Assembly (NCBI GenBank): GCA_002256985.1 | Contig: NCGO01000011.1 | Coordinates: forward strand, 1-64,000 | Direction: 5' to 3' | Length of the DNA: 64,000 nt | Source of the DNA: Novosphingobium sp. 28-62-57 | GTDB taxonomy: Bacteria > Pseudomonadota > Alphaproteobacteria > Sphingomonadales > Sphingomonadaceae | Shown here: in pieces, positions 1 to 64,000 of the stretch | Layout: every line of letters begins with the position of its first letter | How positions within the stretch are numbered: position 1 is the stretch's first letter | Program-made: the position numbers and the translations under genes | Notes under the pieces: model-generated | Database searches by the model: none | Told to the model about the DNA's origin: nothing | What the model saw: the letters and a program-made list of their open reading frames with translations, nothing else

Positions 1-97
1 GCAGCGCAAGGGAGCGCATCACATCAACCGTGCGCGATCCTTACAGGGGGTCCCTTTTGCGCGCCGATAAGGGGTCCCGTTTGGACGCCGATTGACA
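1..97. mobile_element. Possible IS21-type terminal repeats (end of an element lying left of the window)
   Basis: Two direct copies of a 22-nt motif lie at 47-68 and 71-92. Each begins GGGGTCCC and ends GCCGAT, with a period of 24 bp. A TGACA stretch follows just outside. IS21-family elements carry multiple short terminal repeats of this general layout and TG...CA ends, so this could be one end of such an element whose istA/istB genes lie beyond position 1. No transposase coding sequence is visible in the window, so the assignment is tentative. Confidence 0.35.
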
Positions 98-296
98 CAC
101 CCAGATTGGCAATCTTCGCTTCGTTCGTTGCAGTGATCGTGTTCATGTTCGCTCCCACCTGCTGCACTGTTCATGCAACAGGCCCCTTTTGCAAAGGATG
201 GCGGCGCCCCCGCGCCGGTCACCCCGGTTCATGGAAGGAGATGGCGAGTTCACCACGGGCGGTTAAACGCCGCGGATCAATTCGCAATCGAACGGG

Positions 297-923
297 TCAG
301 CGATCAAGCAGGGATGATAGTTGCGCAAACATGCTCAACCCTCCCAGCACGATCAGGATCATGAACACCGTCAGGCCACCGATAAAACCCAGCCGCCATA
401 ACGTGCCATTGGGCCCGTCAAACATCTCCGGAAGGACGCGGTAATAGGCGATATCATCCGGTGCGGGCGCTTTGGCAAAACCGGGCATCGAAACCCGGGT
501 AGCTGCCGGTGCGAACGCTGCTTCGTGTGTGCCTGTTGCGCTGGGCTGTGTTCCGGGCTGTCTTCCCCCGGACATGTCCAGTGCAGCAGGTGCAAACGCT
601 GCGGTGGATGGCGTCTCGTCCGTTTCCTCCTGCAACGTTGGTGCACCGGGAAGGGGCGGAAAGCCTACATGGGAAAACTCGTATACGGGTTGTTCGTATA
701 GCTCGATCAGCCTGCGATAGGCTTGGGCAACCTCGCCGCGGGTGGCCACGCCCAGCTTGGCACGGGCCAGCATGATCCGCTGGTCCACGGTGTGGTGCGA
801 TATCCCCAGAAGGCGCGAAATCTCCTTGGACGTCTTGTGCTGGATCAGCAGGTCAAGGACCTCACGCTGCTTGGGCGTCAACTCGGCCAACGGATTTTCG
901 AACAGCTCACCCACTACCGTCAT
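297..923 (-). CDS. LuxR-type helix-turn-helix regulator with C-terminal membrane anchor
   Basis: 208 aa. Residues about 13-68 form a LuxR/GerE helix-turn-helix (LTPKQREVLDLL, then KEISRLLGISHHTVDQRI). The middle (about 80-165) is low-complexity, rich in Ala, Pro and Thr. Residues about 178-200 form one hydrophobic helix followed by a short polar tail, so the protein looks tail-anchored with its DNA-binding head in the cytoplasm. There is no receiver or ligand-binding domain. The ATG has a purine-rich GGAAAG upstream. It is divergent from a histidine kinase/response regulator pair and may be part of the same signalling unit; that link is inferred from position only. Target genes are unknown. 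Confidence 0.8.
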   Translation of the reverse strand: MTVVGELFENPLAELTPKQREVLDLLIQHKTSKEISRLLGISHHTVDQRIMLARAKLGVATRGEVAQAYRRLIELYEQPVYEFSHVGFPPLPGAPTLQEETDETPSTAAFAPAALDMSGGRQPGTQPSATGTHEAAFAPAATRVSMPGFAKAPAPDDIAYYRVLPEMFDGPNGTLWRLGFIGGLTVFMILIVLGGLSMFAQLSSLLDR

Positions 924-1247
924 GGTTTCTTTCCGCGCCTCAGGCGTTCTTCCACCCAGCCGTTAGGGTAAACGAACGGTTGTCCAATAATGCCCGATAA
1001 GCCCGGCCAATCCAATTGCTCTTTCGTTAATCTGTCTCATATCGGGCCTATCCTTTGGCAGGGTTTGGTCTGCGCAAAAAGGCCTGCGCCACCCCCGCCA
1101 CGCTTGGTGGCTCTCCAGCAACAGTTTGGCATTGTTTTGTCAGCTTTTGCCTGATCGGTGGGGCGTCACGGCCCTGTTCATCCGGGCCGGAATGCGGCAC
1201 AACCGTGTCCAGAGTTCGGCCCGTGGGTCGAATCGGGGGATTTGCGT
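924..1247. other. Divergent intergenic region
   Basis: 324 bases between the HTH regulator (leftward) and the histidine kinase (rightward). It must hold both promoters. I see no clear operator palindrome, RNA gene or conserved small ORF. Open frames here are continuous with the kinase frame but lack a ribosome site. Confidence 0.5.
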
Positions 1248-2915
1248 TTGCAGTTCGGAAAAACGCAGCGGCGGAACGCGGGGCGGGTCGTGGCCACAGG
1301 GCGCGCTGTGCTTGCGCTTGCCTTTCTTGTGGTCCTGCTGGTTGATCCCACCGCGCCGGTTCGCAGCAACGTCCATGGCCTCGGGTTTCCGCTGATCAGC
1401 CTCTATCTGACCTGGGCTGCCGCGCTGATGGTCATCGCCTGGCAAAGCTGGTGGTTTGATTATCGCTTGGCCCCTCTGGCGCTGGGCATCGATATCGCGG
1501 TGTTTCTGGGCGCGGTCTATCTGACGGAAAGCCGGTCGAGCGAGTTTCAAAGCCCGTTTCTGGCTTTTGCGGCTTTCGTGCTGATCGCAGCGATGGTGCG
1601 CTGGAACTGGCGGGCCACAGCGCTGACGGCAATCGTGCTGCTGATTGCCAATGTCCTGCTTGGGCTCATGCTTTACAGCTTCGGCTTCGAAGTTGATCCG
1701 TTTCGGTTCTTCCGCCGCATCTTTTACATCATCCTGCTGTCATCGATGCTGCTCTGGCTCAGCATGTCGCGCGGGGGTGAACGGGTGCAGGCCATGCCTG
1801 AGCCGCCGGGCGTGCCCGGCGAACGCCGGGATCTGGTGTTTGATTCCGCGCTGACCTTCGTGTCCTCCTTGCTCGATGCCAAACGGGCGGCCTTTGCCTT
1901 TGCCGGCAGTGAGGAGCCTTGGATCGATCTGCGCATGCTTGGCCCCGAAGGCTTCACCTCGCGCCAGCTCGATCCCGAACTCTTTGCCGAAGAACTGCTG
2001 GCCCTGCACCGCACCGCCCTGTTCAGCACAGCCAGGCAGCGCGAACTGGTGCAATCTGATGATGGCACGCTCCTGATCGCCAGGGCAGGGGCCAAAAGCG
2101 GCGCGGTCTGTCCGCAGCTTGCGGTCCATCTGGGCATTGATGAAGGGCTGGTCGTCCCGGTCCATTGTGCCACAGGCAGCGGGCAGATCATCATCTGGGA
2201 GGCTGAGACGCTCAGCTTCGATGATATCCGCCTGTTCGCGGCCTTTGGCGAAGAGATCGGCCGTGCGCTTGATCGCGAGGAAATGTCGCGTCTGGCCCGG
2301 GTCGAAGTCGAAACCGGCGTCCGGCAGGCCGTCGCGCGCGATCTGCACGATAGCGTGGCCCAGTTTCTGGCCGGCACACTGTTCCGGCTCGAAGCGTTGC
2401 GCCGCTGGATCCGCGAAGGCCACGATCCTGATGGCGAGATTGACTCGATCAAGAACGCGCTGCGGCGCGAACAGTCGCAATTGCGCCTGCTGATCGAACG
2501 GTTGCGGCGCGGGCAGGAAAGCGATCGGCGCACCGAGATTGCCGATGAACTCAAGGCGCTGCTGGCCGAAGCGGGCACGCACTGGTCCATCACCACCGAA
2601 CTGCTCTCGCCCGATGCCCCGCTGCCGGTATCGGTTCAGCTCTCCCACGAAATCCGCCAGTTGGTGCGCGAAGCCATTGCCAATGCCGCGCGCCACGGCC
2701 AGTGCAAGAAAGTCATCGTGCGGATTGGCCATGCCGATGGGCAATTGCGGCTCAGCATCAGCGATGATGGTATCGGCTTTTCCGAAATCGCCGCCGCGCG
2801 CCGCCCCCGTTCGATCAGCGAACGGGTCGAAGCGCTGGGCGGAAAATTCGAACTGCACAGCACCAGCCGGGGGGCCCGTCTGGAAATCCTTTTGAAATCC
2901 GGAGAAATGGCATGA
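1248..2915 (+). CDS. NarL-type sensor histidine kinase, membrane-bound
   Basis: About 555 aa from a TTG at 1248, chosen because GGGGGA (1235-1240) lies 7 nt upstream. An upstream GTG at 1158 in the same frame would add 30 residues without a hydrophobic start. Several transmembrane helices fill roughly residues 15-165. A GAF-like linker region follows. The HisKA_3 dimerisation segment has RDLHDSVAQF with phospho-acceptor His at about 367. The HATPase domain has N-box LVREAIANAARHG (Asn about 479) and DDGIGF (Asp about 506). It overlaps the response regulator by ATGA, so the two are translationally coupled and form a two-component pair. The signal sensed cannot be told from the sequence. Confidence 0.9.
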   Translation: MQFGKTQRRNAGRVVATGRAVLALAFLVVLLVDPTAPVRSNVHGLGFPLISLYLTWAAALMVIAWQSWWFDYRLAPLALGIDIAVFLGAVYLTESRSSEFQSPFLAFAAFVLIAAMVRWNWRATALTAIVLLIANVLLGLMLYSFGFEVDPFRFFRRIFYIILLSSMLLWLSMSRGGERVQAMPEPPGVPGERRDLVFDSALTFVSSLLDAKRAAFAFAGSEEPWIDLRMLGPEGFTSRQLDPELFAEELLALHRTALFSTARQRELVQSDDGTLLIARAGAKSGAVCPQLAVHLGIDEGLVVPVHCATGSGQIIIWEAETLSFDDIRLFAAFGEEIGRALDREEMSRLARVEVETGVRQAVARDLHDSVAQFLAGTLFRLEALRRWIREGHDPDGEIDSIKNALRREQSQLRLLIERLRRGQESDRRTEIADELKALLAEAGTHWSITTELLSPDAPLPVSVQLSHEIRQLVREAIANAARHGQCKKVIVRIGHADGQLRLSISDDGIGFSEIAAARRPRSISERVEALGGKFELHSTSRGARLEILLKSGEMA

Positions 2916-3538
2916 TTCCCGTACTAGTTGCCGATGACCATGGCTTTATCCGGGCCGGGGTAGAGGCCGTGTTGCGTGGCACCCGTTTCTCCATCGTCGC
3001 GGCCACCGCCAGTGGTGAAGAAACGCTCGATGCGATCAAGACGCACGATCCGGCCATCGTGCTGCTCGATATCAACATGCCCGGCATGAACGGCGTGCAG
3101 ACGCTCGAAGCGCTGCGCGCGCGCGGCGATATGCGCGCGGTCGTGCTGCTTACCGCCGAAATCAATGACCGCCAATTGCTCTCGGTCATGCGCGCCGGGG
3201 TCGAAGGCATCGTGTCCAAGGACGGCGGCGAAGATGCGCTGATCGATGTGCTCGAAAAAGTCCACGCCGGGCAAAAAGCCATCGAACCTGCGTTCCTGCA
3301 GCGCGCGGTCGATCTGTCGCTGCGGCCGAACGTGCAAGGGCCACTGTCCAAACTCAACCCGCGCGAACGCAAGATCACCGCGCTGGTCGCACGCGGCATG
3401 CGCAACCGCGATATCGGCACCGAACTCGGCATTGGTGAGGGCACCGTGAAGGTCTACCTCCACACCATCTACCAGAAGCTCGGCATCGACAACCGCACCG
3501 AACTCGCGCTGCTGGCGGTTAACGAACAGGATGGGTGA
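2912..3538 (+). CDS. NarL/FixJ-family response regulator
   Basis: 208 aa. The N-terminal receiver has the acidic pair Asp8/Asp9 and phospho-acceptor Asp53 in VLLDINMPGMNG. The C-terminal LuxR-type helix-turn-helix (about 143-200) contains RNRDIGTELGIGEGTVKVYL. It starts inside the kinase stop codon (ATGA) and is its obvious cognate partner. The family binds DNA as a dimer after phosphorylation. Candidate targets are the divergent tail-anchored regulator and its own operon, but no site was identified. Confidence 0.93.
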   Translation: MIPVLVADDHGFIRAGVEAVLRGTRFSIVAATASGEETLDAIKTHDPAIVLLDINMPGMNGVQTLEALRARGDMRAVVLLTAEINDRQLLSVMRAGVEGIVSKDGGEDALIDVLEKVHAGQKAIEPAFLQRAVDLSLRPNVQGPLSKLNPRERKITALVARGMRNRDIGTELGIGEGTVKVYLHTIYQKLGIDNRTELALLAVNEQDG

Positions 3539-3577
3539 GAGGGGATCAATTTTCTAGGGTCAGGCGTTAAGCCTCGT

Positions 3578-3952
3578 ATGATTGCCCGAAGCTGCGCTGC
3601 CGTCCTGCTCCTGCTTGCCGCGACCCCTGCCCACGCCGAATGGATGAGCGGCGAACAGCTGCACGAAACCTGCTCAGCCACAGTGCCGGTAGACCGCGCG
3701 ATGTGCCTGTCCTACGTGATCGGCGTACTCGATGGCTTCCGCGCGCTGGACCGTCCACCCAAAACCCCGCTCGATGCCACTGCGGGTGAAGTGCGCGATG
3801 TCGTCACCCGCTACCTCGCAGACCACCCCGAACAGCGCACCCTGCAAGGCCGCGACGTCATCCGCGCCGCCATCGTGGCGCAATGGCCCAAGCTTCAGCC
3901 GCCAAAACCCAAGCCCAAGCCCAAGCCCAAACCCCGCAAAAAGCGCCGCTAG
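3578..3952 (+). CDS. Rap1a/Tai-like secreted small protein
   Basis: 124 aa with a clear signal peptide (MIARSCAAVLLLLAATPAHA, cleavage about 20/21). The mature part has the Rap1a/Tai immunity-family layout: GEQLHETC, a second Cys in AMCLSYVIGVLDGF, and a helical remainder. The C-terminus is an unusual run of Pro-Lys dipeptides (about 108-119) ending in basic residues, which may bind the wall, membrane or nucleic acid. Rap1a/Tai proteins neutralise type VI amidase effectors in some bacteria, but many stand alone in Alphaproteobacteria with unknown roles. No effector gene is nearby. It converges on ligB with no spacer. Confidence 0.7.
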   Translation: MIARSCAAVLLLLAATPAHAEWMSGEQLHETCSATVPVDRAMCLSYVIGVLDGFRALDRPPKTPLDATAGEVRDVVTRYLADHPEQRTLQGRDVIRAAIVAQWPKLQPPKPKPKPKPKPRKKRR

Positions 3953-4795
3953 TCAGGCCGGCTCCAGCAACAGGCTCGCCGCGGCCGTATTGCTGATCGG
4001 GATGTGGTAATTGCGGCTCACCTCGCACATTGCCGCATCACCCATCGCCCCGCGCGCGGCGATCCAGTTGAGGATCTCCACCCCTTGCGTGCCTGCCAGC
4101 TCGGCCACCTGCTCGGCCGAATGCCCGGTCAGCGCATCGGGATGAGCGGCCAGATTGTCGAGGCAGAACAGATCATACTCCGGGTTCATGAACCCCGCGC
4201 GCGGCCCGTCGAGCTGGTGCGATAGCCCGCCCGTCCCGCACACCAGCACCCGCTCGTCACCGCCCCAGCTCGTCAGCGCCCGATGCACCGCGCGCCCCAG
4301 CGCCAGGCACCGCTTCGGGCTCGGCAGCGGGTACTGCACCGTGTTGATCGAGATCGGCACCAGCTTGATCGGCCAACTTTCCGCTCCCGGATAGATCAGC
4401 TCGAACGGGATCGACACCGCATGGTCGACCAGCATCTTCTGGCACGTCGTGATGTCAAACTCGTCGCGTACCAGCGCATCGATCACATGCCATGACAGCG
4501 CCGGATGCCCCGCAAAGCTCTTGTAGACCGGCAGCCCCCAGCCTTCGTCCGCATTGTCATACTGCGCCGCGGCCCCCACCGCGAAAGTCGGCATCGTGTC
4601 GAGGAAGAAGTTCAGCCCATGGTCGTTGGAAAACACCACCGCCACATCGGGCTTCGCCTCCGCCAGCCACTCGCGGATCGGCGGAAAGCCTGCGAAGAAC
4701 GGCTTCCAATAAGGCGTCTCCTGATCGCCCCGCACAATCGCCCCACCGATGCCGGGCACGTGGCTGGTGAAATAGCCTCCGATGATCTTGGCCAT
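3953..4795 (-). CDS. ligB: Protocatechuate 4,5-dioxygenase beta subunit-like (LigB family)
   Basis: 280 aa class III extradiol dioxygenase catalytic subunit. In well-studied LigB the iron ligands are two His and one Glu near 12, 61 and 242, with a catalytic His near 195. Here His12, His59, Glu240 and His193 fit, with a constant offset of two after the first. These enzymes open the ring of protocatechuate or related catechols next to a hydroxyl using Fe(II) and O2. The start ATG at 4795 overlaps the ligA stop (TGATG), so the two subunits are coupled. Gallate or 3-O-methylgallate are alternative substrates for the family. Confidence 0.88.
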   Translation of the reverse strand: MAKIIGGYFTSHVPGIGGAIVRGDQETPYWKPFFAGFPPIREWLAEAKPDVAVVFSNDHGLNFFLDTMPTFAVGAAAQYDNADEGWGLPVYKSFAGHPALSWHVIDALVRDEFDITTCQKMLVDHAVSIPFELIYPGAESWPIKLVPISINTVQYPLPSPKRCLALGRAVHRALTSWGGDERVLVCGTGGLSHQLDGPRAGFMNPEYDLFCLDNLAAHPDALTGHSAEQVAELAGTQGVEILNWIAARGAMGDAAMCEVSRNYHIPISNTAAASLLLEPA

Positions 4796-5211
4796 CACAC
4801 CGCCTCCCCAAAGTTTGCACACAAAGCCACGCGCGCATCTGCGGGAACCTTGTCCGCCCAGCGCGCCAGCATCGCCTTGAATTCGTCGACCGACATCCCG
4901 GTCTGCAAAGCGCCCAGATCCTGCACGCCAAGGCCGAAGATCCCCGCCAGCTTGGCCAAGTAATAGACGTTCCCGCCCGCCTCCAGCATCGCCAGCACGT
5001 CGCGCCGCGCCACCGCATCGCGCTGCTCGGGCGTCAGGCCAAACTTCGCGCAATAGGCCTCCTCGTCGGCCACAAAAGCCTCCCGGTTCGCCCTGTCATT
5101 GAACGAAAAGCACATCGCATTGAGCGCAAAGCCCCGCCGCGCCAGCCCGCCATCAAACAGCGGTATCGCCCGCCGCCGCTGCATATCGTCGCTCACCAGA
5201 TCAACTGACAT
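4795..5211 (-). CDS. ligA: Protocatechuate 4,5-dioxygenase alpha subunit-like (LigA family)
   Basis: 138 aa, the usual length for LigA (about 139). All-helical small subunit with the family pattern FNDRANREAFVADEEAYCAKFGLT (split here: FNDRANREAF at about 37, EEAYCAKFGLT at about 50) and GGNVYYLAKLAGIFG. It caps the active site of LigB in the heterotetramer. It is first in a two-gene operon with ligB. No ligC (dehydrogenase), ligI (lactonase) or ligJ/ligK gene lies alongside, so the rest of a meta-cleavage pathway must be elsewhere, or this pair serves a different catechol. Confidence 0.87.
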   Translation of the reverse strand: MSVDLVSDDMQRRRAIPLFDGGLARRGFALNAMCFSFNDRANREAFVADEEAYCAKFGLTPEQRDAVARRDVLAMLEAGGNVYYLAKLAGIFGLGVQDLGALQTGMSVDEFKAMLARWADKVPADARVALCANFGEAV

Positions 5212-5320
5212 CGAATCGCCCTCCCAATGGCTCGGGACAATTCATATGCAACACATACAATCCCGCCTTGACCCAGATCAAACACACCGCTCGCTGCGCC
5301 CCTCCATCCGTCAGAGGCTT

Positions 5321-5403
5321 GCGGCACCGGCCCGCTCCCCCGCCCGGCCACCCACGCAAGTATCCTGAATGGGTGGCCGGGCGGGGGAGCGGGCCGGTGC
5401 CGC
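5321..5403. repeat. Long perfect hairpin (34-bp arms)
   Basis: Arms at 5321-5354 and 5370-5403 are perfect reverse complements, very GC-rich, separated by a 15-nt loop. A second small hairpin (CCGAAACC 5407-5414 / GGTTTCGG 5420-5427) follows directly. The pair sits between the start of ligA (leftward) and a small gene (rightward). There is no T-run, so it is not a textbook terminator. Confidence 0.85.
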
Positions 5404-5486
5404 CTTCCGAAACCGAAAAGGTTTCGGCATATATAAGTAACGTAACGGAATTTCCCCGCCCCAGCCAAAGCGCTACCCCACGCGCC

Positions 5487-5855
5487 ATGCCGCTCACCAA
5501 CGCCGATCGCCAGCGCCGCTATCGCCAGCGCCTCAAAGCCAAGGCCAGCGGTGCCAATGTGGTCGAGCAAGTCCAATCCGCGGTTGAGCGCGCCATCCAC
5601 GCGCTCTGGGCCTATCACCAGCGGCCCGGCCCCGGCGGCGTATCGTGGGCAAATATCGATGGCTGCCACACGCTCGATCAGTACCGGTCAGAGCTTGAAC
5701 GCTCGCCCGCCAACCTCATCCAGGCCTGCCGCGCCTTCCTCCCCGGCTTCGAAGGCCTCACCCCCACTGAGGCCCGCACCGTGGCCGATGTGATCCAGAT
5801 CGCCGACGCCCTGCGCCTCGCCACCCCCACACCCATTCACATCCCCAGCACCTGA
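5487..5855 (+). CDS. Small protein of unknown function, phage/mobile flavour
   Basis: 122 aa from ATG 5487. The N-terminus is strongly basic (NADRQRRYRQRLKAKASG), a pattern often seen at the start of small phage and plasmid DNA-binding proteins. The rest is predicted helical (VEQVQSAVERAIHALWAY; LTPTEARTVADVIQIADAL). The same frame is open upstream to 5268, but that part is only a translation of the long hairpin and should be excluded. It converges with another phage-flavoured gene. I do not recognise a function. Confidence 0.55.
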   Translation: MPLTNADRQRRYRQRLKAKASGANVVEQVQSAVERAIHALWAYHQRPGPGGVSWANIDGCHTLDQYRSELERSPANLIQACRAFLPGFEGLTPTEARTVADVIQIADALRLATPTPIHIPST

Positions 5856-5878
5856 ACCCCGTTCGCGCCACGCCCCTG

Positions 5879-5950
5879 CTTCGACAAGCTCAGCATGAGC
5901 GGAACGTGTGCAAGGTCCAACCAACCCCGCTCATCCTGAGCCTGTCGAAG
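5879..5950. repeat. Inverted pair of a dispersed 24-bp repeat, likely bidirectional terminator
   Basis: Left arm 5879-5902 (CTTCGACAAGCTCAGCATGA...) and right arm 5927-5950 (...CATCCTGAGCCTGTCGAAG) are reverse complements with two mismatches. They lie between two convergent genes. The repeat core CCTGAGCCTGTCGAAGG recurs at about 6953, 7005, 7027, 10353 and 11550. Confidence 0.8.
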
Positions 5951-6575
5951 GATCATCCGCGCGCGTCGAAGCTTCATCCCCAGCACCTGAACCCAGCGCC
6001 CGCGCCGCCAAAACCTCATCCCGCCCCCGCAGGACTTCATCCCTCATCGCCAGCAACCGCGCATGCAGCGAGGCGCGCACCTCCTCGGTCCGCGCAAAGT
6101 CCTCCACCTGCCGCTCCGCCGCCCACTTGGCCTTCAGCGCCTCATACACCGGATGCCCCTCGCGCAGATCGGCCAGCTTCACCGCCCCATACTTCTCCGG
6201 CCGCCGCGCGCGCAGCAGGAACATCAGCAGCCCGGTATTGTGATGCGTCCACGTGGCCACCACTTTTCCGCGAGAGACCACCGGCCGCACTTCCCCCGCA
6301 ATCGCCCGCTCCAGCGCACAATCCTCCAGCCGAGAATACCCCCGCTCCACCGCCGCATCCCAAGCCGCGGCAAAGCCCTCCGCGCCTGCCCGATGCCGCA
6401 ACTTGTAAAGCGCCTCCATCGAAGCCCCGATAGCCCGCGCCGCCTGACTCACGATGCCGGTCGCGGCCAACGTGGCAATAAACCGCTGCTGCTTGTCCGG
6501 CGTGATAGAATTGCGCCGCGGCGCCACATGCACATAAGGCGCAAAGTCCAACACGGCGTCATCCACCAAATCCAC
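5931..6575 (-). CDS. Terminase-small-subunit-like or other phage-derived helix-turn-helix protein
   Basis: About 214 aa from GTG 6575, which has AGGG 8 nt upstream; GTG 6584 is an alternative. The frame runs on to 6971, but that part is only translated palindromic repeats. The N-terminal part has TPDKQQRFIATLAATGIVSQAARAIG (shown split: TPDKQQRFIATLAATG, then IVSQAARAIG), a helix-turn-helix arrangement similar to small terminase subunits. Residues about 70-140 carry AAWDAAVERGYSRLEDCAL and HHNTGLLMFLLRARRPEKYG. Its last residues (DDPSTGSG) and stop codon come from the dispersed CCTGAGCCTGTCGAAGG repeat, so the native C-terminus may have been replaced. No large terminase or other phage gene is adjacent. 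Confidence 0.6.
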   Translation of the reverse strand: MDLVDDAVLDFAPYVHVAPRRNSITPDKQQRFIATLAATGIVSQAARAIGASMEALYKLRHRAGAEGFAAAWDAAVERGYSRLEDCALERAIAGEVRPVVSRGKVVATWTHHNTGLLMFLLRARRPEKYGAVKLADLREGHPVYEALKAKWAAERQVEDFARTEEVRASLHARLLAMRDEVLRGRDEVLAARALGSGAGDEASTRADDPSTGSG

Positions 6576-6602
6576 CCGAGCCACCCTAGAAGTCCGCCGC
6601 GT

Positions 6603-7660
6603 AAATTCCTCCTCAGCCTGTCCCCGCGAAGGCGGGGAGGGAGGGGGACCACCCCGGACTTGATCCGGGGTGGTGGAGGGGCACCCACACAAATGCGCCT
6701 CTTCCAGAACCTCCCCAGCCTGTCCCCGCGAAGGCGGGGAGGGAGGGGGACCGCCCGCGCAGCGGGTGGTGGAGGGGTCAATACCGCCCAACACACCAAA
6801 TTCCTCCCCGGACCGGGGAGGGGGACCATCGCAGATGGTGGAGGGGCACCCACGAAGAAACGCGGCCTCAAATTCCTCCCCCACCGCCGGAAAAGAACCA
6901 CCACAAACGCCACAAGCGCACCCGCCCTCAAGCGATTCACCCCGCCCATCCTGAGCCTGTCGAAGGACCATACCACCTCCGCTCCCGCCTCACCCCCCGC
7001 TCACCCTGAGCCTGTCGAAGGGGCATCCTGAGCCTGCCGAAGGGAAACTAACCCATACGGTTAAATGTAGGAAAGCAAAAAAGACAAAACGTTTTCGCGC
7101 AGAGGCCGCAAAGGAAGCAGAGACGCGAAGAGCTTGATTCTGCGGCCAAGCTGTCTCACAAATCCGGACGGCCCGTAACTCGCAGGGGCATCGGGTTAGA
7201 AGGCCCTTTGGCCCGGCGCTCCCCCGCGAAGGCGGGGGCCTCAGTCGTTTTAAGCCAAGACCCGGCAACAAAGCCCCCCGCCCGGGGGGCACCACCAAGT
7301 TCCTCTCCGGACCGGGGAGGGGGACCACCCCGGACTTGATCCGGGGTGGTGAAGGGGCACCCACCAAAATGCACTTCCCTCAAGAACCCCCCAGCCTGTC
7401 CCCGCGAAGGCGGGGAGGCCAAGCTCCCACTCAAAACCTCCCCGGAACGGGGAGAGGGACCACCCCAGACCTGATCCGCGGTAGCGGAGAGGCACCCACC
7501 CCCCAAACCCCGCTCCCCCGCGAAGGCGGGGGCCTCAGGCGTTTAAAGCCAAGCTCCGGCAACAAAGCCAACGCCCCTCCCGCAAGCAGGAGAGGCCTCA
7601 CCCCATCTTCCGCCCCTCCCGCAGGCGGGAGGGGCCGGGGGTGGGTCTCCAACCCCCGCG
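6603..7660. repeat. Mosaic of short palindromic intergenic repeats
   Basis: About 1 kb with no credible gene. Units repeat in the order [hairpin A: CCCCGCGAAGGCGGGG or CTCCCCGGACCGGGGAG] then GAGGGGGACC [variable hairpin B] GGTGGTGGAGGGGC. They occur near 6609-6690, 6718-6778, 6805-6856, 7298-7358, 7395-7418 and 7437-7490. Hairpin B differs in sequence from copy to copy yet stays self-complementary. The dispersed CCTGAGCCTGTCGAAGG repeat is mixed in (6953, 7005, 7027). A stretch at 7088-7135 resembles the arms of the tandem repeat at 29.9 kb. Confidence 0.8.
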
Positions 7661-8386
7661 CCAGCAAACACCATGAAAGGCAAAGAGAAGCAGGAAATGA
7701 GTGGGCCGCCGCGATCGAGATTCCGGAAGCTGGGTGCCGATTCGAATTAGCGTCTGGTTGGAGGTATTGTTCGTGAGGCAACTGCAGTTATCAAGATGAA
7801 TTCACGCTCTAAAGTGTTCTAACTCAGACGTTCTTGACGATGAGGTAGGCTAGATATCTGGAGCTAGGAGGCATTGTTACAGTGTGCAGTCGCAGCAAGT
7901 CACGGAAATCACGCGATTCGCATGATCTAAAAGCAATCACTGAGTAAGAATGCTTAAAATACAATATATTAATGCAGTCATGCGGCTTGGCGGGAGTCAA
8001 GGGCATTTATTTCAGTTTTTTTGCGCCCTCCCCGCTTGCAAGATACGCAAAAAGCCCCGTAAACCGGGACATCTCAGGGCAAAGATCCAACTTTGAATTG
8101 AGAGGAACGGTGAGTGACACTGGCTCGCTACCCGCTTGCCCCTTCCACCGGGCAAGTGCAGCACTCACCGTTCCAGCGATATTTGGCCTACAGGAGCAGC
8201 GTAGGCAACTTCAACGTTTGCTTGACTTGAAAAATCTAACGGATGCGATTCGCTTGAGTGTTTTTTGCAATGGGTTCAGAGCGCACGTTTGCTGCTGTTG
8301 AGTTCCGTGGAAGAAGCTACAGGAATGGAGGTGTCATCTGTCGTCTAAAAGTGTAATTGTTAATAATATAATCGCTCAACAATAAT
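7661..8386. other. AT-rich leader of the OLD-nuclease island, no gene seen
   Basis: About 725 bases whose base composition drops sharply from about 7730 onward compared with the surrounding GC-rich sequence. Short open frames on both strands look spurious: no ribosome sites and no recognisable protein pattern. The only structure I see is a nested inverted repeat at 8104-8174. This is probably the left part of a horizontally acquired segment that also carries the ATPase gene. Confidence 0.5.
8104..8174. repeat. Nested hairpin, possible structured RNA
   Basis: Outer arms 8104-8116 (GGAACGGTGAGTG) and 8162-8174 (CACTCACCGTTCC) are perfect complements. Inside them CTTGCCC (8135-8141) pairs with GGGCAAG (8150-8156). 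It lies about 230 bases upstream of the OLD-family gene. It could be a leader structure, a small RNA, or the remains of a miniature mobile element. Confidence 0.6.
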
Positions 8387-8401
8387 TTGGATGGTGATAA
8401 A

Positions 8402-10144
8402 TTGACTATATACTTACACGCTGTTGCGGTTAAAAACTTCCGTGGTGTAGAGGATGACTGGGCAGAGGTTAAATCTCTGCAGAAATTTAACTTTTTCATC
8501 GGGGCAAACAATTCAGGAAAGTCAACATTCCTAGATTTAGTTCATCGCTATCTACCCATGAAAAAGGGATTTGGGAAGATCGAGGCGTTCGACCGCCATC
8601 GCGGTCCGTTGGCTGGCAACTTTGCTGTCCGCACCGGGTTGCCGGTTGAGCATGCTTTGGAAAGGGCTCTGGGCGGCGGAAGTGACCAAAATCAAAATCT
8701 GCAAGCGGCGATGAGGGCCGCCTTAGACTGGATGGCGAGCGACGGTTTCATCTGGCTAGAAAACTCTCCGCCTTACGATGCTAAAAGCAGCTTGCCATCC
8801 TACCGGGATAAGGTTGACTTTGTGAGGCATGTAGGTGTGCGCAGCGTCGAACTACTCTGGCAGAAATTGACTGCACATAGTGGTGGAGGCGGTCCGGAAC
8901 TGTGGGCTAATGGCAGTCTTGCTGCATTAAGCAAGGTTTGTGAGGTTACAATTCCAGAAGTCCTTTTAATTCCTGCCTTTCGTCGAATTATTCTTGGAGA
9001 ATATGATGGTAGTCTAACTGGTTCTGGTTTGATTGACCAGTTAGCGAAGTTGCAAAATCCACCTGTCGACAAGCGTTCAGATACGGATACATTCGAGAAA
9101 ATAAACGCATTTGTTCAGGTGGTAACTGGGAGGCCAGAGGCGAAGATTGAGATACCTTATGACCGGGATCATATACTTGTCCACATGGACGGTAGAATTT
9201 TGCCATTAGAAAGTCTTGGAACAGGTATTCATCAAGTTATAATGATGGCTGCATTCTGTACAGTATATGGCGAGAGAATAATTTGCTTGGAGGAGCCAGA
9301 GTTGCACCTTCATCCGCTATTGCAGAGACAGCTTATCTCATTTTTGCGGGATAATACAAATAATCAATATTTGATTGCTACCCACTCGGCGGCTTTCTTG
9401 GATATGAAGGATGCTGCAATTTTCCGTGTTTGGCAGGAAAATGGAGCAACTCGGATAAGGCGAGCGGTTTCCCGTAACGAGCGCTTTTCCATATGTAACG
9501 ATCTTGGGCATCGTTCGTCAGATTTGCTTCAATCTAACGCCGTAATCTGGGTTGAAGGTCCGTCAGACCGGATCTATTTGAGGCATTGGTTGCGCCAATA
9601 CGCTCCCGAGTTGGTGGAGGGACTCCATTACTCCATAATGTTTTATGGTGGAAGACTTCTTAGTCATCTGTCCGTCGATGATGATGAGGTGGAAGAATTC
9701 ATCAATTTAAGGCAGTTAAATAGAAATTTAGGAATAATAATTGATAGCGATAAGGCTTCGCCAAATTCAAAAATAAACGATACAAAGCTGCGAATAGTCA
9801 AAGAATTTTCCAAAGACCATGGTTTTGCGTGGGTAACTTCTGGCCGAGAGATTGAAAACTACATATCCCCTGAGGTCATACACGATGCTCTAAAATCCTA
9901 TTATCATCGCTATAGAAGGCCAAGTGCGATGGGAAGATACGATCATGTACTTCATTTTTACGGCGCGACACAGAGGGGTAGGGCAGAAGAACTGGTGACA
10001 AACGTCGATAAGGTCAAGGTTGCGAAGTTTGTGAGCGGGATAGCGGCTGATTTTAACATTCTCGATTTGCAAAAGCGAATTGAGAGTGTGGCTGGGTTCA
10101 TTCGAGACGCGAATGGCTTTGCGCATAGGCTGTCGCCACCCTGA
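8402..10144 (+). CDS. OLD-family nuclease: AAA/ABC-type ATPase plus TOPRIM domain
   Basis: About 580 aa. No ATG is available. TTG 8402 is preferred because GGATGG lies 7 nt upstream; TTG 8387 would add five residues. ATPase domain: Walker A GANNSGKS (34-41), ABC-like signature LESLGTG (269-275), Walker B IICLEEPE (293-300) and H-loop ATHS (His328). C-terminal TOPRIM domain: VEGPSD (Glu385, Asp389) and IIDSD (Asp448, Asp450), the metal-binding residues expected of a nuclease. Family members include phage P2 Old, GajA and other anti-phage effectors. Base composition is much more AT-rich than the neighbours, indicating transfer. No UvrD-like, reverse transcriptase or other partner gene adjoins, so it is class 1-like or an orphan. 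A defence role is inferred. Confidence 0.85.
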   Translation: MTIYLHAVAVKNFRGVEDDWAEVKSLQKFNFFIGANNSGKSTFLDLVHRYLPMKKGFGKIEAFDRHRGPLAGNFAVRTGLPVEHALERALGGGSDQNQNLQAAMRAALDWMASDGFIWLENSPPYDAKSSLPSYRDKVDFVRHVGVRSVELLWQKLTAHSGGGGPELWANGSLAALSKVCEVTIPEVLLIPAFRRIILGEYDGSLTGSGLIDQLAKLQNPPVDKRSDTDTFEKINAFVQVVTGRPEAKIEIPYDRDHILVHMDGRILPLESLGTGIHQVIMMAAFCTVYGERIICLEEPELHLHPLLQRQLISFLRDNTNNQYLIATHSAAFLDMKDAAIFRVWQENGATRIRRAVSRNERFSICNDLGHRSSDLLQSNAVIWVEGPSDRIYLRHWLRQYAPELVEGLHYSIMFYGGRLLSHLSVDDDEVEEFINLRQLNRNLGIIIDSDKASPNSKINDTKLRIVKEFSKDHGFAWVTSGREIENYISPEVIHDALKSYYHRYRRPSAMGRYDHVLHFYGATQRGRAEELVTNVDKVKVAKFVSGIAADFNILDLQKRIESVAGFIRDANGFAHRLSPP

Positions 10145-10159
10145 GTCCGTTGTAGAATT

Positions 10160-10189
10160 AATGCTGTGCACCCATCGACGCGCAGCATT
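10160..10189 (+). terminator. Terminator-like hairpin after the OLD-family gene
   Basis: AATGCTGTGC (10160-10169) pairs with GCGCAGCATT (10180-10189, one G-T wobble) around a 10-nt loop and runs into TTTTCATT. It starts 15 bases after the stop codon. Confidence 0.6.
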
Positions 10190-10541
10190 TTCATTAAGGG
10201 GAGTACACCGCACTGTAAGATTGGCTTGATGTTGTCTAGGACGGCCCCACCTCTTGACCCCACCCCCAAACCCAACTAAGGGCGCTCACTTCCACAGGTG
10301 GGCCAACCCCTGCCAGTGGCTTGAGCTGAACATTGCCGGTGCGTCTCCGTTCACCCTGAGCTTGTCGAAGGGCCGAAGATAATCCGTCAAAGTAACCCGG
10401 CGACGAATGTTGCGGGTGGAGCGTTTCGGTTCGTGATCGCTTGAGGGCGGGGCGCTTGTGGCCTCGCGCACATGCTTTTGCGGCATCCGCGATCCTTCAC
10501 CTTTGGCACCAGCGCCAGATAAAAACAGGTGAAGTTTTCAC
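10190..10541. other. Leader region of the str operon
   Basis: About 350 bases without a gene. It holds one copy of the dispersed CCTGAGC(C/T)TGTCGAAGG repeat (10353-10372) and must contain the str promoter. GC content returns to the genome level within it, so the right border of the AT-rich island lies at roughly 10.2 kb. I could not pick a confident -35/-10 pair. Confidence 0.5.
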
Positions 10542-10913
10542 ATGCCCACAATCAATCAGCTGGTCCGCAAGGGCCGCGAACCGCAGAAGGCCAAGTCCAA
10601 GGTCCCTGCGATGGAGCAGAACCCGCAGAAGCGCGGCGTTTGCACCCGCGTTTATACCACCACCCCGAAGAAGCCGAACTCGGCACTTCGCAAGGTCGCC
10701 AAGATCCGCCTGACCAACAGCCGCGAAGTCATTTCGTACATTCCGGGTGAAGGCCACAACCTGCAGGAGCACTCGGTCGTGCTCATCCGCGGCGGCCGCG
10801 TGCGCGATCTTCCCGGCGTTCGGTACCACGTCCTGCGCGGCGTGCTCGATACGCAGGGTGTGAAGAACCGCAAGAAGTCCCGCTCGAAGTACGGCGCCAA
10901 GCGTCCGAAGTGA
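10542..10913 (+). CDS. rpsL: 30S ribosomal protein S12
   Basis: 123 aa, the standard length. Starts [13 protein letters not shown] and contains [20 protein letters not shown] and [10 protein letters not shown], the decoding-centre segments where streptomycin-resistance changes occur in the family; the wild-type Lys of TPKKPNS is present. First gene of the str operon. AGGTGAAG precedes the start. The spacer to rpsG carries two palindromic repeats. Confidence 0.98.
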
Positions 10914-10931
10914 CGGCCCCATCAGGCCGGC

Positions 10932-11016
10932 ATCCCCGCGAAGGCGGGGATCTCGTTCGGCCATGATGAACGCTGGTTAGGTTCTCTGCTGCACGAGGCC
11001 CCCGCCTACGCGGGGG
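10932..11016. repeat. Two palindromic repeats in the rpsL-rpsG spacer
   Basis: Hairpin 1: ATCCCCGC (10932-10939) with GCGGGGAT (10944-10951). Hairpin 2: CCCCCGC (10999-11005) with GCGGGGG (11010-11016). Both match hairpin A of the mosaic repeats at 6.6-7.6 kb. Neither is followed by a T-run, so they need not stop transcription of the operon. Confidence 0.75.
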
Positions 11017-11044
11017 AGCAGCGGGAAATTGGAAGGAATTCAAG

Positions 11045-11515
11045 ATGTCACGTCGTCGTCGTCCGGAAAAGCGGGTCATCCTGCCCGATCCCAAGTTCGG
11101 TGATCAGACCCTGTCGAAGTTCATGAACAATCTCATGCTCGATGGTAAGAAGTCGGTTGCAGAAAGCATCGTTTACGGTGCGCTCGAAACCATGCAGACG
11201 CGTGCGAAGGCGGACCCGGTCCAGCTGTTCCACGATGCGCTGAACAATGTCCGTCCGCAGATCGAAGTGCGCAGCCGCCGCGTTGGTGGTGCGACCTATC
11301 AGGTTCCGGTCGAGGTTCGCCCCGAACGTGCCCAGGCGCTCGCCATCCGCTGGCTGATCACGGCTGCACGCAACCGCAGCGAAACCACGATGGCCGCGCG
11401 CCTCTCGGCAGAACTGCTCGATGCCGCCAACAACCGTGGCAACGCTGTGAAGAAGCGCGAAGACACCCACCGCATGGCCGACGCCAACCGCGCGTTCAGC
11501 CACTACCGCTGGTAA
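11045..11515 (+). CDS. rpsG: 30S ribosomal protein S7
   Basis: 156 aa. Typical S7 start [10 protein letters not shown] and the RNA-contact segments [17 protein letters not shown] and [13 protein letters not shown]. It nucleates folding of the 3' domain of 16S rRNA. A strong GGAAGGAA ribosome site precedes the ATG. The spacer to fusA (150 bp) carries one dispersed CCTGAGCTTGTCGAAGG repeat near 11550. Confidence 0.98.
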
Positions 11516-11665
11516 TTGTCTTTGGAGCCGTTCAACCCGCGTTCCGCTCATCCTGAGCTTGTCGAAGGATCGAAGGACCAACGGACGAACGTCTTCAAAC
11601 GGTCACACTGGTAACCATATGGGCGGGGCCTACCCGGTCCCCCCATACTCCCAAGGAAACGCACC

Positions 11666-13738
11666 ATGGCACGCAGCCATCCGCTCGAGCGCTACCGCAA
11701 TTTCGGCATCATGGCGCACATCGACGCCGGCAAGACGACGACGACCGAGCGCATCCTCTATTACACCGGCAAGTCCTACAAGATCGGCGAAGTCCATGAC
11801 GGCGCTGCGACCATGGACTGGATGGAGCAAGAGCAGGAGCGCGGCATCACGATCACCTCGGCCGCCACGACCTGCTTCTGGAACGATCACCGCCTGAACA
11901 TCATCGACACCCCCGGACACGTTGATTTCACTATCGAAGTTGAACGTTCGCTGCGCGTGTTGGATGGTGCCGTGGCCGCCTTTGACGGCGTGGCCGGGGT
12001 CGAACCCCAGTCCGAAACCGTCTGGCGCCAGGCCGACAAATACAACGTCCCGCGCATGTGCTTCATCAACAAGCTCGACCGCACCGGCGCGAACTTCAAG
12101 TACTGCGTCCAGACGATCATCGACCGCTTGGGCGCCAAGCCTGCGGTGCTCTATCTGCCGATCGGCGCGGAAAGCGATTTCAAGGGGCTGGTCGACCTCG
12201 TCGAACAGCGCGCGATCATCTGGAAGGATGAAAGCCTTGGCGCGGAATTCTTCTATGAAGAAATCCCGGCGGATATGGCTGATGAAGCGGCTGAATATCG
12301 CAACACCCTGATCGAGCTTGCCGTGGAGCAGGACGATGAGGCGATGGAAGCCTATCTGGAAGGCAATGAGCCCGATGTGGCGACGCTCAAGGCGTTGATC
12401 CGCAAGGGTACGCTGGGCCAGTCGTTCGTGCCGGTGCTGTGCGGTTCGGCGTTCAAGAACAAGGGCGTTCAGACGCTGCTCGATGCGGTGGTGGACTATC
12501 TGCCTTCGCCGCTCGACATCGAAGACGTGCAGGGCATCAACCCCGATACGGACGAACCCGACAGCCGCGCCACGGCTGACGATGCACCGTTCTCGGCGCT
12601 GGCGTTCAAGATCATGAACGATCCGTTCGTCGGCTCGCTCACGTTCACGCGCATCTATTCGGGCACGCTGACCAAGGGCACGTACCTGAACTCGGTGAAG
12701 GACAAGAAGGAAAAGATCGGCCGCATGCTGCTGATGCATTCCAACAACCGCGAAGACATCGATGCGGCCTATGCCGGTGACATCGTTGCTCTGGCAGGTC
12801 TGAAGGAAACGACCACGGGTGATACCCTGTGTTCGGAAAAGCAGCCGATCATCCTTGAGCGCATGGAATTCCCCGAGCCGGTGATCGAACTGTCGGTGGA
12901 ACCGAAGACCAAGGCCGACCAGGAGAAGATGGGCATCGCGCTCAACCGTCTCTCGGCCGAAGATCCTTCGTTCCGCGTTTCGACCGATCATGAATCGGGC
13001 CAGACCATCATCAAGGGCATGGGCGAACTTCACCTCGAAATCTTGGTCGACCGCATGAAGCGCGAGTTCAAGGTTGAGGCGAACGTCGGTGCGCCGCAGG
13101 TGGCCTATCGCGAATACCTCGCCAAGCCGATCGATCTTGATCACACCCACAAGAAGCAGTCGGGCGGCACAGGCCAGTTCGGCCGCGTGAAGGTGAAGGT
13201 CACGCCGGGCGAGCGCGGTTCGGGCTTCGTGTTCAAGGACGAAATCAAGGGCGGTAACATTCCGAAGGAATATATCCCCGCGATCGAAAAAGGCTTCCGT
13301 GAAACGGCAACAACCGGATCGCTGATCGGCTTCCCGATCATCGACTTCGAAGTGCTGCTCTATGACGGCGCCTACCACGACGTCGACTCGTCGGCTCTGG
13401 CCTTCGAAATCTGCGCCCGTGGTGCGATGCGTGAAGCTGCGCAAAAGGCCGGTATCAAGCTGCTTGAGCCGATCATGAAGGTGGAAGTGGTAACGCCGGA
13501 CGAGTACCTCGGCGACGTTATCGGCGATATCAACTCGCGTCGTGGCCAGATTCAGGGCACCGATTCGCGTGGTAACGCACAGGCTGTCACCGCCATGGTG
13601 CCGCTTGCCAACATGTTCGGTTACGTGAACCAGCTCCGCTCGTTCACGCAAGGCCGCGCAAACTACTCCATGTTCTTCGACCACTATGACGAAGTCCCGG
13701 CCAACGTCGCGACCGAACTCAAGGCGAAGCTTGCATAA
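11666..13738 (+). CDS. fusA: Elongation factor G
   Basis: 690 aa translational GTPase that drives ribosome translocation. G1 motif [15 protein letters not shown] at about 18-30, switch [15 protein letters not shown]4 NKLDR. Domains II-V follow to the usual C-terminus ([17 protein letters not shown]). AAGGAAAC ribosome site. Third gene of the str operon, 93 bases before tuf. A long open frame on the opposite strand here is only a codon-bias shadow. Confidence 0.98.
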
Positions 13739-13830
13739 GCGCACGGATAGCATTAGGGGCGGCGCTCGATTCAGCGGGTGCCGTCCATTTCCCGCAGTAT
13801 CTGCACACATTGAAAAAGAAGGTTTGAACA

Positions 13831-15021
<1,191 letters not shown>

Positions 15022-15033
15022 TATAGGCCGCGC

Positions 15034-15074
15034 ACCGGCGGGGAGATTCGCTCTTCCCGCCGGTCGGTTTTTTT
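15034..15074 (+). terminator. Rho-independent terminator of the str operon
   Basis: ACCGGCGGG (15034-15042) pairs with CCCGCCGGT (15056-15064), followed by CGG and a run of seven T (15068-15074). It separates tuf from rpsJ, so the S10 block should have its own promoter at about 15.08-15.18 kb. Confidence 0.85.
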
Positions 15075-15193
15075 ACGAACTGATCGCCTTTTCAGCCAGT
15101 TGGCCCGCTCTCCCCGAGCTTCAGAAAATGGGGTGGGGTAGAGGGCAGGTCGACTGACTTTTTTGTTTTGCTCTTTCGCATCGGTAAACGGAC

Positions 15194-15505
15194 ATGGACG
15201 CCCAGAATATCCGCATTCGCCTGAAGGCCTTTGATCATCGTGTGCTCGACCAGGCCACTGGAGAAATTGCAGATACCGCTCGCCGCACCGGCGCGCTGAT
15301 TCGCGGTCCTATTCCGCTTCCCACGCGCATCGAAAAGTTCACTGTGAACCGCGGCCCGCACATCGACAAGAAGTCGCGTGAGCAGTTCGAAGTCCGCACC
15401 TACAAGCGCCTGCTCGACATCGTGCAGCCCAATGCGGCCACTGTCGATGCGCTGATGAAGCTGGACCTCGCCGCCGGCGTGAACGTTGAAATCAAGCTCG
15501 CGTAA
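15194..15505 (+). CDS. rpsJ: 30S ribosomal protein S10
   Basis: 103 aa. [19 protein letters not shown] start and [19 protein letters not shown] loop are diagnostic. Also acts as NusE in antitermination in well-studied bacteria. First gene of the S10 block. Its ribosome site is weak (AAACGGAC). It is separated from rplC by an unusually long spacer. Confidence 0.97.
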
Positions 15506-15870
15506 GCGGGCCAGCCCCCGCTTTGGCGGGGGCCGTTATCGGTTGGGCTGTCCGTTATCAGTTCCGAGTTTTTGAGGGTTGGTGCAAACCGGCCTGAGGT
15601 CCCCGCCTTCGCGGGGACGCAAATTGGGGAAGGCTTCGGTCTTCCCGAGACCTTCACGAAAGTGGAGGGCCAGAGTTTCCGGGGTAACAAAAGCCTCGTT
15701 GACAATGGGATACCTCCGGCGCCGCTCTTTCAGGGCACAGCCGGGCAAGCGTCCCCCGATTGCTTCTGCACCCGCGGAAGTATTCAGCCCGGTCGGGGGC
15801 GCGCTTCACATACGGGCTGAACACGCATGTCGGGATGGGCCTGGCATGCCTCTGTTATGGAGTATGGATC
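15506..15870 (+). other. Long rpsJ-rplC spacer with two repeat hairpins
   Basis: 365 bases inside what is normally a tight operon. Hairpin GCCCCCGC (15514-15521)/GCGGGGGC (15526-15533) lies just after rpsJ, and GTCCCCGC (15599-15606)/GCGGGGAC (15611-15618) further on; both belong to the dispersed repeat family. An open frame continuous with rplC runs back to 15760 but lacks the L3 pattern. The spacer may hold an internal promoter or an attenuator; I cannot tell which. Confidence 0.6.
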
Positions 15871-16626
15871 ATGCGCACCGGCGTGATCGCGAAGAAGGTG
15901 GGGATGACTCGCCTTTTCCAGGAAGATGGTCGGCACGTGCCGGTTACTGTCCTGTCGCTAGAAAATTGCCAGGTGGTTTCGGTTCGCACAGAAGAGCGTG
16001 ACGGTTATGTCGCGGTTCAGCTCGGTGCGGGTCAAGCCAAGCAAAAGAATGTTGCCAAGCCGCAGCGCGAGCATTTTGCCAAGGCAGAAGTTCCGCTGAA
16101 GATGGAAGTCGCCGAGTTCCGCGTTGCAGAAGACGCGCTGCTCGAAGTCGGCTCAACCATCGCTGCTTCGCACTTCGCCAATGGCCAATATGTCGACATC
16201 ACCGGCAACACGCAGGGCAAGGGCTTTGCGGGCGCCATGAAGCGCTGGGGCTTCGGGGGCATGCGTGCAACGCACGGCGTCTCGATCTCTCACCGTGCGC
16301 ATGGTTCGACCGGTAACCGCCAGGATCCGGGCCGCGTCTTCAAGAACAAGAAGATGGCCGGCCACATGGGTGATCGCCAGCGCACCCAGCAGAACCTCGA
16401 AGTCGTCCGTACGGATGACGAGCGTGGCCTGATCTTCGTGAAGGGCTCTGTCCCCGGTTCGAAGAATGCATGGCTGCTGGTTCGCGATGCCGTGAAGGTT
16501 TCGCGCCACGCTGAAGCGCCCTATCCCGCAGGCCTCAAGCAGGCCGCCAACAGCAATGACTCGGCAGCTGCCGACACGCCCGCAGAAGTTGCGGCTGTCG
16601 AAGCCACCGAAGGTCAGGAGGGCTAA
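15871..16626 (+). CDS. rplC: 50S ribosomal protein L3
   Basis: 251 aa from ATG 15871, chosen because [20 protein letters not shown] is the true L3 start and GGAG lies 8 nt upstream; the frame is open further upstream. Contains the methylated-Gln loop region and [20 protein letters not shown]. The C-terminus has an Ala/Glu-rich extension (about 225-251), common in Sphingomonadales. Binds the peptidyl transferase region. Confidence 0.96.
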
Positions 16627-16629
16627 GTC

Positions 16630-17253
16630 GTGAAGGTTCAGATCCTCAATCTCGACGGCTCAGCCGGCAAGGGTGAAGTCGAACTGTCGGAAGACGTGTT
16701 CGGCGTTGAACCCCGCGCAGACATCCTGCACCGCGTGGTAACCTGGCAGCTCGAAAAGCGCCGTGGCACCGCCCGCAAGGCGCGTGAGCGTTCCGACGTT
16801 GCGCGCACCGGCAAGAAGCTGGGCAACCAGAAGGGCGGCGGTACCGCACGTCACGGCGACCGTGCAGCCCCGATCTTCATCGGCGGCGGCAAGGCTCACG
16901 GGCCTCGCGTTCGTGACTTCAACCCATCGCTGAACAAGAAGGTTCGTGCGCTCGGTCTGAAGATGGCGCTTTCGAGCAAGGCCAAGTCCGGTCTGGTGGT
17001 TGTCGACAACCTCGACATCGAAGCCAAGACCAAGGCGCTTGTTGCCGAACTCGGCAAGGCCAACTGGGGCCGCAAGGTGCTGGTGATCGATGGCGACGCG
17101 GTGAACGACAACTTCGCCAAGGCTGCCCGCAACATCATCGGCGTGAACGTACTGCCCGCAATCGGTGCGAACGTTTACGACATCCTGAAGCATGACACGC
17201 TGGTGCTGACGCGCTCTGCTGTCGAAAAGCTGGAGGCGCGCTTCAATGGCTAA
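16630..17253 (+). CDS. rplD: 50S ribosomal protein L4
   Basis: 207 aa starting at GTG 16630, three bases after rplC. Shows [20 protein letters not shown] (exit-tunnel loop) and the C-terminal globular part ending [10 protein letters not shown]. In E. coli L4 also represses its own operon; no equivalent leader structure was recognised here. The last 8 bases overlap rplW. Confidence 0.97.
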
Positions 17254-17551
17254 GGAAGCGATCGACACGCGGCACTATGACGTGATTGTGGCTCCCCACA
17301 TCACCGAAAAGGCAACGCTGCTGAGCGAAAACAACGCCGTGGTCTTCAAGGTTGCCGAAAAGGCCACCAAGCCGGAGATCAAGGCAGCGGTTGAAGCCCT
17401 GTTCAACGTCAAGGTCACCAAGGTGAACACCCTGACGCAGAAGGGCAAGACCAAGCGCTGGAAGGGCAAGCCCTACAAGCGTTCCGATGTCAAAAAGGCA
17501 GTCGTGACCCTGGCCGCAGGCCAGTCGATCGACGTCACCAGCGGGATCTGA
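17246..17551 (+). CDS. rplW: 50S ribosomal protein L23
   Basis: 101 aa. Begins [20 protein letters not shown] and contains [19 protein letters not shown]. Sits at the exit of the ribosomal tunnel and docks trigger factor and SRP. Overlaps the end of rplD by 8 bases, so translation is coupled. Confidence 0.97.
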
Positions 17552-17560
17552 GGCTAGACC

Positions 17561-18397
17561 ATGGCACTCAAGAGCTATAATCCGACCAGCCCCGCCCGGC
17601 GCGGCCTGATCCTCGTCGACAAGTCGTCGCTGTGGAAGGGCAAGCCGGTCAAGGCGCTGACCGAAGGCAAGTCGAAGACCGGCGGCCGCAACAACAAGGG
17701 CCATGTGACATCGCGCGGGATCGCCGGTGGCCACAAGCAGAAGTACCGCTTCATCGACTTCAAGCGTCGCAAGTGGGACATGCCAGCCACGGTTGAGCGT
17801 CTGGAATACGACCCCAACCGCACGGCGTTCATCGCGCTCGTCAAGTACGAAGACGGTGAGCAGACCTACATTCTCGCACCGCAGCGTCTGGCTGTTGGCG
17901 ATGTGGTGGTTGCTGGCGAAAAGACCGACGTGAAGCCTGGCAATGCCATGCTGCTGAGCCAGATGCCGGTTGGCACGATCATCCACAACGTGGAGATGAA
18001 GCCGGGCAAGGGTGGCCAGATCGCACGGTCTGCAGGCACCTATGTCCAGCTCGTCGGTCGTGACCGCGGGATGGTGATCGTTCGTCTGAACTCGGGCGAG
18101 CAGCGTTATCTGCGCGGCGACTGCATGGGCACCGTTGGTGCCGTGTCGAACCCCGACAATGCCAACCAGAACCTTGCCAAGGCCGGTCGTAACCGCTGGC
18201 TGGGCAAGCGTCCGCTGACACGTGGCGTTGCCAAGAACCCGGTCGATCACCCCCATGGTGGTGGTGAAGGCCGTACGTCTGGTGGCCGTCATCCTGTGAC
18301 GCCGTGGGGCAAGCCGACCAAGGGCGCCCGCACCCGTCACAACAAGTCTACGGACAAGATGATCATCCGTTCGCGCCACGCGAAGAAGAAGAGGTAA
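17561..18397 (+). CDS. rplB: 50S ribosomal protein L2
   Basis: 278 aa. [20 protein letters not shown] start and the highly conserved [20 protein letters not shown] near the C-terminus, with the conserved His of the peptidyl transferase region. Nine bases after rplW. Confidence 0.98.
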
Positions 18398-18402
18398 CAA
18401 CC

Positions 18403-18681
18403 ATGGCACGTTCCGTCTGGAAGGGCCCCTTCGTCGACCTGCATCTGCTGAAGAAGGCGGAAGCCTCTCACGATGCTGGTTCGCGCGCGGCCCCCATCAA
18501 GACATGGTCGCGTCGTTCGACCATTATTCCGCAGTTCGTTGGGCTGACCTTCAGCGTTTACAACGGGCACAAGTTCATCCCGGTTTCCGTCTCGGAAGAG
18601 ATGGTCGGCCACAAGCTTGGCGAATTTGCGCCCACGCGCACGTTCCCCGGCCACGCCGCTGACAAGAAGGGCAAGCGCTGA
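18403..18681 (+). CDS. rpsS: 30S ribosomal protein S19
   Basis: 92 aa from ATG 18403 ([20 protein letters not shown]), with GAGGTAAC upstream. The same frame is open upstream but only as a shadow of rplB. Contains [17 protein letters not shown] and [20 protein letters not shown]. The stop overlaps the rplV start (TGATG). Confidence 0.97.
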
Positions 18682-19058
18682 TGAGCAAGCCTAAGGCACC
18701 CCGTCGCGTTGGCGACAAGGAAGCGCTGTCGGTTGGCACGCAGATCCGTGGTTCGGCGCAGAAGCTGAACCTGGTGGCAGCGCTGATCCGCGGTCAGAAG
18801 GCCGAAGACGCGATGAACATCCTGTCCTTCTCGAAGAAGGGCATGGCGGTTGATGCCCGCAAGGTTCTCGCTTCGGCGATTGCCAATGCGGAAAACAATC
18901 ACAACCTCGATGTTGACGCTCTGGTCGTGGCAGAAGCCTCGGTCGGCAAGTCGATCACGATGAAGCGCTTCCACACCCGTGGCCGCGGCAAATCGACCCG
19001 CATCCTGAAGCCGTTCAGCCGGCTGCGGATCGTGGTTCGCGAAGTTGAGGAGGCCTGA
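18681..19058 (+). CDS. rplV: 50S ribosomal protein L22
   Basis: 125 aa. Conserved C-terminal hook [20 protein letters not shown] lines the exit tunnel, where macrolide-resistance changes map in other bacteria. Translationally coupled to rpsS. Confidence 0.97.
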
Positions 19059-19060
19059 TC

Positions 19061-19756
19061 ATGGGTCATAAATCGAACCCCATCGGTCTGCGCCTGCAGA
19101 TCAACCGCACCTGGGACAGCCGCTGGTACGCCGAAGGGCGCAACTATGCGCAGATGCTCAAGGAAGACCTTGCGATCCGCAAGTTCATCGTCGAAGCGCT
19201 GCCGCAGGCTGCGATCTCGAAGGTGGTGATCGAACGCCCGGCCAAGCTGTGCCGCGTGTCGATCTATGCGGCCCGTCCCGGCGTGATCATCGGCAAGAAG
19301 GGTGCAGACATCGAAAAGCTGCGCTCGAAGCTGGCCGCGATGACCAACAGCGACGTGAAGCTGAACATCGTCGAAATCCGCAAGCCGGAAATCGACAGCA
19401 AGCTGGTTGCTCAGGGCATTGCCGATCAGCTGATCCGCCGCGTGGCGTTCCGCCGCGCGATGAAGCGGGCGATGCAGTCGGCCATGCGGCTTGGTGCTGA
19501 AGGCATCAAGATCACCTGTGGCGGCCGTCTTGGCGGCGCGGAAATCGCGCGCGTCGAATCGTACCGCGAAGGCCGCGTTCCGGCGCACACGCTGCGTGCG
19601 AACATCGACTACGCCGAAGCCGAAGCCCTCACCGCCTATGGCATCATCGGTATCAAGACCTGGATCTTCAAAGGCGAGATCCTGGGGCATGATCCGATGG
19701 CGCAGGACCGACTGATGATGGAAGCTCAGACTTCCGGCGTCCGTCCGGCTCGTTGA
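19061..19756 (+). CDS. rpsC: 30S ribosomal protein S3
   Basis: 231 aa. [20 protein letters not shown] start, KH domain with [19 protein letters not shown], and C-terminal [14 protein letters not shown]. Forms part of the mRNA entry channel. Two bases after rplV. Confidence 0.98.
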
Positions 19757-19778
19757 TCCTCGAGGTTAGAGAAGCACC

Positions 19779-20213
19779 ATGCTGCAACCGAAGAAGACCA
19801 AGTTCCGCAAGACCTTCAAGGGCCGTATCCACGGTCTGGCCAAAGGTGGCACGGACCTGAACTTCGGCTCCTACGGCCTCAAGGCCCTGGAACCGGAACG
19901 CGTTACCGCCCGCCAGATCGAAGCGGCCCGCCGTGCGATCACGCGCCACATTCGCCGTCAAGGGCGCCTGTGGATCCGCGTGTTCCCCGATGTGCCGGTA
20001 TCGAAGAAGCCTGCCGAAGTCCGTCAGGGCAAGGGCAAGGGTTCGATCGAATATTGGGCAGCCCGCGTAAAGCCGGGTCGCATCCTGTTTGAACTCGATG
20101 GCGTTCCCGGTCCGCTGGCGGCCGAGGCTTTCAGCCGCGCCGCAATGAAGCTGCCGATCAAGACGAAGGTCGTCGCCCGCCTGGGTGATACTTCGCACCT
20201 TGGTGGCGAGTGA
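19779..20213 (+). CDS. rplP: 50S ribosomal protein L16
   Basis: 144 aa. [19 protein letters not shown] start and the segment [20 protein letters not shown], near the A-site tRNA. Ribosome site GAGAAGCACC. Confidence 0.97.
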
Positions 20214-20227
20214 TTGGGAACCGAATG

Positions 20228-20431
20228 ATGGCCAAGATCGAAGACTTTCGCGCCAAGAGCGATGACCAGCTTTCCGCTGACCTCGCCGAATTGAAGCGCG
20301 AGCAGTTCAACCTGCGTTTCCAAGGCGCGACGAACCAGCTTGAGCGCCCCGCGCGCATCAAGGAAGTCCGTCGCGACATCGCGCGCATCAAGACGCTGCA
20401 GACTGAGCGTTCTCAGTCGGCCCAGGCGTAA
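20228..20431 (+). CDS. rpmC: 50S ribosomal protein L29
   Basis: 67 aa from the second of two adjacent ATG codons (20225 and 20228), placed 8 nt after GGGA. An in-frame GTG at 20210 is less likely. Two long helices with LREQ-like [18 protein letters not shown], typical of L29. Confidence 0.94.
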
Positions 20432-20441
20432 GGACGAAAGT

Positions 20442-20711
20442 ATGCCCAAGCGTATTCTGATCGGCACCGTGGTGTCGGACAAGACCGACAAGACCGTGGT
20501 CGTGAAGGTCGAGCGTAAGGTGAAGCACCCGTTGTACGGGAAAATCATCCGCCGCTCGAAGAAGTATCACGCCCATGACGAGGCGAATGCCTTCAAGGCT
20601 GGCGAAACCGTGCGCATCGAAGAGACTGCGCCGATTTCGAAGCTGAAGACGTGGAAGGTCATCGACCGCGTCACAGCCAGCAAGGGCACCGCTGTCGAAG
20701 CGGACGTCTGA
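20442..20711 (+). CDS. rpsQ: 30S ribosomal protein S17
   Basis: 89 aa from ATG 20442. [20 protein letters not shown] start and [16 protein letters not shown] are diagnostic. Followed by a 104-bp spacer before rplN, longer than the other gaps in this block and without a T-run hairpin. Confidence 0.96.
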
Positions 20712-20815
20712 GCAGTTTGGGGTTGCTTTGCGGCGCAAGTCGTATAGCGGACCCCGACTTGATTTTTGGAACTGCCGGACTGGTTCCGGCAAGCCAGTGA
20801 GAAGGAACCGGATCA

Positions 20816-21184
20816 ATGATCCAGATGCAATCCAATCTCGACGTGGCGGACAACAGCGGCGCAAAGCGCGTCCAGTGCATCAAGGTGCTGGGTGGGTCTA
20901 AGCGTCGGTTCGCAAGCGTCGGCGACATCATCGTGGTGTCGGTGAAGGAAGCGCAGCCGCGTGCCCGCGTCAAAAAGGGCGACGTGCACCGCGCTGTGAT
21001 CGTCCGTACCCGCAAGGACGTCCGCCGTTCTGACGGTTCGGTCATCCGCTTTGACGGCAATGCGGCCGTGCTCGTCGGCAAGAACGAAGAGCCCATCGGC
21101 ACGCGTATCTTCGGACCTGTGGTGCGTGAACTGCGCGCCAAGGGCTTCATGAAGATCATCAGCCTTGCGCCGGAGGTGCTGTAA
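20816..21184 (+). CDS. rplN: 50S ribosomal protein L14
   Basis: 122 aa. [20 protein letters not shown] and [20 protein letters not shown] are family signatures. Start preceded by GAAGGAACC. The stop overlaps the rplX start (TAATG). Confidence 0.98.
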
Positions 21185-21501
21185 TGGCCGCTGCGAAGAT
21201 CAAGAAGGGCGACACTGTCGTCGTTCGTTCGGGCAAGGACAAGGGCCGCACCGGCACTGTCCTGCAGGTCCTTCCCAAGGATGAAAAGGTCGTCGTGCAG
21301 GGCGTGAACATCGCCGCGCGTCACCGCAAGCCGAGCCAGACCAACCCCCAGGGTGGCATCGATCGCTTTGAAGCGCCGATGCATATCTCGAAGGTTTCGG
21401 TAGCCGACAAGGATGGCAAGCCCACCCGCGTCCGCTTCGAAGAGCGCGATGGCAAGAAGGTCCGCGTGGCCGTCAAGTCCGGGGAGGCTATCGATGTCTG
21501 A
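21184..21501 (+). CDS. rplX: 50S ribosomal protein L24
   Basis: 105 aa. KOW motif at the N-terminus ([20 protein letters not shown]). Assembly-initiator protein of the large subunit. Coupled to rplN upstream and overlapping rplE by 8 bases. Confidence 0.97.
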
Positions 21502-22075
21502 CAAGTACACACCGCGTATGCGGTCGAAGTATGATGCCGAAATCGTTGCCGCGATGCAGGCCAAGTTCGGCTACAAGAACGTGATGGAAATCCCGCGCAT
21601 CGAAAAGATCACGCTGAACATGGGCGTGGGCGAAGCGAGCCAGGACAAGAAGAAGGTCACGACTGCAGCTGCCGAAATGGAGCTGATCGCCGGCCAGAAG
21701 CCTGTCATCACCAAGGCGAAGAAGTCCATCGCGCAGTTCAAGCTGCGTGAAGGCATGCCGATCGGTTGCAAGGTCACCCTGCGCCGCGAACGCATGTATG
21801 AATTCCTCGACCGTCTGATCACCGTTGCAATGCCCCGCATCCGCGACTTCCGTGGTCTGAACCCGAAGTCGTTCGATGGCCGTGGCAACTATGCGATGGG
21901 TCTCAAAGAGCAGATCATCTTCCCAGAGATCAGCTACGACCAGATCGACAAGGTGCGTGGCATGGACATCATCGTCACCACCACCGCCAAGACCGACGAC
22001 GAAGCGCGCGAGCTGCTGCGTCTGTTCGGTTTCCCGTTCCCGCAGGAAGCTGCTGAAGAGCAGCAGGCTGCTTGA
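21494..22075 (+). CDS. rplE: 50S ribosomal protein L5
   Basis: 193 aa from ATG 21494, with GGGGAGG 7-8 nt upstream inside rplX. Contains [20 protein letters not shown] and [20 protein letters not shown]. Binds 5S rRNA. Confidence 0.97.
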
Positions 22076-22117
22076 ACGTTGTTGGCTCACCAGAATTGAA
22101 GAAGAGAGCTTAAGTCC

Positions 22118-22423
22118 ATGGCGAAACTGAGTTCCATCAACAAGAACGAGAAGCGCAAGAAGCTCGTTGTGAAGTACGCGGCAAAGTATGCCGCGCTCAA
22201 GGCTACGGCTGACGACCAGTCGCTCGATGAAACCGAGCGTCTGATTGCCCGCCTGAAGATGGCCGAGCTTCCGCGCAATGCGAACCCGACCCGGGTGCGC
22301 AATCGTTGTGCAACCACCGGTCGCCCGCGCGGCTATTATCGCAAGTTCGGCCTTTGCCGGATCGAGCTGCGGGACAAGGGCAACAAGGGCCTTATCCCCG
22401 GCCTGACCAAGTCGAGCTGGTAA
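22118..22423 (+). CDS. rpsN: 30S ribosomal protein S14 (zinc-free type)
   Basis: 101 aa, the long Cys-free form. [20 protein letters not shown] start and [20 protein letters not shown]; this has single Cys residues but not the CxxC pairs of the zinc-binding type. Confidence 0.97.
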
Positions 22424-22433
22424 GGATCATCCG

Positions 22434-22829
22434 ATGGCAATGACCGACCCCCTGGGTGATATGCTCACCCGCATCCGCAACGGCCAGCAGGCGAAGAAGG
22501 ACACCGTCCTTTCGCCCGCTTCGAAGCTGCGTGCGCACGTGCTCGAAGTTCTGCAGCGTGAAGGCTACATCCGTGGCTTTTCGGAGGACGCCACCGGCGC
22601 CCACCCGCAGCTGCGCATCGAGCTGAAGTATTTCGAAGGACAGCCTGCGATCAAGCATGTTGCCCGTGTCTCCAAGCCTGGCCGCCGCGTCTATTCGGGT
22701 TCCAAGGAACTTCCGGTGATCCGCAACGGTCTTGGCATCACCATCGTCTCGACGCCCAAGGGCGTGCTTTCGGATGCCGAAGCGCGCGCTGCCAACGTCG
22801 GTGGCGAAGTGCTGGCGGAGGTGTTCTGA
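22434..22829 (+). CDS. rpsH: 30S ribosomal protein S8
   Basis: 131 aa. [20 protein letters not shown] start and [20 protein letters not shown] end. In E. coli S8 represses the spc operon by binding near the rplE start. Its stop overlaps the rplF ATG. Confidence 0.97.
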
Positions 22830-23362
22830 TGAGCCGCATCGGCAAGAAGCCCGTAGCGATCCCCGGTGGCGTTACGGCGAACATTGCGGACGGCGTGTTG
22901 ACCGTGAAGGGCCCCAAGGGCACCCTGACACTCACGCTCCGCGAAGAAATCAGCTACATCGTCGAAGGAGACACCATTTCGGTGAAGCCGGCCAACGATA
23001 CCAAAGCGGCGCGGGCCTTCTGGGGCATGCAGCGCACGCTGGTCGACAACCTGATGACGGGCGTCACGCAGGGCTACACCAAGGTTCTGGAAATCACCGG
23101 CGTTGGCTATCGTGCCAATTCGCAGGGCAAGAACCTGAAGCTGCAGCTTGGCTACAGCCACGATGTCGATTTCGCCGTGCCGGAAGGCATCGAGATCAAG
23201 ACCCCGGATAACACCACGGTCGAAATCTCTGGCATCGACAAGCAGAAGGTTGGCCAAGTGGCCGCCGAGATCCGTCGCTGGCGCAAGCCCGAGCCTTACA
23301 AGGGCAAGGGTATCAAGTACCGCGGCGAGTTTATCTTCCGCAAGGAAGGGAAGAAGAAGTAA
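22829..23362 (+). CDS. rplF: 50S ribosomal protein L6
   Basis: 177 aa. [20 protein letters not shown] start, and the C-terminal [19 protein letters not shown] signature. Sits near the GTPase centre. Coupled at both ends (ATGA into it, TAATG out of it). Confidence 0.97.
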
Positions 23363-23712
23363 TGGCAAAGCTGTCTCTCTTCGCACGCCGCCGCCGTCGC
23401 GTCCGTACGGCGCTGAAGGCGCGTTCGGGCGGGCGTCCCCGTCTGTCGGTGCATCGCTCCGGCCGTCACATCTACGTTCAGATCATCGACGATGCTGCAG
23501 GCAAGACGCTTGCTGCAGCCTCGACGCTGGTCAAGGGCGAGAAGTCGATCGGCGCGAATATCGATGCCGCCACCAAGGTGGGCACCGAAATCGCCGAGAA
23601 GGCCAAGGCCGCGGGCATTTCCTCCGTCGTGTTCGACCGCGGTGGGTTCCTTTTCCATGGCCGCGTGAAGGCGCTGGCTGATGCTGCCCGTGCTGGCGGG
23701 CTGGAGTTCTGA
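23362..23712 (+). CDS. rplR: 50S ribosomal protein L18
   Basis: 116 aa. [21 protein letters not shown]-terminus and the terminal [20 protein letters not shown] signature. 5S rRNA-binding. Confidence 0.97.
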
Positions 23713-23714
23713 CA

Positions 23715-24446
23715 ATGGCTGACGAAACCAACCTGGATGGCGTCGCTCCGGTCGAGGCGACCGGCGGTGAGCCGCAGCAGCGTGAAGGTCGTGGCCGTGG
23801 TCGCGGCCGTGGCGGGAATGACCGTGGCGGCAACAACGATCGCGGTGGCAACCGTGGTGGCCGTCGCGATGATCGTCGTGGCGGTGGCCGTGGCGGTGAC
23901 GATGACGGTGGTGAAGAGCTGATCGAAAAGCTCGTGCACATCAACCGCGTGTCCAAGACCGTCAAGGGCGGCAAGCGCTTTGGCTTTGCAGCACTGGTCG
24001 TCGTGGGCGACGGCAAGGGCCGTGCAGGCTTTGGCAAGGGCAAGGCCCGCGAAGTGCCTGAAGCGATCACCAAGGCCACTGCCGCTGCAAAGCGCGCCAT
24101 GGTCCGCGTGCCGCTGAAGGAAGGCCGCACGCTGCACCACGACGGCAAGGGCCGTTTCGGTGCAGGCAAGGTCAACGTTCGCACCGCGCCTGCCGGGACC
24201 GGCATCATCGCCGGTGGTCCGATGCGCGCCGTGTTCGAAAGCCTTGGTGTTGCCGACGTGGTGACCAAGTCGGTCGGCACTTCGAACCCCTACAACATGA
24301 TCCGCGCAACTTTCGACGCGCTTGTCAGCCAGACTTCGCCGAAGTCGGTTGCCCAGCGTCGTGGCAAGAAGGTTGCCGATCTGCTCGGCCGTGGTGGCGC
24401 TTCGGTGGTTGAAGCCGAAGCCGCTGCTGACGCCATTACGGAGTAA
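23715..24446 (+). CDS. rpsE: 30S ribosomal protein S5 with long Gly/Arg-rich N-terminal extension
   Basis: 243 aa versus about 165-170 aa in E. coli. Residues 1-68 are an added head, of which about 23-60 is a Gly/Arg/Asp-rich tract with repeated RGG and RGR triplets. The conserved S5 body starts at about [20 protein letters not shown] and contains [20 protein letters not shown]. The extension probably contacts RNA or partner proteins; extensions of this kind occur in Sphingomonadales, though I cannot check how this one compares. Confidence 0.95.
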
Positions 24447-24452
24447 TCGGTC

Positions 24453-24629
24453 ATGGCTACGATCAAGATCAAGCAGATCGGCTCGCCGATCCGTCGCCCC
24501 GAACACCAGAAGAAGATTCTGGTCGGTCTGGGCTTGGGCAAGATGAACCGCGTGGTTGAGCTGGAAGATACAGCTGAAGTGCGCGGCGCGATTGCCAAGC
24601 TTCCCCACATGGTGGCCGTGGTCGACTGA
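24453..24629 (+). CDS. rpmD: 50S ribosomal protein L30
   Basis: 58 aa ([20 protein letters not shown] to MVAVVD), found by reading the gap between rpsE and the next hairpin. [17 protein letters not shown] is the family signature. Six bases after rpsE. Confidence 0.95.
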
Positions 24630-24659
24630 CCTGCGGTTCCCATAAGGGATCAAGGGACG

Positions 24660-24682
24660 CCCCGGCCATGTGCCGGGGTTTT
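24660..24682 (+). terminator. Terminator-like hairpin between rpmD and rplO
   Basis: CCCCGGC (24660-24666) pairs with GCCGGGG (24672-24678), followed by TTTT. It may attenuate transcription inside the spc block, reducing expression of rplO, secY and adk relative to upstream genes. Confidence 0.7.
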
Positions 24683-24782
24683 CCGTTTGAAGCGATTCAC
24701 CAACAGGGGTGACATGCTGCGGCCTTTGGCCTAAGGGCGCCCCTTCCATTCAGCGCGACAAAAGCGAAAGCGAGTGCACTAC

Positions 24783-25307
24783 ATGAAACTGAACGAAATC
24801 TCCGACAACAATGGCGCCCGCAAGGGTCGCATGCGCGTTGGCCGTGGCATCGGCTCGGGCAAGGGCAAGACTGCCGGCCGCGGTCAAAAGGGTGCCAAGG
24901 CGCGTTCGGGCGTCAGCATCAACGGTTTCGAAGGCGGCCAGATGCCGCTCCACATGCGCATCCCGAAGCGCGGCTTCAACAACATCTTCGCCAAGGATTT
25001 TGCCGAAGTGAACCTGGGCATGATCCAGAAGTTCATCGATGCCGGCAAGATCGATGTGTCGGCTCCGGTCGATCACGCGGCGCTCAAGGCTGCTGGCCTT
25101 GCCCGTGGCGGCAAGGACGGCGTGCGCCTGCTTGGCAAGGGCGAGTTCACCGCCAAGGTCACCTTCAAGGTTGATGGCGTGAGCAAGGGCGCGCTGGAAG
25201 CGGTGCAGAAGGCTGGCGGTTCGGTCGAACTGCCCGAGGCTGTGCCCAGCGAGCACGAAAAGAAGACCGCTCGTCGCGAAGTCAACAAGGCCAACAAGGC
25301 CAAGTAA
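24783..25307 (+). CDS. rplO: 50S ribosomal protein L15
   Basis: 174 aa from ATG 24783; an in-frame GTG at 24774 is less likely because [20 protein letters not shown] is the normal start. [20 protein letters not shown] is the family signature. The C-terminus has a Glu/Lys/Ala-rich extension. Confidence 0.96.
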
Positions 25308-25318
25308 GCACCTTTCCG

Positions 25319-25347
25319 ATCCCCGCCCGCCAGTCGGGCGGGGATTT
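25319..25347 (+). terminator. Strong hairpin between rplO and secY
   Basis: ATCCCCGCCCG (25319-25329) and CGGGCGGGGAT (25335-25345) form a perfect 11-bp stem with a 5-nt loop. Only TTT... follows, so it may attenuate rather than end transcription. It also resembles the dispersed palindromic repeats. Confidence 0.55.
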
Positions 25348-25457
25348 CGGCATTGCAGGGGTTCGACTTTTGTCACCCCGCACTATATGGGCTAGGACAA
25401 GACGTCCGAGACCCGGAGCCTTTGGCCCGGTTTCGCAGCAAGGCTTAGAACCCCGAA

Positions 25458-26825
25458 ATGGCATCACGCGCCGATAACATCGCCAGCAATCTGAATCTGG
25501 CCAACTTCTCCAAGGCCACCGAGCTGAAGAACCGCATCTGGTTCACAGTCGGCGCGCTGATCGTGTTCCGCTTCCTCAGCTTCGTGCCGTTGCCCGGTGT
25601 GAACCCGCTGATCATGGAGACGCTCTACGATCAGACGCGCGGTGGCGTGCTGGATATTTTCAATGCGTTTTCCGGTGGTTCGCTGGAACGCATGAGCCTG
25701 ATCGCGCTGGGCGTGATGCCCTATATCACTGCATCGATCGTGGTGCAGCTGGCCGCCTCGCTCCATCCGACCCTTGCGGCGATGAAGAAGGAAGGCGAAA
25801 GCGGGCGCAAGAAGCTCAACCAGTATACGCGCTATGGCGCGGTGTTCCTGACCGCCATTCAGGGCTGGGTGCTCGCCTCCGGGCTTGAAGCCTACGGCGC
25901 GTCGAGCGGGTTGCAGGCGGTGGTGAACCCCGGCATGCTGTTCCGCGTGGGCGCGGTGATCTCGCTGATCGGCGGCACGATGTTCCTGCTGTGGCTGGGT
26001 GAACAGATCACCTCGCGCGGGATCGGCAATGGCGTTTCGCTGATCATCATGGCCGGGATCGTGGCGCAATTGCCCAAGTTCTTTGGCAACCTGTTCGAAG
26101 GTGGCCGCACCGGTTCGATCTCGCCGTTCCTGATCGTGGGTATCGTGATCATGCTGGTGGTGCTGGTCCTGGCGATCTGCTTCTTTGAACGCGCATCGCG
26201 CCGGTTGCTGATCCAGTATCCCAAGCGCGCCACGCAGCGCGGCATGATGCAGGCCGACAGCAGCCACTTGCCGCTGAAGCTGAACACGGCGGGCGTCATT
26301 CCGCCGATCTTCGCCAGCTCGCTGCTGTTGCTGCCGCTGACGATCACGCAGTTTGCGGGCAATTCGATCTCGCCCGATACCACGATGGGGCAGGTGATCG
26401 TGACGTTGAACCAGTATCTGGGCCACGGCAAGCCGCTCTACATGGTGCTTTATGCGCTGGGCATCATCTTCTTTGCGTTCTTCTATACCGCGGTGGTGTT
26501 CAACCCGGAGGAGACGGCCGAGAACCTCAAAAAGAACGGTGGTTTCATTCCGGGCATTCGTCCGGGAAAAAACACCATGAACTACCTCGACTATGTGCTG
26601 ACTCGCATTACCGTGCTGGGCGCTGCATATATCACCGTGGTTTGTGTGGTTCCGGAATATATCATGGCCGAAACGGGCATGGGCGCGGTGTTCTTTGGGG
26701 GCACCAGCCTGCTGATCGTGGTCAATGTGACAGTCGATACAATCACCCAGATCCAGTCGCACCTGCTGGCGCACCAGTATGGCGACCTGATCAAGAAGGC
26801 GAAGCTTAAGGGACGACTGCGCTGA
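25458..26825 (+). CDS. secY: Preprotein translocase subunit SecY
   Basis: 455 aa inner-membrane channel of the Sec translocon with ten predicted transmembrane helices. N-terminal helix RIWFTVGALIVFRFLSFVPL and plug/channel segment GVMPYITASIVVQLA are recognisable; LPLKLNTAGVIPPIFASSLL marks the middle. Partners SecE and SecG are not in this window. Followed by adk after 31 bases, the usual order. Confidence 0.98.
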   Translation: MASRADNIASNLNLANFSKATELKNRIWFTVGALIVFRFLSFVPLPGVNPLIMETLYDQTRGGVLDIFNAFSGGSLERMSLIALGVMPYITASIVVQLAASLHPTLAAMKKEGESGRKKLNQYTRYGAVFLTAIQGWVLASGLEAYGASSGLQAVVNPGMLFRVGAVISLIGGTMFLLWLGEQITSRGIGNGVSLIIMAGIVAQLPKFFGNLFEGGRTGSISPFLIVGIVIMLVVLVLAICFFERASRRLLIQYPKRATQRGMMQADSSHLPLKLNTAGVIPPIFASSLLLLPLTITQFAGNSISPDTTMGQVIVTLNQYLGHGKPLYMVLYALGIIFFAFFYTAVVFNPEETAENLKKNGGFIPGIRPGKNTMNYLDYVLTRITVLGAAYITVVCVVPEYIMAETGMGAVFFGGTSLLIVVNVTVDTITQIQSHLLAHQYGDLIKKAKLKGRLR

Positions 26826-26856
26826 GGGGCAGCAGTCGCTAGAGGGGATAAAAGGC

Positions 26857-27507
26857 GTGAACATCATCCTGTTGGGCCCTCCGGGCGCGGGCAAGGGCAC
26901 CCAGGCACAGCGTCTGGTCGAGCGGCATGGCATGAAGCAGCTGTCGACCGGCGACATGCTGCGCGCCGCCGTGAAGGCGGGAACGCCGGTGGGCCTGAAG
27001 GCCAAAGCGGTGATGGAAGCGGGCGAGCTGGTTTCGGACGAGATCGTCTCGGCACTGATCGGTGATGAGCTGGATGCTCTGCCCGAGGGGCAGGGCGCAA
27101 TCTTCGATGGCTATCCGCGCACCGCTCCGCAGGCGGAGTCGCTCGATGCGATCCTTGCGGAACGTGGCAAGCGGTTGGACCATGTGGTCGAGCTTGATGT
27201 GAACGAGGACGCGCTGGTGGAGCGGATCACCGGCCGCTATACTTGCGCCAGTTGCGGCAAGGGCTATCACGACGTGTTCGAAAAGCCCGCAGTCGAAGGC
27301 ACGTGCGACAAGTGCGGTGGCCACGAATTCAAGCGCCGCCCCGATGACAACGAAGACACCGTGCGCACGCGCATGGCCGAATATCGCGCCAAGACCGCGC
27401 CGATCCTGCCGATCTATGACGCACGCGGGATTGTCGCGCGGGTGGACGGCATGGCCGAGATGGACGCGGTGACAGCAGCCATTGAGGCGATCGTCGGCAA
27501 GCGCTAA
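26857..27507 (+). CDS. adk: Adenylate kinase, zinc-lid type
   Basis: 216 aa from GTG 26857. P-loop GPPGAGKGTQ (7-16), and a long-form LID with four Cys (130, 133, 150, 153) set to bind zinc or a structural metal. Converts ATP and AMP to two ADP. Start preceded by GGGGATAAAAGGC. Last gene of the secY-adk pair; rpsM, rpsK, rpoA and rplQ do not follow. Confidence 0.97.
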   Translation: MNIILLGPPGAGKGTQAQRLVERHGMKQLSTGDMLRAAVKAGTPVGLKAKAVMEAGELVSDEIVSALIGDELDALPEGQGAIFDGYPRTAPQAESLDAILAERGKRLDHVVELDVNEDALVERITGRYTCASCGKGYHDVFEKPAVEGTCDKCGGHEFKRRPDDNEDTVRTRMAEYRAKTAPILPIYDARGIVARVDGMAEMDAVTAAIEAIVGKR

Positions 27508-27555
27508 CAGGGCTGGATGATGCCGCTTTTTCAGAGCGGCAGGAGGCCGTTGGCA

Positions 27556-28350
27556 ATGCGCATGATAGCACACGTAGTGACCGCCGGGGGACTGACGGTG
27601 GCACTGGCAGGCTTTGCCGCTCCGGCATGTGCGGAAGTGGCGCTGAAGACCGAAGCCGGTTTCGTGCTGCGCGTTTCGGCAGAAGTGGCTGCCAGCCCTG
27701 CCGATGCGTGGAAGGCCTTTACCACGCCATCGCTGTGGTGGTCGGCACAGCACACCTTTTCGGGTGAGGCGGTGAACCTGACGCTTGATCCCGTGGCTAA
27801 TGGCTGTTTTTGCGAAAAGCTGCCGGTGCCCAAGGATGCCCTGGCCGCGCAAAAGCCCGGTTCTGTCATGCACATGCGCGTGGTCTATGCCGAGCCTTAT
27901 CGCGCGCTGCGGTTGGTCGGTGGCTTGGGGCCGCTGCAATCAGAGGCCGTCAACGGCACGATGACCGTCACCTTCAAGCCAGTGGACGGGAGCGGCGGCA
28001 AGGCGACGCGGGTGCTCTGGGAATACGTCGTCGGCGGCTTCATGCGCTACAAGACCGAGATCATTTCAGGCGCGGTGGACAAAGTGCTCGAAGGACAATT
28101 GGCCGGATTGGTCGAAGTGCTGGGCCCGGTGAAAGCCGCTGCAGCGGTGCCGGAACCGTTGCTGGACGAGCCTAAAGCGGCTGAACCGCTGGTGGCAGAG
28201 CCTGTTGGTGAGGATGCTGCGCCGGCCAGTGAGGAGCCAAGCTTCACGCCGGACCCGGCTAAGGATGAGGTCGAGGCCGGCGAGTCCGTCAAGACGGCGC
28301 TGGACAAGCTGTTTCCCAGCACCGCGAAGCCGCTCCCCGAGGGTCGGTAA
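27556..28350 (+). CDS. Exported SRPBCC (START/AHSA1-like) domain protein
   Basis: 264 aa from ATG 27556, which has AGGAGG 9 nt upstream; ATG 27517 has no ribosome site. Signal peptide about 1-26 (MRMIAHVVTAGGLTVALAGF then APACA). Mature residues about 30-195 have the SRPBCC pattern: ASPADAWKAFTTPSLWWSAQ at the start, then alternating strands (MHMRVVYAEPYRALRLVGGL) and a long C-terminal helix. The tail (about 200-264) is Pro/Ala/Glu-rich and disordered. This fold binds hydrophobic ligands; the ligand is unknown. 48 bases after adk, so possibly cotranscribed. Confidence 0.75.
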   Translation: MRMIAHVVTAGGLTVALAGFAAPACAEVALKTEAGFVLRVSAEVAASPADAWKAFTTPSLWWSAQHTFSGEAVNLTLDPVANGCFCEKLPVPKDALAAQKPGSVMHMRVVYAEPYRALRLVGGLGPLQSEAVNGTMTVTFKPVDGSGGKATRVLWEYVVGGFMRYKTEIISGAVDKVLEGQLAGLVEVLGPVKAAAAVPEPLLDEPKAAEPLVAEPVGEDAAPASEEPSFTPDPAKDEVEAGESVKTALDKLFPSTAKPLPEGR

Positions 28351-28533
28351 GCTGGTTGTAGCGAATCGGCTCTGCCGGATTTGCCAGTTCCTTCATTTCC
28401 GAAGCATCTTTTGCATGACCGCAGGGGCGGGCCCTCGGCTTTCCCACAGGGTTCGTGCGCCGCTGCGTGACGGAAATTGCTTTCCCCGATAGACGTTTGC
28501 CAAGAGTTGCCGCCATTGCGGAGAATTATTTTC

Positions 28534-28548
28534 GTTCCCTACTTGTTC
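28534..28548 (+). promoter_or_regulatory. LexA (SOS) box of recA
   Basis: GTTC (28534-28537), seven bases, GTTC (28545-28548): the direct-repeat operator GTTCN7GTTC of alphaproteobacterial LexA. It lies 74 bases upstream of the recA start, where it should cover or flank the promoter and repress recA until DNA damage. Confidence 0.85.
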
Positions 28549-28621
28549 CACAAGAACACAAAGGGTACATAAGCCTTGTTGACGGTTCATGTGAGCCAAC
28601 TCTAGCAAGGGAAACGAAGCC

Positions 28622-29692
28622 ATGGCGGCTCAGCTCAAGCTCATCGAGGAAGGTAAAATCAAGGACATGGATCGTCAGAAGGCGCTCGACGCGGCCCTTG
28701 CACAGATTGACCGTGCGTTTGGCAAAGGCTCGGCCATGAAGCTGGGCTCGAAAGAAACCATGCAGGTGGAAGCGATTTCCACCGGGTCGCTGGGTCTTGA
28801 TATCGCGCTTGGCGTGGGCGGTTTGCCGCGTGGGCGCGTGATCGAAGTCTATGGCCCGGAAAGCTCTGGCAAGACGACGCTGGCGCTGCATGTGATTGCC
28901 GAGGCCCAGAAGGGCGGCGGCACGGCAGCATTCATCGATGCCGAACACGCGCTTGACCCGGTCTATGCCCGCAAGCTTGGCGTGAACATTGATGAGCTGA
29001 TCGTCTCGCAGCCCGATACGGGCGAGCAGGCGCTCGAAATCGTCGATACGCTGGTGCGCTCGAACGCGATTGACGTGCTGGTGGTGGACTCGGTTGCTGC
29101 ACTGGTGCCCCGCGCCGAAATCGAAGGCGAGATGGGTGACAGCCACGTGGGCCTGCAAGCCCGCCTGATGAGCCAGTCCTTGCGCAAGCTGACCGGTTCG
29201 ATCAGCCGTTCGCGCTGCATGGTGATCTTCATCAACCAGCTCCGCATGAAAATCGGCGTGATGTATGGCAACCCCGAGACGACGACCGGCGGCAATGCGC
29301 TGAAGTTCTACGCCTCGGTCCGCCTCGACATCCGCCGCACCGGACAGATCAAGGATCGCGACGAGATCGTCGGCAACGCCACGCGCGTCAAGGTGGTCAA
29401 GAACAAGGTTGCCCCGCCGTTCAAACAGGTCGAATTCGACATCATGTATGGCGAAGGCATTTCCAAGATCGGTGAAATTCTGGATCTTGGCGTGAAGGCC
29501 GGCGTGGTCGAAAAGTCTGGCGCATGGTTCAGCTATGACTCGATCCGCATCGGTCAAGGCCGCGAAAATTCGAAGAATTTCCTGCGTGAGAATCCCGAAA
29601 TCTGCAACCGCATCGAAGCCGCAATTCGTGGCCGCACCGATCAGGTTGCCGAAGGACTGATGACTGGCCCGGACGCGGACGACGACATCTGA
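28622..29692 (+). CDS. recA: Recombinase A
   Basis: 356 aa. Walker A GPESSGKT (78-85), DNA-binding loop regions and [20 protein letters not shown] are canonical; short acidic C-terminus (PDADDDI). Drives homologous recombination and LexA self-cleavage. AGGGAAACG ribosome site, SOS box upstream, strong terminator downstream, so it is probably a monocistronic SOS gene. Confidence 0.98.
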
Positions 29693-29749
29693 TCCTTCAA
29701 GGCGTCAGGCCGGCTGCACCGCCCGGACCCCTGACCGCCAGACCAAAGA

Positions 29750-29787
29750 GCCCGCGCGATCCCCGGCAGGATCGTGCGGGCTTTTTT
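29750..29787 (+). terminator. Rho-independent terminator of recA
   Basis: GCCCGCGCGATCC (29750-29762) pairs with GGATCGTGCGGGC (29769-29781, one G-T wobble), followed by six T. Confidence 0.9.
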
Positions 29788-29873
29788 GTTGGTGCTTATC
29801 GTGGTGGCGGGCTGTGGGTTATGCGCGTGTAGCGATGTCGTGGTGAGGTGCGCTTGTGGATCACGCGTTGGGG

Positions 29874-30516
29874 AAGGGGTTTCGCGCGGAGGCGCAGAGG
29901 CGCGGAGAGGGAGCGCTGTGTTGCAGCGCTGTGTTTTCCGTCTTTGGGGCGAGAAACGCCGCGTCTGGATTCATGAGACGGCTTCGCCGCGCTTCACACT
30001 TCTCTTTTGCTCGGTGTCCTCTGCGTTCTCTGCGCGAAATCTTCTTTTTAGGCGAATGTATCAGTTGTGAGCAGGTTCATCCCGCGAGCGCGGTGCTGTT
30101 GCAGTCAGGTTAAGGCCAAAGGGGTTTCGCGCGGAGAGGGAGCGCTGGGTTGCAGCGCTGTGTGTTCCGTCGTTGGGGCGAAGAACGCTGCGTCTGGATT
30201 CATGAGACGGCTTTGACGCGCTTCACACTTCTCTTTTGCTCTGCGCCCTCTGCGTTCTCTGCGCGAAATCTTCTTTTTAAGCGAATGTATCAGTTGTGAG
30301 CAGGTTCATCCGGCGAGCGCGGTGCTGTTGCGGTCAGGTTAAGGCCAAAGGGGTTTAGCGCGGAGGCGCAGAGGCGCGGAGAGGGAGCGCTGGGTTGCAG
30401 CGCTGTGTGTTCCGTCGACGGTGCGAAGAACGCTGCGTCTGGATTCATGAGACGGCTTCGCCGCGCTTCACACTTCTCTTTTGCTCTGCGCCCTCTGCGC
30501 GAAATCCTAGTTATGG
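29874..30516. repeat. Three tandem copies of a 230-245 bp repeat
   Basis: Copies start at about 29874, 30119 and 30348 (last truncated near 30516). Copy 2 lacks about 16 bp of the first arm. Each unit opens with a purine-rich GCGGAGGCGCAGAGGCGCGG-type arm and contains, about 120 bp on, its approximate complement (CCTCTGCGTTCTCTGCGCGA). Small open frames inside differ between copies and look non-coding. The 29.79-30.65 kb gap holds nothing else except a CCCCTCCC/GGGAGGGG hairpin near 30554-30573. Confidence 0.85.
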
Positions 30517-30649
30517 CGTTTGCAAGCGCGCGTGTCGTAAACCGACCCCTAGCCCCTCCCTTGAGGGAGGGGAGTGAGATTGGATCTATCTGTGCGGGTT
30601 ACCCATAACGTTGGGCATGCAAACGCCAAAACGGCCTTGCCCGCCTGCT

Positions 30650-32281
30650 TCAGAACCGTGCGATCAGGCTGAGGCGGGCGATGCCTCGGGTGAAGCCGGT
30701 GGATGAAGCGGCGCGGGATGAGGTGTAGTCGTAGGCGGCTTCCAGATCGATGGCGGCGGATAGCTGACGGCGCACGTAGAATGCGCCGCTCAGGATAAAG
30801 CGGTCAGCTCCGCCCAGGTCCCGTTCGCCGCCTGCGGTGGCGCGCAGCCCGTAGTAGGTGCGCTGGCCCGCTTGCCCATCAAGGCGAAAGGTGGCTTCAG
30901 CTGAGTGGTATTCGCCGGGACTGAAATAGCCGGGCTGGTTGACCTTTCGGAACTTGGTTCCGGTGTAGCGCGCACCGACATGAATGCGCGGGTTGAGCGA
31001 GATGCGCTGTTCTGCTTCGGCCTGCCACCAATGCTGGCGGTTGCCATCGGAATAATCGGCATAGGCGGCCCGTGCTGAAATGCGGGCACGTTCGTTCGGC
31101 AGGAAATCGGCCGATGCTTTGACCTGATCCATCACCAAGCGGTTGCGCAGCGTCGGTTCGCTATCGAACAGAAAGCGTTGCACGCCCAGATCAAAGCGCC
31201 AACGATCGCTGGGGAACAGGGTGACATAGGCATCGTATGTGAGGAACTGCTGCGCACCGCCCTGCCCGGGTGGGTCGATGCGATCGAGACTGACAGTGGC
31301 ATTGAGGTCAATGCTGTTGCTGGCGCGCCAGCCACCGCTGGCCCCGATGCGCGTGACGGTGAAGACATCGCCCGGCCCCTTGAATGGATCAAAGGCGGCA
31401 TAGGCAAGCCGTGGCCCGATTCGGCCGCGGCCATCGGCAAAGCGATAATCGGCGCTGAGATTTACCTGTTCGACGTCCAGCCCATCGGACTGATCGAAGC
31501 GGCGGGCATCGAAGCGCGCTTCATGGCGGTTATTGCGCTCAAGCCGTGCCAGCAGGCCGGCAGCGCGGCCATTGCCCGGATCAGTGGCAAGACGGCTGCG
31601 CAAGGTTGCCGCGGCGCGATCCGGGCGGCCCATCCATTGCTGGGCCTCGGCCGTGATGGTCAGGGCTTCATCCGGGTCGGCCGGATTGGCGGGCAGGCGC
31701 GCGAGCGTGGCAAGGGCCGCACGTTGCCGCCCGCGCCAGCTTTGCACGCGCGCCAGGCCAAGCAGTGCGCGCTGGTCTGACGGATCGCTTTTGAGCAGCG
31801 CGCGATAGGCGGCTTCGGCCTTGGCCTGCTGATTGTTCCATGACAGGGTTTGCGCGCGCAAGCTGGCCGCCTCACGGTCAGTCGGGTCCAGCACCAGCGC
31901 GGCATCGAAGGCGGCAATCGCCGGAGCATAAGCGCCGCTGCGAGCCAGCGCGCGGCCAAGCCCGGTCTGGGCCTTCTTCAACAGATCGGGGCGTCCGCTC
32001 GCAATGACCTGCCGATATTCGGTGACGGCCGCACCCGGATCGCCCGCCCAGGTCAACTGGTCGGCCAGTTCGAGCCGCCAATCAGGGCGCTCTTCACCGG
32101 TCTGACGCAAGGCTTCACGATAAGGCGCGATGGCTTCGGCGTTGCGGCCGGCATCGGCGGCACTGCGAGCGGTGGCAAGGGCGATTTCGGCGCTTTGTTG
32201 CTGCGCCCACAGCGGCGCGGCAGGCAAGGCAGCGGCGAGCATGCCGCCCAGCAGCAGGCGGGTTATCAGATTAGCGGGCAT
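30650..32281 (-). CDS. TPR plus outer-membrane beta-barrel protein, polysaccharide export type
   Basis: 543 aa from ATG 32281 with AAGGA upstream; a TTG at 32299 would add six residues. Signal peptide about 1-26 (cleaved after PLWAQ or nearby). Residues about 30-250 are TPR-like helical repeats (e.g. AAIAAFDAALVLDPTDREA; AEAAYRALLKSDPSDQRALL). The rest is a beta-barrel with alternating aromatic strands and a C-terminal Phe (SLIARF), as outer-membrane proteins need. This is the BcsC/PgaA/YaiO-like layout. It overlaps the upstream glycosyltransferase by 11 bases, so the two are coupled and probably synthesise and export one polysaccharide. Confidence 0.82.
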   Translation of the reverse strand: MPANLITRLLLGGMLAAALPAAPLWAQQQSAEIALATARSAADAGRNAEAIAPYREALRQTGEERPDWRLELADQLTWAGDPGAAVTEYRQVIASGRPDLLKKAQTGLGRALARSGAYAPAIAAFDAALVLDPTDREAASLRAQTLSWNNQQAKAEAAYRALLKSDPSDQRALLGLARVQSWRGRQRAALATLARLPANPADPDEALTITAEAQQWMGRPDRAAATLRSRLATDPGNGRAAGLLARLERNNRHEARFDARRFDQSDGLDVEQVNLSADYRFADGRGRIGPRLAYAAFDPFKGPGDVFTVTRIGASGGWRASNSIDLNATVSLDRIDPPGQGGAQQFLTYDAYVTLFPSDRWRFDLGVQRFLFDSEPTLRNRLVMDQVKASADFLPNERARISARAAYADYSDGNRQHWWQAEAEQRISLNPRIHVGARYTGTKFRKVNQPGYFSPGEYHSAEATFRLDGQAGQRTYYGLRATAGGERDLGGADRFILSGAFYVRRQLSAAIDLEAAYDYTSSRAASSTGFTRGIARLSLIARF

Positions 32282-33926
32282 TGGCAGAATCCTTGGCAAG
32301 AAAGGCTGCGTGAAGTGCGGGTGCGGCGCGCAACCCAGCTACACAGGCAAGTATCCACAGGGACCAGAAGGCGGCGAAAGACTGATTGACGTGAATGAAG
32401 TAGGCAGCCCAGGCGATCAGGGTGACGCTGAAGAACAGTTCGAACCACAGATAGCTAGCGTCCTTGACCTTGGCTTTGGGACGCGGGGTTTTGGGTGTGC
32501 CGGGGGCGCTGGTGATCCCGGTCGACGCGGTCTTGGGGGTGCGCACGAATTCGGCGTGGAGCGGGCCCAGCATGCCTTCGAGAAAGGCGCAGAAGTGGTG
32601 GGGCATCATGCCGGTATTGAGGATCATGTAAGGCACCACCCGCGCCATACGCAAAAGCCGTGAGCCGAGCCCGTTGCGGGACTGCAGGGCATATGTCGGC
32701 CGGGCTTCGTTGGCGGCAATCATGCCGGCAAAGAGGGCGAAAAACAGCGGCGGAAAGACATAGGCGGCCACGGCATATTCCATCCCCAGCGCGCCAAGCC
32801 ACAGGCCGCTGGCGATCAGGAAGGGCAGGATCAGGATCCACATCGTCCACAAGAACCACTGCCATGAAATCCCGGCGAAATAGAGCAGGTAGGCACGCCG
32901 CGCGAGCGATGTGGGATAGCGCAACAGCAGCGTCTTCATGTGCAGCCGCTGCAATTGCGCCCAGCCTTGCGTCCAGCGCTTTTGCTGCGAGCGATAGGCG
33001 GCGATGGTGTTGGGCAATTCGGCCGGGGCGACGATGCTGCCGACAAACCGTGTGCGATAGCCGGCAAACAGCGCGCGAATGCTGAGTTCGCAATCTTCGA
33101 CAAGGCTTGCTGCGCGCCAGCCCCCGGCCGCCGCGATGGCCTCGCGCCGCCATACGCCCGCGGTTCCGGTAAAGTTGACGAAGCCGATCACGCCGCTGCG
33201 CCAGGTTTTCTGCAGGGTGTGGTGATCGTCCACCCACAGCGCCTGCGCGCAAGTGAGGAAGCTCTCGGTATCGTTGAGATGGCCCCATTGCGCCTGCACC
33301 ACCGCCAGATCGGGGATGCTGCGCCCGGTGATATCGTAGAAATGCGGGATGGTGCGGGCGAGAAAATCGGGCGGCGGAATGAAATCGGCATCGAAGATCG
33401 CAAAGTAGCGGGCGTCTGTCATGATGCGGGCGGCCTCGAGCGCGCCAGCCTTGTAGCCCTGCCGGTCCGTGCGGTGAATCCAGCGGCAATCGACACCGGT
33501 TTCGGCGGCAATCTGTTCGCAGAACGCGCGGACGCGCACCCGGGTCGCCTCGTCGGTGGAATCGTCGAGCACTTGCACTTCCAGCGCTTCGCGTGGCCAT
33601 TGCAGGGCGCAGGCGGCGGTAATGATCCGCTCGGCCACGGCGTCTTCGTTGAACATCGGCAATTGCACGCAGACTTTGGGCACGCGCGCGGGCAGGTTTC
33701 CGGGGCGCGGTGGGCGGGCGGCTATGCGGAAATAATCGAACCGTTCAATCAATCCGAACGCCAGGAAGGAGAGGATCGCGAGGAACGGCGCGTGCAACAC
33801 GATGGCCAGCGCCACGGTTTGCCATCCGTCGGGCTTGGGGCCGATGGCGGCATATTGCGTGATAAAGCCAAAGGCGGCGGACCACAGGATCGTGGCGGCG
33901 GCAATGCCGATCTGGGCGCGCTTCAT
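32271..33926 (-). CDS. Membrane glycosyltransferase family 2 (cellulose/mannan synthase-like)
   Basis: About 551 aa from ATG 33926 (AGGTGG upstream); the frame is open to 34070 but the extra Pro-rich head is doubtful. GT-A catalytic motifs: LDDSTD (Asp121/122), DADF (Asp179/181), VEDCELS (Asp278) and QQKRW (314-318), the D,D,D,QxxRW set of processive enzymes. Transmembrane helices at about 5-60 flank the domain with more at 340-420 and 490-540. No PilZ domain is visible, so cyclic-di-GMP control is not evident. The coupled barrel gene suggests export across the envelope. The sugar is unknown. Confidence 0.85.
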   Translation of the reverse strand: MKRAQIGIAAATILWSAAFGFITQYAAIGPKPDGWQTVALAIVLHAPFLAILSFLAFGLIERFDYFRIAARPPRPGNLPARVPKVCVQLPMFNEDAVAERIITAACALQWPREALEVQVLDDSTDEATRVRVRAFCEQIAAETGVDCRWIHRTDRQGYKAGALEAARIMTDARYFAIFDADFIPPPDFLARTIPHFYDITGRSIPDLAVVQAQWGHLNDTESFLTCAQALWVDDHHTLQKTWRSGVIGFVNFTGTAGVWRREAIAAAGGWRAASLVEDCELSIRALFAGYRTRFVGSIVAPAELPNTIAAYRSQQKRWTQGWAQLQRLHMKTLLLRYPTSLARRAYLLYFAGISWQWFLWTMWILILPFLIASGLWLGALGMEYAVAAYVFPPLFFALFAGMIAANEARPTYALQSRNGLGSRLLRMARVVPYMILNTGMMPHHFCAFLEGMLGPLHAEFVRTPKTASTGITSAPGTPKTPRPKAKVKDASYLWFELFFSVTLIAWAAYFIHVNQSFAAFWSLWILACVAGLRAAPALHAAFLAKDSANAR

Positions 33927-34332
33927 GGCCGGCCACCTGTGGCGAGGTTTGGCGACCCGAGTAGGGAGTAAAGTGGGGGGCGCTGGTGAGGCGTGCGCAG
34001 GGGATATAGGGCCGACATACACGGGCGTCTCCTGATCGGGGCAAAAGGGGAGCGTCCCGTCGTCCACCATCGACGGGGGTTGCGGTGCCGCCGGACTGGT
34101 GGGTCAGGCTGGCATCAGGGGAACGGGACAGCGCGGCGGCTTATTCCCGGCTGCGCGCAAAAAAGTTTTGCAGGGGACATGGGCGAGAAAAGGAGAGCCG
34201 GGGCTGCGAGGGGCCAGCGCGCTTTGTGCCAAGTGTGCCTTTTGCCAAGTGTGCGTTTTCCCAAGTGTCCCTTTTCATTGCGTTCTGGTGGGGGCGGCTT
34301 AACCTTGCGGTTAAATCATCAGGAGAATCGCT
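33927..34332. other. Divergent spacer with a 3 x 16 bp tandem repeat
   Basis: About 400 bases between the glycosyltransferase (leftward) and the GST (rightward). Three direct copies of GCCAAGTGTGCCTTTT with exact 16-bp period lie at 34228-34243, 34244-34259 and 34260-34275 (copies 2 and 3 differ by one and two bases). Their regular phase about 60-105 bases before the GST start could mark a regulator array or just slipped-strand duplication. Confidence 0.6.
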
Positions 34333-34959
34333 GTGGGTATTGTCGTGCATCACCTCAACAACAGCCGGTCGCAGCGGGTGCTGTGGCTGCTGGAGGAACT
34401 GGGGATCGACTATGAGATCCGGCACTATCAGCGCGATGCTGTGACCAATCTTGCGCCGCCCGAACTGAAGGCGGTGCACCCGCTGGGCAAATCGCCGCTG
34501 CTGGAGATCGATGGGCGCGTGATCGAGGAATCAGGGGCGATCGTGCAAGTGTTGTGCGAGCGGTATGGCAACGGGGCGTGGTTGCCTGAGGCCGGTTCGG
34601 ACGAGGCGGTGCGTCATCTGGAACTGATGCACTTTGCCGAAGGATCGGCGATGACGCCGGTGCTGATGCAGATCTATACGTCGCGCCTGGGGGAAGCGGC
34701 AGCGCCGCTCAAGCCGCGTATTGATGAGCAACTGGCGTCGCACTTTGGCTATATGGAGCAGATCCTGCGGCCATCGGGGCACTTTATCGGCGATGATTGG
34801 ACCGGGGCCGATGTGATGCTGAGCTTTCCGGCGGAGATTGCGGTGATGCAGGGCGCAGGGGTGCATTTCCCCAAGCTTGCTGCGTTTGTGGCTGCCGTGC
34901 ATGCGCGTCCGGCCTGGCAGCGGGCGCGGGAAAAGGGCGGCGATTACTTCGGGATGTGA
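34333..34959 (+). CDS. Glutathione S-transferase family protein
   Basis: 208 aa from GTG 34333 with AGGAGA 6 nt upstream. N-terminal thioredoxin fold with HHLNNSRSQRVLWLLEELG (Ser/Asn in the glutathione-activating position) and cis-Pro loop KSPLLEIDGRVIEESGAIV; C-terminal all-helical domain. Conjugates or reduces with glutathione; the substrate is unknown. Its TGA stop is immediately at the edge of the 265-bp inverted-repeat element, so insertion may have trimmed or created the C-terminus (GGDYFGM). Confidence 0.88.
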   Translation: MGIVVHHLNNSRSQRVLWLLEELGIDYEIRHYQRDAVTNLAPPELKAVHPLGKSPLLEIDGRVIEESGAIVQVLCERYGNGAWLPEAGSDEAVRHLELMHFAEGSAMTPVLMQIYTSRLGEAAAPLKPRIDEQLASHFGYMEQILRPSGHFIGDDWTGADVMLSFPAEIAVMQGAGVHFPKLAAFVAAVHARPAWQRAREKGGDYFGM

Positions 34960-35223
34960 TACCAACCTGCAGTGATCCCGACCTATGAGGATTGCCTGTT
35001 CCCGTTTGCTGGCTAGAAGCAGCCGCAGCGGCGATGTGGTTCATCGTCGCAAGGCTGCGACGACGACCAGCGAGCGGGAACAGGCAACCCTGCGGGCGGT
35101 TTCTGGCGGCCCTCGGGCAGCGGCGCGTCCTCGGCATGATGAACCACATCACCCCTTCGGACGCTTCTTGCCGAAAACCGCCAGAAACCGTCCTCATAGG
35201 TCGGGATCACTGCAGGTTGGTAT
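34959..35223. mobile_element. MITE-like 265-bp element with 33-bp perfect terminal inverted repeats
   Basis: Arms 34959-34991 (ATACCAACCTGCAGTGATCC...) and 35191-35223 are exact reverse complements over 33 bases. Inside are three more inverted pairs: TTGCCTGTTCCCG with CGGGAACAGGCAA, GATGTGGTTCATC with GATGAACCACATC, and CGGTTTCTGGCGG with CCGCCAGAAACCG. No transposase is encoded. The element begins at the last base of the GST stop codon and ends 14 bases before the methyltransferase start. Confidence 0.85.
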
Positions 35224-35237
35224 AAGGGCACCGGTTG

Positions 35238-36065
35238 ATGACGAGCGCGACGGATTGGCAAGGCACGGTAGGCCGCAGTTGGGCGCAGGAATGGCAGCGC
35301 ACCGACATCAGCTTTGGCGAGCTGACGCCGCATCTGCTGGCAGCGATTGCGGCAGAGCCGGGACGGCAGATCGTGGATCTGGGCTGCGGGGCGGGGGAGC
35401 TTTCCATCGCGGTGGCGGCTGCGCGCGCCGACGCTGTGGTAACCGGCGTCGATATCTCGGCGGACCTTGTGGCCACGGCGAGTGCAAGAACTGCGGCCGG
35501 CAATGTGCGGTTTGTGATGGCGGATGCCACGCACTGGCAGCCCGAGGGCGGGCGGCCTGATCTCTATGTATCGCGCCATGGGGTGATGTTCTTTCCCGAT
35601 CCGCCGCAGGCCTTTGCGCATTTGGCCGCCGTTGCGGAGCCGGGCGCGCGGATGGTGTTTTCGTGCTTTCGCAAGGCTGCGGAGAATGGCTGGGCGCGGG
35701 AAATCGCTGGCTTGCTGCCGCCGAGCGAGCCGCCTGCGCCGCAACGCTTTGCGCCGGGGCCGTTCGCCTTTGCCGATCCCGATCATGTGCGGCTGTGCAT
35801 GGCGGGGTGGACCGATCATGTGTTTGCGCCGGTGGACTTTGCCTATGTGGCAGGTGCCGGGGCCGATCCGGTGGGCGAGGCGATGGCGCTGTTCCGGCGA
35901 ATCGGCCCGGCGGCATCGGCGCTGCGCACCCTGCCAGAGCCGCAGCGGAGCGAGGTGGAACAGCGGCTGCTGGCGCTGGTTGAAGCCCATCTGGAAGGCG
36001 ACCGCGTGACATTTCCTGCCGCAGCGTGGGTGGTAAGCGCTTCGTCCGATCACCGTAATGGATGA
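35238..36065 (+). CDS. Class I SAM-dependent methyltransferase
   Basis: 275 aa from ATG 35238 (an overlapping TTG at 35235 is possible). Motif I VDLGCGAGELSIAVA, acidic motif II TGVDIS, and motif post-I/II FVMADATHWQ give a Methyltransf_11/25-type fold. The 35-residue N-terminus WQGTVGRSWAQEW resembles ubiquinone/arsenite-type methyltransferase relatives. Substrate unknown. The ribosome site AAGGGCAC lies at the very end of the neighbouring mobile element, so expression may depend on it. Confidence 0.85.
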   Translation: MTSATDWQGTVGRSWAQEWQRTDISFGELTPHLLAAIAAEPGRQIVDLGCGAGELSIAVAAARADAVVTGVDISADLVATASARTAAGNVRFVMADATHWQPEGGRPDLYVSRHGVMFFPDPPQAFAHLAAVAEPGARMVFSCFRKAAENGWAREIAGLLPPSEPPAPQRFAPGPFAFADPDHVRLCMAGWTDHVFAPVDFAYVAGAGADPVGEAMALFRRIGPAASALRTLPEPQRSEVEQRLLALVEAHLEGDRVTFPAAAWVVSASSDHRNG

Positions 36066-36108
36066 AACGTGCTTGTAGCGCGCCGACCGGTCGCCTAATC
36101 GGCAGATT

Positions 36109-38760
36109 ATGACTTCTACGAACGAAATCCGCCGGTCCTTCCTCGACTACTTTGGCTCCACCGGGCACGATGTGGTGCAATCTGCGCCGCTGGTGCCGTA
36201 TAACGATCCGACCCTGATGTTCGTGAACGCCGGGATGGTGCCGTTCAAGAACGTGTTTACCGGGCTGGAAACGCGGGGCACACCGCGCGCGACATCATCG
36301 CAAAAGTGCGTGCGTGCAGGCGGCAAGCATAACGATCTGGACAATGTGGGCTATACCGCGCGGCACCACACGTTCTTCGAAATGCTCGGCAATTTCTCGT
36401 TCGGGGACTATTTCAAGGATCAGGCGATCACCCATGCGTGGACGCTGCTGACCAAGGAATGGGGGCTGCCCAAGGACAAGCTGATCGCGACCGTCTATCA
36501 CACCGATGATGAGGCGTTCGGGCTGTGGCAGAAGATTGCGGGCCTGCCTGAGGACCGCATCATCCGCATTGCCACCAAGGACAATTTCTGGGCCATGGGC
36601 GATGATGGCCCGTGCGGGCCGTGTTCGGAGATTTTCTTCGATCATGGCGACCACATCTGGGGCGGGCCTCCGGGATCGCCGGAAGAGGATGGGGACCGGT
36701 TCATCGAGATCTGGAACCTGGTGTTCATGCAGTTTGAGCAGACCGCAGGGGAAATCACCGGCAATCTGCCCAAGCCCAGCATCGATACCGGCATGGGGCT
36801 GGAGCGCATTGCCGCGGTGCTGCAGGGCCAGCACGACAACTATGACACCGACACGTTCAAGGCGCTGATTGCGGCATCGGAAAGCCTGACCTCGGTCAAG
36901 GCGGAGGGCGACAATACCGCCAGCCACCGCGTGATTGCCGACCATCTGCGCTCGACCAGCTTCCTGCTGGCCGATGGCGTGCTGCCTTCGAACGAAGGGC
37001 GCGGCTATGTGTTGCGCCGGATCATGCGCCGCGCAATGCGCCATGCGCATCTGCTGGGCGCGCGCGATCCGCTGATGCACCGTCTGGTGCCGGCCCTTAT
37101 TGCCGAAATGGGCGCTGCCTATCCCGAGCTTGGCCGCGCACAGCCGCTGATCGAGGAAACGCTGCTGCGCGAGGAAGTGCAGTTCCGCCGCACGCTTTCG
37201 AACGGGCTGCGGTTGCTTGACGAGACGACCGGGTCGCTGGGCGAGGGGGACAAGTTGCCGGGCGAGACCGCGTTCAAGCTCTATGATACTTATGGCTTCC
37301 CCTATGACCTGACCGAGGACGCCCTGCGCGCGCGCGGGATCAGCGTGGACCGCGAAGGCTTTGACGCGGCGATGGCGCAGCAGAAGGCAGCGGCGCGCGC
37401 GGCGTGGAAGGGTTCGGGCCAAGCGGCGGATGGCGAAGTGTGGTTCGACATTGCCGAGCGCGTGGGCGCGACCGAATTCACCGGGTACACGGCCACCACC
37501 GGCGAGGCGCAAGTTGTTGCGCTGGTGAAGGATGGCAAGGAAGTGGACAGCGCGGCGGCAGGCGATGCGGTGACCGTGATCGTCAACCAGACGCCGTTCT
37601 ATGGCGAATCTGGTGGGCAGACCGGCGATGCGGGCACGATTACCGGGGCTGGCGGGCTGATGCTGGCGGTGGGCGATACGTCCAAGCCGCTGGGCCGATT
37701 GCATGCGCACAATGCCACGGTCACTGCTGGGTCGGTGAAAGTGGGCGATGTGGTGAAGCTGGCCATTGATGTGGAGCGCCGCGATGCGATCCGCGCGAAC
37801 CATTCGGCCACGCACCTGTTGCATGCGGCGCTGCGCAACCGGTTGGGGGGGCACGTGACGCAGAAGGGTTCGCTGGTGGCGGCGGACCGGCTGCGCTTTG
37901 ACTTCTCGCAGCCGACCGCGCTGACGGCAGAGGACATTGCCGCGATTGAGGCCGAAGTGAACGCCGAAATCCGCGCGAATGAGCCGGTGACGACGCGGCT
38001 GATGAGCCCCGAGGATGCTATTGAGGCAGGGGCCATGGCGCTGTTTGGCGAGAAGTATGGCGACGAAGTGCGCGTGCTTTCTATGGGCCGTGCGGTGGAC
38101 AAGCATTTCTCGGTCGAACTGTGCGGCGGCACGCATGTGCGCGCGCTGGGCGATATCGGGGTGTTCCGCATCGTGAGCGAAAGCGCGGTGTCATCGGGCG
38201 TGCGGCGCATTGAGGCCCTAACCGGCGAAGGCGCGCGGCAGTGGTTTGTGGCGCGCGAGGATGCGCTGAAGAGCACGGCGGCTATTCTGCGCACGACGCC
38301 TGAGGACGTGGAAGCGCGCGTGGCGGCGCTGATGGACGAACGCAAGAAGCTGGAGCGCGAGTTGGCCGAGGCCAAGAAGGCATTGGCGCTAGGTGGCGGC
38401 GGCGGGAAAGCTGAAAGCGCCGACGAGGACGTGGGCGGGGTGAAGTTTTCTGGCCAGGTGCTCGAAGGATTGGACCCCAAGGACCTGCGCGGGCTCCTCG
38501 ATCAGGCCAAGCAGCGCATGGGATCGGGCGTGGCGGTAATCGTGGCGGTGAACGAGGGCAAGGCCTCTATCGCCGCAGCCGTGACCGAGGATCTGATGGG
38601 CAAGGTCAGCGCGGTCGATCTGGTGCGCGCGGGCGTGGAAGCGCTGGGCGGCAAGGGCGGCGGTGGCCGCCCGGACATGGCGCAAGGCGGCGGGCCGGAT
38701 GGCGCAAAGGCAGCGGAAGCTGTGGCTGCGGCGAGGGCCGTCGTAGGTCAGAACAAATGA
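36109..38760 (+). CDS. alaS: Alanyl-tRNA synthetase
   Basis: 883 aa class II synthetase. Catalytic core has [20 protein letters not shown] and MGLERIAAV; editing domain has HSATH (His565, His569) and CGGTH (Cys672, His676), the four metal-binding residues that clear mischarged Ser/Gly; C-Ala domain follows a helical segment ([15 protein letters not shown]). Ends [10 protein letters not shown]. Its stop codon overlaps the start of an AT-rich HNH gene (ATGA). Confidence 0.98.
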
Positions 38761-39506
38761 CAGCAAAGGTTTGTGCATATTGTAAGGAGGAGGTGCGGCT
38801 AACTCGAGAACACATATGGCCGAATGGTTTTTTAAAACGAGGTGACTTTGATCTAAAGTTTTCAGAACGAGCCGGAAAAACATTTCGTGCCGATCTAGTA
38901 ATTGCTGATGTGTGCGAGCCTTGTAATAATGGCGTCCTGTCCAATTTAGACGATCATGCTTGTCAGTTATACGACCGACGCTTCTCTAAATATGTCGAGC
39001 CATTGGCTTCTGTAAAGTTTTCTTACGATTATTCCAAATTTTGTAGATGGCTACTCAAGGTATCATTCAATTCAGCTCGGTCAGTCGAGCGAGACTTGGA
39101 AGTATTTGAGAGGCACATTTCGTATATTTTAGACGGAGTCCGTCCAAGAGCGTTTGCAGTCTCAACTTATTCTATTGCGCCGAGCTCATTCAAACGGCAA
39201 CCTGATGGTGTAATTGAAAAGCTTTACCCTCAAATGGCCCGCTGCGGACCAGTCATTCCGGTTTCCGTAAATCCCCGAAAATTCTATCAATCGTATGTTA
39301 CCCGAATAATTCAGATAAATTCATTCGCGTTCATCTTGTGTTTGCCGAGACATTCAGAAACGTCAGTAAGACAATGCCAAAATGCCTTGCGCGCCTTCCC
39401 AGGACAACTCCTGCATCCGTCAGGAGAAATGAGGATTGGACCTCCGGCTATGGCCACCCTTGAGGCCGCAGATGGGATCGATAACTGGCCGGAACCTCGT
39501 GGCTAA
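38757..39506 (+). CDS. HNH endonuclease-like protein, AT-rich accessory gene
   Basis: 249 aa. Cys6-x2-Cys9, TREHIWP (Glu18, His19) and Cys53-x2-Cys56 followed by NN (57-58) form a treble-clef HNH site in its first 65 residues. The remaining 180 residues match nothing I recognise and may bind a target or partner. Base composition is clearly more AT-rich than alaS and kefB, so it was probably acquired. It begins in the alaS stop (ATGA), hence translation-coupled to an essential housekeeping gene. It converges with kefB 40 bases on. Standalone HNH proteins of this type are often restriction or defence components; that role is inferred. Confidence 0.7.
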
Positions 39507-39546
39507 GCTCGCGCTCGACGTTGCTTCTTGCAAGTTATGTGACACC

Positions 39547-41331
39547 TCAGGCGCTCCGTTCGCGCAAGCTGGCGGATTTCAGCCGGGGCAGAGAGTTCAA
39601 CTCGCCCTCTTCCTTGATCTTCTGGCGGAATTCGTCGCGTTTTTCGTGGATTGAGGCGATCACCGGCCCCATCGGGAAGCCGAGGTCAACCAGCACCGCT
39701 TCGGACAGTTGCAGCGAGCTTTCCAGCGTTTCGGGAACCGCGTGGCTGGCCCCGGCGCGGTAGAGTTCGGCGGCGTGGGCGGCATCGCGCGCGCGCACGA
39801 TGATCGGGAGCTCCGGGTGAGCGTGGCGCAAGCGCTTGACCATGCGCAGGATCAGGACGGGCTCGTCCATCGTCAGGATCATTGCGCGGGCATTGTCGAG
39901 CCCGAGGCGCTGGACCGCGGTTTCGCTATCGACATTGCCGAAAACCACCGGAAGGCCTTCCTTGCGCGCGGCTTTGACGATGGCGGGGTTGCTGTCGATG
40001 CCAAGCCAGCTGGCACCGTGGACCGAGAGCATATCGGCGATCAGGTGTCCGACGCGGCCAAAGCCCATGACGACCACGCGTTCGCCTTCGGGTTCGGGCA
40101 GGGGGGAGGCTGGTTCTGTATCGGCGGCGTCATTGTCGAGCCGGTTGGCCAGTGTTTCGCCCAACTTGGCCAGCATCGGCGTGATGGTGAGGCCGATGGC
40201 GGTGACGATCTGCCAGAATTGCGCGGTTTCACGGTCAATCAGCGAGGCCTCTGCGGCGGCGGTCAGCACGATCAGCGTGGTTTCCGATGGGCTTGCCATC
40301 AAGATGCCGGTCTGCAGCGCGGTGGCGCGCGCTTTGCCCATCGCGCGCAGGGCAAAGCCGGTGACCACGGATTTGAGAATGACCACGCCCAGCACGGCGA
40401 CGGTCAGCAATCCGATCTGCGCCCAGACCGCGCGCAGATCTATGCCCATGCCGATGGTGATCAGGAACACGCCCAAGGCGAGGCCCTTGAACGGTTTGGT
40501 GATGGCTTCGACTTCGGTGTGATATTCGGTTTCGGCGATCAGCAGCCCGGCCAGCAAGGCCCCCATGATGGGCGAGAGGCCGACCATCGATGTGGCCAGC
40601 GCCGAGGCGATGACCACCAGCATCGTGGCGGCAAGGAACAGTTCGGGGCTTTTGGTGACGGCAGCCTGCGCGAAGAGGCGCGGGAGCAGCAGGCGTCCGC
40701 CCACCAGCAGCACGGCTACGACGATCCCGCCATAGACCAGCGTTTCGCCAATGCTGGGTCCGGCATCGGCGATGGAATAGGGGGCAAAGGCGCCGAGCAG
40801 AAAGATGATCGGGACCAGCGCGATATCTTCGAACAACAGCATCGCCAGCGCTGCGCGGCCAACCGGGCCTTGTGTGCCCGAAATCGGCAGCACAAGCGCG
40901 GTGGAGGACAGCGCCAGCGCAAGGCCAAGGCCGAACGCGCCGCTGATCGGCAGGCCCGACAGCATCAGCACTCCGGCCAGCAGGAAGGCTGACACGCCCA
41001 GTTCCATCGCGCCAAGGCCGAAGACGAGGCGGCGCATGTCCCACAGGCGGTTGAACGAGAGTTCGAGGCCTATTTCGAACAGCAGCAGGATTATCCCGAA
41101 TTCGGCAAAGGGCGTGATCGCTGCCGGATCGGTGATCGTGACATGATAGAGCCACGGATACTGGCTGACGAGCGAGCCAAGGCCGAACGGGCCGACCGCC
41201 AGGCCGACAAGGATGAACCCGATGATCGGGGTGATGCGCAGCCGCGCGAAGGCCGGAATGACGATTCCAGCTGCGCCCAGCACAACAAGAACGTCGGAAA
41301 GTGCGGTCGTCGGTTCGAGATTGCCAGCCAT
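39547..41331 (-). CDS. kefB: CPA2 cation:proton antiporter of KefB/KefC type
   Basis: 594 aa. N-terminal Na+/H+ exchanger domain with about 12 helices (residues 10-390), including FGIILLLFEIGLELS and ALSSTALVLP. C-terminal RCK/TrkA-N domain with Rossmann motif VVVMGFGRVGHLIADML and later IVRARDAAHAAELYRAGA. Members export K+ in exchange for H+, gated by nucleotides or glutathione adducts. No KefF/G-type ancillary gene is adjacent. KefB versus KefC cannot be separated by eye. Confidence 0.9.
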   Translation of the reverse strand: MAGNLEPTTALSDVLVVLGAAGIVIPAFARLRITPIIGFILVGLAVGPFGLGSLVSQYPWLYHVTITDPAAITPFAEFGIILLLFEIGLELSFNRLWDMRRLVFGLGAMELGVSAFLLAGVLMLSGLPISGAFGLGLALALSSTALVLPISGTQGPVGRAALAMLLFEDIALVPIIFLLGAFAPYSIADAGPSIGETLVYGGIVVAVLLVGGRLLLPRLFAQAAVTKSPELFLAATMLVVIASALATSMVGLSPIMGALLAGLLIAETEYHTEVEAITKPFKGLALGVFLITIGMGIDLRAVWAQIGLLTVAVLGVVILKSVVTGFALRAMGKARATALQTGILMASPSETTLIVLTAAAEASLIDRETAQFWQIVTAIGLTITPMLAKLGETLANRLDNDAADTEPASPLPEPEGERVVVMGFGRVGHLIADMLSVHGASWLGIDSNPAIVKAARKEGLPVVFGNVDSETAVQRLGLDNARAMILTMDEPVLILRMVKRLRHAHPELPIIVRARDAAHAAELYRAGASHAVPETLESSLQLSEAVLVDLGFPMGPVIASIHEKRDEFRQKIKEEGELNSLPRLKSASLRERSA

Positions 41332-41408
41332 GCGCCATGGTTAGGGCAGGGGCGGGGCGAAGTCACCCGCTAGCTCTGCCGATGTGCTTGAATTCTGGTG
41401 CTCTGGCG

Positions 41409-41440
41409 AAAAAAAGGCCCCGGCGTGAACCGGGGCCTTT
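41409..41440 (-). terminator. Rho-independent terminator of icd
   Basis: AAAGGCCCCGG (41413-41423) and CCGGGGCCTTT (41430-41440) form a perfect 11-bp stem with a 6-nt loop. Reading leftward, seven T follow (41409-41415 as A on the top strand). Confidence 0.9.
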
Positions 41441-41482
41441 CGCAGTTTCGCAATGCTTATCTGGCGGTTACGCCCCCAAAAA

Positions 41483-42706
41483 TCAGGCCCAGGTCTTCAT
41501 TTCGGCTTCGAGGTTTTCGACGATGGCTTCGAAGAACTTCTCGGTGGTCATCCATGCCTGATCGGGGCCGATGAGCAGCGCGAGGTCCTTGGTCATCTTG
41601 CCGCTTTCGACGGTTTCGATGCAGATGCGCTCAATCGTTTCGGCAAAGCGCACGACATCGGGGGTATCGTCGAACTTGCCGCGATACATCAACCCGCGCG
41701 TCCATGCGAAGATCGAGGCGATCGGGTTGGTCGAGGTCTGCTTGCCCTGCTGGTGCTGGCGGTAGTGGCGGGTCACCGTGCCGTGGGCCGCTTCGGCTTC
41801 AACCGTCTTGCCATCGGGCGTCATCAGCACCGAGGTCATCAGGCCGAGCGAGCCGAAGCCCTGTGCCACGGTGTCGGACTGCACATCGCCGTCATAGTTC
41901 TTGCACGCCCAGACGAACTTGCCCGACCATTTGAGCGCCGAAGCGACCATATCGTCGATCAGGCGGTGTTCGTAGCTGATGCCGGCTTCGGCGAACTTTT
42001 CCTTGAAGCCTTCGGTGTCGAACACTTCCTGGAACAGGTCCTTGAAGCGGCCATCATAGGCCTTGAGGATCGTGTTCTTGGTGGAAAGGTAGACCGGCCA
42101 ACGCAGGTTCAGGCCGTAGTTGAACGAAGCGCGGGCGAAATCGCGGATCGAATCATCAAGGTTGTACATCGCCATTGCGACGCCCGCGGAGGGGTAGTTG
42201 AAGACTTCGCGATCGATCGTTTCGCCATTGTCGCCTTCCCAGACGAGGCGCAGCTTGCCGGGGCCGGGGACGAGGAAATCGGTGGCGCGATATTGGTCAC
42301 CAAAGGCGTGACGGCCCACGACAATGGGATCGGTCCAGCCCGGAACGAGGCGGGGCACGTTCTGGATGACGATGGGTTCGCGGAACACGACGCCGCCCAG
42401 GATGTTGCGGATCGTGCCGTTGGGCGACTTCCACATCGACTTGAGGTTGAATTCTTCAACGCGCTGCTCGTCAGGCGTGATCGTGGCGCACTTTACGCCG
42501 ACGCCGTACTGCTTGATCGCATTGGCGGAATCGATGGTGATCTGGTCGTTGGTTTCGTCACGCTTCTCGACCGAGAGATCGTAGTACTTCAGATCGATAT
42601 CGAGATAGGGAAGGATCAGACGCTCACGGATCCATTCCCAGATAATCCGGGTCATTTCATCACCGTCGAGTTCGACGACCGGGTTCTTCACCTTGATCTT
42701 CGCCAT
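41483..42706 (-). CDS. icd: NADP-dependent isocitrate dehydrogenase
   Basis: 407 aa from ATG 42706 ([20 protein letters not shown], the common start of the eukaryotic-type dimeric enzyme found in Alphaproteobacteria); an ATG two codons upstream is also possible. Substrate-binding region [20 protein letters not shown] and metal/NADP site [20 protein letters not shown] are present; [17 protein letters not shown] binds the 2'-phosphate of NADP. TCA-cycle enzyme making 2-oxoglutarate. Monocistronic, with its own terminator. Confidence 0.97.
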
Positions 42707-42889
42707 ATCCATCCTGTCTTTCACACTGGGGAGATTTTGCGCTTCCCTTAGCAGAGGCTTTGCAAGGCGCAAGGCAGCGGACCTGTTTGCGCAATAATTA
42801 GGGTGTCGGCACTGGACATGGCGGGCCTGCGGGGGCAATGTTTTAAGTGACCGGTTAAAGCCGGGCCCAATTCTATGCGGAGAGATGCA

Positions 42890-43654
42890 ATGAGCGAGGC
42901 TGAAGTCCTTACCGAAGTTGATGGCAATGTGCTGATCGTCACGATCAACCGGCCCGACGCCAAGAATGCGATGAACAAGGCCGCAGCCGAAGGCATTTCA
43001 GCGGCGATGGACCGGCTGGATGCCGAAGCCGACCTGCGTTGCGCGATCCTGACGGGTGCGGGCGGGACGTTCTGTTCGGGCATGGACCTGAAGGGCTTTC
43101 TGCGCGGCGAATCGCCCTCGGTGCCGGGGCGCGGCTTTGGCGGGCTTTCAGAGTGGACGCCGAAGAAGCCGGTGATCGCGGCGGTCGATGGCTATGCGCT
43201 GGCCGGCGGCATGGAACTGGCGCTTTCGTGCGATCTGATCGTGGCCAGCGCTTCATCGAAGTTCGGCATTCCCGAAGCCAAGCGTGGGCTGGCGGCTGCG
43301 GCTGGTGGGCTGATCAAGCTGCCGCGCCAGATCCCGCCGCGCATCGCGATGGAACTGGCGCTGACCGGCGATTTCATCACCGCGCAGCGCGCTTATGAGC
43401 TGGGCTTCATCAATCAGGTGGTTGAAGGACCGTCAATCGAAGCAGCCAAGGCACTGGCAGCGCGGATTGCCGAGAATGGGCCGCTGGCGCTGATCGCGTC
43501 CAAGGGCATTATCCGCGATTCGCACGAATGGACCGAGGCGGAGATGTGGACCAAGCAGCAGGCCTATATCGCGCCGGTATTCACATCGAGCGATGCGCGC
43601 GAAGGCGCGGCGGCTTTTGCCGAAAAGCGCAAGCCCAACTGGCAGGGCAAATGA
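42890..43654 (+). CDS. Enoyl-CoA hydratase/isomerase family protein
   Basis: 254 aa from ATG 42890 with GGAGAG upstream; ATG 42875 is less likely. Crotonase fold: [20 protein letters not shown], first oxyanion-hole segment [19 protein letters not shown], second [20 protein letters not shown]. The body matches hydratases of short-chain CoA catabolism, but specificity (hydratase, isomerase or dehalogenase) cannot be set by eye. Stands alone between icd and a membrane protein. Confidence 0.88.
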
Positions 43655-43708
43655 GCGCTGGGCAAGTAAGCGCAGGATAGACAGTCCGGTTCCCATGCGG
43701 CACATCCG

Positions 43709-44911
43709 GTGCGCATGGGGCAGAACGAGACTTCGGGCGGGATATGGGCCGCAGCGCGCTCCGGGGCTTGGCTCAATCCGCAGCGCGTGCGGGTCTACTT
43801 GTGGCTGCTCGCGCTGGCCAATGGTCTTTCGCTGGCGTGGTTGCTGATCACGGCGCGCGGCGGGCTTGATCCGCAAGGGCGGCTGCTGGGCACCGATTTC
43901 GTCAGCTTCTGGGCAGCGGGACAAGTGATTCAGGCCGGGGGCAATCCCTATGACCCGGCGGTCCATGCGGCGGCGCAAGGCGTGGTCTGGCCCAATCAGA
44001 CCGGATATACCGCGTTCTATTACCCACCGCTGTTCCTGCTGTGGTGCTGGCTGCTCGGCCTGACCGGCTATTTCACCGCGCTGACAGGGTGGCTGCTGGC
44101 TACGGGCAGCGCGTTTCTGCTGGTCGTGCGCGAATGGGCGTGGCGGATCAACTGGCTGGCGCTGGCCGCTTTTCCGCCTCTGTTGATATCGCTGACGCAT
44201 GGGCAGACTTCGCTGCTGCTGGCGGCATTGCTGGGCGGCGGGTTCCTTTGTGCGGTGCGTGGGCAGGTGGCCATGGCGGGGCTCCTGTTTGGCCTTGCTG
44301 CGTTCAAGCCGCAGTTTGGGCTGCTGGTGCCGGTGGTGCTGATCGCGGCGCGGCAGTGGCGGGTGATCGGTTGGGCCGGTGTGACGGTGGTGGCGAGCAT
44401 GGCGCTTTCATCGCTGGCCTTCGGGCCAGGCATCTGGTCGCAATGGCTGGATTCGGCGAGTCCCGCACAAGCGGCGATGGCAGGTGGGGCTATCGGCTTT
44501 GGCAAGATGCAGAGCCTGTTTGCCGGGCTGCGGCTGATCGGGGTTCCGGTGGGCGCGGCCTATGCGGCGCAAGGCTTTCTGGGCTTCAGCGTGGCCGCGC
44601 TGCTGGCGCGGGTGGCGTGGCAGCGGGGCCTGACACGTGATGTTGCAGCAGCGGCTTTGACAGGCGCGCTTTTGGCGACGCCGTTTGTGCTCGACTATGA
44701 TTTCGTGCTGCTGGCCTTTCCGCTGATCGTGCTGGTGCAGGGCGCGGCGATGCCGTGGGAGCGGACGATTGCGGCGCTGGCCTTTGCGGTCCCGGCCTTT
44801 GCGCGGCCGCTGGGCGTGCTGATCGGTGTGCCAATTGCGCCGGTGATCGTGCTGGCACTGTTCGTGGTGCTGCTGCGCCGCGCAGGTCATCAAACCGGAC
44901 CCGCACGCTGA
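43709..44911 (+). CDS. GT87/DUF2029-like polyprenol-sugar mannosyltransferase-type membrane protein
   Basis: 400 aa from GTG 43709 (ATG 43715 is equally possible). About ten transmembrane helices. The first periplasmic loop has GTDFVSFWAAGQVIQAGGNPYDP, here quoted in part as TDFVSFWAAG, with the acidic residue typical of GT-C enzymes of the DUF2029 family. HGQTSLLLAALLGGGFLCA is the second conserved stretch. Such enzymes add sugar from a lipid-linked donor on the outer face of the inner membrane. Acceptor unknown. A terminator follows. Confidence 0.78.
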   Translation: MRMGQNETSGGIWAAARSGAWLNPQRVRVYLWLLALANGLSLAWLLITARGGLDPQGRLLGTDFVSFWAAGQVIQAGGNPYDPAVHAAAQGVVWPNQTGYTAFYYPPLFLLWCWLLGLTGYFTALTGWLLATGSAFLLVVREWAWRINWLALAAFPPLLISLTHGQTSLLLAALLGGGFLCAVRGQVAMAGLLFGLAAFKPQFGLLVPVVLIAARQWRVIGWAGVTVVASMALSSLAFGPGIWSQWLDSASPAQAAMAGGAIGFGKMQSLFAGLRLIGVPVGAAYAAQGFLGFSVAALLARVAWQRGLTRDVAAAALTGALLATPFVLDYDFVLLAFPLIVLVQGAAMPWERTIAALAFAVPAFARPLGVLIGVPIAPVIVLALFVVLLRRAGHQTGPAR

Positions 44912-44917
44912 AACAGA

Positions 44918-44943
44918 AAAGGCGGCACCGAAGGGCCGCCTTT
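44918..44943. terminator. Bidirectional hairpin between the GT87-like gene and tRNA-Val
   Basis: AAAGGCGGC (44918-44926) pairs with GCCGCCTTT (44935-44943). It can end the rightward transcript and, read leftward, the tRNA transcript, which also meets a T-run. Confidence 0.8.
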
Positions 44944-44951
44944 CTATCCGA

Positions 44952-45026
44952 TGGTGGGCGTAGCAAGGATTGAACTTGCGACCCCTACGATGTCAACATA
45001 GTGCTCTACCACTGAGCTATACGCCC
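44952..45026 (-). tRNA. tRNA-Val (anticodon GAC)
   Basis: 75 nt including an encoded CCA. Acceptor GGGCGTA pairs with TACGCCC; D arm AGCTCAGTGGTAGAGC; anticodon stem CTATG/CGTAG around TTGACAT, giving GAC; T arm with GTTCAATCC. Reads GUC and GUU codons. Confidence 0.96.
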
Positions 45027-45124
45027 GCACCATCGTGCTTTCCCGGACATTGCGACAAGCGCTGTATCAGCGGGAAGCGGCCCATTAGCCTTGGCGCAAA
45101 TCCAAGGCAAGCGGGAATTTTGGG

Positions 45125-45508
45125 TTAGGGCTGGCGCGTTCCGGCGAAGGGGGCATCTTCGAACACGCGTTCCACTTCCATAACCAGATCCTTCAGATGG
45201 AACGGCTTGGACAGGACGCGCGCCTGCGGTGCTTCGCGATTCGCTTTCAGGGTTACGGCGGCAAAGCCGGTAATGAACATGACCTTCGTGGCGGGGCTGA
45301 TTTCGGCGCAGCGCTGCGCGAGTTCGATGCCGTCCATTTCGGGCATGACAATGTCGGACAGCAGCAGATCGAACTGCTCGGCTTCGAGCAAGGGGATGGC
45401 CGCCGTGCCGCGATCCACCGCAACCACGGAAAATCCGGCATTTTCTAATGCACGGGTCAGATAGGTGCGCATCGCCTCTTCATCTTCGGCGAGCAGGATT
45501 CGGATCAT
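45125..45508 (-). CDS. cpdR: CpdR-like single-domain response regulator
   Basis: 127 aa from ATG 45508; the frame is open further upstream but MIRILLAEDEEAMRTYLTRA is the natural start. Receiver only: acidic Glu8/Asp9, phospho-acceptor Asp52 in LLLSDIVMPEMDG, Thr in MFITGFA and Lys in VLSKPFHLKDL. In Caulobacter CpdR, when unphosphorylated, directs ClpXP to the pole to degrade cell-cycle regulators such as PdeA and helps CtrA turnover; the phosphate comes from CckA-ChpT. Single-domain structure and motifs match, but function is inferred. Confidence 0.85.
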   Translation of the reverse strand: MIRILLAEDEEAMRTYLTRALENAGFSVVAVDRGTAAIPLLEAEQFDLLLSDIVMPEMDGIELAQRCAEISPATKVMFITGFAAVTLKANREAPQARVLSKPFHLKDLVMEVERVFEDAPFAGTRQP

Positions 45509-45710
45509 GGCCAACCTGTTTTCTTCAAGAGCTTCGTTCTGGGGCGGGGACGCATGGGATGCGCTGGTTAGACCATACGTTTGGCAGGTTAACAATCTTG
45601 CCTCCAACGCCTGTTGGATTGATCGCAGGGCGCTTGGAAAGTTTTGTTGCAGATACCCCGCCTCAAGACAGGATTTTGACTTGTGGGCGAATCGGTTGCA
45701 CGGTCTGACC

Positions 45711-46673
45711 ATGATACAATCCGGTGAGCATGATGCTGATTCGGGCGCGATCCATGGCGGGTCGGTCCCCGGCAACCCTGAGGTACCGGCATTCACGCTG
45801 AAACTGCCGGACCCTTCGCCGATCCCGGTAGTGATCGCGGTTCCGCATGCTGGGCGAGCCTATACCAAATCGCTGCTCGACCTGATGCGGCATCCAGACT
45901 TTGCCACCCCGCGTTTGGAAGACCGCTATGCCGATCTGCTGGGCAAAGCGGTGGCCAAGGTGACCGGCGCGGCCCTGCTGGTTGCCCATGCGCCGCGTGC
46001 CATGCTCGATCTCAACCGGTCGAGCGATGATGTGGATTGGGACATGCTGGGCGGGCCGCCGGCCGATGCCTCAGCGGCGCCAAGCGGCTTTGGCCGACGC
46101 GCGCGCAGTGGCCTTGGCCTTGTGCCACGGCGCTTGCCCGGCCTTGGCGAGCTGTGGAAGCGGCGGCTGGACCATGGCGAGCTGAACGAGCGGATTGCGG
46201 CAATCCACCAGCCCTATCATCATGCGCTGGCCACCACGCTGGAGACGATTCGCGATCGCTGGGGGGCTGCGCTGCTGATCGATCTCCATTCGATGCCCCC
46301 ACTGGCCGCGCGTGCGCCGGGGGAGCGAGCGCCAGAGTTCGTGATTGGTGACCGGTTTGGTGCTTCATGCGACAGCGGGATCATTGCCTCGGCGTTCAAT
46401 GTGCTGGCGCAATCAGCCTGCAGGACATCCCACAACCGGCCTTATGCGGGTGGCTACGTGCTGGAGCGCCATGCGCGGCGGCATGAAGGCCTGCACTGCC
46501 TTCAGCTTGAGATTGACCGGACGTGTTACCTTGATCCGCGCATGATCGATCCGGGGCCGGGGTTTGATGCCACGGTGGAATTGCTGATCGGTCTGGTCCG
46601 GCGGCTGGCGGTGGATGTGGCCGACCTTGGCCGCACATCTGACCGCGGACGCTGGCGCGCGGCGGCGGAATAG
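45711..46673 (+). CDS. N-formylglutamate amidohydrolase-family protein
   Basis: 320 aa from ATG 45711 (no strong ribosome site; frame open upstream). Family zinc-amidohydrolase motifs: IAVPHAGRAYTKSLLDLM, MLDLNRSSDDVDW, LLIDLHSMPP and NRPYAGGYVLERHARRHEGL. In histidine catabolism HutG-type members release formate from N-formylglutamate, but no hut genes lie here, and many relatives are uncharacterised. Divergent from cpdR. Confidence 0.85.
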   Translation: MIQSGEHDADSGAIHGGSVPGNPEVPAFTLKLPDPSPIPVVIAVPHAGRAYTKSLLDLMRHPDFATPRLEDRYADLLGKAVAKVTGAALLVAHAPRAMLDLNRSSDDVDWDMLGGPPADASAAPSGFGRRARSGLGLVPRRLPGLGELWKRRLDHGELNERIAAIHQPYHHALATTLETIRDRWGAALLIDLHSMPPLAARAPGERAPEFVIGDRFGASCDSGIIASAFNVLAQSACRTSHNRPYAGGYVLERHARRHEGLHCLQLEIDRTCYLDPRMIDPGPGFDATVELLIGLVRRLAVDVADLGRTSDRGRWRAAAE

Positions 46674-46708
46674 CGCGCAACGCGCAGAGTAGCGCATAAC
46701 CCTTCCGC

Positions 46709-46863
46709 ACAAGAAAAAACCACCTGGAGCAAGCTCCAGGTGGCCAAGGTTCAGGGAGGAGGTACACCGAAGTGTACCAAATCACGGTGGGCCATGAGGG
46801 GAGCCACACCGCAACATCTTCAAGATAGGTGACCCACCGAGGGCCTGCAAGGCTTTTCGAGTG
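46709..46863 (-). ncRNA. Candidate small regulatory RNA with anti-Shine-Dalgarno motif
   Basis: Read leftward from about 46860. First a large stem closed by CGGTGGG (about 46838-46832) and CCCACCG (about 46791-46785). Then a 7-bp hairpin GGTACAC-TTCG-GTGTACC (46778-46761) with a UUCG tetraloop. Then the unpaired CCUCCUCCC (46762-46754), a perfect anti-Shine-Dalgarno sequence. Finally a terminator with a perfect 10-bp stem (46743-46734 with 46729-46720) and six U. No ORF fits. This layout, three stems plus CCUCCUCCC, is shared by alphaproteobacterial trans-acting sRNAs (alpha-r14 and CcsR/cuckoo types). The 5' end is approximate. Confidence 0.75.
46714..46743 (-). terminator. Terminator of the candidate sRNA
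   Basis: CCACCTGGAG (46720-46729) with CTCCAGGTGG (46734-46743), 4-nt loop, and a leftward U-run (six A at 46714-46719 on the top strand). No coding gene on this strand ends here, so it implies an RNA gene. Confidence 0.9.
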
Positions 46864-46869
46864 ATTTTT

Positions 46870-46934
46870 GCAACACTCCAAGCAAAAACGCGACGAACCG
46901 TGAGGTCCGCCGCGTTTTCTTTGCTGAGTGTTGC
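46870..46934 (-). terminator. Long hairpin terminator after the SapC gene
   Basis: The arms GCAACACTCCAAGCAAAAACGC (in part, from 46870) and GCGTTTTCTTTGCTGAGTGTTGC (to 46934) pair almost along their whole length with small bulges. Read leftward, GTTTTT provides the U-run. It lies 20 bases after the SapC stop and directly before the sRNA. Confidence 0.75.
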
Positions 46935-46953
46935 GCGTTTGCGAAGTGGCGTG

Positions 46954-47733
46954 TCAGGCGGCCGGAATCGTGATCGCCGGGATCGGGCCTTTGCCCAGTT
47001 GCACTTGCGCGCCGAAGATCTGGCTGATCAGTTCAAGCGAGAACAGATGGGCATAGAGCAGCGGCAAAAGCCCGCTCTGCGCCCAGCCACGCAGCACATC
47101 GCCACGGATTTCGCGCAGCTTTTCCTGATTGATCATCTGGAAACCGCGATAGATGAAGGGCTGCTCGTTGCCTTCCTGCTGGATGGCAACTTCGCCTTCC
47201 ATCAGCAGATCATGCTTCTTGAGTTCATCAATAAAGGCCTGCGTGCGCTGCCCGGCCTGTTCGAACTGTTCGCAGAAGCTGAGCGCGGCCTTGGTGGCAT
47301 CCGAAGGCTGGCCATCGGTGAACAGCGCCTGCCCTTCGTCCGATTCGCCCAGCAGCCCTGAAGAGGGATCGAAGCACAGCGAAAGCTCTTCGCTGCTGGG
47401 ATTGAGCTTGGCCAGCAGGAACGGATAGCGGCGCACATAGGCCGGAATGTAGATCGGCTGGGTGACCTTGCCGCCTTCATCCACGAAGACATTCACGCCT
47501 TCATTCAGGCCCATCAGTGCCAATGGCACCGGGTTTTCGCCCGAGGCAAAGATGATCGGGTAATGGCGGGCGGCCTGCGGAAATTCTTCTGCCGTCAAAG
47601 GGATAGCGTGCTGGCCGACAAGCCAAGGCGCGGCATCCGCATTCTTGGCCTTCCACGTCGCGTGATCGCGACTGTTGAGCGGCATCAGATCGTTGTAGAA
47701 CATCGGCAGGTTGGCTTGCGGCGCGCTGGCCAT
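46954..47733 (-). CDS. SapC family protein
   Basis: 259 aa from ATG 47733 with GGAGAGA 7 nt upstream; the frame extends upstream without a ribosome site. Matches the SapC family pattern: FYNDLMPLNSRDHATWKAK near the start, PIIFASGENPVPLALMGLNE, then LCFDPSSGLLGESDEGQALF. First described near S-layer secretion genes, the family's molecular function is unknown. In sphingomonads it commonly sits near TonB receptor genes; none is here. Monocistronic, with its own terminator. Confidence 0.82.
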   Translation of the reverse strand: MASAPQANLPMFYNDLMPLNSRDHATWKAKNADAAPWLVGQHAIPLTAEEFPQAARHYPIIFASGENPVPLALMGLNEGVNVFVDEGGKVTQPIYIPAYVRRYPFLLAKLNPSSEELSLCFDPSSGLLGESDEGQALFTDGQPSDATKAALSFCEQFEQAGQRTQAFIDELKKHDLLMEGEVAIQQEGNEQPFIYRGFQMINQEKLREIRGDVLRGWAQSGLLPLLYAHLFSLELISQIFGAQVQLGKGPIPAITIPAA

Positions 47734-47842
47734 TTTGCATCTCTCCAATAAGCAACAAACAACGCGCGACAACAAACGGCGCTGGCCGCAACACGCGGGA
47801 AGGGCGGTTCTTAGGGACTGGCAGAATAGCGCACAAGCTGTG

Positions 47843-49261
47843 TCAGACAAGCTTTCCCGGGTTCAGCAATCCTTGTGGGTCCAGCGCCTGCTTTACCGCA
47901 CGCATCACAGCGATTCGGGCAGGGTCTTCCAGACGCGCCAGTTCGTCGCGCTTCAACCGGCCGATGCCGTGTTCGGCAGAGATCGAGCCACCCCATGCGA
48001 CAACCAGATCATGCACTTGCGCGCTGATGGCCTTGCCATCGCCCGCTTCCCATGCGCTGCGTTCTTTTCCCGGCGGGGCGATCACGTGGAAATGGACGTT
48101 GCCATCGCCCAGATGCCCGAAGCAGACAGCGCGGGTGCCGGGCCAGTCTGCTTCAAGCCGCGGGACGACAGCTTCGACAAAGGCCGGCATGCGTTCCACG
48201 GGCACCGAGATATCGTGCTGCATGGCAGGACCAATGGCGCGTTCGGCAGGCGAGATCGATTCGCGAATCAGCCACAGGCGGTTCGCCTGATCCTCGCTCG
48301 CCGCGATGGTCGCATCGGCAATCAGCCCACGATGCAGCGCGGTGCCCAGCAGGGATTCGGCCATTTCGGGAAGGCGTGCAGCGGTTTGGGAATCGGTGGC
48401 GACAAGTTCGATCAGCGCATGCCATTCATGCGCATCGGCCAGCGGCGCGCGCGCATCGGGCAGATAATCGAGCACCGCATCAAGGCTGTGCTGCGGCAGA
48501 ACCTCGAAGCCTTCGAGCTGATCAGCGGCCATGTCTTGCGCCAATAGCAGCAGGCTGCGCGCTTCGTGCAGGGATGATGTTCCCGCCCACATCACCACGC
48601 GCCCGGCGATGGTGGGAACCAATGCCAGCGTGGCCGCGCTGATGATCCCAAGGGTGCCTTCAGAACCGATCAGAAGCTGTTTGAGATCGAACCCGCGATT
48701 GTCCTTTTTCAAAGGCGTGAGCAGATCGAGCACCGAGCCATCGGCCATGACAGCCTCAACCCCCAGCACCAGCGCGCGCATCGATCCGTGCCGCAAGACC
48801 TGCGTGCCGCCAGCGTTGGTAGCGATCAACCCGCCGATAGTGGCCGATCCCTTGCCGCCCAACGAAAGCGGGAAGCGCAGATGGTGCGCTTCGGCCGCTT
48901 CGTGCAGCACTTGCAGGATGACACCAGCATCGCAGGTGGCGGTCCGGCTGGCGCTGTCTATGCCGCGAATCTGGTTCATCCGTCGCAGCGAAAGCAGCAG
49001 TTCTCGGCCACTGTCAAAGGGCGTGGCACCGCCCGACATGCCGCTATTCCCGCCTTGCGGCACAATCGGCACGCCATGCTGGTGGCACAGGCGGACAAGC
49101 GCTGAAAGCTCGTGCGTGCTGGCCGGAGACGCCATGGCCAAGGCCTGTCCGGTGTAGCGGCCGCGCCAGTCGGTCAGCCAGGGTGCAAGGTCGGAGGGCT
49201 CGGTTGTCAGCCCCTTTGGCCCGAGCAGCCGGGCCGCTTCCTTCAGGAACAGATCGCTCAT
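47843..49261 (-). CDS. FAD-dependent D-2-hydroxyacid dehydrogenase (GlcD/D2HGDH type)
   Basis: 472 aa from ATG 49261. FAD-binding type 4 domain with PIVPQGGNSGMSGGATPF and GGLIATNAGGTQVLRHGSMR; C-terminal FAD-oxidase domain with GHLGDGNVHFHV (metal/active-site His) and AEHGIGRLKRDEL. The length fits D-2-hydroxyglutarate or D-lactate dehydrogenases more than GlcD of a three-subunit glycolate oxidase, and no glcE/glcF follow. Electrons probably pass to quinone or ETF. Substrate uncertain. Confidence 0.86.
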   Translation of the reverse strand: MSDLFLKEAARLLGPKGLTTEPSDLAPWLTDWRGRYTGQALAMASPASTHELSALVRLCHQHGVPIVPQGGNSGMSGGATPFDSGRELLLSLRRMNQIRGIDSASRTATCDAGVILQVLHEAAEAHHLRFPLSLGGKGSATIGGLIATNAGGTQVLRHGSMRALVLGVEAVMADGSVLDLLTPLKKDNRGFDLKQLLIGSEGTLGIISAATLALVPTIAGRVVMWAGTSSLHEARSLLLLAQDMAADQLEGFEVLPQHSLDAVLDYLPDARAPLADAHEWHALIELVATDSQTAARLPEMAESLLGTALHRGLIADATIAASEDQANRLWLIRESISPAERAIGPAMQHDISVPVERMPAFVEAVVPRLEADWPGTRAVCFGHLGDGNVHFHVIAPPGKERSAWEAGDGKAISAQVHDLVVAWGGSISAEHGIGRLKRDELARLEDPARIAVMRAVKQALDPQGLLNPGKLV

Positions 49262-49423
49262 GCCGCTTCGGCTATTGCGACAGCCACCCAAGGGCAATTC
49301 ATTTTTGATTGCTGGCAGGTTAAGCAAAGGTTCAAGCGTTCAGGTTAGGGGTGATTGCAGGCCAGTGGTGGCGCAATGCCATGCCGGGCTTGCAGGGGGT
49401 TCACGGAAGTTCCTATTTTATAA

Positions 49424-50011
49424 ATGTCCAGTCTTCTCAGTCTTTTGGCCCCGATCGGGATGCTGCTGTCGTTTGGGGCGGCTGAGCCATCGGTGGTCCC
49501 TGACCGGCCGGACGAATGGGCAGGCGCCACAGTGCCTGTCGGATCGCCGATTTTTGAAGAGATTCCCGCCCCTGCCGATCTCGCCGCGTTCCTTGCCCAG
49601 GGGTTGAGCGACCAGACATGGAATCAGGTGCGCATCGAACAGCGGATGATCATCCGCATTGCCCCGCGTATGCCAGGATCAATGCTCGCCCCTGCGCCCG
49701 ATCCCCGCTTTTCAGTGCCGCAACAGCCTCCGCGCCTGTTTGAGCGCAAAACAGACAAGTGCCTGCCGATTGCCAGCATTGCCGGGGTGCAGATCGAATC
49801 GCAGGACCGCCTCGTGCTGATCACGCGCAACCGCAAGATGATCGGCGCGAGCCTCGACAAGACCTGCCATGCGCGCGATTTCTATTCGGGTTTCTATGTC
49901 GACCGGAATGATGATGGGCGGCTTTGTGCCGGGCGCGACACGATCCATTCGCGCGCCGGGGCGAACTGCACGATCACCCGGATGCGCGAACTGGTGCGCG
50001 ATGATGACTGA
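49424..50011 (+). CDS. Hypothetical exported protein
   Basis: 195 aa. A hydrophobic N-terminus (MSSLLSLLAPIGMLLSFGAA) looks like a signal peptide. The mature part has DQTWNQVRIEQRMIIRIAPR, three Cys (KCLPIASI, KTCHARDFY, LCAGRD, with NCTITRM a fourth) that could form disulfides, and FYVDRNDDGRLCAGRD, loosely EF-hand-like. I do not recognise a family. Probably conserved in relatives given clean codon use. Confidence 0.6.
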   Translation: MSSLLSLLAPIGMLLSFGAAEPSVVPDRPDEWAGATVPVGSPIFEEIPAPADLAAFLAQGLSDQTWNQVRIEQRMIIRIAPRMPGSMLAPAPDPRFSVPQQPPRLFERKTDKCLPIASIAGVQIESQDRLVLITRNRKMIGASLDKTCHARDFYSGFYVDRNDDGRLCAGRDTIHSRAGANCTITRMRELVRDDD

Positions 50012-50152
50012 AGCGTTCGGGACCATTCGCATTTCTTGACTTTTCGGCCCGTTCCGGCATAGCGCGCGGGCTACGCTGGCGTCTTTGCACAAAGCAGGCA
50101 GTCCAGCAGGCGCCAATATTGCGCCGTCTCTTGTTTTCGGAAAATTGCCTGC

Positions 50153-51562
50153 ATGAAGTTTGCCGACCTCGGCCTCTCGGATGAATTGCTCCAGTCGGTG
50201 CTTGATGCCGGCTATGATGAGCCAACCCCGATTCAGGCGCAGGCTATCCCCGCCGTCCTGATGATGAAGGACATCATCGGCATCGCCCAGACCGGCACCG
50301 GCAAGACCGCCGGGTTCGTGCTGCCGATGATCGACATTCTGGCCCATGGCCGCCGCCGCGCGCTGATGCCGCGCTCCCTGATTCTCGAACCCACGCGCGA
50401 ATTGGCGGCGCAGGTTGCCGAAAACTTTGAAAAGTACGGCAAGAATCACGATCTCAAGATGGCGCTGCTGATTGGTGGCGTGCAGATGGGCGATCAGGTG
50501 AAAGCGCTGCAGGACGGCGTTGACGTGCTGATCGCAACGCCCGGCCGGTTGATGGACCTGTTCGAACGCGGCAAGATTCTGCTCACGGGCTGTGACCTGC
50601 TGGTGATCGACGAGGCGGACCGTATGCTCGACATGGGCTTCATCCCCGATATCGAGAACATCTGCACCAAGCTTCCGGCCCAGCGCCAGACGCTGCTGTT
50701 TTCGGCCACGATGCCGCCGCCGATCAAGAAGCTGGCCGATAAGTTCCTGTCGAACCCAAAAATGATCGAAGTGGCGCGGCCTGCCAGCACGAACACCAGC
50801 ATCGTCCAGCACAAGGTCCGCTGCTCATCGCGTCAGAAGCGCGAAGTGCTGCGCCACCTGCTGAAGACCGACAACGTGACGACCGCCATCGTCTTTGCCA
50901 ACCGCAAGACGACCGTGCGCGAACTCGCCAAGTCGTTGCAGAGCCACGGCTTTGCTGCCGGTGAAATCCACGGCGACATGGATCAGGCATCGCGCAACGC
51001 CGAGCTGCAGAAGTTCAAGGATGGCCACATCACGATCCTGTGCGCGTCCGATGTGGCCGCGCGCGGGCTTGACGTGAAGGGCGTGAGCCACGTCTTCAAC
51101 TTCGACACGCCCTGGCACCCGGACGACTACGTCCACCGCATCGGCCGCACCGGCAGAGGCGGGGCCACGGGCCGCGCGTTCACGCTGGTTTCGGACGAAG
51201 ACCTCGAATCGATCGAGAACGTCGAGAAGTTGCAGGGCACCAAGATCCCCGAGTTCAAGATCGAGGTTGCCGAAAAGCCCGAACGCAAGCCGCGCGAAGC
51301 CAAGCCTGAAAAGAGCGAAGAGCGCCGCGAGGAAGAGCCAAAGCGCGAAAGCCGCCGCGAACGTCCCGCGCGCGAAGAACGCAAGCCGCGCGCTGAACGC
51401 GCCCCGCGCACCGAAGCCATGCCAGAGCCCAAGGCAGAACCCCGTACCGAACGCGCTCCACGCAGCGAACCGCAGCGCTACCGCGACCAGTCTGAAGCGC
51501 CGTCAAAGCCCGGCGAATGGAATGGGCCGATTCCGGAGTTTCTGGCGGTTTCGGCGCTTTGA
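50153..51562 (+). CDS. rhlE: DEAD-box ATP-dependent RNA helicase, RhlE type
   Basis: 469 aa. Q motif and Walker A AQTGTGKTAGFVLP, Ia PTRELAAQV, DEAD in VIDEADRMLDMGF, SAT in LFSATMPPPIKK, and VI HRIGRTGRGG. The tail from about 370 is a highly charged Arg/Glu/Pro/Lys-rich region that likely binds RNA. RhlE-type enzymes act in ribosome assembly, RNA decay and cold growth. A hairpin pair follows the stop. Confidence 0.92.
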   Translation: MKFADLGLSDELLQSVLDAGYDEPTPIQAQAIPAVLMMKDIIGIAQTGTGKTAGFVLPMIDILAHGRRRALMPRSLILEPTRELAAQVAENFEKYGKNHDLKMALLIGGVQMGDQVKALQDGVDVLIATPGRLMDLFERGKILLTGCDLLVIDEADRMLDMGFIPDIENICTKLPAQRQTLLFSATMPPPIKKLADKFLSNPKMIEVARPASTNTSIVQHKVRCSSRQKREVLRHLLKTDNVTTAIVFANRKTTVRELAKSLQSHGFAAGEIHGDMDQASRNAELQKFKDGHITILCASDVAARGLDVKGVSHVFNFDTPWHPDDYVHRIGRTGRGGATGRAFTLVSDEDLESIENVEKLQGTKIPEFKIEVAEKPERKPREAKPEKSEERREEEPKRESRRERPAREERKPRAERAPRTEAMPEPKAEPRTERAPRSEPQRYRDQSEAPSKPGEWNGPIPEFLAVSAL

Positions 51563-51575
51563 GGTCCACCCGGCT

Positions 51576-51645
51576 CCGTTCGTGTCGAGCGAAGTCGAGA
51601 CACCTGCGCTGAAACCGGTGTCTCGACTTCGCTCGACACGAACGG
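51576..51645. repeat. 29-bp perfect inverted repeat between convergent genes
   Basis: Arms 51576-51604 and 51617-51645 are exact complements (core TTCGTGTCGAGCGAAGTCGA). A second copy lies at 60499-60562. Just after it GGCCCGGA (51687-51694) pairs with TCCGGGCC (51700-51707) followed by TCGGCTTTT, a plausible rhlE terminator. The rest of the 284-bp gap holds no gene. Confidence 0.85.
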
Positions 51646-51846
51646 ATGTTGGTGTTTGGGTTGGGATGCCGTCCGATGAAATCGTCGGCCCGGACTTGAT
51701 CCGGGCCTCGGCTTTTCTCTTCTAGCACTGCGCCGGAAGAACAGCCCAGCCCCGTGTCAAGCACGGGGTGACGACAGGAAAATCAAGGCAAGATTCCGCA
51801 ATTGCCGCGAATGGTTGGGAGGCGGACCCTCCTTGTTCGAATAGCG

Positions 51847-52536
51847 TCAGGTGTCGAGATTAATTGAATACCATGGCTCGAATCCGATCAGCCAGTCAAA
51901 AGCTCGCCTACGTTCAGCCGGGACAAAATCTTCGAATGGTAATGCGGCTGGCAAGCCCCGTAGCTTCCTATCTACTGTGATCCAATGTAAGCAGTAGGCA
52001 AGGTCAAGTGCGGTCGCGATCTCGTCATCATGCCGCAAGCGAGCACTTGATTTCAAATGATGAGTATGTTCGCTCCGCCTCAGGTCAGGGAGGCGTGTGA
52101 CAAATTTGTCGTCAATTGGGCTGAACCAGTCGATCTGCTCCTCATAGCCGAGCGCCCAATAAAGAGCAGCCATGCCTTCGATCTGTAGTCGGAAAAGCGT
52201 GCCAGTCTCCTCCCCCTTGAGAAAGCTTAGCTCTTCCTCTTCAAAAAATTTGCCGATGCCTTCTTGCTCGGCCCATGCAAGCGCCTTTATTTTTGGAAAA
52301 CCGTAAGAGGCGGCTGCGCACGCGTGCAAGCAGAGCAGTCGTTCTACCGTAGCCCCAGGACCTCGCAGCGTCGTTATGTTAATGAGTGGCAGGTGATCTG
52401 GAACTTTCAGCCCTTCGGCTTGTAGCGTTTGAACTGAAAACTCGCGCTGTGCCTTAGAATCCATAGATTGAGCATGCCGGTCGGAGGCAATGTCTGCAAG
52501 TGACACATTCGATCGCCCCGCAACAGCGAGCGACAT
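51847..52536 (-). CDS. DUF4272-like protein
   Basis: 229 aa from ATG 52536 with GAGGCGG upstream; a later ATG at 52464 is possible. Features of DUF4272: a helical body with ALAWAEQEGIGKFFEEEELS, MAALYWALGYEEQIDWFS and a C-terminal RRRAFDWLIGFEPWYSINLDT close to the family's WLxGY...WDxVxxDT ending. Function of the family is unknown; it appears in polymorphic toxin and phage-associated settings as well as alone. Composition is less GC-rich than uvrD, which ends 11 bases upstream on the same strand. Confidence 0.65.
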   Translation of the reverse strand: MSLAVAGRSNVSLADIASDRHAQSMDSKAQREFSVQTLQAEGLKVPDHLPLINITTLRGPGATVERLLCLHACAAASYGFPKIKALAWAEQEGIGKFFEEEELSFLKGEETGTLFRLQIEGMAALYWALGYEEQIDWFSPIDDKFVTRLPDLRRSEHTHHLKSSARLRHDDEIATALDLAYCLHWITVDRKLRGLPAALPFEDFVPAERRRAFDWLIGFEPWYSINLDT

Positions 52537-52547
52537 AGCCAACCGCC

Positions 52548-54851
52548 TCAGGCCACCTTAACAAAGCTATCAATCACCCGCTTCCGCCCGGCGCTTTCGA
52601 AGTCGATCTCCAGCTTGTTGCCTTCCTGCTCGGCCACGGTGCCGTAACCGAACTTTTCGTGGAACACGCGTGCGCCCACGGCGATGTCGCCGCGGGATTT
52701 GGCGGCGAAGCTGGCGGCGCTGCGGGTGGGCTCGGCGATGCGGCGGGGGGCCGGGTTGAAGGTCTGCGCCGCGGCGCGTTGCCAACCCGGGCCGCGTGAG
52801 GCAGCGCGGTTCGCGTTGGCCTCAGCCACATGGGCGAAGGGATCGTCCCGCTCGCTCCAGTTGGCGCGCCACATTGATGCGCCGCCGGTGAGGGTGGTTT
52901 CTTCCTCGATATGTTCAGCAGGCAATTCAGCAATGAAGCGCGAAGGGATCGAACTGGTCCACTGGCCGTAGATCTGGCGATTGGCGGCATGGAGGATCGT
53001 GCAGCGGCGCCGCGCGCGAGTGATCGCGACATAGGCGAGGCGGCGTTCTTCTTCCAGTGAAGCAAGCCCGCCTTCGTCCAATGAACGTTGCGAGGGGAAC
53101 ACGCCTTCTTCCCAGCCCGGCAGGAACAGGTTTTCGAATTCCAGCCCCTTGGCGGCGTGGATGGTCATGATCGTGACCTTGTCCTCGTCGGCAGTGTTCT
53201 CGTTGTCCATCACGAGGCTGACGTGTTCGAGGAAATCGCCCAGCGTCTCGTATTCCTCCATCGCGCGGGCGAGTTCGGTGAGGTTTTCGAGGCGTCCGGC
53301 GGCTTCGGCGGTTCTTTCGGCCTGCAGGGCGGCGGTATAGCCGCTTTCATCAAGCATCGTACGGGCCAGTTCGGCGGGGACCAGCGTCTTGGCCGCATCG
53401 CGCCATCGCGCGAAATCGCGCATCAGCACGCCGAGGGTGTTGCGCGCGCGGGCAGGCAGTTCATCGGTATCGAGAATTTCGACCGCCGCCAGCGAGAGGG
53501 GGACCCCGCGCGCGCGGGCATGGCGGTGAAGTTTTTCCAGCGTCTTGTCGCCAAGGCCGCGCTTGGGGGTGTTGTAGATGCGCTCGAACGCCAAGTCGTC
53601 CTGCGGGCTGGCGATCTGGCGCAGATAGGCCAGAGCATCGCGCACTTCGGCGCGCTCGTAAAAGCGGAAGCCACCGACGATGCGATAGCCCATGCCGATC
53701 TGGATGAAGCGGTCTTCGATCGCGCGCGTCTGAAACTGCGCGCGCACCAAGATGGCCACGCGGTCAAGCGCTGCGCCCTCGCGCTCAAGCCGCTCGATCT
53801 CTTCGCCGATGCGCCGCGCCTCTTCGGGCGCGTCCCACACGCCGATCACGCGGACCTTGTCGCCGCCGTCGACCTCGGTCCACAGCGTCTTGCCAAGCCG
53901 TTCGGAGTTCTCCGCAATCAGGCCCGATGCTGCGCCCAGAATGTGCGGGGTGGAGCGGTAGTTCTGCTCCAGCTTGATCACCTTCGCGCCAGGAAAATCC
54001 TTTTCGAACCGCAGGATATTGGCAACTTCTGCGCCGCGCCAGGAATAGATCGATTGGTCATCGTCCCCCACCACGCAGATGTTCTTGCGGTTCTGGGCGA
54101 GCAGGCGCAGCCACAGGTACTGGACGGCGTTGGTATCCTGATATTCGTCCACCATCACGTATTTGAAGCGCTGCTGCCACGATTCCAGAATGTCGCGCTC
54201 ACGCCGGAAGATGTTCAGCATGTGCAGCGTCAAGTCACCGAAATCGCAGGCGTTGAGGTCCTTCAAGCGGTTCTGGTAGAGCACATAGAAGCGCTGGCCC
54301 TTGCCATTGGCATAGGCCTCATTCTCCAGCGCGTCGAGATCGGCGGGGTTGAGGCCGCGGTTCTTCCACTTGTCGATCAGCCCGGCCAGCTGCTTGGCGG
54401 GCCAGCGCTTGTCGTCCACGCCCTCGGCCACGATCAGCTGCTTCAAAAGGCGCAATTGGTCGTCGGTGTCGATGATCGTGAAGTTGCTTTGCAGGCCGAC
54501 CAGTTCGGCGTGGCGGCGCAGCATCTTGGCGGCGATGGAGTGGAACGTGCCGAGCCACGGCATCCCTTCGACCGCAGGGCCAATCAGCGCGCCAACCCGT
54601 TCGCGCATTTCGCGCGCGGCCTTGTTGGTGAAGGTGACGCACAGGATTTCGCTGGGCCATGCAAGGCGCTGGCGCAGCAAGTTGGCAAGCCGCGCAGTGA
54701 GGGCTGCGGTCTTTCCGGTGCCTGCGCCTGCCAGCATCAGCACCGGGCCCTCGGTGGTCACCACCGCCTCACGCTGCGGCGGGTTCAGGCCATCGAGCCA
54801 GCTCTGTTCTTGATTCGCAATCTGGGACACGCAGGAACGGTTAGAGAACAT
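52548..54851 (-). CDS. uvrD: UvrD/PcrA-type ATP-dependent DNA helicase
   Basis: 767 aa SF1A helicase. Motif I LAGAGTGKTAALTARLANLL, Ia CVTFTNKAAREMRERVG, II VMVDEYQDTNAVQY, III GDDDQSIYSWRGA, IV KLEQNYRS, V TIMTIHAAKGLEFENLFLPG, VI EERRLAYVAITRARR. A C-terminal Tudor-like segment VGARVFHEKFGYGTVAEQEG is typical of PcrA. Acts in nucleotide excision and mismatch repair and in clearing RecA. GTG 54830 is an alternative start. Confidence 0.95.
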   Translation of the reverse strand: MFSNRSCVSQIANQEQSWLDGLNPPQREAVVTTEGPVLMLAGAGTGKTAALTARLANLLRQRLAWPSEILCVTFTNKAAREMRERVGALIGPAVEGMPWLGTFHSIAAKMLRRHAELVGLQSNFTIIDTDDQLRLLKQLIVAEGVDDKRWPAKQLAGLIDKWKNRGLNPADLDALENEAYANGKGQRFYVLYQNRLKDLNACDFGDLTLHMLNIFRRERDILESWQQRFKYVMVDEYQDTNAVQYLWLRLLAQNRKNICVVGDDDQSIYSWRGAEVANILRFEKDFPGAKVIKLEQNYRSTPHILGAASGLIAENSERLGKTLWTEVDGGDKVRVIGVWDAPEEARRIGEEIERLEREGAALDRVAILVRAQFQTRAIEDRFIQIGMGYRIVGGFRFYERAEVRDALAYLRQIASPQDDLAFERIYNTPKRGLGDKTLEKLHRHARARGVPLSLAAVEILDTDELPARARNTLGVLMRDFARWRDAAKTLVPAELARTMLDESGYTAALQAERTAEAAGRLENLTELARAMEEYETLGDFLEHVSLVMDNENTADEDKVTIMTIHAAKGLEFENLFLPGWEEGVFPSQRSLDEGGLASLEEERRLAYVAITRARRRCTILHAANRQIYGQWTSSIPSRFIAELPAEHIEEETTLTGGASMWRANWSERDDPFAHVAEANANRAASRGPGWQRAAAQTFNPAPRRIAEPTRSAASFAAKSRGDIAVGARVFHEKFGYGTVAEQEGNKLEIDFESAGRKRVIDSFVKVA

Positions 54852-54895
54852 TCCCCGAAGCTACAAGGGCGTCCACAGCGTTGCTCACTGTCGAT

Positions 54896-55135
54896 TTAGT
54901 CCTCGTAGTTCTCGTCATAGTCAGCTTTGTAATCGGAATGCTCGTGATAGGCGGCGGCCTTGTTGGCGCGCTCATTATGCCACTTCAGCTCTTCCTTTTC
55001 GTACCATTTGCCGACTTTTTTCGACGTGCTGTTGACTGCCACAGCGGTTCCCGCGCCGACCATCGCACATGAGCCGAGCCACAGGAGGCCAAGACAGCCC
55101 ACCCCCATCAGCATGTTCCGCAACAGATCTGCCAC
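54896..55135 (-). CDS. Small membrane-anchored protein of unknown function
   Basis: 79 aa from GTG 55135, with GGGGG 6 nt upstream. One hydrophobic helix (about 8-33, GVGCLGLLWLGSCAMVGAGT), then a charged helix (KKVGKWYEKEELKWHNERAN) and an acidic Tyr/Asp-rich tail. A Cys at about 14 or 23 could be a lipobox remnant but the context is not classical. 44 bases upstream of uvrD on the same strand. No known family. Confidence 0.5.
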   Translation of the reverse strand: MADLLRNMLMGVGCLGLLWLGSCAMVGAGTAVAVNSTSKKVGKWYEKEELKWHNERANKAAAYHEHSDYKADYDENYED

Positions 55136-55347
55136 CGTAACCCCCGTCGTTCATTCCGTAAGGGCATTTAACGCGATGCTGGTTAACGTTGTCTTTGCAT
55201 CGCCGCTGGGTCCAGCATTTTTGCGTCCTGTTCACCCGGCATTTTCGCCCGGTCGTGTGCGGTGCCACAGCTCACCGCAAAGCAGGAACTTCGGATCATT
55301 GAACGCACTGTGCAGGGCATAGTCATACATTCGAAGGAGGTTCGAAC

Positions 55348-56046
55348 ATGCGCAGTATATTTCCCGTCAGCGTTCTGGCGCTGACCCTGTCGTGTGCACC
55401 GATGGCACTGTCTGCACAATCGACGACCAGTGCAATGCCCGGCCAGACAACCCCCGGGGCGGCTCCGACAACGCCGGATACGACATCCCCCACGGCGCAA
55501 CAGGATCCCAACACAGCGGCACAGAGCCCCGCTGCGCCCTATGCGCCGCGCCCGGAAGAGCAGAGCCAGATGGATGCATGGCCCGCCGACCAGAAGAGCA
55601 AGTATGCGGCGTGGCCTTCTGCCCAGCAGGAATATTTCTGGACGCTGGATGAAAGCCAGCAGAAGGGCTGGTGGGCGCTGACCGACGAGCAGCGCGGCCA
55701 GGTTTATGCGATGACGCCAGACCAGCGCGCCAAAGTGTGGCCTTCGATCACGGCGCAAGTCAACGGGCAGTCCGCATCGGCGGCTGGCGCAGCCGCTGCT
55801 ATGCCAATGCAGGGCGCTCAGCCAATGCAGGGCCAGCCCGGATCGACCGGCATGACGGCCAATGCCGGTGCCGCGCAATCAGCCATGATCGACGCTGAAC
55901 CTGGCAGCACGCCGACTGCCGGTGCATCGGCTGGAGCGTCAACCGGCGCGGAAATGGCGAGCAGCGCGGGCACGGCATCGCCGAAAGACTATCCGCTGTG
56001 CAGCAAGACCATCAAGGACAGCTGCCGCAACCGTGGCGGTGTGTAA
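55348..56046 (+). CDS. Hypothetical secreted protein, Pro/Thr/Ala-rich
   Basis: 232 aa with AAGGAGG upstream. Signal peptide about 1-23 (VSVLALTLSCAPMALSAQ). A disordered Thr/Pro/Ala tract (25-68) is followed by a Trp-rich repeat region: DAWPADQKSKYAAWPSAQQE, FWTLDESQQKGWWALTDEQR, YAMTPDQRAKVWPSI, spaced every 14-17 residues. Then Ala/Gly/Met-rich low complexity. A C-terminal two-Cys motif (YPLCSKTIKDSCRNRGGV) may form a disulfide. I know no function. A terminator follows. Confidence 0.65.
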   Translation: MRSIFPVSVLALTLSCAPMALSAQSTTSAMPGQTTPGAAPTTPDTTSPTAQQDPNTAAQSPAAPYAPRPEEQSQMDAWPADQKSKYAAWPSAQQEYFWTLDESQQKGWWALTDEQRGQVYAMTPDQRAKVWPSITAQVNGQSASAAGAAAAMPMQGAQPMQGQPGSTGMTANAGAAQSAMIDAEPGSTPTAGASAGASTGAEMASSAGTASPKDYPLCSKTIKDSCRNRGGV

Positions 56047-56070
56047 AAGCTTCACGTGAAGTGACGATAG

Positions 56071-56102
56071 AGGGCGCGGGACAGAGGTTCCGCGCCCTTT
56101 TT
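56071..56102 (+). terminator. Rho-independent terminator
   Basis: AGGGCGCGG (56071-56079) pairs with CCGCGCCCT (56090-56098), followed by TTTTT. A 12-bp palindrome CTTCACGTGAAG sits just before it (56050-56061). Confidence 0.85.
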
Positions 56103-56164
56103 CGCAAGTTGCGGCCTTTTCGCTAACCGGCTTGCCGTAACGGAAGGCGCACCGTAATCCCCCC

Positions 56165-57463
56165 ATGCCGGTGATGACGCTGGCGGGAGGAAACGTCACC
56201 TTGCACCCTTTGAAAACCCATGCGCGGGTGTTGAGCGCAAGTCTGGTCGGCACGGCGGTCGAATTCTACGACTTCTATATCTACGCCACAGCCGCCGCGC
56301 TGGTGATCGGGCCGCTGTTCTTCCCCAGCGAATCGCAGACCGCGCAAACGCTGCTGGCTTTCATGACCTTTGGCTTGGCATTCTTTGCGCGGCCGGTGGG
56401 GGCCATCGTGTTTGGCCATTTCGGGGACCGGATCGGGCGCAAGTCCACGCTGGTCGCCTCGCTGCTGCTGATGGGCATTTCGACGCTGCTGATCGCGTTC
56501 CTGCCGACGTATGCGATGGCGGGCTGGATTGCGCCTGCGCTGCTGTGTTGCTTGCGCTTCGGGCAGGGCTTCGGCCTTGGCGGGGAGTGGGGCGGGGCGG
56601 CGCTGCTGGCGGTGGAGAATGCTCCGAAGGGCTGGGAAGCGCGCTTTGGCAGCGCTCCGCAATTGGGCGCGCCGGTCGGGTTCTTCTTTGCCAACGGGTT
56701 GTTCCTGCTGCTGGGGCTTGGCCTTTCGGACGCGGATTTTGCAAGCTGGGGCTGGCGCGTGCCGTTTCTGGCAAGCGCGCTGCTGGTCGGCGTGGGCCTG
56801 TGGGTGCGGCTGAAGATCAGCGAGACGCCATCGTTCAAGGCCGAACTGGAAAAGGCCCCGCCGCCCAACGTGCCGATCACCCGCCTGCTGCGCGATCATA
56901 CGCCTGCGGTTCTGGCAGGCATCGCGGGCGTGGTGGCATGTTTCGCCGTGTTCTATCTGGCGACAACCTTTGCGCTGTCGTTTGCCACCACGCAGTTGGG
57001 TTATGCCAAGCAGGAGTTCTTGGGCATCCAGCTGGGTGCCAACCTGTTCTTTGCGCTCGGGATTTTGGTAGCGGGATATTGGGCTGACAAGTCATCGGTT
57101 CAGCGCGTGCTGGGCACGGGCGCTGCGCTGACGGCGGTGATTGGGCTGTTCTTTGGCACGGGGCTGGGATCAGGCTCACTGCCGGTGGTGTTCTGCACGC
57201 TGGCCGGATCGCTGTTCGTCATGGGGCTTGCCTATGGACCACTAGGCGCATGGTTGCCGACGCTGTTCCCGGTGGCGGTGCGTTACACCGGCATCTCGCT
57301 GGCGTTCAATATCGGCGGGATTATCGGTGGAGCGCTTGCTCCCTTTGCGGCGGCATGGGCAGCAGCGGTGGGCGGCACGGCCTATGTCGGGCTGTTCCTG
57401 ACGCTGGCGGGTGCGACGACCGTGGCGGGCGTATGGTTCGCGCCAAAGCTGCGGGATCAATAG
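56165..57463 (+). CDS. MFS transporter, metabolite:H+ symporter (MHS) type
   Basis: 432 aa from ATG 56165; TTG 56201 with GGGAGG 10 nt upstream is an equally good start, as the conserved protein begins near KTHARVLSASLVGTAVEFYD. Twelve transmembrane helices; loop 2-3 motif GHFGDRIGRKSTLVAS. The LLFGQGFGLGGEWGGAALLA-like stretch (RFGQGFGLGGEWGGAALL) is the MHS signature. Relatives (ShiA, KgtP, ProP) carry organic acids or osmolytes with H+. Substrate not predictable. Confidence 0.88.
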   Translation: MPVMTLAGGNVTLHPLKTHARVLSASLVGTAVEFYDFYIYATAAALVIGPLFFPSESQTAQTLLAFMTFGLAFFARPVGAIVFGHFGDRIGRKSTLVASLLLMGISTLLIAFLPTYAMAGWIAPALLCCLRFGQGFGLGGEWGGAALLAVENAPKGWEARFGSAPQLGAPVGFFFANGLFLLLGLGLSDADFASWGWRVPFLASALLVGVGLWVRLKISETPSFKAELEKAPPPNVPITRLLRDHTPAVLAGIAGVVACFAVFYLATTFALSFATTQLGYAKQEFLGIQLGANLFFALGILVAGYWADKSSVQRVLGTGAALTAVIGLFFGTGLGSGSLPVVFCTLAGSLFVMGLAYGPLGAWLPTLFPVAVRYTGISLAFNIGGIIGGALAPFAAAWAAAVGGTAYVGLFLTLAGATTVAGVWFAPKLRDQ

Positions 57464-57612
57464 CCCTCTCCCCTTCAGGGGAGAGGGTTGGGAGAGGGGA
57501 TGGCCGCAGCTTCCCCCCCCCCCAACTCCGGCCCCCTCTCAACTCCGGCTAGGCAGCAAGCTGCCAAGCCTTCGTATCTCTCCCCTGAAGGGGAGAGAGC
57601 AGCGCGCAGGAG
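57464..57612. repeat. Inverted pair of CTCTCCCCTTCAGGGGAGAG repeats
   Basis: Near 57466-57486 and 57579-57598 lie two copies of the self-complementary CTCTCCCCTTCAGGGGAGAG element between convergent genes. A third copy is at about 63790-63810. They may serve as bidirectional terminators. Confidence 0.7.
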
Positions 57613-58158
57613 CTATGCCTTCAACCGCATCAGCGTGATCAGCGCTTTCCCGACCTTGCGCTCAGCATCGACTTCGCAAATGCGCACGTCGGGGTTCTCT
57701 TTGAGGCCGGTCTCAAGGCTGATCCACGTGCCTTCGCCGATCCAGCCAAGCCGCGCCAGCTTTTCGATCGCCACTGCGCCCGCGCCCGTGCCATAGGGCG
57801 GATCGAGCAGCACCAGATCGAGCGGCTGCGTCGCCTTGCCCAGCGTCAGCACGGACGAGGCGCGCACATCGCACTGCGGGGCGCAGCGCAGCGCGGCAAT
57901 GTTGGCGCGGATCGCGCGCACTGCGGCAGCGTCGTTTTCCACAAATAGCGCGGTGGCCGCCCCGCGCGACAGCGCTTCAAGGCCGAGCGCGCCAGACCCT
58001 GCAAACAGATCAGCCACGGCCAGCCCTTCAAAGCTGCCAAGGCGGCTGGCGAGCATCGAGAACAGCGTCTCGCGCGTGCGATCGGCAGTGGGGCGGGTGG
58101 TATCACCCTCGGGCGCGCGCAGCGGGCGGCCGCGCCATTCTCCGGCAATTATTCTCAT
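57613..58158 (-). CDS. rsmD: 16S rRNA (guanine966-N2)-methyltransferase
   Basis: 181 aa. MRIIAGEWRGRPLRAPEGDT start, RPTADRTRETLFSML, SAM site VADLFAGSGALGLEALSRGA, and catalytic LLDPPYGTG. Start overlaps the stop of the pseudouridine synthase gene (ATGA), so rRNA-modifying genes are coupled. Confidence 0.96.
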   Translation of the reverse strand: MRIIAGEWRGRPLRAPEGDTTRPTADRTRETLFSMLASRLGSFEGLAVADLFAGSGALGLEALSRGAATALFVENDAAAVRAIRANIAALRCAPQCDVRASSVLTLGKATQPLDLVLLDPPYGTGAGAVAIEKLARLGWIGEGTWISLETGLKENPDVRICEVDAERKVGKALITLMRLKA

Positions 58159-59051
58159 TTGGCTTTCAACGTCTTGCGGAAGCGTTCAACCTGAACCTGT
58201 GGAATTTCTTCCACCGATCCGCGTTGCAGATCAGCCAGTTCGAACGGGCCATAGCTGGTGCGCAACAGGCGCGAGACTTCAAGGCCGAGGTGTTCGAGCA
58301 CGCGGCGAATCTCGCGGTTTTTGCCCTCGGTCAGCGTCATTTCGATCCACTTGTTGCGGTTGGCGCTGCGTTCCAGATTGGCGTTGATCGGGCCATAACG
58401 CACGCCATCGATCTCGATGCCCTCCATCAACTCTTCAAGCCGCGCCTGGCTGATTTCGCCAAACGTGCGCGCGCGGTAGGTGCGCGGGATGCCGGTGGAC
58501 GGCAGCTCCAGCGCGCGCTTCAATTCGCCGTCGTTGGTCATCAAAAGCAGCCCCTCGGTGTTCACGTCGAGGCGCCCGACGGGCATGACGCGCGGGGCGT
58601 TGGGCGGCATCGAATTGCGCAGCGCGGTGTAGATCGTCGGGCGGCCCGTTGGGTCACGCTCGGCGGTTATCAGGCCTGCGGGCTTGTGAAAGCGGAACAG
58701 GCGCGGGGCGGCGATGGGGCCCACCGGCTTGTCGTCCACCGAAACGCCCTTGAGGCTCGTCAGCAAGGTGGCGGGTGTGGTCACCACTTCGCCGTGGAGT
58801 TTGACGCGGCCATCCTCGATCATCCGCTCAACCTCGCGGCGGCTGGCGATTCCGGCGCGGGCGAGCAGTTTGGCGATGCGGTCGCCCTCGCGCTCACTGC
58901 CATCTTCGGCCAGCGCGCGCTTGGCGGGGACGACAGGCTGCGAGGTGCGTGGCGCGCCGCTGCGCATGGAGAACGGCTTCTTTTCGGGCGTCGTCTGCCG
59001 CGGGCTGAACCGCTTTGGGCGCTCGCCACCGTTTCTTGGGGGTAAAGTCAT
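58155..59051 (-). CDS. rluB: Ribosomal large-subunit pseudouridine synthase, RluB type
   Basis: 298 aa. Basic disordered head to about 50, S4 RNA-binding domain (RIAKLLARAGIASRREVERM), then the RsuA/RluB catalytic domain with GRLDVNTEGLLLMTNDGELK, whose Asp is the nucleophile. Modifies 23S rRNA; RluB versus RluE/F is judged by S4 presence and head. Followed by rsmD. Confidence 0.9.
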   Translation of the reverse strand: MTLPPRNGGERPKRFSPRQTTPEKKPFSMRSGAPRTSQPVVPAKRALAEDGSEREGDRIAKLLARAGIASRREVERMIEDGRVKLHGEVVTTPATLLTSLKGVSVDDKPVGPIAAPRLFRFHKPAGLITAERDPTGRPTIYTALRNSMPPNAPRVMPVGRLDVNTEGLLLMTNDGELKRALELPSTGIPRTYRARTFGEISQARLEELMEGIEIDGVRYGPINANLERSANRNKWIEMTLTEGKNREIRRVLEHLGLEVSRLLRTSYGPFELADLQRGSVEEIPQVQVERFRKTLKAK

Positions 59052-59162
59052 GTGCCGCCCTTACGCGCAAACGCGCAATCCGTCACCCCTGCGTCATCAA
59101 GGTCTGGTGCGAGGCGAAATGTCCGCTAGTCTGACGGCAGCAACGAGGGAGCAACAGCGTCG

Positions 59163-60488
59163 ATGAGCACTGAGGCCAGTGACCGGAATCTGTGGGACTC
59201 GGTGCGCCCCTATCTCGAAAAGGAATCGCTGGCCGCGTTCTTCGTCGGCATGTCGTCGGGCTTTCCCTATGCGATGATCGGCGCGACGCTGACCACGCGG
59301 CTGGCGCAGGACGGGATCGACAAGAAGACGGTGACCGCGTTCACGCTGGCGTTCCTGGTCTACAATCTGAAAGTGTTCTGGGCGTGGGTGGTCGATGGCG
59401 TACGCCTGCCGCTGATCGGACGGATGGGCCAGCGGGTATCGTGGATGCTGCTGGCAGGCGCGCTGGTGATGGCGGCAGTGGCCAATCTGGCGCTGGTCGA
59501 TCCTTCTGCTGATCTTGGCGCAACGGTTCTGGCCGCTGTACTGGTGGGCGTGGCAGGGGCAACGTTCGACATCGTGATCGATGCCTACCGGATCGAGACG
59601 TTGAAGCCCTATCAACTCGGCACCGGATCGGGGATGAGCCAATATGGCTGGCGCATCGGATCGGCAGGCGCTGGAGCCTTGGCACTGGTGGTTTCGGCCC
59701 GATATGGCTGGAGCGCTGCCTATCTGATCTGCGCGCTGTTCGCGCTGCCTGCGATGTTGACGGCGTTGGTACTGGGCGAACCTTCGCGGCACCGTGAGCC
59801 GGTGGGCAAGAAGGGTTTGGGCGAAGTCTTCACCGCCATCATTGGCCCGTTCGGGGAGTTTTTCCGGCGCAGCGGTGCGTGGCTGGTGCTGGTGTTCATC
59901 CTTGTCCACAAAGTCGGTGATACGCTGGCCAACCTCACTTTCCGCCTGCTGTTCAATGATCTGGGCTTTACCAACGATGAAATTGCGATCTGGGACATTG
60001 GCGTGGGATTCTGGGCCTATCTGATCGGCATATTCATCGGCGGCATTGCCTACACCCGCATGGGACTGAAAAATTCGGTCTTGCTGGCATTGGTCCTGAT
60101 GGCGGTATCGAACCTGTCGTTCGCGGCGCTGGCGGCGGCGGGGCATTCCAACCTCGGCATGGCGGGCGCAATCGGGTTTGAGAACCTTGCCTCAGGCTAT
60201 GGCGGGGTGGTGGTCGTCGCCTATTTCTCGGCACTGTGCGATCTGCGATACACCGCCGCGCAATATGCGCTGATCTCGGCCAGTGCGAGCGTGGTGGGTC
60301 GGTTCGCCACCGGCACCACTGCGGGCGGGCTGATCGAAGCGATGGGCTACGTGAACTTCTACGTGCTCACCACGCTGCTGGCGCTGCCGGGCGTTGCGCT
60401 GTTCTGGTGGATGGGGCGCAGCGGTCTGGTCGATGCGGCTATGGGCACGGCGGGAGCTGAGAAATCGGACGCCGATCCGTTTGCCTGA
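59163..60488 (+). CDS. AmpG-like muropeptide MFS transporter
   Basis: 441 aa with about 12 helices. AmpG/PAT family pattern: LAAFFVGMSSGFPYAMIGAT, LKVFWAWVVDGVRLPLIGRM, and DIVIDAYRIETLKPYQLGTG. AmpG brings anhydro-muropeptides from the periplasm into the cytoplasm for recycling and, in some species, beta-lactamase induction. No ampC or ampD is adjacent. An acetyl-CoA-type PAT carrier is an alternative. Confidence 0.8.
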   Translation: MSTEASDRNLWDSVRPYLEKESLAAFFVGMSSGFPYAMIGATLTTRLAQDGIDKKTVTAFTLAFLVYNLKVFWAWVVDGVRLPLIGRMGQRVSWMLLAGALVMAAVANLALVDPSADLGATVLAAVLVGVAGATFDIVIDAYRIETLKPYQLGTGSGMSQYGWRIGSAGAGALALVVSARYGWSAAYLICALFALPAMLTALVLGEPSRHREPVGKKGLGEVFTAIIGPFGEFFRRSGAWLVLVFILVHKVGDTLANLTFRLLFNDLGFTNDEIAIWDIGVGFWAYLIGIFIGGIAYTRMGLKNSVLLALVLMAVSNLSFAALAAAGHSNLGMAGAIGFENLASGYGGVVVVAYFSALCDLRYTAAQYALISASASVVGRFATGTTAGGLIEAMGYVNFYVLTTLLALPGVALFWWMGRSGLVDAAMGTAGAEKSDADPFA

Positions 60489-60498
60489 AACCCACCGT

Positions 60499-60562
60499 CC
60501 GTTCGTGTCGAGCGAAGTCGAGACACATAGCGCGGTGTCTCGACTTCGCTCGACACGAACGG
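60499..60562. repeat. 28-bp perfect inverted repeat between convergent ampG-like gene and folC
   Basis: Arms 60499-60526 and 60535-60562 with an 8-nt loop. Same sequence as the arms at 51576-51645 but with a different loop, and again between convergent genes, consistent with a bidirectional terminator. Confidence 0.85.
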
Positions 60563-60564
60563 GG

Positions 60565-61872
60565 TCAGTCGGGTATCTCGTTGTTCAATCGCAGCACTTC
60601 GCCCGCAAGGTAGAGTGAACCGACGATCAGCACGTCGCCCTCGGGCGGCAGCGCGGCCAGCGCTTCGGGCACGGTGGCATAGCTGCGTACCGGAAGGCTG
60701 GTGAAGGGCGCGAAGTCGTCCGGCTTGTGCGCGTCATGCCCCGGCGCGGGGACGACTGACAGCGACAGTGCCCGGTCCGCCAATGGCTTCAGAATCGCAG
60801 ATGGGTCCTTGTTCGCCAGCATGCCCATGATCAGATGCACCGGTGGCTGCGATGCGAGATGGCGCGCGATGGCGCGGCCTGCGTCGGGGTTGTGGCCGCC
60901 GTCGAGCCAGACTGTCCGTTCCCCAGCCAATGCCGTCAGCGGCCCCACGCCAAGGCGCTGAAGCCGCGCGGGCCAGCGCGCGTCGACAATGCCTTTGCCC
61001 ATGGCGGCCAGCGAAACTGAAACCGCAGTCTGATGCCGGATCATCGCCACAGCCAGCGCGGCATTCTCGGCCTGATGTTCACCGGGCAGCGCTGGCAGAG
61101 GCAGAGTGAGGTCGCCCTGTTCGTCGCGGTAGTGAATGGTGCTGTCGATCAGCGCATCCCAACCACGCCCCCGCATGATCAAGGGCGCGCCGATGCACAC
61201 GGCGGTTTCAGCCACCGAATCAGCGGCCACTTGCGGATAGGCCATTGTCACCAGCGGCACGCCGGGTTTGGCGATGCTGGCCTTTTCGAACGCGATCCGC
61301 GCCAATGGCTCAGTCGGCACGCCCTCTTCGGGGGCCAGCAGGAAGGCTTCGTGATCGAAGCCCAATGTCGCAATCCCGCAGACGGCAGCCGTCGGCATCA
61401 CGTTGGTGGCATCAAGCCTGCCGCCAAGCCCGGTCTCGATCACGCAAGCATCGGCAGGATGCCGCGCATAGGCGAGGAAGGTGGCGACCGTCGTCACCTC
61501 GAAGAAACTGGGGTCCAAACCTGCGCCTGCATCCAGCACTTCCTTCAGCAGCGCGGCGAGCAGATCGTCTTCGATCAGCTTTCCGGCGATGCGGATGCGT
61601 TCGTTATAGCGCACGAGGTGCGGCTTGGTGGCGGAGTGGACGGTCAGCCCCTCAGCCTCCAGCATGTACCGCAAGTAGCTGCAGGTGGAGCCTTTGCCAT
61701 TGGTCCCGGCCACATGGAATACGGGTGGCAAGGCGTTCTGGGGATCGCCGAGCCGCGCGCACAATTCGCGCACCGTATCGAGGCCTAGGCGGCCCGAGGG
61801 CAGCGACAGCGCGCCCAGGCGGTCAAGCTGGGCTTGAACCGCCGGGTTCTCGGAGATCGCGAAGTCTTTCAA
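60565..61872 (-). CDS. folC: Bifunctional folylpolyglutamate/dihydrofolate synthase
   Basis: 435 aa from TTG 61872, which sits 4-5 nt after GGGAGGGG. Mur-ligase fold with ATP loop AGTNGKGSTCSYLRYMLEAE and YARHPADACVIETGLGGRLD, plus DGGHNPDAGRAIARHL in the C-domain. Adds glutamate to dihydropteroate and folates. Last gene of a trpA-accD-folC run, separated from accD by a repeat of the mosaic family. Confidence 0.95.
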   Translation of the reverse strand: MKDFAISENPAVQAQLDRLGALSLPSGRLGLDTVRELCARLGDPQNALPPVFHVAGTNGKGSTCSYLRYMLEAEGLTVHSATKPHLVRYNERIRIAGKLIEDDLLAALLKEVLDAGAGLDPSFFEVTTVATFLAYARHPADACVIETGLGGRLDATNVMPTAAVCGIATLGFDHEAFLLAPEEGVPTEPLARIAFEKASIAKPGVPLVTMAYPQVAADSVAETAVCIGAPLIMRGRGWDALIDSTIHYRDEQGDLTLPLPALPGEHQAENAALAVAMIRHQTAVSVSLAAMGKGIVDARWPARLQRLGVGPLTALAGERTVWLDGGHNPDAGRAIARHLASQPPVHLIMGMLANKDPSAILKPLADRALSLSVVPAPGHDAHKPDDFAPFTSLPVRSYATVPEALAALPPEGDVLIVGSLYLAGEVLRLNNEIPD

Positions 61873-61925
61873 GCAACCCCTCCCTCATTGGCTTTGCCAA
61901 TGCCACCGCCCCATTTGCACTCTGT

Positions 61926-62015
61926 GAAAATGGGGAGGAATTTTGCTGATCCTCCCTGTTTTGGCGAAGCCCAAACGGGGAGGGGGACCGCCGCCGCCAG
62001 GCGGTGGTGGAGGGG
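61926..62015. repeat. Mosaic palindromic repeat between accD and folC
   Basis: Hairpin CCTCCC(CT)GTTTTGG... with CCAAACGGGGAGG (about 61951-61983) followed by GGGGGACC, variable hairpin ACCGCCGCC/GGCGGTGGT and GGAGGGGC. Same two-hairpin layout as the copies at 6.6-7.5 kb. Confidence 0.75.
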
Positions 62016-62017
62016 CT

Positions 62018-62869
62018 TTACGCCGCCGCCTTGCCCGCCATCAGATAGTCAATCAGCTGCGCCAGCGTGACCTTCAGATCACGCCGATGCGTGACCATAT
62101 CGACCATGCCATGCGCGTGGAGATATTCGGCGCGCTGGAAGCCTTCGGGCAGCTTTTCGCGGATCGTATCCTGAATCACCCGCTGTCCAGCAAAGCCAAT
62201 CAACGCACCGGGTTCGGCAATCTGAATGTCGCCCAGCATGGCGTAGCTGGCCGTCACACCGCCGGTGGTGGGATCGGTAAGCACTACGATATAGGGCAGG
62301 CCTGCGGCGCGCAGGCGCGAGATCGCCACGGTCGAACGCGGCATCTGCATCAGGCTGAGAATGCCCTCCTGCATGCGCGCGCCACCAGCAGCGGTAATGG
62401 CGATGTAGGGGCACTTCTCGCGCACCGCACGCTCGCACCCGGCAACGAAAGCATTGCCCACGGCCATGCCCATCGATCCGCCCATGAACGCAAACTCCTG
62501 CACACCGACGACCGCCTTCTGGCCCTCGATCTTGCCGAAAGCGTTGGTCAGCGCGTCGGCGTGGGGGTTGGCGGCGCGGGCGGCGCGCAGGCGATCAACG
62601 TACTTCTTGCTGTCGCGGAACTTGAGCGGGTCTTCCTTGACCTTCGGCGCTGGCAGCAGTTCGTAGCCTGCATCGAGCAACTGGTCGAGCCGCGCGTCTG
62701 CGCCGATGCGGCCATGGTGGTCGCAATGCGGGCAGACCGAAAGGTTGTCCTCATAGTCCTTGGTGAACAGCATTTCGCTGCACGAAGGGCACTTGATCCA
62801 AAGGTTGTCCGGCGTGTCCCGCTTCGGCGTGAAGGGGAGGGCGTTGCGGACTTTGTTGAGCCAACTCAT
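62018..62869 (-). CDS. accD: Acetyl-CoA carboxylase carboxyltransferase beta subunit
   Basis: 283 aa. N-terminal zinc ribbon with Cys27, Cys30, Cys46, Cys49; carboxyltransferase domain with [20 protein letters not shown] and [20 protein letters not shown]. Pairs with AccA to make malonyl-CoA for fatty acids. Lies between trpA and folC, a common alphaproteobacterial order. Confidence 0.97.
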
Positions 62870-62894
62870 GACTGGACCTTTATCCTCATTCCTT

Positions 62895-62988
62895 CGTCAT
62901 TGCGAGTGGCGAAGCCGCGAAGCAATCCAGTGGCGGTTCTAATCTGCTCTGGATTGCTTCATGCGGCGCTGCCGCACTCGCAATGACG
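62895..62988. repeat. Inverted dispersed repeat between trpA and accD
   Basis: Left arm 62895-62930 (CGTCATTGCGAGTGGCGAAG...) and right arm 62949-62988 (...GCACTCGCAATGACG) pair with a few mismatches and one bulge. The CGTCATTGCGAG...AGCAATCCAG family is widespread in alphaproteobacterial genomes. Confidence 0.8.
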
Positions 62989-62991
62989 ATA

Positions 62992-63786
62992 CTATTGTGT
63001 GCGGGCAGAGTGGACGGCAGCGGCCAATGCGGCAGTGAGTTCCTTCACCGGGCCTGCGGCGTCTGCACCATGTTTCGCGACGAGATCGACCAGCGCCGAG
63101 CCGACGACGACGCCATCGGCGACACGGGCGATGGCTGCAGCCTGTTCAGGCGTGCGAACGCCGAAGCCGACAGCGACCGGGATCGTGGCCGAGGCCTTGA
63201 TGCGGGCTACTGCTTCGTCAATGCTAGTTTGCGCGGCCTGCTGCATGCCGGTGATGCCCGCCACCGAGACGTAATAGAGAAAGCCCGAAGAGCCATCGAG
63301 CACCGCCGGAAGCCGCGCATGGTCGGTCGTCGGCGTGGCGAGGCGGATCAGTGAGACGCCAGCATCGCGCAGGGCAGGCCCGAGTTCCGGGTCTTCCTCA
63401 GGCGGAATGTCCACGCAGATCACGCCATCGACGCCTGCCTTCATACATTCGGCAGCGAACCAATCGGCCCCGCGAATGGTCATCGGATTGGCATAGCCCA
63501 TCAGCACGAGCGGCACTTCGGGGTGGCGCGCGCGGAACTCGGTGGCGATGCGCAGAATGTCGGCAGTCTTCGTGCCAGCGCCAAGGCTGCGGATATTCGC
63601 CTCCTGAATCGCCGGGCCATCGGCCATCGGATCAGTGAACGGCATGCCCAGCTCGATCACATCCGCGCCGCCCTCGACGAGTGCGTCGAGGATAGATGCG
63701 GTAGCGTCAGGCGTCGGGTCGCCGCCCGTGACGAAAGTGACGAGGGCGGGGCGGCCCTTGGCGAAGGCGGAGGAAAGGCGGGTCAC
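62992..63786 (-). CDS. trpA: Tryptophan synthase alpha subunit
   Basis: 264 aa from GTG 63786, with GGAGAGAGGG upstream. Catalytic Glu45 (ADVIELGMPF) and Asp56 (TDPMADGPAIQ) match Glu49 and Asp60 of the E. coli enzyme with a constant offset. Cleaves indole-glycerol phosphate to indole, which passes to TrpB. trpB is not adjacent; a DUF559-like gene overlaps the start. Confidence 0.97.
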   Translation of the reverse strand: MTRLSSAFAKGRPALVTFVTGGDPTPDATASILDALVEGGADVIELGMPFTDPMADGPAIQEANIRSLGAGTKTADILRIATEFRARHPEVPLVLMGYANPMTIRGADWFAAECMKAGVDGVICVDIPPEEDPELGPALRDAGVSLIRLATPTTDHARLPAVLDGSSGFLYYVSVAGITGMQQAAQTSIDEAVARIKASATIPVAVGFGVRTPEQAAAIARVADGVVVGSALVDLVAKHGADAAGPVKELTAALAAAVHSARTQ

Positions 63787-64000
63787 TTAGCCCTCTCTCC
63801 TTCAGGGGAGAGGGTTGGGAGAGGGGGCTGCATTTCCCCAATCACGCTCGCCAGATGGATCAAAACGCCCTCCAAATTCTGCATAACGTCAACATTCGTG
63901 TATCGCACAACCCGATAGCCTTCCGATTCCAGAAAGCGAGTCCGGATTGCATCGCGGGCATCATCAGCGTCATGCGTGTGACCATCGATTTCCACCACAA
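63783..64000 (-). CDS. DUF559-like endonuclease-fold protein (5' end outside the window)
   Basis: At least 71 aa, cut by the right edge. VEIDGHTHDADDARDAIRTR then FLESEGYRVVRYTNVDVMQN fits the C-terminal half of DUF559 proteins (Vsr-like fold, E/D-D-x-H-type active site VEIDGHTH). The last residues (LPTLSPEGERAK) are a translation of the CTCTCCCCTTCAGGGGAGAG-type repeat. Its stop overlaps the trpA GTG (GTGA). Confidence 0.7.
   Translation of the reverse strand, partial: VVEIDGHTHDADDARDAIRTRFLESEGYRVVRYTNVDVMQNLEGVLIHLASVIGEMQPPLPTLSPEGERAK

Follow-up and report, generated by a model that had tools for sequence, protein, structure and literature searches.

Small RNAs of the alpha-r8 family, which include SisA to SisD of Caulobacter and MmgR of Sinorhizobium meliloti, lie beside the gene for N-formylglutamate amidohydrolase (FGase) in most species and have the sequence UUUCCUCCCU in common, according to the part of the Caulobacter study available to us (PMC12559287). 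The same part describes SisA as Hfq-associated and as a repressor of TonB-dependent receptors, acting through this anti-Shine-Dalgarno 10-mer. For MmgR, the accessible section of a review gives three stem-loops and an anti-Shine-Dalgarno motif placed in the first loop (PMC7143759). In Sphingopyxis granuli TFA, the 61-nt SuhB sRNA represses translation of thnR together with Hfq, as stated in the excerpt at hand (PMC6563040).

Here we analysed a window of 64,000 nucleotides from Novosphingobium sp. 28-62-57 (contig NCGO01000011.1), in which a small RNA had been predicted from the sequence. We think it very likely that this RNA is encoded by an FGase-linked alpha-r8 gene, orthologous to mmgR of S. 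meliloti and sisA of Caulobacter, and that it represents a derived sphingomonad form, which probably acts as an anti-Shine-Dalgarno repressor. Among the papers listed in our search of the literature on alpha-r8-type sRNAs, none dealt with the window-type RNA in Novosphingobium; an earlier mention, for instance in the primary alpha-r8 phylogeny, is possible.

The predicted RNA and its locus

In the region that was read (46000-47600), the minus strand carries, in this order, sapC, a stem with a T-run, a promoter-like pair, hairpin 1, hairpin 2, the seed and the terminator. The features are:

45465..46673, plus strand: FGase gene, convergent neighbour of the sRNA (PF05013, E 5.5e-61)
46714..46815, minus strand: predicted sRNA transcript of about 100 nt, FGase-linked and of alpha-r8 type; 5' end inferred from the promoter
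46714..46745, minus strand: Rho-independent terminator with U-run (stem 46745-46718, U-run 46719-46714)
46746..46760, minus strand: motif M2, UCCUCCCUGAACCUU, unpaired in the fold, homologous to the alpha-r8 10-mer; candidate anti-Shine-Dalgarno seed
46761..46778, minus strand: hairpin 2, 7 bp with a UUCG loop, 100% of cells paired in 37 sequences
46781..46815, minus strand: hairpin 1, the 5' hairpin (predicted fold), outside the 77-position Rfam model
46792..46800, minus strand: motif M1, CCCUCAUGG, forming the hairpin-1 loop; across the 37 sequences of alignment A1 every column is invariant or conserved to at least 90%
46822..46827, minus strand: putative -10 element TATCTT; TA in 34/34 aligned loci, third T in 29/34, last T in 28/34
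46845..46850, minus strand: putative -35 element TTGCAG; TTG invariant in 34/34 aligned loci
46884..46919, minus strand: terminator-like 16-pair stem with T-run, after sapC and before the sRNA promoter
46957..47730, minus strand: sapC gene, same-strand neighbour upstream of the sRNA, with an approximate coding start (PF07277, E 6.2e-71)

The original prediction had claimed a leftward terminator with no coding gene to serve, and this was borne out: stem and U-run can be read, and no coding gene on the minus strand ends there, sapC (47730-46957) stopping about 210 nt upstream. That the terminator serves the convergent FGase gene was rejected, since on the plus strand no T-run follows the stem. 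The UUCG-capped 7-bp hairpin was found as described (46778-46761), and so was the stretch between the stems, CCUCCUCCC, at 46762-46754, the first two C of which close hairpin 2. The large 5' stem had to be redrawn. Its part from 46863 to 46816 is largely promoter, so that the 5' boundary was wrong, while the first stem stands as 46815-46781; accordingly, the RNA should start near 46815. At gathering thresholds, Rfam gave only a tRNA over the whole window.

The trimmed RNA of 105 nt is predicted to fold with -49.9 kcal/mol (z -5.67), and for the 155-nt segment of the original prediction z was -3.93; in both cases none of 200 shuffles equalled the fold. A plain sigma-70 consensus scan yielded no site at the locus, and the promoter claim rests on conservation of the two elements, which are separated by 17 nt in 31 and by 16 nt in 3 of the 34 aligned loci.

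The genes for sapC and FGase stand on either side of the sRNA in all 34 same-genus loci, in agreement with the earlier statement that the sRNA is located beside sapC, and both flanks also recur in the best 30 loci (30/30) of an order-wide search with the covariance model R1 described below. Three loci with one to three changes in the core (L039, L044 and L045) were excluded from the count of 34 and included in A1. The FGase gene is the synteny of most weight, being the published mark of alpha-r8; sapC is kept too.

With a query of 201 nt, orthologs were found in 35 of the 36 other Novosphingobium genomes, the genome giving no match (G001) being 83% complete. The same query found no match, apart from one chance-like one, in the 24 genomes sampled from the order's other families. 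A match in G048 (E 0.005; L046) was dropped, as its similarity is confined to a short part of the terminator stem, the core being absent even at six changes allowed. In one same-genus genome (G017) the window-type sRNA is present twice, as diverged copies located on separate contigs (L044 and L045). At least 119 stretches of named genomes contain the exact 24-mer CCTCCTCCCTGAACCTTGGCCACC, and its carriers, among the matches listed, belong to Novosphingobium, Sphingomonas, Tsuneonella, Croceibacterium, Qipengyuania and others. In 106 of 119 such loci, CCTCATGG is found at most 62 nt upstream of the core; the 13 others comprise six near variants, six with a C-run loop of Sphingomonas type and one truncated where its stretch ends. 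The sphingomonad sRNA is also present in a record titled Actinobacteria bacterium 21-64-8 (L097), which is probably mislabelled.

The stretch CCUCCCUGAACCUUG is invariant in the 37 sequences of A1. Half of the scored pairs of the fold (14/28) show changes on both sides, and 96.2% of cells are paired, compared with 87.6% and 7.5 double-change pairs in shuffle controls and with 36-49% and 3-7 pairs in slid controls. The outer stem of hairpin 1 is the weakest helix, with double changes in 6/6 pairs but only 83.3% of cells paired. Double changes occur in four of the seven pairs of hairpin 2, and the terminator has 12 pairs with 100% of cells paired, three with double changes and eight that never vary. 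Further pair types were modestly above the shuffles (38 vs 33.3, a value reached by 4 of 500). The free drift lacking compensatory changes, which the original prediction had named as evidence against a gene, was looked for, and compensatory changes were found in the 14 pairs given above. By these comparative tests the sRNA is a real gene, the transcription of which is predicted.

Probable kinship with the alpha-r8 family

The Rfam model RF00519 (suhB/mmgR) aligns with the window RNA over its full length at 32.9 bits (E 1.6e-4 in 1.6 kb), below its gathering threshold of 41 bits. Eleven loci of same-genus relatives behave alike: five score 33.8-37.8 bits, six are unlisted at E up to 0.5 and none reaches 41. 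The original prediction had proposed suhB as one family to compare, and here the kinship holds, while the curated cut-off is not attained; for this reason we do not file the RNA under RF00519 as curated.

We built the covariance model R1 from window-type sequences. It matches the window at 46817-46713 with 97.9 bits, the window sequence being itself part of the R1 alignment. At E up to 1e-3, R1 has matches in 205 of 296 genomes of the order and in 58 of 79 genera. The matches in other families are weaker, their best E values lying at about 1e-6 to 1e-3, which is what canonical alpha-r8 should give. Across the class, 14 of 142 genomes were matched at E up to 0.01; 12 of them come from outside the order, the other two being the own genome and a second member of its family. 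Eight of these 12 matches were fetched, of which six are RF00519 members over the cut-off, one lies below it and one has no match; FGase is present in the locus of two of the eight. Among RF00519 loci taken from seven genomes in the order's other families, six are over the Rfam cut-off and all seven are recovered by R1 (26.9-41.7 bits); five of the seven have FGase within about 1.5 kb on either side. Thus the profiles are reciprocal, R1 finding RF00519 members and RF00519 finding window-type loci, the latter below cut-off.

The alignment with canonical alpha-r8 is continuous through hairpin, core and terminator, running through CUCCCUGAAC-UUGGGCCAC, and M2 aligns with the UUUCCUCCCUGAACUUGGGCC-type stretches of canonical FGase-flanked alpha-r8. 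Eight of the ten positions of the published 10-mer UUUCCUCCCU are retained; UCCUCCCU is identical and unpaired, and the leading UU is replaced by CC, which lies inside hairpin 2. Of 14 canonical alpha-r8 loci that were folded, at least 12, as judged by eye, have a predicted hairpin immediately 5' of the core hairpin. We had considered the 5' hairpin to be an addition of the sphingomonad branch and rejected this, as most canonical loci have one; only the CCCUCAU loop is particular.

In its arrangement the window RNA resembles SisA of Caulobacter crescentus, which, in the part of the study available, also has an FGase gene beside it, a single-stranded anti-Shine-Dalgarno core and a Rho-independent terminator (PMC12559287). 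As in Caulobacter, the Novosphingobium genome has several siblings. The published layout, with a hairpin before the core and the terminator after it, is thus found here, but the core reads CCUCCUCCCUGAACCUU instead of UUUCCUCCCU, the hairpin of 7 bp is strong where the same source calls that of the SisA type weak, and the 5' hairpin carries the conserved CCCUCAU loop. With MmgR the comparison is similar: the two-hairpin Rfam model aligns end to end, whereas MmgR has 77 nt and the window RNA about 100 nt, and the score falls short of the MmgR family cut-off as stated above. On sequence comparison, the derived form is placed in the Sphingomonas/Novosphingobium/Erythrobacter branch and is marked by the changed core, the stronger second hairpin and the conserved CCCUCAU loop.

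Could a separate anti-Shine-Dalgarno family, for instance alpha-r14 or CcsR, have converged on this form and merely resemble alpha-r8? The score below the Rfam cut-off and a conserved 5' hairpin loop of its own, absent from the canonical loci read, would agree with this idea. Alpha-r14 (NfeR1, RF02344) has a CCUCCUCCC-type motif in its model consensus and shows a weak architectural match of 17.4 bits, but this is far under its cut-off of 58.8 bits (E 1.6), so that the suggested assignment to alpha-r14 fails. Among the seven Rfam matches with E up to 10 there was no model named CcsR, the third family proposed; anti-hemB and the other matches besides RF00519 were rejected as sub-threshold. Moreover, the published location of alpha-r8 is beside FGase, most of the canonical loci of other families share this neighbour, and their alignment with the window RNA is continuous. 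Hence we consider an independent origin improbable. A related question is whether the RNA has a gene of its own or is a processed fragment of the sapC mRNA 3'-UTR. The two are on the same strand, with sapC upstream in 34/34 loci, and in a crude scan a stem resembling a sapC terminator was seen in only 13 of the 34, part of these being weak. In the window itself, however, a strong stem with a T-run parts sapC from the sRNA, and in all 34 loci a -35/-10 pair with near-fixed spacing directly precedes the conserved block, which makes a sapC fragment very improbable.

The least credible reading, in our opinion hardly worth entertaining, is that a conserved small protein is translated from the AUG in CCCUCAUGG. 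In same-genus sequences this AUG opens frames of 13 to at least 28 codons, most of which reach the end of the stretch, and frame use is uneven (51, 39 and 17 of 107 named-genome loci). Yet, counted from the invariant block, the AUG is found in each of the three frames, in 18, 9 and 8 of 35 same-genus sequences (two more lack the motif), and therefore no single peptide is conserved; shared descent and hairpin length can account for the uneven use. Furthermore, no Shine-Dalgarno sequence precedes the AUG, and in the fold it lies inside a hairpin loop.

We thus return to an FGase-linked alpha-r8 ortholog in a derived form, a reading based on the FGase adjacency together with the R1 matches to canonical alpha-r8. 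The general claim of the original prediction, an unannotated sRNA of trans-acting type with an exposed anti-Shine-Dalgarno stretch and alphaproteobacterial relatives, is supported as well.

Candidate targets and the hairpin-1 loop

According to the mechanism that we propose, the own promoter would give rise to an RNA of about 100 nt with a 5' hairpin showing CCCUCAU, the 7-bp hairpin, the unpaired 15-nt seed and the terminator. Assisted by Hfq, UCCUCCCUGAA may pair with Shine-Dalgarno sequences of the GGGAGGA/CAGGGAGG type, and this pairing would block translation, the probable targets being TonB-dependent receptors and other uptake genes. That the seed pairs with Shine-Dalgarno sequences is expected by analogy with SisA, and from the same analogy we infer repression of ribosome binding. 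Hfq is encoded in the genome, as are TonB-dependent receptors, with 66 Plug-domain matches. The Hfq locus (G000:C1:670771-671199) has two Hfq domain matches that share a reading frame and were each assigned to an open frame of 199 aa; it apparently encodes a tandem double-domain Hfq.

Receptor start regions were compared with those of background genes in the own genome (66 vs 186) and in a second genome, G005 (81 vs 149), together 147 vs 335. Test genes were open reading frames ranked by length times GC contrast, with starts set by pairing with a 16S tail, so that both groups probably contain misplaced starts; some of the called receptor starts look wrong. The hexamer CAGGGA, complement of UCCCUG in the seed and picked after hexamer ranking, was present in 12/147 receptors vs 1/335 background genes (5/66 vs 1/186 in the own genome and 7/81 vs 0/149 in G005). 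GGGAGG was found at 13 of 66 receptors and 7 of 186 sampled genes in the own genome, where AGGAGG showed no difference (3/66 vs 7/186). In G005, GGGAGG occurred in 6/81 receptors vs 3/149 (p 0.07), and by seed duplex energy the receptors were no different from background (p 0.19). The signal is shared by other sequences: in the own genome the SuhB-type core distinguishes receptors from background no less well than the seed (p 6.7e-5 vs 2.3e-4) and the reversed seed does so weakly (p 0.016), and in the pooled sets the 16S tail too pairs better with receptors (p 0.0013). When only the few background genes that bear a signal were taken for comparison, GGGAGG differed weakly (19/147 vs 1/46, p 0.049). 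An excess of ATGA at receptor starts (36/66 vs 46/186) was set aside, as it is probably confounded by signal peptides starting with MK or MR. Overall, receptor targeting is suggested by the data of the own genome, while those of G005 are mixed.

In the loop CCCUCAUGG and in the seed, conservation exceeds that of the outer stem of hairpin 1. The loop is conserved like a pairing site and is a candidate for a second such site. Along a target, the complement of the seed, UUCAGGGAGGA, followed by that of the loop, CCAUGAGGG, would correspond to a Shine-Dalgarno sequence followed by a start codon. A two-point clamp, in which seed and loop grip the Shine-Dalgarno sequence and the AUG of the same mRNA, is nevertheless doubtful. 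The pattern GGAGG-N3-9-ATGAGGG occurs twice in the own genome, and one of the two sites, a single case, is where a TonB-dependent receptor gene starts (G000:C1:217757; GGGAGGGAAGAATGAGGG). Of 26 genomes searched, 18 have the pattern.

SuhB-type siblings

Elsewhere in the own genome there are at least five RF00519 members over the cut-off (150 of 259 candidates scored). The genome-wide search missed the RNA of the window itself (46713-46817; 32.9 bits by cmscan). With 150 of 259 candidates scored, such search counts can miss weak members. The other genomes of the genus have one to seven RF00519 matches each at E up to 1e-4, and in two of them (G004 and G012) one match is of the window type. The core of the siblings differs (UCCUCUCCCAAA), and no FGase match was found near the five in the 6.5-12 kb taken. 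With R1, four of them score 13-18 bits and the fifth (L003) is unlisted; chance stretches of the window reach 16-18 bits. From their sequences, the siblings look like a distinct sub-branch. By its length, SuhB of Sphingopyxis granuli TFA, as given in the accessible excerpt (PMC6563040), would fit the five siblings (GCCUUUCAGGCAUCCUCUCCCAAAACUU) and not the window RNA.

About 50 nt before the SuhB-type RNAs of the own genome (L001-L005) and of relatives (L325-L351) we found a signature of TTGCA-type repeats followed by TTTCGCA[C/T]TTGC. It is present in 20 of 29 distinct regions and in none of the 34 FGase-linked loci. The common signature suggests that one regulator may act on all siblings. 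This is unlike Caulobacter, where the sisA to sisD promoters are unrelated to each other according to the part of the study available (PMC12559287).

Sphingomonads are studied for their ability to break down pollutants. Our analysis links a sub-threshold sphingomonad RNA to a family that, through its members in Caulobacter and rhizobia, has been connected with carbon uptake and storage. It is a divergent branch of a known family, with a target class that we infer. A candidate repressor of a receptor class, together with siblings of a different promoter signature, makes catabolite control in sphingomonads directly testable.

Triplets of SuhB-type sRNAs lying close together were observed in two genomes (G007:C3:181904-182831 and G005:C1:2404527-2407929). 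In another alphaproteobacterial order, a glycine riboswitch (69 bits, with a second just under threshold) is located about 300 nt downstream of an alpha-r8 RNA (L203:1917-2132).
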